A program made the translations under genes and the position numbers. From a virus, in IMG/VR virus record IMGVR_UViG_3300022937_000133, positions 1 through 25,370 of that record: DNA of 25,370 bases. One strand, written 5' to 3'. The notes beneath the pieces were generated by a model that was not told where the DNA came from, did not search any database, and saw nothing but the letters and a program-made list of their open reading frames with translations. Positions 1-25,370 of the stretch are shown in pieces. The stretch's first letter is position 1; each line of letters begins with the position of its first letter.

Positions 1-519
1 CTCAATAAGTTATCAGAGCACACTGATGACATTCGTGCTGTTCTTCCTACTTCAGTACGAAAACCTTCTTCACTGAATAAGATCGTAGGACATCTTCATT
101 GTGATGTTGATGAAGATCTCGACCCTTCTACTTTTCCTGGTGGTATTAGTGCCGTAAAACAATATTGGAAAGTAAAAAATACTTCAAGATTTGCAATAGG
201 AGTTGGTGAAATTCCTATGATGAGAGAACATCCTGACTTTGAGTTTCTTCCTTACGAAAGAAGAGATGAAGCAGATGTATTTGTTGGTGAGTATGGTTGT
301 GGACCCAGTGGTAGAGTCAAAACAGAGAACTTTACTCACTATGCAAAGGGACATCACTTTATCAAAGTAAGAGATCCTAAGGTAGTGGATAATATGGTAG
401 AATTTGCTGATAAGTTTAGAGAAGCAGCAGGTCAATGTAATGGTCGATATCATTTTGGAAAGAATGATTTGATCTCAACCTATATTAAATGTATTGAAGA
501 ACGAGATGGCAAAGAATAA
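1..519 (+). CDS. Unknown protein, 3' part of a gene that begins before the window
   Basis: Frame 1 is open from the first base to the TAA at 517-519, giving 172 residues with no start codon needed, so the gene begins upstream. I do not recognise the family. The visible part is a soluble mixed alpha/beta protein rich in charged residues, with an EYGCGPSGR stretch near the middle and no membrane segment. It overlaps the next gene, a DNA methyltransferase-like protein, by 14 bases, which implies co-translation. A role with DNA modification is inference from position only. Confidence 0.75.
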   Translation, partial: LNKLSEHTDDIRAVLPTSVRKPSSLNKIVGHLHCDVDEDLDPSTFPGGISAVKQYWKVKNTSRFAIGVGEIPMMREHPDFEFLPYERRDEADVFVGEYGCGPSGRVKTENFTHYAKGHHFIKVRDPKVVDNMVEFADKFREAAGQCNGRYHFGKNDLISTYIKCIEERDGKE

Positions 520-991
520 ACATAATATGGATGTTGGATCTACGATTGAGAGATCTGACGAAAGAATTAAAGTAACTCAAGAAGTATTCACTCCGATGGA
601 ACTTGTTGAGAGTATGGTGAATGATATTGATATTAAATTACTACAAGATCCAGAGAGTACTTTTATCGACAATTCTGCTGGATGTGGAAACTTTTTGATT
701 GCTCTCAAGAAAAAACTGCTGGAATATCATACTGAAGAGCATATCTTGAATCATATGCTATACGCAGTAGAGATGATGGAAGATAATCATAAAGAACTGT
801 GCGCTAATCTTGGTGTTGATACAACTCATCCACATTATGTTTGTGCTGATGCATTAGAGTATGACTATTCTTTTAATGAAGAAGTTGGTTTAGAAGACCA
901 TGGTCTAGGTAAGATACCAAAACCGAAGGACTACACTCCACCAACACCCAACACGGATCCCAGCGAAGCATCCTTAGATAAGTTTCTCTGA
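506..991 (+). CDS. N6-adenine DNA methyltransferase-like protein, N-terminal part only
   Basis: The 161-residue product has a VFTPMELVESM segment at about residues 27-37, typical of the region just before the catalytic fold in type I M subunits and Eco57I-like enzymes. DNSAGCGNFL at about 55-64 matches AdoMet-binding motif I (usually DPACGSGNFL). A later acidic VCADALEYD segment corresponds to the strand before the catalytic motif. The protein then ends in a proline-rich tail (PPTPNTDPSEAS) where the NPPY motif should follow. None of the three + frames of the following 90 bases restores NPPY, so this may be an AdoMet-binding remnant, a regulatory subunit or half of a split enzyme. ATG 506 is preferred over an in-frame TTG at 494; neither has a good ribosome site. 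Confidence 0.75.
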   Translation: MAKNKHNMDVGSTIERSDERIKVTQEVFTPMELVESMVNDIDIKLLQDPESTFIDNSAGCGNFLIALKKKLLEYHTEEHILNHMLYAVEMMEDNHKELCANLGVDTTHPHYVCADALEYDYSFNEEVGLEDHGLGKIPKPKDYTPPTPNTDPSEASLDKFL

Positions 992-1002
992 TCAGTGAGG
1001 GG

Positions 1003-1031
1003 TTGACTAGGCAGCAGATCCATCGTATATT
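1003..1031 (+). promoter_or_regulatory. Sigma70-type promoter for the ParB-like gene
   Basis: TTGACT at 1003-1008 and TATATT at 1026-1031 are separated by exactly 17 bases, which is near consensus for a bacterial housekeeping promoter. It lies just after the methyltransferase-like gene and 50 bases before the next start. Predicted initiation near 1038 would place a hairpin at the very 5' end of the transcript. Confidence 0.6.
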
Positions 1032-1037
1032 GTATGA

Positions 1038-1060
1038 GTGGTTGAGGGATGCCTCACCAC
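1038..1060 (+). other. Hairpin at the predicted 5' end of the ParB-like mRNA
   Basis: GTGG and GAGG (1038-1047, separated by TT) pair with CCTC and CCAC (1052-1060, separated by A) around a GATG loop. No T-run follows, so it is not a standard terminator. Its place immediately after the -10 box suggests a 5' stabilising or regulatory structure. Confidence 0.4.
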
Positions 1061-1083
1061 ATTGCACACTGCATTAATTAACT

Positions 1084-2400
1084 ATGACTGATAAAGGATT
1101 TGGCGACATTAACATTCCTAGTGACTACATGCCGCACCCAAAAACAGCGGATGAATGTCAGAGTATGGTTTCCAAGATTCGTGGATATGCTCGCCCTGGA
1201 TACAATTCGTGTAAGTATCTTTATACCACATTTGTGAATACGAAAGATATTCGTATCAAGAAGAACGTTGGGCGAAAGCGTGGTAATGACTCTAAGGTTC
1301 TTTCCACTGTAGAGCGTACCCTTGAAAAGGGATACAAGATTGGTAAGGAACCTCCTATCATGCTTCGGAAGGATGATGGTGATCTTCCTGAATACTTGAT
1401 CAATGGTAATCACCGTTGGTTGTGGTACTCTGCCAATGGGTATGAATACATGATCGTTGATGTGTATGAACTCAACGATGGTTATGATGAAGGTGATGTT
1501 ATGGATGAAGTTGGTCTTCTGCACCAACCTCAACCCGACGGAACCGCATCCAACTACGATGACTACAAGGCTCGTGGTATTGACTGGGTTAAGCGTCAAC
1601 AAGCAAAGAAAATTGACGTTACTCAAGAGATGGTCGATGAATGGGTTGATACTTTTGCAATTCATGAAACTGCACTCAATAAGTACAATCTTAAAAAGAA
1701 CATCTTCAAGCAAGAACTACAAGATTCTTTCTTGACCAACTATGATCGTAAGCGAGCTATTCGTTTCTATTCGAACTGTGGTCTTGAAATTCGTGATAGT
1801 GGTGAGCAAGTTACTACTAAGACTGTAGATCGTTTGTTTGAAGCAAGTCAAAAGGTTTGGTTGCGTGACTTCTGGTCCACTTTTGTTGCAAACGCTGCAA
1901 AGGGAATCAAGACTCGCCTCAACTTCTATGTGAATACGAGTAACATCAACACTGCCGATCAGATTGAGATTCTTATCAACAATCGATTGGATGAACTTGA
2001 TGATATTCTTGACAACACGGCAGAAGTTTTCAAGGATAGCACGGTAGATCTGCGTGATTTTCTTATCCTTGGTTTCCGACCTCCCCAAATCGTTGACACC
2101 GACACCTATGATTCTCTGATTCCTATTCAGAATACCAAGAAGACTGAATCTCCTGTTAAGTATCAGACTGCCAATCTTCTTGAACTGACTTATACAATTC
2201 TTTCTCAAAACTTTGCTCCTAAGCAAAACTTCACGTCACAACAAGCATACGATCTAATTCGCACGTATCGCTTTGCTCTCAGTAACTTCAAGAGTGAAAA
2301 GAGCTATCGTGGAACAATTCTTGCCGAACTTCAATCCCTACGGGATGATGGGCGAGTTTATTTCTATCCCAATCAGCGTGGTCTTTATCACCTAAACTGA
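1084..2400 (+). CDS. ParB-like N-terminal domain protein with C-terminal winged-helix DNA-binding domain
   Basis: The 438-residue protein carries INGNHRWLWY at about residues 106-115, matching the GNHR core of ParB/Srx-like nuclease folds, which bind or cleave nucleotides or act in partitioning. The middle is helical and unassigned. The last 55 residues read as a winged helix ending in LAELQSLRDDGRVYF and RGLYHLN. That ending is close to the C-terminal winged helix of Dam-replacing/DpnI-type restriction proteins and related nucleases. The gene has its own promoter and leader hairpin, and a terminator follows. I infer a DNA-binding regulator or nuclease; the enzymatic activity is unproven. Confidence 0.7.
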   Translation: MTDKGFGDINIPSDYMPHPKTADECQSMVSKIRGYARPGYNSCKYLYTTFVNTKDIRIKKNVGRKRGNDSKVLSTVERTLEKGYKIGKEPPIMLRKDDGDLPEYLINGNHRWLWYSANGYEYMIVDVYELNDGYDEGDVMDEVGLLHQPQPDGTASNYDDYKARGIDWVKRQQAKKIDVTQEMVDEWVDTFAIHETALNKYNLKKNIFKQELQDSFLTNYDRKRAIRFYSNCGLEIRDSGEQVTTKTVDRLFEASQKVWLRDFWSTFVANAAKGIKTRLNFYVNTSNINTADQIEILINNRLDELDDILDNTAEVFKDSTVDLRDFLILGFRPPQIVDTDTYDSLIPIQNTKKTESPVKYQTANLLELTYTILSQNFAPKQNFTSQQAYDLIRTYRFALSNFKSEKSYRGTILAELQSLRDDGRVYFYPNQRGLYHLN

Positions 2401-2417
2401 TCTAGGACCAATATGAG

Positions 2418-2450
2418 AACCGTCCACTGGGTTTCCTGGTGGGCGGTTTT
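2418..2450 (+). terminator. Rho-independent terminator after the ParB-like gene
   Basis: AACCGTCCAC (2418-2427) pairs with GTGGGCGGTT (2439-2448) with one G-T wobble around an 11-base loop, followed by a short T-run. It lies 18 bases after the stop codon, and the -10 box of the next gene starts five bases later. Confidence 0.8.
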
Positions 2451-2451
2451 C

Positions 2452-2460
2452 TGCTATAAT
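2452..2460 (+). promoter_or_regulatory. Extended -10 promoter for the helicase gene
   Basis: TGCTATAAT at 2452-2460 is a perfect -10 hexamer with the extended TGn element. The -35 position falls inside the terminator hairpin and has no consensus, so recognition would rely on the extended -10. Confidence 0.6.
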
Positions 2461-2473
2461 AGTCCCATACGCG

Positions 2474-3655
2474 ATGAGATCTGTGATGCAACTCCGTCCC
2501 CACCAGCAAGATGCTCTGACCGCTATGCTGGCGCACGACAAAGGACAGGTCATCATCCCCACGGGTGGTGGTAAGACCATGTGTATGATCAAGGATTCTC
2601 AGGAGTATCTTGATGCTTGCGATCGTGGTATCGTAGTTGTAGTTGCTCCTCGCATTCTTCTTGCTGAGCAACTCTCTGCTGAGTTCCTTGAGTTTCACAC
2701 TGATGTTGCTGTGATGCACGTTCACAGTGGTGAGACTCATCACTTCAGCACCACTCGCCCTGCTTTGATTCGTAACTGGAGTCAGCAAGCATACCGCAAG
2801 CAACTGATCTTCACTACCTATCACTCTCTTCCTCGCTTGATGGAAGCAGAGATCAATGTCGATTGCATTTACTTTGATGAAGCGCATAACTCGGTCCAAC
2901 GTAACTTTTTCCCTGCTACGGAGCACTTCTCTTCTACTGCTACTCGCTGCTATTTCTTCACTGCTACTCCTAAGCATTCTCTCACTGTTTCCAAACCTGG
3001 GATGAATGATCCTGAGGTTTATGGTAACGTGATCTGTAATGTTCCTGCTCCTAAGTTGGTAGAGGAGGGTTACATTCTTCCTCCTAAGGTTGTTGTCAAG
3101 CAACTGGACATGGTTCAGGACAAGCAGATGATTGCTGACCGTGATTCTCAGAACCTGCTGGATACCATCGATGACAATGATCTGGGTAAGATCCTGATTG
3201 CTGCTCGTTCTACCAAGCAGATCATCAAACTGCTCTCTGAATCTGATTTCCGCGAGCAACTTGCCGAGCGTGGTTACTCCTGCATGTATATCACCAGCAA
3301 GACTGGTGCCATCATCGATGGGCAGAAGGTTGATCGTGAGTATTTCTTTGATACTCTCAACGCTTGGGGCAAGGATCCCTCTAAGAAGTTCGTGGTGCTC
3401 CATCACAGCATCCTGAGCGAAGGGATCAACGTGAGCGGTTTGGAGGCAGTTCTGTTCATGCGTAACATGGACTACATCGGGATCTCCCAGAGCATTGGGC
3501 GTGTGATCCGCCTAGGAGGCGCTGAGAAAACGTTTGGTCTGGTTTGCGTGCCCGTCTATGATAAGGTGGGCATCAGCACCGCCAAGAGCGTTCAGGCGGT
3601 GGTAGACACCGTTTTCAATCAGGGTATGCCTGCAGTATCGGTGGTCCGCCGCTGA
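2474..3655 (+). CDS. Superfamily 2 DEAH-box helicase/ATPase
   Basis: The 393-residue protein has the SF2 motifs in order: RPHQQDAL near the N-terminus (Q-motif-like), PTGGGKT Walker A at about 29-35, DEAH Walker B at 135-138, TATP motif III at 163-166, and QSIGRVIR motif VI at 339-346. It is a compact two-domain helicase with no obvious extra domain. A likely role is remodelling or unwinding phage DNA or RNA, or acting with the neighbouring DNA-binding protein. ATG 2474 leaves almost no leader after the predicted promoter. ATG 2486, four codons in, may be the true start. Confidence 0.92.
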   Translation: MRSVMQLRPHQQDALTAMLAHDKGQVIIPTGGGKTMCMIKDSQEYLDACDRGIVVVVAPRILLAEQLSAEFLEFHTDVAVMHVHSGETHHFSTTRPALIRNWSQQAYRKQLIFTTYHSLPRLMEAEINVDCIYFDEAHNSVQRNFFPATEHFSSTATRCYFFTATPKHSLTVSKPGMNDPEVYGNVICNVPAPKLVEEGYILPPKVVVKQLDMVQDKQMIADRDSQNLLDTIDDNDLGKILIAARSTKQIIKLLSESDFREQLAERGYSCMYITSKTGAIIDGQKVDREYFFDTLNAWGKDPSKKFVVLHHSILSEGINVSGLEAVLFMRNMDYIGISQSIGRVIRLGGAEKTFGLVCVPVYDKVGISTAKSVQAVVDTVFNQGMPAVSVVRR

Positions 3656-3694
3656 TACTGGCACACTCACCACAATTTCCTCCCATTTCTCCAG

Positions 3695-3700
3695 TATAAT
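3695..3700 (+). promoter_or_regulatory. -10 box before the 3724 gene
   Basis: TATAAT at 3695-3700 lies 24 bases before an ATG, downstream of the helicase stop. No convincing -35 is visible. It probably starts the long overlapping operon that follows. Confidence 0.5.
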
Positions 3701-3723
3701 TACAAGGTAATCAAAAAACCACC

Positions 3724-3864
3724 ATGATCTGCGAAGTTAAACTCTACGTTGCTGGTAAAGTCTTCACTGAAACTGTTCATGCCCGTGACTATCAGGAAGC
3801 ACGTCAAGTAGCACTTGCTCGCAATCCTAATGCCCAAGTGATGGGTGTCACTGCTAAGTTTTGA
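3724..3864 (+). CDS. Small conserved-type phage protein, unknown function
   Basis: This 46-residue ORF starts at ATG 3724, 24 bases after a perfect TATAAT, and its stop overlaps the next ATG (TGATG). The sequence (ICEVKLYVAGKVF, then RDYQEARQVALARNPNA) reads as a beta-hairpin followed by a helix. I recall very similar small proteins as conserved hypotheticals in marine cyanophages, but function is unknown. Confidence 0.8.
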   Translation: MICEVKLYVAGKVFTETVHARDYQEARQVALARNPNAQVMGVTAKF

Positions 3865-4091
3865 TGGCAAAGTTCCAGAAACCTTTCATCGATCGTCCTG
3901 GTATTCTTGATCCAATACCAGGAGATCCGCAAGGTTATGTAACAAATGATGGAATGTGGGCAGCAGTGCCTATAATAGGTTGTAAGGCATTTGCCATCAT
4001 TCACCATGGTTCTGTTGTCCATGAGGCACGGAACTATACTTCAGCAAAGAACTACATTCTTAAGGAAATCAAAAAATCCAAGAAGAAGTAG
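3864..4091 (+). CDS. Small basic-tailed hypothetical protein
   Basis: The 75-residue product starts at ATG 3864, overlapping the preceding stop. It is rich in glycine and proline in the first half (RPGILDPIPGDPQGY) and ends in a lysine-rich helix (LKEIKKSKKK). No known domain is recognised. The basic tail may contact nucleic acid, but that is inference. Confidence 0.75.
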   Translation: MAKFQKPFIDRPGILDPIPGDPQGYVTNDGMWAAVPIIGCKAFAIIHHGSVVHEARNYTSAKNYILKEIKKSKKK

Positions 4092-4119
4092 TTTAAATAA
4101 TACAAACAGGGAACAATTC

Positions 4120-4296
4120 ATGGACAAACACACAAAACGAAAGGATGCTTTCTACATCTTTTATGAAAGTGTTCTCAAACCAGATCATGAGTTGAGGCAG
4201 TATGCTCATGAAGAAGAGTGTTTTCATGAATTGATGGAGTGGCGAGGAGAGATCATAGAGTATCTTGATCGCCGCAGGAATCAGGAGTTTGGTTGA
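4120..4296 (+). CDS. Small helical hypothetical protein
   Basis: This 58-residue ORF starts at ATG 4120 behind an AGGGA ribosome site and ends where the next ATG begins (TTGATGG). It is strongly charged and predicted helical (MDKHTKRKDAF at the start, EIIEYLDRRRNQ near the end). No family is recognised. An in-frame extension from 3991 also exists but lacks a ribosome site and overlaps the preceding gene by about 100 bases. Confidence 0.7.
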   Translation: MDKHTKRKDAFYIFYESVLKPDHELRQYAHEEECFHELMEWRGEIIEYLDRRRNQEFG

Positions 4297-4544
4297 TGGA
4301 CTCTCACTACATACTGTTTGCACTGTTCGCAGTGGCAGCGTATTTCATCGTAACTGATGAGAGCGTTGCCGCTGCGTTTTTTTATGTCACAAAGTTAGTA
4401 AAACAATACACACAAAGGAAGTGGTGGTGGTTATTACACAATCCACGCAATCCTGTGGTAAAATATTTAATATATCGTCAATCTTTGAAGATGGCTGAGA
4501 AGATAATGGCGGAAATAAATACCAAAGAGGAGTCTAAGGACTGA
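4296..4544 (+). CDS. Small membrane protein
   Basis: The 82-residue protein starts at ATG 4296, overlapping the preceding TGA. Residues about 5-33 are hydrophobic (YILFALFAVAAYFIV and AAAFFYV), giving one or two transmembrane segments. A basic tryptophan-rich stretch (RKWWWLL) and a charged tail follow. It is likely an inner- or thylakoid-membrane protein of unknown function. Confidence 0.7.
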   Translation: MDSHYILFALFAVAAYFIVTDESVAAAFFYVTKLVKQYTQRKWWWLLHNPRNPVVKYLIYRQSLKMAEKIMAEINTKEESKD

Positions 4545-4545
4545 T

Positions 4546-4863
4546 ATGTTATCAACTCAGTATCGTCTTCGACTTGAAGGCATTTGTAATAAGATTGCCT
4601 TACAAGAACAAGTAAGTCTTGAAGATATGGTGTGGGCAGAGAAACTTGCTAAGGCAAATACTTCTGCTAGAGAGATGCTTAAGAGAGCAAGAGGTCGTGC
4701 TGCTAACCCTGACATGGTTGAGGGTAGCATGGACGACTTCATGAATAAGATGGGTTTGGGTGATCCAGATCCATCAAATCATCGCACTGGTTTTGGTAGT
4801 GCTGATGAAATAGTAGATTGGTTCAACCAAGATAAACCAGATGATTGGAGGCAAAGGGATTGA
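4546..4863 (+). CDS. Hypothetical protein, 105 residues
   Basis: ATG 4546 follows an AGGAGT/AAGGA ribosome site and the stop at 4542-4544. The N-terminal two thirds is helical (NKIALQEQVSLEDMVWAEKLAKA and REMLKRARGRAA). The C-terminal part is acidic and turn-rich, ending in DEIVDWFNQDKPDDW. An AATAAATA word at 4514-4521 resembles T4-like late promoters but may be chance. Function is unknown; the gene overlaps the glutaredoxin gene by four bases. Confidence 0.8.
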   Translation: MLSTQYRLRLEGICNKIALQEQVSLEDMVWAEKLAKANTSAREMLKRARGRAANPDMVEGSMDDFMNKMGLGDPDPSNHRTGFGSADEIVDWFNQDKPDDWRQRD

Positions 4864-5099
4864 CAGAAACAGCAGTAATTTATTCTAACGGAAGTCAAGA
4901 GTGTGAGCGTATTGGTATGCTCCTGAAAGCACTGGGTGGTGAGTTTCATGAGTATAAACTGGGAGAACATTTCGACCAAAAGGCATTCCGCAAAGAGTTT
5001 GGTGAAGAGGCAACATATCCACAAGTTGCCTATGGTTCAAAGCACATTGGTAGCATGAAAGATACTCTACACTTCTTATGTTCTGAAGGGATTATCTAA
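4860..5099 (+). CDS. nrdC: Glutaredoxin-like protein, monothiol form
   Basis: This 79-residue glutaredoxin-fold protein starts with beta strand TAVIYSNGSQEC, where the usual CxxC site is SQEC (S12, C15), leaving one cysteine. It keeps TYPQV with the cis-proline P54 and the following glycine turn (KHIGS). Phage glutaredoxins reduce ribonucleotide reductase or other disulfides, but a single-cysteine site would favour glutathionylation chemistry. TTG 4860 is chosen because GGAGG lies eight bases upstream; this start overlaps the previous stop. The symbol is by analogy to T4 and is tentative. Confidence 0.82.
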   Translation: MTETAVIYSNGSQECERIGMLLKALGGEFHEYKLGEHFDQKAFRKEFGEEATYPQVAYGSKHIGSMKDTLHFLCSEGII

Positions 5100-5299
5100 T
5101 GACCTACGAGCAGTTTATTCACAAAGGTACAGAGTTTTACATGAATATGGTAAAACTCATTGATATAAAACTCATGTATCGTATGGAATTGACTGATGAT
5201 GAGAAAGAGATCAACGATCACATCCTAGAGTTTCAAAAGCAGGTAAAACTAACTGAGTTAAGAGATAAGTTCGAAAAGTGTTGGGAGGTTGATGAATGA
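5099..5299 (+). CDS. Small helical hypothetical protein
   Basis: The 66-residue ORF begins at ATG 5099, overlapping the preceding TAA. It is almost entirely charged helix (MELTDDEKEINDHILEFQKQ), consistent with a coiled coil or an inhibitor-like partner protein. No family is recognised. Confidence 0.75.
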   Translation: MTYEQFIHKGTEFYMNMVKLIDIKLMYRMELTDDEKEINDHILEFQKQVKLTELRDKFEKCWEVDE

Positions 5300-5487
5300 A
5301 ACAATCACTAATCCTTGTTGCTTGTTTTTTACCACTTGCTGTGATATGGTTGGTAATGAAACTTTCGTTATGGATCGCTGCCGTCAACGAAGAGCAAACT
5401 TATGTCAGAGAGGACTCCAAACGACCACACGGACCCTACGTGGAAAATGCATATGGAGACGTTGATGAAGAAGAAGAGAATTATTGA
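5296..5487 (+). CDS. Small membrane-anchored acidic protein
   Basis: The 63-residue protein has an N-terminal hydrophobic helix at about residues 4-29 (LILVACFLPLAVIWLVMKL) and an acidic soluble tail ending DVDEEEENY. It starts inside the preceding stop overlap (GATGAATGA). A single-pass anchor is likely; function is unknown. Confidence 0.7.
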   Translation: MKQSLILVACFLPLAVIWLVMKLSLWIAAVNEEQTYVREDSKRPHGPYVENAYGDVDEEEENY

Positions 5488-5638
5488 AACTAAAGAAATT
5501 ATTGAACAGGCACTCTGGGAGTATTACTTTGAGAAAGGACTCCCTGTACCTAAATGGAGAATGGAAAAAGACCCCCAGTGGTGGATTGATTACTTGAAAG
5601 AACTTGACAATGAAGACCAGAACCCCTATAATAGATAG
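5465..5638 (+). CDS. Small hypothetical protein
   Basis: The 57-residue product (MKKKRIIETKEIIEQALWEY at the start) overlaps the previous gene by 23 bases. ATG 5465 follows GGAG with a five-base gap; an in-frame ATG at 5453 is the alternative. It is helical, tryptophan-rich (KDPQWWIDYLKEL) and charged. Function is unknown. Confidence 0.68.
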   Translation: MKKKRIIETKEIIEQALWEYYFEKGLPVPKWRMEKDPQWWIDYLKELDNEDQNPYNR

Positions 5639-5654
5639 CAAATACACTATCGTA

Positions 5655-5846
5655 ATGGACTATCGACCCTATTCGCCAGAATGGCACAGGAGACGCTACC
5701 TGAAGGAGGCACTGGATAAGTATTTTGATGATTATGTGGATACTGATATTATCCGTGAGGATATTCTCAGTATCCTGTCAGAACGTTCTGACAAAGCATA
5801 CGAAGAGTTTATGCGTATCAACGAACTTGAGAGAGCACTACAGTGA
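5655..5846 (+). CDS. Small helical hypothetical protein
   Basis: This 63-residue ORF begins MDYRPYSPEWHRRR and continues as charged helices (DDYVDTDIIREDILSILSER). A TATAAT at 5626-5631 lies 23 bases before ATG 5655, so the gene may have its own promoter inside the previous gene's end. Its stop overlaps a GTG start. No domain is recognised. Confidence 0.7.
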   Translation: MDYRPYSPEWHRRRYLKEALDKYFDDYVDTDIIREDILSILSERSDKAYEEFMRINELERALQ

Positions 5847-6001
5847 GGGACAAGATAGTTTTTGTCCTTCCATTCTTTCAAGTTATCATTGCACTGGTAA
5901 CTCTTTCTAAGATACCAGAACCACCCCCACAATACATCTGTGAGCAGGGTAGAGACACTTATGGTAACGCATATCCAATTATTGTCTGTAATCCACAATG
6001 A
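5843..6001 (+). CDS. Short exported or membrane-anchored protein, GTG start
   Basis: The 52-residue ORF starts at GTG 5843 across the previous stop (CAGTGAG) and ends across the next ATG (AATGA). It has a hydrophobic N-terminus (KIVFVLPFFQVIIALVTL) followed by a proline-rich hinge and two cysteines (YICEQGRD and IIVCNPQ) that could form a disulfide. This looks like a signal or anchor segment plus a short periplasmic tail. Confidence 0.65.
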   Translation: MRDKIVFVLPFFQVIIALVTLSKIPEPPPQYICEQGRDTYGNAYPIIVCNPQ

Positions 6002-6579
6002 ATAAATCAGATACAAACTTGAGTGAGTTTATTCAAGTTGAGAGATCTATTATTCCTTCATTTGTGTGTGATTATCTTGTGAGTGAAACTGAAAAGCGTG
6101 AATGGCGCACTCACAAGTGGTATAGTTATGGGAAAGATGAATACAGTACAGATGAAGATAAGAACCACTATATTCAAAATGCCTCTCCTGATTTGCAGGG
6201 AATGCTAACCCCTATCATATCTCAGGTGTTGAATAATTATAGTTTAAAGAATAAGTTTTCGTGTAAAAAGATAGACTCTATTACCAGTAAGTTTTCTAAC
6301 ATCGTCTTCAATAGGTATTCTCCTGGACAGATGTTGGATCAACATCAGGACCACATTAATGCTCTGTTTGATGGTAGAGAGAAAGGTATTCCCATATTGA
6401 GTTTGATATTAAATCTCAATGATGACTATGATGGTGGAGAACTATTCTTCTGGGATGATTATGTTGTCCCCCTTAGAAAGGGAGATATTGTAGTATTTCC
6501 ATCACTATTTCTCTATCCTCATGGTATAATGGAAGTGAAGAGCGGAAAACGCTACAGTGCAGTTAGTTGGGCATGGTAA
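5998..6579 (+). CDS. 2-oxoglutarate/Fe(II)-dependent oxygenase (prolyl-hydroxylase-like)
   Basis: The 193-residue protein has the double-stranded beta-helix signature. The iron ligands are H116 and D118 in QHQDH, and H175 in YPHGIMEV. R185 in GKRYSAVSW binds 2-oxoglutarate. GGELFFWDD and LRKGDIVVFPS are typical strands of the P4Hc/PKHD family, which hydroxylates protein or small-molecule substrates. It is the first of five different 2OG-oxygenase-like genes here. The substrate cannot be deduced. ATG 5998 overlaps the preceding stop. Confidence 0.9.
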   Translation: MNKSDTNLSEFIQVERSIIPSFVCDYLVSETEKREWRTHKWYSYGKDEYSTDEDKNHYIQNASPDLQGMLTPIISQVLNNYSLKNKFSCKKIDSITSKFSNIVFNRYSPGQMLDQHQDHINALFDGREKGIPILSLILNLNDDYDGGELFFWDDYVVPLRKGDIVVFPSLFLYPHGIMEVKSGKRYSAVSWAW

Positions 6580-6580
6580 C

Positions 6581-6730
6581 ATGAGAACAGTTCTAAAGAT
6601 CGATGATGATGGTATTCTAACATTCCCTCCCGAGATGCTGGAAACCCTTGGATGGAAGGAGGGAGATGTGCTACAATGGATTGATAACAACGATGGTTCT
6701 TTCCAACTGAAGAAAGATGAAGGGGATTGA
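6581..6730 (+). CDS. AbrB/MazE-like swapped-hairpin DNA-binding protein
   Basis: The 49-residue protein (TVLKIDDDGILTFPPEMLE, then GWKEGDVLQWID) matches the SpoVT-AbrB fold: beta strand, polar loop, P-P/E-M-L helix, then a GD turn into a strand. Family members are transition regulators or antitoxins. The next gene, a small basic protein, is not a recognisable toxin, so a stand-alone regulator is more likely. It follows the oxygenase stop by one base. Confidence 0.72.
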   Translation: MRTVLKIDDDGILTFPPEMLETLGWKEGDVLQWIDNNDGSFQLKKDEGD

Positions 6731-6748
6731 TTATGGAGATGATTACTA

Positions 6749-6904
6749 ATGTCTGAAGAAAAACAGTATTCCAAGTATCGACTTGACCAACTTGCTAAAG
6801 AACTAAATGGTAAGTGGTATCATCAAACTGTATCAAACAATCGCACCGAATACAAGAGGATTGTGATAGAATATGGAACTAAGCGAAAAGGCGAAGATCT
6901 ATAG
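6749..6904 (+). CDS. Small basic hypothetical protein
   Basis: This 51-residue ORF (KYRLDQLAKELNGKWYHQ, then RTEYKRIVIEYG) is basic and mixed alpha/beta. A GGAG site lies about ten bases upstream of ATG 6749. It overlaps the next gene by 32 bases. Function is unknown. Confidence 0.65.
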   Translation: MSEEKQYSKYRLDQLAKELNGKWYHQTVSNNRTEYKRIVIEYGTKRKGEDL

Positions 6905-7067
6905 GAATGTTTGGTCTTGTGCTTATCAACGTAGACACATGTATCGAAAGTCTGATAGATACTACCGTGAGCATGAAACCATCCTAATGTGCCTGAATAT
7001 GAAAGGTGCTAAGTGGTGGGAATTTGACACTGAAAAACCAAAGTACTACACAAAATACCAAGAATGA
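6873..7067 (+). CDS. Small basic hypothetical protein
   Basis: The 64-residue product is rich in arginine, tyrosine and tryptophan (CAYQRRHMYRKSDRYYREHE). It begins at ATG 6873 within the previous gene behind an AGAGG site and ends across the next ATG. The composition suggests nucleic-acid contact, but no family is recognised. Confidence 0.68.
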   Translation: MELSEKAKIYRNVWSCAYQRRHMYRKSDRYYREHETILMCLNMKGAKWWEFDTEKPKYYTKYQE

Positions 7068-7237
7068 TGTCTGACAAACAATTCACTGATCAGGAACTGG
7101 AATTAATGATTGATGCTATTTGGAAGCGTCAGCATCATTTCATCGCTGGAGATAGACGATACAAAGAATATGGTGCTATACTAGAAAAGTTGAGGGAGCA
7201 ACTCCCATACGATTTCACAATCTACGAGCATAGGTAA
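7064..7237 (+). CDS. Small helical hypothetical protein
   Basis: The 57-residue ORF starts at ATG 7064 (or 7067) across the preceding stop. It reads MMSDKQFTDQELELMIDAIW, then charged helices ending TIYEHR. The TAA overlaps the next ATG. Function is unknown. Confidence 0.68.
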   Translation: MMSDKQFTDQELELMIDAIWKRQHHFIAGDRRYKEYGAILEKLREQLPYDFTIYEHR

Positions 7238-7413
7238 TGGATCACAACGAAGAATTTCCGTTCGACGATTTTCCTTGGAAACTAATTTACAAGGATCGAA
7301 ATGAGACTCGCAAGTGTTACTTTCAAACCGAAGAGCATAGAAAGCAACACATGGAAAAATACAAACTAAAGAAAAAAGACGTCAAACTCAGTTACAAATT
7401 TGAAAATGAGTAA
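7237..7413 (+). CDS. Small lysine-rich hypothetical protein
   Basis: This 58-residue protein has an acidic aromatic N-terminus (NEEFPFDDFPWKL) and a lysine-rich C-terminal half (EKYKLKKKDVKLSYKFE). It is translationally coupled at both ends. No family is recognised. Confidence 0.68.
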   Translation: MDHNEEFPFDDFPWKLIYKDRNETRKCYFQTEEHRKQHMEKYKLKKKDVKLSYKFENE

Positions 7414-7585
7414 TCCTATTTCATTCGTAAAGAATACTCGAACAACCTATAGTATGCAGTATCGTAGGAACGTTACTGAAGTATTGGTCCAGTTTGACGA
7501 TGAGGATCCAGCATGGATCCCTATGGATACTCTAGAAGCAATGATGAAAACCCTGCTCACCATCAAAAGTGAAATTGCAGGATAA
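7406..7585 (+). CDS. Small hypothetical protein
   Basis: ATG 7406 is used, inside the preceding gene's last codons; an in-frame TTG six bases earlier is less likely. The 59-residue product has TEVLVQFDDEDPAWIPMDTL in the middle, which looks like a small beta-barrel followed by a helix. A similar small protein occurs in my memory of cyanophage genomes, without a function. Confidence 0.68.
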   Translation: MSNPISFVKNTRTTYSMQYRRNVTEVLVQFDDEDPAWIPMDTLEAMMKTLLTIKSEIAG

Positions 7586-7586
7586 T

Positions 7587-7703
7587 GTGAAAGTAGTGGC
7601 AATGTTGGGCTTGCTAATGCTCAGTGTTGCTGCTATAATCGTCGCAGGTTACATCCACGGCGATATGCACTTCGCCAAAGTATTGGAGCACTTAAAGAAA
7701 TGA
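7587..7703 (+). CDS. Mini membrane protein, GTG start
   Basis: The 38-residue ORF begins at GTG 7587, one base after the previous stop. It has a hydrophobic stretch VVAMLGLLMLSVAAIIVAG and then a short amphipathic tail ending EHLKK. The stop overlaps the next ATG, which supports it being a real coupled gene. Confidence 0.6.
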   Translation: MKVVAMLGLLMLSVAAIIVAGYIHGDMHFAKVLEHLKK

Positions 7704-7879
7704 CACAACGCACATTCACTGGTAAAACTGGAGATGTATGGACTTGGGAAGAAACTCCCGAGGTTCTGGCAGCACTAAAGCAACTCCATAATACCTCTGT
7801 CAACAACAGAGTTAATCGTCCTCACGATTATCCTGGTCCACTGTATGCTCCCCACCCAGACCTTAAGAAAGATGCCTGA
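7700..7879 (+). CDS. Small hypothetical protein
   Basis: This 59-residue ORF begins MTQRTFTGKTGDVWTWEETP and ends in a proline/histidine-rich tail (RPHDYPGPLYAPHPDLKKDA). It overlaps its neighbours at both ends. No domain is recognised. Confidence 0.68.
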   Translation: MTQRTFTGKTGDVWTWEETPEVLAALKQLHNTSVNNRVNRPHDYPGPLYAPHPDLKKDA

Positions 7880-8054
7880 ACTTACACATCACCAGTGGAA
7901 ACTTATCTTTACTGCTGTTAGAAAGTATCAGATGAATCATCCACAGTCTGTACCTTGTTATAAGGGAATGTATCACGATCTATCATACATTCTTGATGTA
8001 CTTTACCCTTATGCTTATTCTGAAACTTACTTAGATGAAACTATTAACACTTGA
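7872..8054 (+). CDS. Small hypothetical protein
   Basis: The 60-residue product starts at ATG 7872 with AAG upstream and overlaps the previous stop. It contains HHQWKLIFTAVRKYQ followed by a tyrosine-rich helix (YHDLSYILDVLYPYAYSE). The next gene begins 20 bases before its end. Function is unknown. Confidence 0.68.
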   Translation: MPELTHHQWKLIFTAVRKYQMNHPQSVPCYKGMYHDLSYILDVLYPYAYSETYLDETINT

Positions 8055-8256
8055 AGACTATCAAAAGGCAGGAGAAACATTCTGGCCAAAGTATTGGTAT
8101 GTCGCCAAAGAACTGGGTGAAGATGCTAAACCAGAAGACATTCTAAAAGTAATGGAAGCAGTCGGTGGTGTAGCACTCAAACTAGCACTGGAAGAAAAAG
8201 AAGGACCTTTTGGATTTAATAAACACAATGAAACAGTCGGACCCGATGAGTGCTGA
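8035..8256 (+). CDS. Small helical hypothetical protein
   Basis: This 73-residue protein is acidic and helical (LTLEDYQKAGETFWPKYW, then VMEAVGGVALKLALEEKEG). ATG 8035 lies within the previous gene. No family is recognised. Confidence 0.72.
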   Translation: MKLLTLEDYQKAGETFWPKYWYVAKELGEDAKPEDILKVMEAVGGVALKLALEEKEGPFGFNKHNETVGPDEC

Positions 8257-8464
8257 AAAGAAACTGATTGATGATTGCTTTTATGTTGTAAAGGCACGAT
8301 TTCTCTGGCACAGTTATGACAAAGAGAACAATGGTTTGGTTTCTGCACTAGATGAAAAAACTTGTATTCATATGACAAGATTCTATCTTAAAGGACTGCA
8401 AGAAGGATGGGATGACAAAACCAGTCGTGTTGTAAATAGTGGAGTTGTTGGTGGTAAGTTGTAA
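8246..8464 (+). CDS. Small hypothetical protein
   Basis: ATG 8246 has a GGA seven bases upstream and gives 72 residues (MSAEKKLIDDCFYVVKARF at the start). An in-frame ATG at 8228 would add six residues. The sequence is helical, with an aromatic core around FLWHSYDKEN and a glycine/valine tail. It ends on the next start (TAATG). Function is unknown. Confidence 0.68.
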   Translation: MSAEKKLIDDCFYVVKARFLWHSYDKENNGLVSALDEKTCIHMTRFYLKGLQEGWDDKTSRVVNSGVVGGKL

Positions 8465-8718
8465 TGCTATTCAGGATCAGAGTATTTTTGTGGTCAATAG
8501 TAGCAGAACTTGAATATCGTTTATACCCTTGGGTAGAAGAGGCACCACCTAAAGATATTGCTCAAAAGTACAATCTTCCTGAACCAGACTTTGATAGAAA
8601 CTTGCACTATGATTGGATAATGTCTCACGATCAAAAGATTGCTCGTCTTCAGGAAGAAATGATCTGGGTTCAGAGGGAAATTCATAAACTTAACGTCGAA
8701 TTGAAGACTCATGGCTAA
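8464..8718 (+). CDS. Small membrane-associated coiled-coil protein
   Basis: The 84-residue product has a short hydrophobic N-terminus (LFRIRVFLWSIVAEL) and a C-terminal heptad-rich helix (IARLQEEMIWVQREIHKLN). It looks like an anchor plus coiled coil. The next gene also encodes a coiled coil, so the two may interact; that is inference. Confidence 0.7.
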   Translation: MLFRIRVFLWSIVAELEYRLYPWVEEAPPKDIAQKYNLPEPDFDRNLHYDWIMSHDQKIARLQEEMIWVQREIHKLNVELKTHG

Positions 8719-8923
8719 ACAAAATCCTTATTGGTTCTTTCAAAAGTGGGGTATCGAACAATCTTCTCCACTTGAAACTCTTGCTGAGAAAGTAGAACAA
8801 CTAGAAGAACGTATCAAACTCATCGAGCAAGAAATGGTTGGGCAATCTAACGCTCTCTATGAGTGTTGGAACTCTCTTGATGCTCGTATAGATATCCTAG
8901 CAGAACATAAGACTGATGTATGA
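8711..8923 (+). CDS. Small coiled-coil protein
   Basis: The 70-residue protein has a strong heptad pattern over about residues 22-45 (LAEKVEQLEERIKLIEQEM). It overlaps the genes on both sides by eight bases. Function is unknown. Confidence 0.7.
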   Translation: MAKQNPYWFFQKWGIEQSSPLETLAEKVEQLEERIKLIEQEMVGQSNALYECWNSLDARIDILAEHKTDV

Positions 8924-9110
8924 AGACTTGGACAACTTTGAGAAAGCACTGAGTCACTTTGGCACTCGTGTTGATATGATTTGTGCCATGGAAATGGGTG
9001 GAAAAATTGATGCCGAGACAGCATATCAGAATATCAAAATAGAACTCAGAGAGTTGAGAAAAATTCGTAAGAGTTGGAAAAAGAATAACGAAAAGTGCGA
9101 TGATCGTTAA
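8916..9110 (+). CDS. Small helical hypothetical protein
   Basis: This 64-residue ORF (MYEDLDNFEKALSHFGTRVD at the start) ends in a basic helix (LRELRKIRKSWKKNNEK). It starts across the previous stop and overlaps the next oxygenase-like gene by 11 bases. Function is unknown. Confidence 0.7.
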   Translation: MYEDLDNFEKALSHFGTRVDMICAMEMGGKIDAETAYQNIKIELRELRKIRKSWKKNNEKCDDR

Positions 9111-9678
9111 TTTAATCGTTGTTGATGACTTTTATGATGAAGTTGATTCTGTCAGAAAGTTTGCGCTAGAACAACCTTTCGAAAGGTATGGAAATTACCC
9201 AGGAAAAAGAACAGAAAACTTTCTAGGTGACGTACTAAAAAATCGTATTCAATCAATTGTTGAACCATATGCTGGTAAAGTTACTGATTGGAATGAAGAT
9301 ATCAGTTATACTGGATCGTTCCAATTAACAACTTCTAATGATAAAAGTTGGGTACATTCTGATACTATTGGTAATTGGGGTGGAGTTTTGTTTTTAACGC
9401 CAGATGCACCCCTTTCTGCTGGAACTGCTTTCTATAAATCAAAACTTGATGGATCTTTAGGGTATCATGATTACTTCAAATGGAAGTACTATTCCAAAGA
9501 TAATCCTGGAGTTCGCAACGACATTACCAAGTGGGAAAAAATTAATGAAGTTGGTAATGTCTATAACAGATTAATGCTTTTTAGATCATATCAATGGCAT
9601 TGTGCCTTAGATTACTTTGGACAAGACAACGAAACTGGTAGACTAACACAAGTATTTTTTCTTAGGACTGAGAAATGA
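9100..9678 (+). CDS. 2OG-Fe(II) oxygenase-like protein (DUF6445-like)
   Basis: The 192-residue protein has a plausible iron site: H86 and D88 in WVHSDTIGNWGGVLFL, and H167 in YQWHCALDYFG. R181 in GRLTQVFFL is in place to bind 2-oxoglutarate. The N-terminus (VVDDFYDEVDSVRKFALEQP) is typical of DUF6445-type proteins that are often annotated in marine phages. The substrate is unknown. It clearly differs in sequence from the 5998 oxygenase, so it is not a local duplicate. Confidence 0.82.
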   Translation: MIVNLIVVDDFYDEVDSVRKFALEQPFERYGNYPGKRTENFLGDVLKNRIQSIVEPYAGKVTDWNEDISYTGSFQLTTSNDKSWVHSDTIGNWGGVLFLTPDAPLSAGTAFYKSKLDGSLGYHDYFKWKYYSKDNPGVRNDITKWEKINEVGNVYNRLMLFRSYQWHCALDYFGQDNETGRLTQVFFLRTEK

Positions 9679-9848
9679 AAGACACTCTTAAAATTTCACA
9701 AAATGAAGACGGATCCTTCACAATGGACTGGGATCCACAAGACCCAAAATGGTCCTGGATGAACCAGTTGACACAGAAGGAAATTCAGGTTATTATGGAG
9801 CAAGCAATCAAGGACTTCCTCGATGAACTCGAACGATCCCCGCAGTAG
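9675..9848 (+). CDS. Small hypothetical protein
   Basis: The 57-residue product (MKDTLKISQNEDGSFTMDWD at the start) has a beta-hairpin-like N-terminus, then WSWMNQLTQKEIQVIMEQAI as a helix. It overlaps its neighbours by four bases upstream and 26 downstream. I recall this pattern as a conserved cyanophage hypothetical; function is unknown. Confidence 0.72.
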   Translation: MKDTLKISQNEDGSFTMDWDPQDPKWSWMNQLTQKEIQVIMEQAIKDFLDELERSPQ

Positions 9849-10494
9849 TGACTTTTCCTACAAGAAGTATTCTCTCGAACAACTTGATAACTGGGTGAAT
9901 GATGCTCTGAGTTGTGAGGATCTCACTCCAGAAGACATCTATAACACTATCGTAAAGTGTGTGAATGATAGTGTAGAGTATCACAAGAAGAATCTCACCA
10001 AGAGTGTAGAACTTCTTTCACTTCTGAAGGGTCATCGTCCAGTTGAAATTGATACATCTCTTGATGATGTTAATGGTTGGGATTATGATGCGGCAGGTGG
10101 AAAGTTTCCCAGACCAACTAAAAAAGATTGGGTTGATTTCTGGGAAGAAACATATTATCCAGAAGAGCACAAGCAGTACACTGAAGAAGAAATGAATGCG
10201 ATGTGTGATGCTGCTGAAGAGAAGGAAAAAGAGAGGTGCCGTGAGTATAATCTGCGTGAAGCAGAATATTATACCAAACGTGCCGAACTTGATGCTCGAC
10301 ACTCTGAGCATTGGACCAATCCTGGTAGAAATAAAACATATGACCAAATGGTTGCAGAAGGTTGGACTATGACGGCTGATGGTTTTTGGATTAAAGAAAC
10401 TGACAAAGGTGTGGCAAGTGTTTCTGCGAAACCAGATCCTTACCTTGAAACTGTCAAGGCAGCAGGTGGTTATGAATGGACTCCTAAAGCATAA
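9823..10494 (+). CDS. Hypothetical protein, 223 residues
   Basis: This larger protein has a helical N-terminal half (YSLEQLDNWVNDALSCEDL). A charged coiled segment at about 120-170 (YTEEEMNAMCDAAEEKEKER) follows, then a C-terminal part with DQMVAEGWTMTADGFWIKE. No catalytic motif is visible and the family is not recognised. It ends on the ATG of the next gene. The charged middle suggests a structural or scaffold role, but this is inference. Confidence 0.8.
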   Translation: MNSNDPRSSDFSYKKYSLEQLDNWVNDALSCEDLTPEDIYNTIVKCVNDSVEYHKKNLTKSVELLSLLKGHRPVEIDTSLDDVNGWDYDAAGGKFPRPTKKDWVDFWEETYYPEEHKQYTEEEMNAMCDAAEEKEKERCREYNLREAEYYTKRAELDARHSEHWTNPGRNKTYDQMVAEGWTMTADGFWIKETDKGVASVSAKPDPYLETVKAAGGYEWTPKA

Positions 10495-10688
10495 TGTATA
10501 CTCTTAAACTTCTTGCTCCACTTGTTGTAGCAATGTGTGCTGAAGGTTTGACTACAGGACAGGGTGATCATTGTGTTATTGACAATAGACCACCAAATGT
10601 AGTAAAATACTATGAACCTGGGAAGTCCTGCTATGTAAATGGAACTTTCTATAGTAAGTGTGAGGATCGTTTGAATGGCGCTATCTGA
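10494..10688 (+). CDS. Small exported cysteine-rich protein
   Basis: The 64-residue ORF has a hydrophobic N-terminus (TLKLLAPLVVAMCAEGL) that resembles a signal peptide. Three further cysteines follow (DHCVID, KSCYVN, SKCEDR). It probably acts outside the cytoplasm or in the membrane. It overlaps the next gene by 14 bases. Confidence 0.68.
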   Translation: MYTLKLLAPLVVAMCAEGLTTGQGDHCVIDNRPPNVVKYYEPGKSCYVNGTFYSKCEDRLNGAI

Positions 10689-10899
10689 GTCAGTTGAGAA
10701 TAGTTTGAGAGAGGCTGAGGCGTCTCTTCGTAATGCTCTGGCATTTGCTGCCAGACAAGAAAAGCCATTCATAGCAAAGAATATTGCTGATATGGTGATG
10801 CAAATTGACAATTTGATCAGTGCTGATGCCCTGATTGATAAAATTGAAAATCGTAAAGATGGGGACTCTGGATTCTTTGGAACCATGTTTGGAGATTAA
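10675..10899 (+). CDS. Small helical hypothetical protein
   Basis: The 74-residue protein is nearly all helix (SESVENSLREAEASLRNALA, then IADMVMQIDNLISADALI) with a glycine-rich end. It closes the long operon that begins at 3724. Similar proteins are, to my memory, conserved in T4-like cyanophages without a function. Confidence 0.75.
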   Translation: MALSESVENSLREAEASLRNALAFAARQEKPFIAKNIADMVMQIDNLISADALIDKIENRKDGDSGFFGTMFGD

Positions 10900-10988
10900 C
10901 CTCTGTAACAGCAATCCCAAAGAAAATATTAAATTTCTAGATAGTTGTGTTATAGAATGCTAACATTGGGTTACATCGCAAATCACTC

Positions 10989-11171
10989 ATGACTCTCGCA
11001 AAAACTGGAACTGAAGTTCTTACAAAAGACGAAATTGATGAACTAAATGCTCTAAAAGAGGCGATTACCTATCGTCCAGCATCAGTTTCCGCTCAAAAGA
11101 TGGAAAAGTTTGCTGAGTTGATGGTTCGATCTCTTGGGGGAAAAGAGTCCAACTTCTCTCAATCAAAATAA
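10989..11171 (+). CDS. Small hypothetical protein before cp12
   Basis: This 60-residue ORF (TEVLTKDEIDELNALKEAI) is helical and lies 25 bases before cp12, probably in the same transcript. An AT-rich gap of about 90 bases separates it from the operon upstream and contains TTATAGAAT near 10951, a possible -10 region. Function is unknown. Confidence 0.7.
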   Translation: MTLAKTGTEVLTKDEIDELNALKEAITYRPASVSAQKMEKFAELMVRSLGGKESNFSQSK

Positions 11172-11176
11172 ATAAG
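11168..11176 (+). promoter_or_regulatory. Possible T4-like late-promoter word before cp12
   Basis: ATAAATAAG at 11168-11176 resembles the NATAAATA late-promoter consensus reported for T4-like cyanophages and lies 20 bases before the cp12 ATG. It overlaps the preceding stop codon, and such AT-rich words arise easily by chance. Confidence 0.25.
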
Positions 11177-11195
11177 TATTATCACGATACAAAAC

Positions 11196-11408
11196 ATGGA
11201 AAACATCGACAAACACATTCAGAAAGATGAGGAACTTCTGGGTGATCCTACTATTTCACCACAGTCACGCCGACATACTGAAGAAGAGTTAGAAGCACTG
11301 AAAGCATATAAAGAAAATCATCCTGAAGATGATCATGATCCAAATGCACTTGAGTTGTATTGTGACACTCATCCTGATGCAGCAGAGTGTAAAATCTACG
11401 ATGATTGA
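11196..11408 (+). CDS. cp12: CP12, Calvin-cycle inhibitor (phage form)
   Basis: The 70-residue acidic protein ends in ELYCDTHPDAAECKIYDD, the CP12 C-terminal motif with the redox cysteine pair (C56, C65). CP12 bridges glyceraldehyde-3-phosphate dehydrogenase and phosphoribulokinase into an inactive complex, shutting the Calvin cycle. The N-terminal cysteine pair of many host CP12 proteins is absent, as in other cyanophage copies. During infection it is thought to divert carbon to the pentose phosphate pathway for nucleotide synthesis. A strong terminator follows at 11432. Confidence 0.93.
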   Translation: MENIDKHIQKDEELLGDPTISPQSRRHTEEELEALKAYKENHPEDDHDPNALELYCDTHPDAAECKIYDD

Positions 11409-11431
11409 GACAGTTTAATAAGTGACACATG

Positions 11432-11460
11432 GGGGAAGTTCTACCAAGGACTTCCCCTTT
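11432..11460 (+). terminator. Rho-independent terminator after cp12
   Basis: GGGGAAGT (11432-11439) pairs perfectly with ACTTCCCC (11450-11457) around a ten-base loop, followed by TTT. The last T is also the first base of the next TATAAT, so terminator and promoter are fused. Confidence 0.88.
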
Positions 11461-11465
11461 ATAAT
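11460..11465 (+). promoter_or_regulatory. -10 box for the restriction-modification pair
   Basis: TATAAT at 11460-11465 directly abuts the cp12 terminator and lies 22 bases before GTG 11487. The -35 position would fall in the terminator stem. Confidence 0.6.
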
Positions 11466-11486
11466 AGGTAAGTATTGGATGAATCC

Positions 11487-12110
11487 GTGACCAGTATTAA
11501 ACCCAAGAAATTCCCACCTAAACTGCTTGAGGTTCTTGAGTTCTTGAATAAAGTCAAGATCAAAGTCAGTGAAAGTCATGAAGATGGGCGTGTGAATAGT
11601 ATTGATGACGAAAGTACTATCATTGACTTACTGATTGAGGAATATGGTAAAGAGAATATTATCAAACCACCTGCGCGTTGGTGGTGGGATGTCAAAATCT
11701 TTGAGTACTATTTCAACCTTAAGTCGTCTGCTTACGGAACTGCTGCTGATAACTTCTCTTCTAAGGCGGCAATTTTGTATGCTCTGACTGATTTACCTGA
11801 GGATAAGTTGAATGTATCTTCGTGGAAGAAGTTTCAAGATGCTCTGATAAACCATGGTGGTAAAGAGAACAATCGTGATTATTATATCTTCTCTTTGAAT
11901 AAGAAAAACAACGAGGTTCATCTCACTTCACTCAAGTCTCTTAGCAAACTCACTCCCAACGGAAATAATCTCCCCTTTCAAATTAAGTGGGCAGATAATA
12001 CCACACCAGTTGATCGTACCTATCGACAAGCATATGATTTTCTGGTAGGATGTTATAAAGAATCTGTACGACGTAAAATCAACTCGCATGAAGGTTTTGA
12101 GCAACTCTGA
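11487..12110 (+). CDS. Putative type II restriction endonuclease
   Basis: The 207-residue protein contains RWWWDVKIFEYYFNLKSSAY (about residues 64-83), in which D68 and the NLK at 77-79 look like the metal site of a PD-(D/E)XK fold with an unusual third position. DNFSSKAAILYAL follows, a segment I associate with type II restriction enzymes. The gene overlaps a DNA methyltransferase gene by 23 bases, the classic arrangement of a restriction-modification unit. GTG 11487 is preferred to TTG 11475, which would leave almost no leader. The nuclease call rests on this motif plus context. Confidence 0.65.
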   Translation: MTSIKPKKFPPKLLEVLEFLNKVKIKVSESHEDGRVNSIDDESTIIDLLIEEYGKENIIKPPARWWWDVKIFEYYFNLKSSAYGTAADNFSSKAAILYALTDLPEDKLNVSSWKKFQDALINHGGKENNRDYYIFSLNKKNNEVHLTSLKSLSKLTPNGNNLPFQIKWADNTTPVDRTYRQAYDFLVGCYKESVRRKINSHEGFEQL

Positions 12111-12894
12111 TTTACAACTAGGTAACTGTCTGGAACTCATGAAAGAGATTCCAGACAAATCTGTTGATTTTATTTGTTGCGATCCCCCATACGGTACTAC
12201 CAGCATCAAATGGGATGAAGTTTTGGATTTTAATGCCATGTGGGAACAATATGGCAGAATTATTAAACCGAAGGGTATGATCTGTCTGTTTGGTTCTCAA
12301 CCATTCTCCGCACAGTTGATATGCTCCAATATCAAGTGGTTCAAATATGAATTGGTTTGGAATAAGAATAAATGTGGATCTCCTGGTCTTGCTAAGTATA
12401 GACCAATGAAAACACATGAAAATATTCTCTTGTTTGCTAAAGAACCTGGTGGCACATATAATCCACAAATGGAGAAGGGAGATCCATTTAAGAGAAAGAG
12501 TAAGAACCCAGAAGGATATGTGAGTAAAAGAAATCCTCATGGTTATGGATTGAAACCAGTAAAAGAATTTGAGAACAAAGGAACACGATATCCAAAATCT
12601 ATTGTTAATATATCCAGAGATTTTAGTGCTCAACAACAAGTTCATCCTACACAAAAACCAGTACCATTGATGGAATGGTTGATTAAAACTTACTCTAATG
12701 AAGGTGAAACTGTCCTCGATAATTGTATGGGATCTGGTTCTACTGGTGTTGCAGCACTAAACTTAAACCGAAAGTTTATTGGTATGGAGAGCGATCAAGA
12801 CTATTTTGAGATTGCTAAACAGAGAATAGAGAATGTGACAGTTGAGCAAGTGACACAGGGAGATTCGAATCCCCTGGTGGATGCCTTATACTAA
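12088..12894 (+). CDS. DNA methyltransferase, beta-class, DPPY type
   Basis: The 268-residue protein has catalytic motif IV CDPPYGTTSIKWDE first (DPPY at residues 32-35). A target-recognition region of about 150 residues follows, then AdoMet-binding DNCMGSGSTG at 211-220. The order IV-TRD-I defines the beta class of N6-adenine (or N4-cytosine) methyltransferases. VHPTQKP before motif I is a hallmark of this family. All expected motifs are intact. Together with the upstream gene it probably forms a type II restriction-modification system, or it protects phage DNA alone. The target sequence cannot be read from the protein. Confidence 0.94.
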   Translation: MKVLSNSDLQLGNCLELMKEIPDKSVDFICCDPPYGTTSIKWDEVLDFNAMWEQYGRIIKPKGMICLFGSQPFSAQLICSNIKWFKYELVWNKNKCGSPGLAKYRPMKTHENILLFAKEPGGTYNPQMEKGDPFKRKSKNPEGYVSKRNPHGYGLKPVKEFENKGTRYPKSIVNISRDFSAQQQVHPTQKPVPLMEWLIKTYSNEGETVLDNCMGSGSTGVAALNLNRKFIGMESDQDYFEIAKQRIENVTVEQVTQGDSNPLVDALY

Positions 12895-13035
12895 CTTCAG
12901 AAGCGAACCCTCCTAGCGAAACCACCCGACAACGGGATAGGTCATAGGTAAGATCCTTCACTTGCTCTAACAACCAGCATACTGCTGGAAATGAGGGAAC
13001 TAGGGGCACCCTCACCCACACATTACTTCAGTACA
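12895..13035 (+). other. Structured intergenic region after the methyltransferase gene
   Basis: This gap of about 140 bases contains a perfect hairpin CCAGCA-TAC-TGCTGG (12974-12988) and a weaker one (GAGGG 12993-12997 with CCCTC 13009-13013). No T-run follows either. It may be a leader or a small RNA. I could not fold it into a tRNA or a known riboswitch. Confidence 0.35.
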
Positions 13036-13446
13036 ATGGCAACCCGTGCTCGCATCGGTCTTGAACTTAAAGATGGTTCTGTGCTCTCTGTTTATCACCA
13101 CTGGGACGGTTATCCTGAGTGGTTGGGTCGCATCCTGAAGACTCATTACAATGGTAAGTCTCTTGCTTCCGAACTGATTGACGGTGGCGATATGTCTTCC
13201 TGCTGGACTGATGACCGCTGGGATGATACTGGTGTGGTGGGAGTTTATGGTCCTCAATACTACTCCCAGCGTGGTGAGAATCTCCCTCCCCGCCTTGATA
13301 AGGACCTGGGTGAGTATCTCCAAAACAGCGAAGAGTATTCGTATGTTTATACTCAACTGAGCGGTTGGTTGTGCTATGATACCTGTTCCTGGCGTGAAAC
13401 TTACATGGAAGGTCAGGAAATCCCTGATGGAGCACTAGCGGTTTAG
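13036..13446 (+). CDS. Conserved phage hypothetical protein
   Basis: The 136-residue protein begins MATRARIGLELKDGSVLSVY and contains HHWDGYPEWLGRIL and GGDMSSCWTD. I recall this pattern in proteins of many phages and cyanophages, without known function. It is a soluble, tryptophan-rich, acidic protein. ATG 13036 fits the conserved MATRARI start better than the in-frame ATG 12991. Confidence 0.85.
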   Translation: MATRARIGLELKDGSVLSVYHHWDGYPEWLGRILKTHYNGKSLASELIDGGDMSSCWTDDRWDDTGVVGVYGPQYYSQRGENLPPRLDKDLGEYLQNSEEYSYVYTQLSGWLCYDTCSWRETYMEGQEIPDGALAV

Positions 13447-13458
13447 ACCGCACTATGC

Positions 13459-13464
13459 TACAAT
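13459..13464 (+). promoter_or_regulatory. -10 box for 13489
   Basis: TACAAT at 13459-13464 lies 25 bases before ATG 13489. Just upstream, GCGGT and ACCGC (13439-13452) form a five-base stem with a TTAG loop at the end of the previous gene. Confidence 0.45.
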
Positions 13465-13488
13465 AATCAAACCACTTGAGGATCTTTC

Positions 13489-13614
13489 ATGGACTTGTCT
13501 GAACTGATTGACGAACTTAGGGAAATCAAAATCTATGAAACCGATCCCAAAGATTGGATGGGTGTGCTTGAAGAAGATGACTACTGGGAAGTAGAAACTG
13601 AACTTGTTTATTGA
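13489..13614 (+). CDS. Small acidic hypothetical protein
   Basis: The 41-residue ORF (MDLSELIDELREIKIYETDP at the start) follows GAGGA nine bases upstream and a TACAAT promoter. It is strongly acidic and helical. The next gene begins ten bases after its stop. Function is unknown. Confidence 0.72.
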   Translation: MDLSELIDELREIKIYETDPKDWMGVLEEDDYWEVETELVY

Positions 13615-13623
13615 GGAATTATT

Positions 13624-13839
13624 ATGCTTGAACTGGATGACATGGAACTGTTTCAACTACAGTTCTGTATGCAACAAACAAAGAGTCAAATGATGATGGG
13701 TGGAGAGATCCGTCGCCATGCTTCTATCACTCAAAAGATTGAAGAAGAAATGGAACGCCGTAAGAGTGCTACTGGAGCATACACTAGGGAAGGTATTCTA
13801 CGTCAGTTAGATGAAGACATTAAGCGTTTATCTAATTGA
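13624..13839 (+). CDS. Small helical hypothetical protein
   Basis: The 71-residue protein is helical and methionine/glutamine-rich (LEDDMELFQLQF-like start, then KIEEEMERRKSATGAYTREG). GAGGAATT provides a ribosome site for ATG 13624. Function is unknown. Confidence 0.75.
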   Translation: MLELDDMELFQLQFCMQQTKSQMMMGGEIRRHASITQKIEEEMERRKSATGAYTREGILRQLDEDIKRLSN

Positions 13840-13852
13840 GTGATTTAAATTT

Positions 13853-14389
13853 ATGACTTTCATCATTGACATTCAACCTACGGACATGGTTGAAAATATT
13901 GACCAAGATGCATTGCGGATGTTTTTAGATGAAAATGATTACAAATACTTTACCAATAATAGAATACATGTAATTAGATTTTTACCTAGTGGTGACGAAA
14001 ATCAAGAAGTTAGATATTATTGGACTGGAGAGGAATATACTAGGAGACTTGTAGATGATGATGTAACCTTTACTTGGATTCAAGAAAAAGGGTGTTACAG
14101 AAAAGATCATAAAGAATACTACGTCTATATCAGTGTTGGTGAAGATGGAAGACTTTATGTTGGAAGTTACACCCATTACTCCTATCAATCTAATTCATTT
14201 GATAATGATGGATATTATGGATCATTCACAGACAGAACATTCAAACCAGTTAAAAAAATCAAAGTATGTGAGTGTTCTTCTAGGAATGAAGCATACGAAA
14301 AAGAACGTCAACTTCAAATTCTTCTAGGTGTGGACTCTAATCCAGATTTTGCAAATAAGCGTATAGAATCTATGATTGTGTCCAGTTGA
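13853..14389 (+). CDS. GIY-YIG-like nuclease domain protein
   Basis: The 178-residue protein has a C-terminal GIY-YIG-like module. YYVYISVGEDGRLYVGSYT spans about residues 89-107, with VYI and YVG in place of GIY and YIG. YYGSFTDRTF supplies an arginine, and SSRNEAYEKERQLQ supplies the helix glutamate. Such nucleases act in homing, restriction or repair. The N-terminal 85 residues are an unassigned domain and could bind DNA. The gene is more AT-rich than its neighbours, which suggests recent acquisition. Catalytic competence is uncertain because the first tyrosine motif is divergent. Confidence 0.68.
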   Translation: MTFIIDIQPTDMVENIDQDALRMFLDENDYKYFTNNRIHVIRFLPSGDENQEVRYYWTGEEYTRRLVDDDVTFTWIQEKGCYRKDHKEYYVYISVGEDGRLYVGSYTHYSYQSNSFDNDGYYGSFTDRTFKPVKKIKVCECSSRNEAYEKERQLQILLGVDSNPDFANKRIESMIVSS

Positions 14390-14430
14390 ATAGGTGGCAC
14401 AGAAGGCGCTGAAACGCCCCCATATGCCCC

Positions 14431-14436
14431 TATAAT
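14431..14436 (+). promoter_or_regulatory. -10 box for 14458
   Basis: TATAAT at 14431-14436 is preceded by a short GGCG/CGCC hairpin (14405-14418) after the GIY-YIG-like gene and lies 22 bases before ATG 14458. No clear -35 is visible. Confidence 0.55.
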
Positions 14437-14457
14437 ACGTTCATACGCAAGCAACCG

Positions 14458-14826
14458 ATGCCTACCACCTTCGCTGATTACGTCGCCCAGCAGGATGCCC
14501 GTAACACCATCGAACTGAATGTTCGCAAGTGGTCCCTGATGCTCTGTGATGCTCTGCTGGACAACTTCAAGTCCCGCAATGGCAATAGCAGCAGCGATTA
14601 CAAGTTCTACATTGAGAGTGGTCGTAAGTATCACAAGATTGTCATGGATGCTAACGGTTCCCGTTCGGTTCATGCCTTCATTGATCGTAAATCTGGTGAA
14701 GTGTATAAGTCTGCTTCCTGGAAATCTCCTGCCAAAGGTGTTCGCTACGATCTGCGATTGATCGAGCAGCGTGAATGGTTGCTTGCCAATGCTGATTGGG
14801 CGGGTGGTTATCTGTACGCTCGATGA
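14458..14826 (+). CDS. Conserved cyanophage hypothetical protein
   Basis: The 122-residue protein begins MPTTFADYVAQQDARNTIEL and has KFYIESGRKYHKIVM and HAFIDRKSGEVYKSASWKSP, then NADWAGGYLY. I recall close relatives across marine cyanophages, including podoviruses, always as hypothetical proteins. It looks like a small alpha/beta protein. It has its own promoter and overlaps the next gene by four bases. Confidence 0.85.
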   Translation: MPTTFADYVAQQDARNTIELNVRKWSLMLCDALLDNFKSRNGNSSSDYKFYIESGRKYHKIVMDANGSRSVHAFIDRKSGEVYKSASWKSPAKGVRYDLRLIEQREWLLANADWAGGYLYAR

Positions 14827-14918
14827 TATACGTTACTATCATCCTTGCTAGTGTTGTATGGGCAGCACTAGCACTCTTTTCACCCTGGTTCAATCATCTT
14901 GACGACACAGAAAAATGA
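14823..14918 (+). CDS. Mini membrane protein
   Basis: This 31-residue ORF (VTIILASVVWAALALFSPW) is a single transmembrane helix with a short acidic tail. It is coupled by ATGA overlaps on both sides, which argues that it is translated. Confidence 0.6.
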   Translation: MIYVTIILASVVWAALALFSPWFNHLDDTEK

Positions 14919-15118
14919 TCTTCCCCAAAGAACAACTAATCGAAGCACTCTTCAACGAGTATGTCTGGTTATGCCATGATGATTATGATCCTGATGTGGA
15001 CATTGCCCCAGAGGATTATCTCATCATGCTGAAGGATATGACCTATGATCAATTAGTTGAGGAAACTGATACTGATGAACACTTCTCTCTCATGGATTAT
15101 GTGGAGGCATGGGGATGA
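14915..15118 (+). CDS. Small acidic hypothetical protein
   Basis: The 67-residue protein (EQLIEALFNEYVWLCHDDYD, then YDQLVEETDTDEHFSLMDY) is very acidic and helical, which might suit a DNA-mimic or inhibitor, though that is only compositional inference. It is coupled to both neighbours. Confidence 0.72.
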   Translation: MIFPKEQLIEALFNEYVWLCHDDYDPDVDIAPEDYLIMLKDMTYDQLVEETDTDEHFSLMDYVEAWG

Positions 15119-15249
15119 CAAGAACCCATAAACTTGTTTTCATTGGTTCATTTGTTTGGTTCTTACACTGGGGACAATGTCTTACATTATCGCTACTGGA
15201 TACGGTTATCCTAAAATCACCTGTGAGGATGTTACCTCTTGGTTTTTGA
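15115..15249 (+). CDS. Possible small membrane protein overlapping the metallopeptidase gene
   Basis: The 44-residue ORF (KLVFIGSFVWFLHWGQCLTL) starts across the previous stop behind a GGAGG site with eight-base spacing. It overlaps the metallopeptidase start by 73 bases. The good ribosome site favours it; the long overlap argues against. Confidence 0.4.
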   Translation: MTRTHKLVFIGSFVWFLHWGQCLTLSLLDTVILKSPVRMLPLGF

Positions 15250-15653
15250 ATAAGTTCTTTCCGCGCCATAAGATTACGGTGGAGATTGTTCATCGTGGTC
15301 TGAAACGTGAAGGTGTGAATGGATATTGTGATGTTGTGGGTGAATCTTATCGCCCACGGCACTTCCTGATTGAACTCGATACCTACATGGATCGGGACAC
15401 GTATATAAAAACTCTTTTTCATGAACTGACCCATCTGGCACAGTGGATACGTGGTTCCCTGCGGTTTCGATACGGAAAATTGTGTTATTCTAAACAACCC
15501 GTAGAGAATTGGGAGTATTGGTATCAACCACATGAAATTGAGGCACGGGAGGAAGAAGAAAGGTTATTTGAGATGTACCTGATGGAAACGGTGGGTGTGC
15601 CACCTGCCAAGGTGGTCCAGTTCTTCCCGAACCGCTGGCGGGAGGCAGTATAA
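15177..15653 (+). CDS. SprT-like zinc metallopeptidase
   Basis: The 158-residue protein carries LFHELTHLAQW, an HExxH zinc site (H82, E83, H86). PHEIEAREEE about 35 residues later offers the third ligand, probably E122, as in gluzincin-like or SprT-like phage proteins. The N-terminus (YPKITCEDVTSWFLNKFFP) has no signal peptide, so it acts in the cytoplasm. SprT/Spartan relatives cut proteins crosslinked to DNA, but the phage role is unknown. ATG 15177 with GGGG just upstream is preferred over an earlier in-frame start. Confidence 0.78.
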   Translation: MSYIIATGYGYPKITCEDVTSWFLNKFFPRHKITVEIVHRGLKREGVNGYCDVVGESYRPRHFLIELDTYMDRDTYIKTLFHELTHLAQWIRGSLRFRYGKLCYSKQPVENWEYWYQPHEIEAREEEERLFEMYLMETVGVPPAKVVQFFPNRWREAV

Positions 15654-15654
15654 T
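15649..15654 (+). promoter_or_regulatory. -10 box for 15680
   Basis: TATAAT at 15649-15654 overlaps the metallopeptidase stop codon and lies 25 bases before ATG 15680. A GGAGC ribosome site sits between them. Confidence 0.55.
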
Positions 15655-15679
15655 ACTAAGGTAATCAACGGAGCACCAC

Positions 15680-15931
15680 ATGCAACTCACTGCTAAGGGC
15701 GGCAACATGGTTGTTGACTTCTATCCCGTTAAGTTTGCGGACGGTACGATTCACTCCCGTCAAATGCTCAAGATTGTTACCTTTATGGGTGGCACTCAAT
15801 CCAAGTCGATGATCAACAAGCGCGACATGGAGCGTGAGATTGATTCCCGTGTGAATGGTTATGGTTATGAGGTGACTGGTTTCAATGAGATCCCTCAACT
15901 GTTTAACTCTGGTTTAGTTTGTGCCTGCTAA
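15680..15931 (+). CDS. Small beta-rich hypothetical protein
   Basis: The 83-residue product has alternating strands (NMVVDFYPVKFADGTIHSRQ, then LKIVTFMGGTQSK) and a C-terminal CxC (GLVCAC). It has its own promoter and is monocistronic or nearly so. No family is recognised. Confidence 0.75.
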   Translation: MQLTAKGGNMVVDFYPVKFADGTIHSRQMLKIVTFMGGTQSKSMINKRDMEREIDSRVNGYGYEVTGFNEIPQLFNSGLVCAC

Positions 15932-15946
15932 GGCGCATTTTAATGT

Positions 15947-15952
15947 TATAAT
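15947..15952 (+). promoter_or_regulatory. -10 box for 15975
   Basis: TATAAT at 15947-15952 lies 22 bases before ATG 15975 with an AGAGG site between. No obvious -35. Confidence 0.5.
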
Positions 15953-15974
15953 ATAAGAGGTATGAAATAATACT

Positions 15975-16178
15975 ATGATTGAAGCAGAAGTAAAATTAAA
16001 CGTACACGAAATCGGTGTCATTCTATCCGCACTACAGTTATTAGAAATGAGCGAAGAAAAGCGCATTGCCAGAGAATATGGTAGTGCTTCAACACTGTAT
16101 AGCAAACTCAATGCGCTCATGGAACAGATGGACACTTCGCAAACTGGCATCAGGGAGTTTGAAGAGGCATCATTCTAG
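15975..16178 (+). CDS. Small helical hypothetical protein
   Basis: The 67-residue protein (MIEAEVKLNVHEIGVILSAL) is helical with a charged C-terminal half (KLNALMEQMDTSQTG). Function is unknown. A promoter for the next gene overlaps its stop. Confidence 0.75.
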   Translation: MIEAEVKLNVHEIGVILSALQLLEMSEEKRIAREYGSASTLYSKLNALMEQMDTSQTGIREFEEASF

Positions 16179-16179
16179 C

Positions 16180-16185
16180 CTATAA
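16180..16185 (+). promoter_or_regulatory. -10 box for 16211
   Basis: TATAAT at 16180-16185 follows the preceding stop by one base and lies 25 bases before ATG 16211, with AGGGAG as ribosome site. Confidence 0.55.
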
Positions 16186-16210
16186 TAAGAGCATCGACAG
16201 GGAGATCCCC

Positions 16211-16357
16211 ATGAACGACACCGAACTCCGCGAACTTCGCCAGATCATCCTGGGAGAGGTTGAGGACATGGACATCGAAATGCTCAAGCGCATTGCCTAT
16301 GAGTGCCGTTGTGAAGAGAACGGTATCTATCCTGATCAAACCTACATTCGCTGGTGA
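16211..16357 (+). CDS. Small acidic hypothetical protein
   Basis: The 48-residue ORF (NDTELRELRQIILGEVEDMD) is a charged helix with a short CRCEENG segment. A strong AGGGAG site precedes ATG 16211 and a TATAAT promoter lies upstream. Function is unknown. Confidence 0.72.
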   Translation: MNDTELRELRQIILGEVEDMDIEMLKRIAYECRCEENGIYPDQTYIRW

Positions 16358-16364
16358 TTCTGTA

Positions 16365-16526
16365 ATGCTCAAGACTAACGTTCTTAAAGTGATTGGTGAA
16401 ACCTCCAAGGGTATCACTCTCACCAGATCTCAAAAGTTTGAAGTCTTCTGTAATGTGTGTGACAATCTACTAGCAGAAGGTAGGATTACCAAAGCCCAAC
16501 ACAATTCCTGGACCAACGTATTCTAA
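16365..16526 (+). CDS. Small hypothetical protein
   Basis: The 53-residue product (LKTNVLKVIGETSKGITLTR, then CNVCDNLLAEGRITKAQH) has a CxxC pair (CNVC). Its ATG lies seven bases after the previous stop, and its stop overlaps the next ATG. An earlier in-frame start would overlap the previous gene by about 100 bases. Function is unknown. Confidence 0.7.
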   Translation: MLKTNVLKVIGETSKGITLTRSQKFEVFCNVCDNLLAEGRITKAQHNSWTNVF

Positions 16527-16681
16527 TGAAACTATCTGACCGTTCCGTTCCTGCTGGAGTTCGTTACAAGAAGGCAGGCAATCAAAACAAAACCACCAGT
16601 CGCAAACTTCGCCGCCAATGTTCTCCCAAGAAGACAAAGAGTTCATCAACTTTCTCTTTGATAAACTCACTCAACACGTAG
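16526..16681 (+). CDS. Small very basic protein, overlapped by the next gene
   Basis: The 51-residue ORF (VRYKKAGNQNKTTSRKLRRQ, then CSPKKTKSSS) is strongly basic and could bind nucleic acid. It starts across the previous TAA. Its last 64 bases are also read in another frame by the next gene, so one stretch may encode two proteins. Confidence 0.6.
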   Translation: MKLSDRSVPAGVRYKKAGNQNKTTSRKLRRQCSPKKTKSSSTFSLINSLNT

Positions 16682-16758
16682 ACACTGATATGATTGATCT
16701 ACAGGACGATGATTCCTGTGATGATCACCTCCAATTCAATCAACTCTCTTTGTTCTAA
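16618..16758 (+). CDS. Small acidic protein sharing bases with the basic gene
   Basis: The 46-residue ORF (MFSQEDKEFINFLFDKLTQ at the start, then DLQDDDSCDDH) is acidic and ends exactly on the next ATG (TAATG), which supports it. It starts inside the preceding basic-protein gene. The opposite charges of the two overlapping products are notable. Confidence 0.65.
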   Translation: MFSQEDKEFINFLFDKLTQHVDTDMIDLQDDDSCDDHLQFNQLSLF

Positions 16759-16961
16759 TGAAACTCTCCCATTCTTCTGTTACCAAGATTGCGGATGCAC
16801 TTAAACCCACAATCATTGAGTATTTGATCAGTAGTGATAATGTCACTCAGGCACTACAGGATGGTGTTGCCGATGGTATTCGGGAGATTATGGGTGACAT
16901 GGACGAAGATCTCTTCTTTGAGATTGGTATGCTAGTATTTGATCGCATTGAATTCAAATGA
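16758..16961 (+). CDS. Small acidic helical hypothetical protein
   Basis: The 67-residue protein (SSVTKIADALKPTIIEYLIS, then IREIMGDMDEDLFFEIGML) is helical. It is coupled to both neighbours by start-stop overlap. Function is unknown. Confidence 0.75.
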   Translation: MKLSHSSVTKIADALKPTIIEYLISSDNVTQALQDGVADGIREIMGDMDEDLFFEIGMLVFDRIEFK

Positions 16962-17140
16962 ACGACGAAGACATCACTCAATTCCTTTCTGCATTTGAAG
17001 ATTTCATGAATCATGCCGAAGAAAACATCCACTCCTATGAGCAGTGGAAAGAAGCAGAAGAATACACCAATCAGTTTTATGAAAAGAAAGCATCAGAGTT
17101 AGAAGTGACGGTTGATTACTACATGGCAGAGTTTCTATGA
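16958..17140 (+). CDS. Small acidic helical hypothetical protein
   Basis: The 60-residue ORF (DITQFLSAFEDFMNHAEENI, then YEKKASELEVTVDYYMAEF) begins and ends with ATGA overlaps, which supports coupling to the oxygenase gene that follows. Function is unknown. Confidence 0.74.
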   Translation: MNDEDITQFLSAFEDFMNHAEENIHSYEQWKEAEEYTNQFYEKKASELEVTVDYYMAEFL

Positions 17141-17778
17141 ATGATAACCTCAATCGAGTCAAACATCCTGTACTTGGTGATGTAGTTTTCCATCGAATCA
17201 CTGGTAGTGTTCCTGTAGAGAATCAGGATCGAATTGAGAACTTCCTGCTCCGTAATGAGCAGTTTCCCTGGAGTTTCAGTTCAACCACGATTACAGAGGG
17301 AACACGACCAGAATCACTGAATCAGTTTGGTGACATCAGTATTCTGAATCACATGCTGGTCATTGATGGGCAGACAAACTCTGAGTGTCTTTATCCGATG
17401 GGTAATGACATGGGGATGAATAAACTGATTGAGGACTACAATCTTTCTGGGCAACTGATCAGAGCACAGGCAAATTTATTTCTAAGAAGAGATAAGGTTG
17501 TTATACCGTGCCCACACATTGATTTTCAGAGAGTACGGCACCTGGTGATTCTTTACTATGTGAATGAATCCGATGGTGATACGATCTTCTACAATTTGTC
17601 TGATGGTGATGATCAACGATTGGATGAGATTGAAGAATGGAGAAGGGAATCACCTAACAGAGGTGATATACTAATCTTTGATGGACGAATCTACCACAGT
17701 CCGTCCTGTCCAGTGAATCATGAGTGTCGATCGACACTTAACTTTGACATGTTAATTCAAGAGGAGTATTGTGACTGA
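17137..17778 (+). CDS. 2OG-Fe(II) oxygenase-like protein
   Basis: The 213-residue protein has CPHIDFQRVRHLVILYYVN (H127, D129), a GDILIFDGRIYHSPS segment (H187) and CRSTLNFDML (R198). Together these match the Hx(D)...H...R site of 2OG oxygenases. DTIFYN lies between, as in the family jelly roll. It is different from the other oxygenases in the window. The substrate is unknown; phage relatives are often annotated as hydroxylases. Confidence 0.85.
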   Translation: MNDNLNRVKHPVLGDVVFHRITGSVPVENQDRIENFLLRNEQFPWSFSSTTITEGTRPESLNQFGDISILNHMLVIDGQTNSECLYPMGNDMGMNKLIEDYNLSGQLIRAQANLFLRRDKVVIPCPHIDFQRVRHLVILYYVNESDGDTIFYNLSDGDDQRLDEIEEWRRESPNRGDILIFDGRIYHSPSCPVNHECRSTLNFDMLIQEEYCD

Positions 17779-17950
17779 GAAAGAGAAACTAATCCTGGCA
17801 CAGATGCAGGTTGATAATTTGTTGGTTTTATTGCGGGGTAATGCCTATGAGAACTACATGTGTGGTAAGTTGTACGGCATTAGTTATGAACTAAAGCGGC
17901 AGTTATCGCTATTGACAAACACTAATTACTATACTACAATCGAGGAGTAA
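17771..17950 (+). CDS. Small hypothetical protein, GTG start
   Basis: The 59-residue ORF (TEKEKLILAQMQVDNLLVLL) is helical and starts at GTG 17771, eight bases inside the oxygenase gene. Its 3' end contains a near-consensus promoter for the next gene. Function is unknown. Confidence 0.65.
   Translation: MTEKEKLILAQMQVDNLLVLLRGNAYENYMCGKLYGISYELKRQLSLLTNTNYYTTIEE
17912..17940 (+). promoter_or_regulatory. Near-consensus sigma70 promoter for 17964
   Basis: TTGACA at 17912-17917 and TACAAT at 17935-17940 are separated by exactly 17 bases. It is the best -35/-10 pair in the window, lies within the end of the previous gene and 24 bases before ATG 17964, and has GAGGAG as ribosome site. Confidence 0.8.
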
Positions 17951-17963
17951 CTTACACACAACA

Positions 17964-18194
17964 ATGAAATCAATCTACATTGTCGACTATTGGGTGCCAT
18001 TCCCATCTTCTGAGTACGGCGGAGTCATTACACTGATTGCAGAGAACGATACAGAAGCATTTGAATTGCTTGCCGATGAAGAAGGATTTGATGATAGTTA
18101 TAATCATCTGATTATGACTAATGTTGTCAAGGCACAGAAGTTCTCATTAGTTGATGACTATGAGTCTGGTATCATTGATGCTTTTACCACCTGA
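17964..18194 (+). CDS. Small acidic hypothetical protein
   Basis: The 76-residue product (SIYIVDYWVPFPSSEYGGVI, then NDTEAFELLADEEGFDDSY) has a ferredoxin-like beta-alpha pattern and is very acidic. It starts a short operon from the 17912 promoter that probably runs on through the oxygenase genes. I recall similar conserved cyanophage proteins without function. Confidence 0.78.
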   Translation: MKSIYIVDYWVPFPSSEYGGVITLIAENDTEAFELLADEEGFDDSYNHLIMTNVVKAQKFSLVDDYESGIIDAFTT

Positions 18195-18200
18195 TTAACC

Positions 18201-18371
18201 ATGGAAAACGTTTATCGAATCGAAGAGTATTCAACGACAGGATGGTCACTGATTGATCATGATGCCGTTAAGATGCCACGTGCCATTGCCGAACAGCGTC
18301 TGAATCGGTATATTGAACTTGGTCACAATCCAGAGTATTTAAGAGTTGTTGTTGACAATGATCCCCAGTGA
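18201..18371 (+). CDS. Small hypothetical protein
   Basis: The 56-residue ORF (ENVYRIEEYSTTGWSLID, then AIAEQRLNRYIELGHNPEYL) looks like a strand pair then a helix. ATG 18201 lies six bases after the previous stop. I recall this as a conserved cyanophage protein of unknown function. It overlaps the next gene by 14 bases. Confidence 0.78.
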   Translation: MENVYRIEEYSTTGWSLIDHDAVKMPRAIAEQRLNRYIELGHNPEYLRVVVDNDPQ

Positions 18372-18642
18372 TTTTCCCCACAAACCGCCAAAAGGTTACA
18401 AGTACAGAACGCTACAATTTAAACGTCATGTTATATCAATTTGGACTGTTCATCAGCGTGGGTTTACTTACAATGGTCACAGTGAATCTGCTTGTATCTG
18501 GGGATTCTACGATACAAAAACAAAGCAGTATTATGCGCCTATCAACTCCTCCAAGCAAGGTGATAAGGTAAGCATTCATTCTACCACTCCTTATACTGCA
18601 ATGCCCTTAAATTTAAATCCATTAGAAGCAGCATTTGTATGA
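18358..18642 (+). CDS. Hypothetical protein, 94 residues
   Basis: The protein (IPSDFPHKPPKGYKYRTLQF, then HSESACIWGFYDTKTKQYY) is beta-rich and basic in the first half. ATG 18358 is chosen over an upstream in-frame start because it limits overlap with the previous gene. It is coupled to the following oxygenase gene. No family is recognised. Confidence 0.72.
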   Translation: MIPSDFPHKPPKGYKYRTLQFKRHVISIWTVHQRGFTYNGHSESACIWGFYDTKTKQYYAPINSSKQGDKVSIHSTTPYTAMPLNLNPLEAAFV

Positions 18643-19301
18643 AGATCCAAAGAATAGCAAGTGCTCCAGCAGTATCACCCTATGCACCGTCCTGGGACTA
18701 TTCCATTGGGCACGATGTTATTGATGATATTGATCTGAGTGTGCTGGCAAAAACTATTCTAAGGAAGGAAAGGTCAATTAAGAGGTTAGGTCTTTCTTAT
18801 ACTGCAAAGGGAGATGTATTTGATGGATATACTGGACTTGGGTCAAATAGTACAACATCACGATCGAACAGTTATAATGTTCTCACCTGGGGTACGGAAG
18901 AGACGAATCAACTGAAACGTAAGATCCTGGAGAATGTTGTTATTTACAATGGAGGACTTGGTCATCCTGTTCCTAATGAATTGTGGGTACAGTGTTGGGT
19001 GAATGTACTACGCTTTCGGCAACATATCAAACCACATTTACATTCGACTGAACCAACGTGTTATTTGAGTGGTCATTTTGTGGTACAGTGTGAAAAGACT
19101 GCGACTGTTTATATTTCGCCCGTGAATCAATTAAATGATCCATATGAGGTGACAATGGATAATGAACCTGGATCGATGACTATTTTCCCATCATATATTC
19201 CACATTATACGACACCACACAATTCGTTCAAACCAAGGATTACACTTGCATTTGATCTCTCACTTACTCGATCCACTGATAATTTTATTCGTTTGATATG
19301 A
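18639..19301 (+). CDS. 2OG-Fe(II) oxygenase-like protein with HxH site
   Basis: The 220-residue protein has KPHLHSTEPTCYLSGHFVV (H133, H135), IPHYTTPHNS (H189) and KPRITLAFDL (R200). This is the 2OG oxygenase layout seen in PF13759-type phage proteins, where the usual HxD is replaced by HxH. If the aspartate position is truly histidine, iron binding may differ, with possible halogenase-like or inactive variants. The substrate is unknown. Confidence 0.82.
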   Translation: MKIQRIASAPAVSPYAPSWDYSIGHDVIDDIDLSVLAKTILRKERSIKRLGLSYTAKGDVFDGYTGLGSNSTTSRSNSYNVLTWGTEETNQLKRKILENVVIYNGGLGHPVPNELWVQCWVNVLRFRQHIKPHLHSTEPTCYLSGHFVVQCEKTATVYISPVNQLNDPYEVTMDNEPGSMTIFPSYIPHYTTPHNSFKPRITLAFDLSLTRSTDNFIRLI

Positions 19302-19549
19302 ACAAATATAATCCAAAGGTTAATGATTATGTAAAGTGGAACAAAGGTAAGTTCAGTGTAGAGGGATGGGTGTATTTTACTGATAGTGTTTATATTACTA
19401 TTGAGATTGCGACTAAACCAAAACATCCAGAAGATCTACCTAATGGAACATATCATAAGAAGGAAAGAACATTAGTTGTTTGTTATCCAGAATACTGGCA
19501 TCAACTTGAATATGTAAAGAGTAGAGATAGTGTCTATGATAATTGTTGA
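19298..19549 (+). CDS. Small beta-rich hypothetical protein
   Basis: The 83-residue protein (NPKVNDYVKWNKGKFSVEGW, then ITIEIATKPKHPEDLPNGTY) resembles a small beta barrel and is sandwiched between two oxygenase-like genes with coding overlaps. I recall it in cyanophages without function; a shared substrate with the oxygenases is only inference. Confidence 0.76.
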   Translation: MNKYNPKVNDYVKWNKGKFSVEGWVYFTDSVYITIEIATKPKHPEDLPNGTYHKKERTLVVCYPEYWHQLEYVKSRDSVYDNC

Positions 19550-20033
19550 TCAGTTCCTACCACAGGACTATTTTGATAATCTGACACTAATGGTAGAAGA
19601 TCTTCCTTGGTTCTATCATGACTGGAGTGTGTATAAAGGAGATAATCATCCACAGTTCTATCATCTCTTTTATTTTAATAATGAGGTAAGATCTAATCAG
19701 TTCTTTAAGTATGTGGAAGATGTTTATACTCGTTATGTACCAGATGCAAGTAAGCATACTCTTTATAGGATGAAGATGAATGCTACACCAAGAGAAGATG
19801 TATTGAAAGAGAAGACTTATCATGTAGATGTAGAGGATAAGAAACACAATGTTTGCATACTCTATATGAATACTAATGATGGATATACTGTCTTTGAACA
19901 TAACCAACAGAGAGTACAGTCTATTGCGAATAGAGCAGTGATCTTCCCTGGTGAATATAGGCATACAGGAACCAATTGTACTGATGAAGGAGTCAGGATT
20001 GTATTGAATATTGATTATCTAATAAATGAATGA
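19536..20033 (+). CDS. 2OG-Fe(II) oxygenase-like protein
   Basis: The 165-residue protein has YHVDVEDKKHNVCILYMN (H96, D98), FPGEYRHTGTNC (H143) and VRIVLNIDYL (R154), a complete 2OG oxygenase site. The N-terminus (IIVDQFLPQDYFDNLTLMV) is typical of the short phage members. ATG 19536 is preferred to GTG 19530. It is the last gene before the repeat-rich gap, so transcription probably stops beyond it, although no clear terminator is visible. Confidence 0.84.
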   Translation: MIIVDQFLPQDYFDNLTLMVEDLPWFYHDWSVYKGDNHPQFYHLFYFNNEVRSNQFFKYVEDVYTRYVPDASKHTLYRMKMNATPREDVLKEKTYHVDVEDKKHNVCILYMNTNDGYTVFEHNQQRVQSIANRAVIFPGEYRHTGTNCTDEGVRIVLNIDYLINE

Positions 20034-20113
20034 AAATTGTATTGATTTATACCAAATATAGTTAAATTAATTAAAAAAATACCTTTTTAAATATAAAGTC
20101 GTTGTTTATACCG

Positions 20114-20165
20114 TTCTCAATAAGTGTTCATTAATTGAGAATCAATAAGGTTTTATTGTTGAGAA
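20114..20165. repeat. Two adjacent inverted repeats, TTCTCAAT and CAATAA types
   Basis: TTCTCAAT (20114-20121) pairs with ATTGAGAA (20134-20141). CAATAA (20143-20148) pairs with TTATTG (20153-20158) around GGTT. A further TTGAGAA follows at 20159. The same word recurs as an 11-base perfect inverted repeat at 20905. Confidence 0.75.
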
Positions 20166-20170
20166 TAACC

Positions 20171-20350
20171 CTTATGAACCCCTTCTAATATCTTATAAAT
20201 GCCTCTGAAACCCCCTGTCCTTATGCTCTCTAAAACCTTATAAACCCCTCCTGGTCTTGTGAGTTTAGCGAGCGTACCATAAGACGCGCAGTTTGTCAAG
20301 TCTGCCGCCCGCGAAATTTCCCAGAACCCACACAATTCTTATAAGACCCC
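20171..20350. repeat. Degenerate CTTAT(A/G)AACCCC repeats
   Basis: Related words start at 20171, 20192, 20220, 20237 and 20338, most of the form CTTATAAAnnCC followed by a pyrimidine-rich tail. The last contains the perfect palindrome TCTTATAAGA. The minus strand reads GGxYKxLE repeatedly, but that ORF has no other gene-like features. Confidence 0.55.
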
Positions 20351-20412
20351 TACGAGAATTATGTTACGAGAAACACACATTTCTCTACGAGAAGACATAT
20401 ATACTACTATGA

Positions 20413-20608
20413 TCTCGACGAGAATAGGCGGGCATTATGGGCTTGCAATCTCGACGAGAAACACGTATAATATCTAAGCATCATACAAAATCTCGACGAG
20501 CTTATGTACGACGATTACGATCTCGAATACTCTTTTAGCAACGATTATAATCTCGACGAGGATACGTACTACGAGTATCATGCACAACGTGACGTAGATC
20601 TCGACGAG
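20413..20608. repeat. Array of TCTCGACGAG palindromes
   Basis: Copies start at 20413, 20449, 20491, 20551 and 20599, with a partial one at 20521 (TCTCGAATAC). The first two extend to the perfect palindrome TCTCGACGAGA. Intervals are 36, 42, 30, 30 and 48 bases, all multiples of six. Copies lie upstream of, beside and inside the gene at 20504, where they read Leu-Asp-Glu. They look like protein-binding sites (operators or iterons). Confidence 0.75.
20466..20471 (+). promoter_or_regulatory. -10 box within the palindrome array
   Basis: TATAAT at 20466-20471 lies seven bases after the second palindrome and 33 bases before ATG 20504, with a third palindrome between it and the start. A factor bound to the palindromes would block or modulate this promoter. 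Confidence 0.55.
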
Positions 20609-20665
20609 GAATACGCACATAATACGCAAGACTATGACACACTTGCGTATCGTCACTATGCATGA
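20504..20665 (+). CDS. Small acidic tyrosine-rich protein encoded through the palindromes
   Basis: The 53-residue ORF (MYDDYDLEYSFSNDYNLDED at the start) is very rich in aspartate, glutamate and tyrosine. Two palindrome copies encode its NLDE and DLDE segments in frame. The acidic, aromatic composition could fit a DNA-mimic protein, but that is speculative. It could also be a chance reading of the repeat array. Support comes from the promoter just upstream and the uninterrupted frame. Confidence 0.5.
   Translation: MYDDYDLEYSFSNDYNLDEDTYYEYHAQRDVDLDEEYAHNTQDYDTLAYRHYA
20622..20650. repeat. Perfect nine-base inverted repeat
   Basis: ATACGCAAG (20622-20630) pairs with CTTGCGTAT (20642-20650) around an 11-base loop, inside the end of the acidic mini-gene. 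A smaller GCGTA/TACGC pair lies at 20716-20728 in the next gene. Confidence 0.6.
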
Positions 20666-20695
20666 TACAATGTAGCACACACGCACGAGAATCAC

Positions 20696-20854
20696 ATGCC
20701 TGCGACACACACAAAGCGTATGGTACGCGTCACACTAGATCTCATGTGTTATGATGATCTAGAACTAGAAGATCTCAACTGGCGAGATATCCTAGGACTA
20801 GAATGTGACGAAGATGTCCATGCTACCGTCAAGGAATTCGATATCGATTGGTGA
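20696..20854 (+). CDS. Small acidic hypothetical protein
   Basis: The 52-residue ORF (PATHTKRMVRVTLDLMCYDD at the start) has a basic first third and an acidic leucine-rich rest (LELEDLNWRDILGLECDED). TACAAT at 20667-20672 may be its -10. No strong ribosome site is visible. It is too short to assign, but the balanced composition is protein-like. Confidence 0.5.
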   Translation: MPATHTKRMVRVTLDLMCYDDLELEDLNWRDILGLECDEDVHATVKEFDIDW

Positions 20855-20855
20855 C

Positions 20856-20879
20856 TGTGCCGCCTTGTGGATTGGCACA
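20856..20879. repeat. Inverted repeat TGTGCC/GGCACA
   Basis: TGTGCC (20856-20861) pairs with GGCACA (20874-20879), starting two bases after a stop codon, with TTATATAAA following. It may act as a terminator-like hairpin; the GTGCCA word recurs at 20947. Confidence 0.5.
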
Positions 20880-20904
20880 TTATATAAATCAGTACTAATA
20901 TTCC

Positions 20905-20933
20905 ATTCTCAATAATACTTTCTTATTGAGAAT
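20905..20933. repeat. Perfect 11-base inverted repeat, TTCTCAATAA type
   Basis: ATTCTCAATAA (20905-20915) pairs with TTATTGAGAAT (20923-20933) around a seven-base loop. The same word forms the hairpins at 20114-20165, so the pair brackets the palindrome island. Confidence 0.8.
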
Positions 20934-20946
20934 CGGAGCCGCCGCC

Positions 20947-20972
20947 TTGTGCCAATTGACGTGCTGGCACAA
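20947..20972. repeat. Perfect eight-base inverted repeat TTGTGCCA/TGGCACAA
   Basis: TTGTGCCA (20947-20954) pairs with TGGCACAA (20965-20972) around ten bases, between the island and the next gene. It could be a terminator stem or a protein-binding site; no T-run follows. Confidence 0.65.
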
Positions 20973-21012
20973 AGGTGATTGATTGTGTGGCAGAATGCCC
21001 TATTGTTCTCTC

Positions 21013-21201
21013 ATGGCAATCCACAACTCCGAAATGTTTAACTCTGCCCTGGAATCTCTCCACCAGTTCTGTATCGAAATGGATGCTGATTGGTGCATGG
21101 TTTATGATTACATGGAAGCACAAGTTGGCACGCTCACTGAAGAGCAATGGGATCAAGTTGAGATGGTTTATTACAACTACAACATGGATACTCGTTACTG
21201 A
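21013..21201 (+). CDS. Small acidic hypothetical protein
   Basis: The 62-residue product (MAIHNSEMFNSALESLHQF, then GTLTEEQWDQVEMVYYNYN) is helical. ATG 21013 is the most protein-like start, with ATG 20995 as an in-frame alternative; neither has a clear ribosome site. A hairpin follows the stop. Function is unknown. Confidence 0.65.
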   Translation: MAIHNSEMFNSALESLHQFCIEMDADWCMVYDYMEAQVGTLTEEQWDQVEMVYYNYNMDTRY

Positions 21202-21215
21202 GTATAACTAACTGC

Positions 21216-21238
21216 CCGCGAGTTCTTTATACTCGCGG
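21216..21238 (+). terminator. Hairpin with TTCTTTATA loop
   Basis: CCGCGAG (21216-21222) pairs perfectly with CTCGCGG (21232-21238) around TTCTTTATA. The same loop recurs in the hairpin at 22340. No T-run follows, so it is atypical as a terminator, but it sits just after a stop codon. Confidence 0.55.
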
Positions 21239-21367
21239 CGGCTGAACCCCTGTGCCAGTTGAGAAGGTGGACCAAACCCCCTTGCGGATCGCCCGAAAAT
21301 ATTTTATGTTGGTTTCGTGGTTGAGAAACGCATTCTCCCACATCCAAATTCCTTTCACTCAACAACA

Positions 21368-21679
21368 ATGGAACTGACCAAATCCTTCCCTCCCGCTGAT
21401 GCTTTCGTGGAGATGATGACCGAGATTGATTATAAGAAACACTACAACACTTTCATGGATGGTGTTGAGATCTTCTGTGCATTCGTGACTGCAGTTGCTA
21501 TCATCGTTGCAGAGAAGTGGCAAGAGCATAACATGACCGAACGGACTCAATTGTTCGTGCTTCGTGTCATCGAAGGTGCTAAGACTTTCTATGCTTGGGT
21601 AATGAATGTGTTCGTGCCTGAGTTTAAAGCACTGATCGAAGATATCCGTGCTCTGTATACCTACGTGCGGACGGTCTGA
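21368..21679 (+). CDS. Helical protein with one membrane-like segment
   Basis: The 103-residue protein has a hydrophobic helix around residues 34-50 (EIFCAFVTAVAIIVAEKW) between charged regions, and amphipathic helices after it. ATG 21368 is chosen over upstream in-frame starts because the long leader looks non-coding. A GC-rich hairpin follows. I recall similar cyanophage proteins without function. Confidence 0.75.
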   Translation: MELTKSFPPADAFVEMMTEIDYKKHYNTFMDGVEIFCAFVTAVAIIVAEKWQEHNMTERTQLFVLRVIEGAKTFYAWVMNVFVPEFKALIEDIRALYTYVRTV

Positions 21680-21692
21680 GAAGTGGCACAGT

Positions 21693-21710
21693 GGGGGTTT
21701 CGTGCCCCCC
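21693..21710 (+). terminator. GC-rich hairpin after 21679
   Basis: GGGGG (21693-21697) pairs with CCCCC (21705-21709) around TTTCGTG, starting 14 bases after the stop. It is followed by AAAA rather than T, so it may act mainly on the opposite strand or as a transcript-end stabiliser. Confidence 0.5.
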
Positions 21711-21749
21711 AAAATCGTGTATTGTATTCAAGTGTTCGGGAATTGACCC

Positions 21750-21884
21750 ATGTTTGATGAACTCTGGACCGAGATTGCTGATGCTCCTGGTGAGATCTTT
21801 GACGTGATTGAGTATAAAGAAGAATGGGAGAAAGAAGAGAAGTTCAATGTAGAGAATTACATCAACTCTAACTACGATTACTGA
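21750..21884 (+). CDS. Small acidic hypothetical protein
   Basis: The 44-residue ORF (MFDELWTEIADAPGEIFDV at the start, then KEEWEKEEKFNVENY) is acidic and helical. Its stop overlaps the next ATG. Function is unknown. Confidence 0.7.
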   Translation: MFDELWTEIADAPGEIFDVIEYKEEWEKEEKFNVENYINSNYDY

Positions 21885-21946
21885 TGACAACTGTACTCCT
21901 TGGTTCGTTAATCATTCTCTGGTTCTTTGCCCCCAAATGGAAATGA
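21884..21946 (+). CDS. Tiny membrane peptide
   Basis: A 20-residue ORF (TTVLLGSLIILWFFAPKWK) forms just one hydrophobic helix with a basic end. It is coupled by overlap to the genes on both sides, the main evidence that it is real. Confidence 0.4.
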   Translation: MTTVLLGSLIILWFFAPKWK

Positions 21947-22149
21947 ATTACCAGGTCACTGACATTGAGTTTGACCTTGATTGTGATGCTGCTGATGAGG
22001 AATTGACTCCTGAAGATGAGAAGGAATTGTATGACGAAATCATTGGTTCTTTCTGGGAGGCAATAGATGGAGATGATTTAGTAGAAGAGATCACCGCCGC
22101 TACTGGTTGGTGTATCAAGTCCATCGATTACCGTCACGTTCTTAACTGA
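21937..22149 (+). CDS. Small acidic hypothetical protein
   Basis: The 70-residue product (YQVTDIEFDLDCDAADEELT, then DDLVEEITAATGWCIKSID) is very acidic, with a beta-alpha-beta look. Start ATG 21937 or 21943. I recall this as a conserved cyanophage hypothetical protein. Confidence 0.78.
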   Translation: MEMNYQVTDIEFDLDCDAADEELTPEDEKELYDEIIGSFWEAIDGDDLVEEITAATGWCIKSIDYRHVLN

Positions 22150-22154
22150 AACTC

Positions 22155-22328
22155 ATGAACCGTTCTGAACTTCAAGATGCTCTCATTCAGCAGATGTTGG
22201 ATGACATGGACCTTAAGACTATGACGTGCCTTTGTTATGATTACCTGAATGAGGGTTATGATAAGTATTCGGATGTAGAGTTGACTGAAGAGTGTAAAGA
22301 ATACTACCCCGAATTGCTGGAGGAGTGA
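22155..22328 (+). CDS. Small acidic hypothetical protein
   Basis: The 57-residue ORF (MNRSELQDALIQQMLDDMDL at the start, then CLCYDYLNEGYDKYSDVELT) is helical, with a CLCYD stretch. It lies six bases after the previous stop. It is similar to small cyanophage proteins I recall, with no function known. Confidence 0.75.
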   Translation: MNRSELQDALIQQMLDDMDLKTMTCLCYDYLNEGYDKYSDVELTEECKEYYPELLEE

Positions 22329-22339
22329 TACAAACCGTT

Positions 22340-22360
22340 CGGGAGTTCTTTATACTCCCG
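22340..22360 (+). terminator. Hairpin with TTCTTTATA loop
   Basis: CGGGAG (22340-22345) pairs with CTCCCG (22355-22360) around TTCTTTATA, the same loop as at 21216, and TTT follows. It is a plausible terminator after the 22155 gene. Confidence 0.65.
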
Positions 22361-22363
22361 TTT

Positions 22364-22383
22364 GGCTGCCCGACCAGTTGGCA
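22364..22383 (+). repeat. Intergenic module word GGCTGCCCGACCAGTTGGCA, copy 1
   Basis: The 20-base word is identical to that at 23384-23403, and its first 18 bases recur at 25047-25064. All three follow a hairpin and precede a -10 box. A diverged form lies near 21239. Confidence 0.7.
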
Positions 22384-22396
22384 AGGTGGCACACTA

Positions 22397-22419
22397 GGGG
22401 TCGTGTTCGTGCCGACCCC
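22397..22419 (+). terminator. Hairpin GGGGTC/GACCCC
   Basis: GGGGTC (22397-22402) pairs with GACCCC (22414-22419) around an 11-base loop, immediately before the -10 box at 22425. It may be a second terminator or part of the promoter architecture. Confidence 0.5.
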
Positions 22420-22424
22420 GTGCC

Positions 22425-22430
22425 TATAAT
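22425..22430 (+). promoter_or_regulatory. -10 box with conserved leader, copy 1
   Basis: GTGCC-TATAAT-GACTTCAGTTC surrounds 22425-22430. The same -10 and leader recur at 22699 and 22960, before the next two genes. No -35 hexamer is visible. Confidence 0.65.
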
Positions 22431-22453
22431 GACTTCAGTTCGAAACGATCGCC

Positions 22454-22690
22454 GTGACTGCCTACGCTTTCTACCGTGTGGAACTTGACCGCGCTGACGG
22501 TACGACTGCCGTTGAATTCCGCAAGCGTCGCAAGGCAACCACTGCTAAGGGCATGGATCGCCAGCACAACAACGTGGTCAATAGCGTCATCGAGGAGATC
22601 CGTTACTATAAGATCGAAGGATGGAAGCGCCTGACCGTGACCCGTGTGCCAGCGAGCGAAGTGACCGCTCCCTACGCTCGCCTGGGGTGA
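22454..22690 (+). CDS. Small basic hypothetical protein, GTG start
   Basis: The 78-residue protein (MTAYAFYRVELDRADGTTAV at the start, then FRKRRKATTAKG) is basic and relatively GC-rich in its codons. GTG 22454 follows the promoter by 24 bases. Function is unknown. Confidence 0.75.
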   Translation: MTAYAFYRVELDRADGTTAVEFRKRRKATTAKGMDRQHNNVVNSVIEEIRYYKIEGWKRLTVTRVPASEVTAPYARLG

Positions 22691-22698
22691 CCCGTGCC

Positions 22699-22704
22699 TA
22701 TAAT
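22699..22704 (+). promoter_or_regulatory. -10 box with conserved leader, copy 2
   Basis: GTGCC-TATAAT-GACTGAAGTTC at 22699-22704 lies nine bases after a stop and 29 before ATG 22733. The leader continues AAACGAAACG as in copy 3. Confidence 0.65.
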
Positions 22705-22732
22705 GACTGAAGTTCAAACGAAACGAAACCAA

Positions 22733-22909
22733 ATGCGCCTTGACGTGATCTGCCCCGCTGCTCCCTGGGAGAACACTACCACCGACGCCGATCGGGCATG
22801 GGACCTCTGCTACTCCCTCTCTGAAGAGTTCGGATACGCTGAGGTCCGCCAGGACGGCATCGTGATCGGAGACTACGGCAACCCCGCCACCTTCCTGGAC
22901 TGGCGGTGA
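22733..22909 (+). CDS. Small acidic hypothetical protein
   Basis: The 58-residue product (RLDVICPAAPWENTTTDADR, then FGYAEVRQDGIVIGDYGNP) is mixed alpha/beta. ATG 22733 sits after the shared leader; the in-frame start at 22694 overlaps the promoter and is rejected. Function is unknown. Confidence 0.75.
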   Translation: MRLDVICPAAPWENTTTDADRAWDLCYSLSEEFGYAEVRQDGIVIGDYGNPATFLDWR

Positions 22910-22959
22910 CAATTGAAGGGGTGGCACAGACCCGCTTGTGCTGCCCCCCGATCCCGTGC

Positions 22960-22965
22960 CATACT
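22960..22965 (+). promoter_or_regulatory. -10-like box with conserved leader, copy 3
   Basis: GTGC-CATACT-GACTTCAGTTC at 22960-22965 aligns with copies 1 and 2 but has a weaker hexamer (CATACT). The leader AAACGAAACGA matches copy 2. Confidence 0.5.
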
Positions 22966-22992
22966 GACTTCAGTTCAAACGAAACGACTTCC

Positions 22993-23340
22993 ATGCGTAA
23001 GATCGAACAGGAAATGAACGCTGCCATTTGTGACAACCGCAACTGGCAATCTGACAACACTGCTGTCGCTTACAACCCCGAAACTAACGAGTCGACAGTG
23101 TTCCTTCACGGTAACAAGATCGCCGTGGTTGGTGATGACTTCGTGCAAATCTTTGATGGTGGTTATCAGTCAAAGACCACCAAATCCCGCCTGAATGCTA
23201 TTCTTTCGGAGCACGGAATCAAGGGCGAATGTGTAATCCAAAAGAACTTCAATTGGTTCGTTCATAAGTTCATCGGACAGGCAGGAACTTCTCCTGTTTA
23301 CAATGAGTACGAATTCCAAGATGGATTCATGTTCGCATAA
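22993..23340 (+). CDS. Conserved phage hypothetical protein
   Basis: The 115-residue protein (RKIEQEMNAAICDNRNWQSD, then VFLHGNKIAVVGDDFVQIFD and TTKSRLNAILSEHG) is, to my memory, widely conserved in phages and some plasmids, always without function. It is soluble and mixed alpha/beta. ATG 22993 fits the conserved MRKIEQ start. A classic terminator follows. Confidence 0.88.
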   Translation: MRKIEQEMNAAICDNRNWQSDNTAVAYNPETNESTVFLHGNKIAVVGDDFVQIFDGGYQSKTTKSRLNAILSEHGIKGECVIQKNFNWFVHKFIGQAGTSPVYNEYEFQDGFMFA

Positions 23341-23348
23341 CAAATAGG

Positions 23349-23370
23349 GGGGCATTCGTGCCCCTTTCTT
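23349..23370 (+). terminator. Rho-independent terminator with TTCG tetraloop
   Basis: GGGGCA (23349-23354) pairs perfectly with TGCCCC (23359-23364) around a stable TTCG loop, followed by TTTCTTT. It is the clearest terminator in the window. Confidence 0.92.
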
Positions 23371-23383
23371 TATACCGCGAAGC

Positions 23384-23420
23384 GGCTGCCCGACCAGTTG
23401 GCACACTGTCCACCAAACCC
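23384..23420 (+). repeat. Intergenic module word, copy 2, with CTGTCCACCAAACCC
   Basis: GGCTGCCCGACCAGTTGGCA (23384-23403) repeats copy 1, followed by CTGTCCACCAAACCC at 23406-23420, which recurs at 25069-25083. A CCGC/GCGG hairpin (23375-23385) sits at its left edge. Confidence 0.7.
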
Positions 23421-23442
23421 CCCAAAGCACCTCAGGACCTGC

Positions 23443-23448
23443 CATACT
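23443..23448 (+). promoter_or_regulatory. -10-like box for 23455
   Basis: CATACT at 23443-23448 lies seven bases before ATG 23455, close enough that the mRNA would be nearly leaderless. This spacing is unusual and the call is uncertain. Confidence 0.3.
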
Positions 23449-23454
23449 AAGCAC

Positions 23455-24372
23455 ATGCAAAACAAACACATCGAACACCCCGAAGACACCATCCTGACGG
23501 GTGACCTGAATGCTCTGGACTGGTTTGAGGCAGCAGGTACTCTCAGCGTTAAGATCGACGGCGCTCCCGCTATTGTATGGGGACGCAATCCTGCTACGGG
23601 TAACTTCTTCGTGGGCACCAAAAGTGTCTTCAACAAAGTAAAGATCAAGATCAACGAATCCCATGCTGACATTGATGCTAACCATCAAGGGGAAGTTGCA
23701 AAGATTCTTCACACTTGTCTTGATTGGTTGCCTGCTACAGACGGTATTTTCCAAGGTGACTTTATCGGATTCGGTGGACAGTCAGAATACACTCCGAACA
23801 CAATCACCTATCAGTTCAGTGAAGTAATTGACCAGAAGATTATCATTGCTCCACATACCCGTTATGAGGCAAATGATGATCTCCGTGATAGTTGGGCAAT
23901 CCCTCTGACTGAGAACTTGGGTAGCACAGACTTCTGTAAGTTCGTGAAACCTAAGGCACGGATCTTCAGTGGTGATTATGATACCTCTCTCCAATCCTTC
24001 AGTGACCTTTCTGAGGTGATTCAGTTTGCTAGACAAATGGCACAAATGGTCACCTTTGTTGATGAGAAGAAAGCAAAGCAAATCAAGCAGCAACTGAATG
24101 CATGTATTCGTGAGAATCGCCCTGTAGTTAATGACGACTTTGACTGTGATCCTAACCTGCTTGGATTGTGGGCACTGGTGAAATCTATTAAGGATGATGC
24201 ACTCTATCTCTGCCGTAATGATGGACCTGCTGCTTACATCGGATATGATCAAATTGACTCCGAAGGTTATGTCTACTCCAATGAGTTCGGCACAATGAAA
24301 CTGGTCAATCGTAAGCAGTTCAGTTATGCTAACTTCAACAACGCTAAGTTTAACAAAGAGGTGTGCCAGTGA
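23455..24372 (+). CDS. Nucleotidyltransferase/ligase-like protein with KxDG motif
   Basis: The 305-residue protein has VKIDGAPAIVWGR with K33, D35 and G36, which matches motif I of DNA/RNA ligases and capping enzymes (KxDG), where the lysine takes AMP. FFVGTKSVFNK, IFQGDFIGFG, EGYV (E270) and MKLVNRK (K282) fit motifs III-V in order. The pattern resembles phage DUF6267 proteins. The likely chemistry is adenylyl transfer in nucleic-acid joining or repair, but no ligation substrate is evident. The GGEST-like length fits a minimal ligase core. A PD-(D/E)XK nuclease follows. Confidence 0.72.
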   Translation: MQNKHIEHPEDTILTGDLNALDWFEAAGTLSVKIDGAPAIVWGRNPATGNFFVGTKSVFNKVKIKINESHADIDANHQGEVAKILHTCLDWLPATDGIFQGDFIGFGGQSEYTPNTITYQFSEVIDQKIIIAPHTRYEANDDLRDSWAIPLTENLGSTDFCKFVKPKARIFSGDYDTSLQSFSDLSEVIQFARQMAQMVTFVDEKKAKQIKQQLNACIRENRPVVNDDFDCDPNLLGLWALVKSIKDDALYLCRNDGPAAYIGYDQIDSEGYVYSNEFGTMKLVNRKQFSYANFNNAKFNKEVCQ

Positions 24373-24415
24373 GCGTACTGTCCACCCATGCTCCGTGGGC
24401 GGCAGAGTTGCCCCC

Positions 24416-24421
24416 TATAAT
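24416..24421 (+). promoter_or_regulatory. -10 box for the nuclease gene
   Basis: TATAAT at 24416-24421 lies 71 bases before ATG 24493. A hairpin ATCGG...CCGAT with an inner GGG/CCC lies in the leader just after it, which may regulate expression. AGGAG precedes the ATG. Confidence 0.55.
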
Positions 24422-24492
24422 AGGAGCATCGGAGGGAACCCCCACCGATCCTAAACTACTCACAACGGGCGATCAAGTCCGAGGAGAAACTA

Positions 24493-25032
24493 ATGTCCAC
24501 TCTGAATCAATTCTTTCTTGAGTGTCTGAATCTTAAGTACGCAAGCAACTCTCAAGACAACTCTCATCATGAGAATCAGGTTGAAGATCTTCTGAAGAAG
24601 TTTAACCTGACCTATGAATATCAACCCAATGGTATTCAAAACTCTCCCGACTTCCGTGTACACTACAACGGGAAGACTTATGACATTGAATGTAAGTCTT
24701 CGAAGCAAGCATATCCTACCTACAATGGAGGACTTCCTAAGGTAGGTGTCATTTATATCTTCAGCAGTAAGAAGTACAATGAGACGACAATCTTCTTTGC
24801 TGACGATGTAGTCTCTACTGCTAAGCGTGACCTCTATGCTGACTTCCTGGAGAAGCAAAATGCTCTGCTTCAGGAATACCGTTCGATGCCTGAATGGCAG
24901 GAGGATGAGAGAGGTTTTGACTTCTATTGTCGAGCAATGTACACTCAAAGTGGAGGCAAGTCTAAGACCGATTACTTCACTCACTCCAAGCGCGGTTACT
25001 GTGAAGATCGTGTGGTAAATTACGACTTCTGA
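24493..25032 (+). CDS. PD-(D/E)XK restriction-endonuclease-like nuclease
   Basis: The 179-residue protein has NSPDFRVHYNGKTYDIECKS, in which D53 and E66-C-K68 form a textbook PD-(D/E)XK site (D-12 residues-ExK). VGVIYIFSSKKYNET follows as the next core strand. Overall size fits type II restriction or repair nucleases. There is no methyltransferase beside it; the nearest is about 11.6 kb away, so it is not an obvious restriction-modification half. Attack on host DNA, anti-defence or repair with the adjacent KxDG protein are options. AGGAGAAACTA supplies a good ribosome site. Confidence 0.82.
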   Translation: MSTLNQFFLECLNLKYASNSQDNSHHENQVEDLLKKFNLTYEYQPNGIQNSPDFRVHYNGKTYDIECKSSKQAYPTYNGGLPKVGVIYIFSSKKYNETTIFFADDVVSTAKRDLYADFLEKQNALLQEYRSMPEWQEDERGFDFYCRAMYTQSGGKSKTDYFTHSKRGYCEDRVVNYDF

Positions 25033-25043
25033 GTTATACTCAG

Positions 25044-25083
25044 GTCGGCTGCCCGACCAGTTGGGGGACTGTCCACCAAACCC
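25044..25083 (+). repeat. Intergenic module, copy 3, with perfect hairpin
   Basis: GGTCGG (25044-25049) pairs with CCGACC (25054-25059) around CTGC. GGCTGCCCGACCAGTTGG runs 25047-25064 and CTGTCCACCAAACCC 25069-25083, as in copy 2. GAGTTATACTC just upstream (25031-25041) echoes the TTTATAC loops of the other hairpins. Confidence 0.7.
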
Positions 25084-25106
25084 GCTAAGGACGTCCCCTG
25101 CCCACT

Positions 25107-25112
25107 TATACT
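25107..25112 (+). promoter_or_regulatory. -10 box for 25136
   Basis: TATACT at 25107-25112 lies 24 bases before ATG 25136, and the leader ends ACCAAACGAA, resembling the shared leaders at 22425-22965. Confidence 0.5.
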
Positions 25113-25135
25113 GGTTTCATACCAAACGAACCCCG

Positions 25136-25351
25136 ATGACCTTCGCTGTTCAACCCGCCTACTGGTCCAAGTTCGATCAGCACGCTTGCTGGTGGGCAGA
25201 GTCGATCAACCATGCCTATCGCATCGCTCAGTTCTGGGGTGAACCCTGCATGATCTGGATGTGCCCTGAGAAGGGAGAACCCGTCCGCTGGTGCCGCGCC
25301 GATGCCAACACCGACGCCATTGCCGACCTGGTGTTCGGGGTGGGCAAATGA
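25136..25351 (+). CDS. Small tryptophan/cysteine-rich hypothetical protein
   Basis: The 71-residue product (MTFAVQPAYWSKFDQHACWW at the start, then PCMIWMCPEKGEPVRWCRA) has four cysteines and several tryptophans, suggesting a compact or metal-binding fold. ATG 25136 follows the promoter; the in-frame ATG 25061 lies in the repeat module and is rejected. Its stop overlaps the next ATG. Confidence 0.75.
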   Translation: MTFAVQPAYWSKFDQHACWWAESINHAYRIAQFWGEPCMIWMCPEKGEPVRWCRADANTDAIADLVFGVGK

Positions 25352-25370
25352 TCAAAGCACTGACCCGCTC
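25348..25370 (+). CDS. Start of a gene cut by the window end
   Basis: ATG 25348 overlaps the previous stop (AAATGA) and reads MIKALTR before the window ends. This ATGA coupling is the pattern seen throughout the window, but the gene cannot be identified. Confidence 0.5.

Follow-up and report, generated by a model that had tools for sequence, protein, structure and literature searches.

A conserved palindrome array across a promoter and a small gene of T4-like cyanophages, probably an operator array

A cluster of short palindromes was found to run across a promoter and into a small gene in a 25-kb IMG/VR fragment (the window; 25,370 nucleotides in full), and this array is real and not a product of chance. 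Five exact copies of the word TCTCGACGAG begin at 20413, 20449, 20491, 20551 and 20599, all within 200 bp; with a partial copy and an additional degenerate one they span 230 bp, and there are none elsewhere in the 25 kb. When one mismatch was allowed, TCTCGACGAG had eight strand-wise matches in the window, all at 20382–20608, as compared to a mean of 1.06 and a maximum of five matches in 100 dinucleotide-preserving shuffles of the whole window. The array therefore survived the possibility, raised in the first-pass annotation, that the word might be equally dense elsewhere. We consider that these palindromes probably form an operator array, that is, the predicted sites of a dimeric protein that would repress an early promoter, and the array appears to be a phage switch for gene control that has not been described. 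The first-pass annotation had likewise proposed operators that double as coding sequence, and promoter geometry, conservation in alignments and codon choice, as described below, all agree with that proposal.

The unit is an odd palindrome of 11–13 bp, (A)TCTCG-W-CGAGA(T), with TCTCGACGAG as its core. Over 525 distinct contexts, A was favoured before the site and A, then A/T, after it, and position 8 of the site tolerates T. In the window, a degenerate site with one mismatch, TCTCTACGAGA, lies furthest upstream (20382–20392; column conservation of 0.87 in 15 divergent relatives), and is followed by TCTCGACGAGA upstream of the promoter (20413–20423; column conservation 0.96). A further TCTCGACGAGA at 20449–20459, identified by motif match and promoter geometry, sits within the 17-bp spacer between the -35 and -10 hexamers, and TCTCGACGAGC (20491–20501; column conservation 0.96) is found 42 bp downstream of it, just ahead of the start codon of a small gene, which we call gene A. 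Inside gene A are a partial site, TCTCGAATAC (TCTCGAATACT; 20521–20531), which in many relatives reads TCTCGACTAC/T and encodes Leu-Asp-Tyr, and two exact motif matches, both TCTCGACGAGG and both encoding Leu-Asp-Glu, at 20551–20561 and 20599–20609. The gaps between copies, with the partial copy counted, are 36, 42, 30, 30 and 48 bases. The positions and spacings that the first-pass annotation had given for five near-identical palindromes and one partial copy were thus reproduced, as was the Leu-Asp-Glu reading at sites in the translation of the 20504 open reading frame; the six copies stood, and the one-mismatch copy at 20382 had been missed.

The position of the array relative to the promoter supports reading it as a set of operators. 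The promoter, TTGCAA-17-TATAAT, is a strong, near-consensus sigma-70 promoter on the + strand ahead of gene A, the first gene that it would drive, with its -35 hexamer at 20443–20448 (10/12 with the 17-bp spacer, position kept in relatives) and its -10 hexamer at 20466–20471 (by promoter scoring, conserved in relatives). The copies flank the TATAAT box, as had been noted before, and one of these repeated dyad-symmetric sites fills the start of the spacer. Relatives repeat this geometry, that is, a -35 hexamer, a site in a 17-bp spacer, TATAAT and a next site about 42 bp on, and several have the full TTGACA; as their promoters were selected on a TATAAT with a site on each side, only the -35 hexamer, the spacer length and the more distant sites are independent observations. 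In 34 nonredundant arrays, site centres lie near -110, -78, -46, -14 and +28 relative to the first base of the -10 hexamer, with spacing modes of 31–32 bp upstream and 41–43 bp across the promoter. These distances approximate three and four helical turns, with a periodicity test that does not separate 10.5 bp from nearby periods. Outside the gene, spacing in the relatives is 31–35 and 41–43 bp, whereas in-gene spacings are multiples of a codon (30, 36, 60, etc.). The earlier remark that all spacings are multiples of six thus mixes a codon rule with a coincidence of the window copy, because relatives deviate from it upstream of the gene.

A second, leftward promoter-like element, TTGACA-17-TACGCT, is present on the - strand at 20271–20299. 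Its pattern (TTGAC[AT]-16/18-TAnnnT) occurred 90–260 bp upstream in 28/32 arrays in comparison to 3.8% of control windows, so that part of the array sits between two divergent promoters. Downstream of this leftward element, on the minus strand at 20153–20276, the window has purine-rich diverged repeats around GGTTTATAAGG, which in phage S-SKS1 are tandem copies (locus L010, 1966–2060) and which may be an untranslated repeat RNA. An Rfam search of 19900–21300 returned no known RNA element. Inverted words, ATTCTCAATAA / TTATTGAGAAT, were also observed on either side of the array (20113–20166 and 20905–20933), in S-SRM01 and DSL-LC03, and near satellite clusters of the palindrome (L070, L092).

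Conservation of the array was assessed with relatives that were collected without use of the motif. The gene that follows gene A (gene B, 20696–20854, + strand) encodes a 52-aa protein assigned to PHROG 12516 by PHROG match, and a search with gene B alone gave 42 IMG/VR loci. The array was found 100–400 bp upstream of gene B in 40/42 loci, the other two having gene B ≤4 bases from a contig edge; that is, it is present in 40/40 relatives with enough upstream sequence, and the loss of the array beside retained flanking genes, which the first-pass annotation had named as a check, was not seen among them. When 15 divergent members of the gene B set were aligned unconditionally, with noncoding columns taken from 20331 on, the four noncoding site positions had a mean column identity of 0.92 versus 0.63 for the other noncoding columns (p = 4e-13), and the promoter hexamers had 0.94. 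At the DNA level, the sites are thus more conserved than their surroundings. When IMG/VR was scanned with the motif, at least 110 contigs among the 120 matches listed had at least three sites in 400 bp, and 86 of the 110 clustered contigs, among the matches listed, carry a gene A ending in LAYxHYA. The remaining matches listed include GC-rich sequences with two sites only, which resemble chance matches, as well as divergent phages whose arrays have 8–11 sites and in several cases lie over altered versions of gene A.

The relatives of the window are T4-like cyanophages (Kyanoviridae) and S-SKS1, which is filed as Llyrvirus, and the array is carried by T4-like viruses of both marine and freshwater cyanobacteria. 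Among isolates, the locus is carried by S-SRM01, S-SKS1 and S-T4, with the array present in S-SRM01 and S-T4 and degenerate in S-SKS1; it is absent from DSL-LC03, S-RIM50, S-RIM8, S-RSM4, SynMITS9220M01, S-H35, S-SCSM2R and S-CREM1, and S-B43 has one single site and no array. S-SKS1 keeps only two sites, and its array is largely replaced by TACGAGATACA words in and around gene A (L010, 2234–2560), which is a point against the operator reading; a switch of binding specificity is possible. In the record of S-T4 (MH412654.1), about 9.5 kb including the array is duplicated at the two ends (offset 171569), probably through assembly overlap of a permuted genome.

Sites also occur away from the main array. 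In the 240-kb genome of S-SRM01, they form three clusters at 85.6–91.0 kb, with one stray; the further clusters are 2.5 and 5.4 kb downstream of the main array, at 88119–88284 and 90907–91006. Satellite clusters of the same palindrome were also found a few kb from the main array in L118, L081, L143 and L336. In some phages such secondary clusters lie at distances of 2–8 kb, all within about 10 kb, and consist of three sites 38–40 bp apart or of intergenic groups; the intergenic stretches that contain them are short and either follow stop codons or precede small genes. Most have no obvious consensus promoter, which is a point against a model in which the sites are purely promoter operators.

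Gene A (20504–20665, + strand) encodes a 53-aa acidic, Tyr-rich protein ending in LAYRHYA, has no match in Pfam or PHROG, and has a homolog in each of the 34 nonredundant arrays. It looks to be translated, based on conservation of both its start and its C-terminal LAYRHYA. As all exact copies in the window share the reading frame of gene A, including the three before its start codon, we considered whether the array is only a coding repeat, an Asp-Leu-Asp-Glu peptide repeat of gene A with the upstream copies as remnants of a longer gene. Several lines of evidence refute this, and we regard it as having almost no likelihood. In relatives, the distances between upstream sites are not divisible by three, and where position 8 is T the noncoding copies, as in S-T4, read TAG in that frame whereas in-gene copies have TAC or TAT, so that a stop codon is avoided. 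All 69/69 in-gene sites have the Leu-Asp-x (LDE) frame, and their codon choice is extreme relative to the rest of gene A: in LD[E/Y/D/A] words Leu is CTC in 76/89 cases (85%) versus 5/56 (9%) elsewhere in the gene, Asp is GAC in 76/90 versus 103/316, and Glu is GAG in 55/58 versus 29/75. The background use of these codons in S-SRM01 is 6% for CTC, 21% for GAC and 24% for GAG. In addition, one site in each of L103 and L085 encodes Leu-Val-Glu and yet retains the palindrome. Because of this skew in the words and the retention of the palindrome despite a residue change, the codon evidence indicates that the palindrome is selected as DNA inside a translated gene.

A replication origin, one of the options in the first-pass annotation, would make the array a set of iterons for an initiator, beside an AT-rich stretch (20040–20100) and a long noncoding gap. 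Iterons of replication origins are direct repeats, typically spaced at about 20–22 bp. The array resembles them in having several short sites close to noncoding AT-rich sequence; the noncoding gap, of about 470 bp, is rare and has the repeats on its right side, S-SKS1 has copies of the DnaA-box-like word TGTGGATAAG upstream, and all S-SRM01 sites but one fall within 6 kb. However, the cyanophage sites are palindromic, lie 31–42 bp apart around a promoter to whose geometry they are bound, and continue into a gene. Cumulative GC skew was monotonic in S-SRM01, S-SKS1, S-T4 and DSL-LC03, four complete related or comparison genomes, and had no switch at the locus at which sites could cluster. The window has no DnaA-box-like words, no recognised initiator gene was among the flanking proteins scanned, and T4-like phages without an array replicate regardless. 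With no skew switch and no origin hallmark found, we think an origin unlikely. DnaA-box-like words, TGTGGATAAG and TTTTCCACA, were noted in the noncoding gaps of S-SKS1 (L010, 1918–1960) and DSL-LC03 (L011, 2420–2880). A cluster of targets for recombination, packaging or a homing nuclease appears more improbable still. In its favour, genes of the homing-endonuclease type are found near some arrays (an HNH gene next to the third cluster of S-SRM01, and in L094 a GIY-YIG-like ORF that precedes the array), and in the S-T4 record the array falls within the duplicated ends, but those ends are probably an assembly artefact and the fixed promoter spacing and the phasing of about 31 bp would be left unexplained; good positive evidence for this option of the first-pass annotation was not found.

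That a cyanobacterial regulator might use the sites as its operator, with the phage either obeying or titrating it, is doubtful but gains some weight from the search for a phage-encoded binder and from the several sites per genome. A phyletic screen for a cognate DNA-binding protein gave only weak candidates, with no DNA-binding fold tracking the arrays; the genes that track the array best, gene A and a gene at 21750–21881, both encode small acidic proteins. The latter, of 44 aa and with no family match, is found among isolates only in array-carrying phages. On the other hand, S-RIM8, a phage of the same host strain (WH7803), is without the array, no cyanobacterial genome was among the 118 paired-site matches listed (these were mostly GC-rich coding chance matches in scattered species), and the fit to promoter geometry points to local control over titration alone.

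Individual phage proteins were also evaluated as binders. Gene B was rejected as a DNA-binding regulator, since its AlphaFold model is of low information (mean pLDDT 81, pTM 0.47, hardly any secondary structure) and had no match in the PDB, and since DSL-LC03, SynMITS9220M01 and S-SCSM2R have the gene but no array. An AbrB/MazE-like protein is encoded 3–8 kb downstream in many array phages, and was rejected because its family (phrog_661) is found both with and without arrays. Two distinct cyanophage subfamilies of AbrB/MazE-like proteins (PHROG 661) were observed, one at L013:9954-10121, which by synteny would fall just beyond the end of the window, and the other at 6557–6730 of the window. 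The array-associated subfamily is acidic and without basic residues, and would appear to lack those expected of the AbrB DNA-binding face; relatives of this closer subfamily occur in P-SSM2, ACG-2014f and Sf-CH8, where the surrounding 24 kb are without the clustered word. The window also has a DNA methyltransferase gene (12088–12894) and a weak GIY-YIG/homing-endonuclease-like gene (13853–14389) among small genes.

If the sites are operators, as we think probable, a dimeric protein made by the phage or the host may bind them cooperatively, all on a single face of the helix. When bound, the promoter-spacer site would block RNA polymerase, and its occupancy would be strengthened by the neighbouring sites about three and four helical turns away, so that the promoter would fire early in infection on host polymerase and be shut or held off once the protein is abundant. 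Elongation may be blocked at the sites inside gene A, which would then be roadblocks like stoperators, and through secondary clusters 2–8 kb away the same protein would act at further places. More tentatively, the array could belong to an undescribed, widespread system of T4-like cyanophages in which a phased array over two divergent promoters and a small gene is coated by a putative DNA-binding protein outside the recognised families. Gene A would then be a coding gene and, at the same time, serve as the operator field for its own promoter, and satellites would extend control over the early region; this fuller scheme is possible, and we would not call it likely.

Apart from host-type early and T4-type late promoters, little of the transcription control of T4-like cyanophages has been mapped. 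The array adds a cis element that is concrete and widely conserved and has a predicted function; it could serve as a natural probe for its regulator, and it clearly illustrates how predicted binding sites constrain the codons of a gene. Palindromic operators with helical spacing, of which one occludes the promoter and the others cooperate, are known from lambda OL/OR, lac O1-O2 and gal OE-OI, and at the lac and gal promoters one operator lies inside the first gene. The cyanophage array is similar in its palindromic sites, helical spacing and combination of a promoter site with upstream and in-gene sites, and differs in having five to eleven sites, in being embedded in a small gene and in bending codons to the word. 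As the first-pass annotation had surmised for cyanophages, text searches of the open-licence literature, including the description of S-SRM01 (PMC8557907) and a comparison of T4-like cyanophages (PMC3037559), found no account of the element; the word itself appeared there only in four papers that by title and abstract concern eukaryotes.

The excerpts available on pMarR of P-SSP7 (PMC9692554) describe a cyanophage-encoded transcription factor with several sites, including downstream of a start site. The array would be similar in controlling transcription of a cyanophage system from several sites, some past the start, whereas pMarR is made by a podovirus and acts at the rne promoter of the host, and those excerpts give no such motif. 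In our analysis, the array is best compared to multi-operator control in how it would work, and it also resembles the stoperators of mycobacteriophages. Mycobacteriophage L5 and other Cluster A phages have many copies of a repressor site, some in the early promoter and others off promoters, with a motif that drifts between related phages (PMC6550527, PMC9283540). The likeness is in the many copies of one site, both in an early promoter and away from promoters. Cluster A stoperators, in contrast, are asymmetric, oriented with transcription and genome-wide in temperate phages, whereas the asymmetry was not found in the cyanophage sites, which are palindromes in one to three clusters that overlap coding sequence in phages where no lysogeny gene was seen. 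As for the dispersal that characterizes stoperators, some of the secondary cyanophage clusters are intergenic, within about 10 kb.
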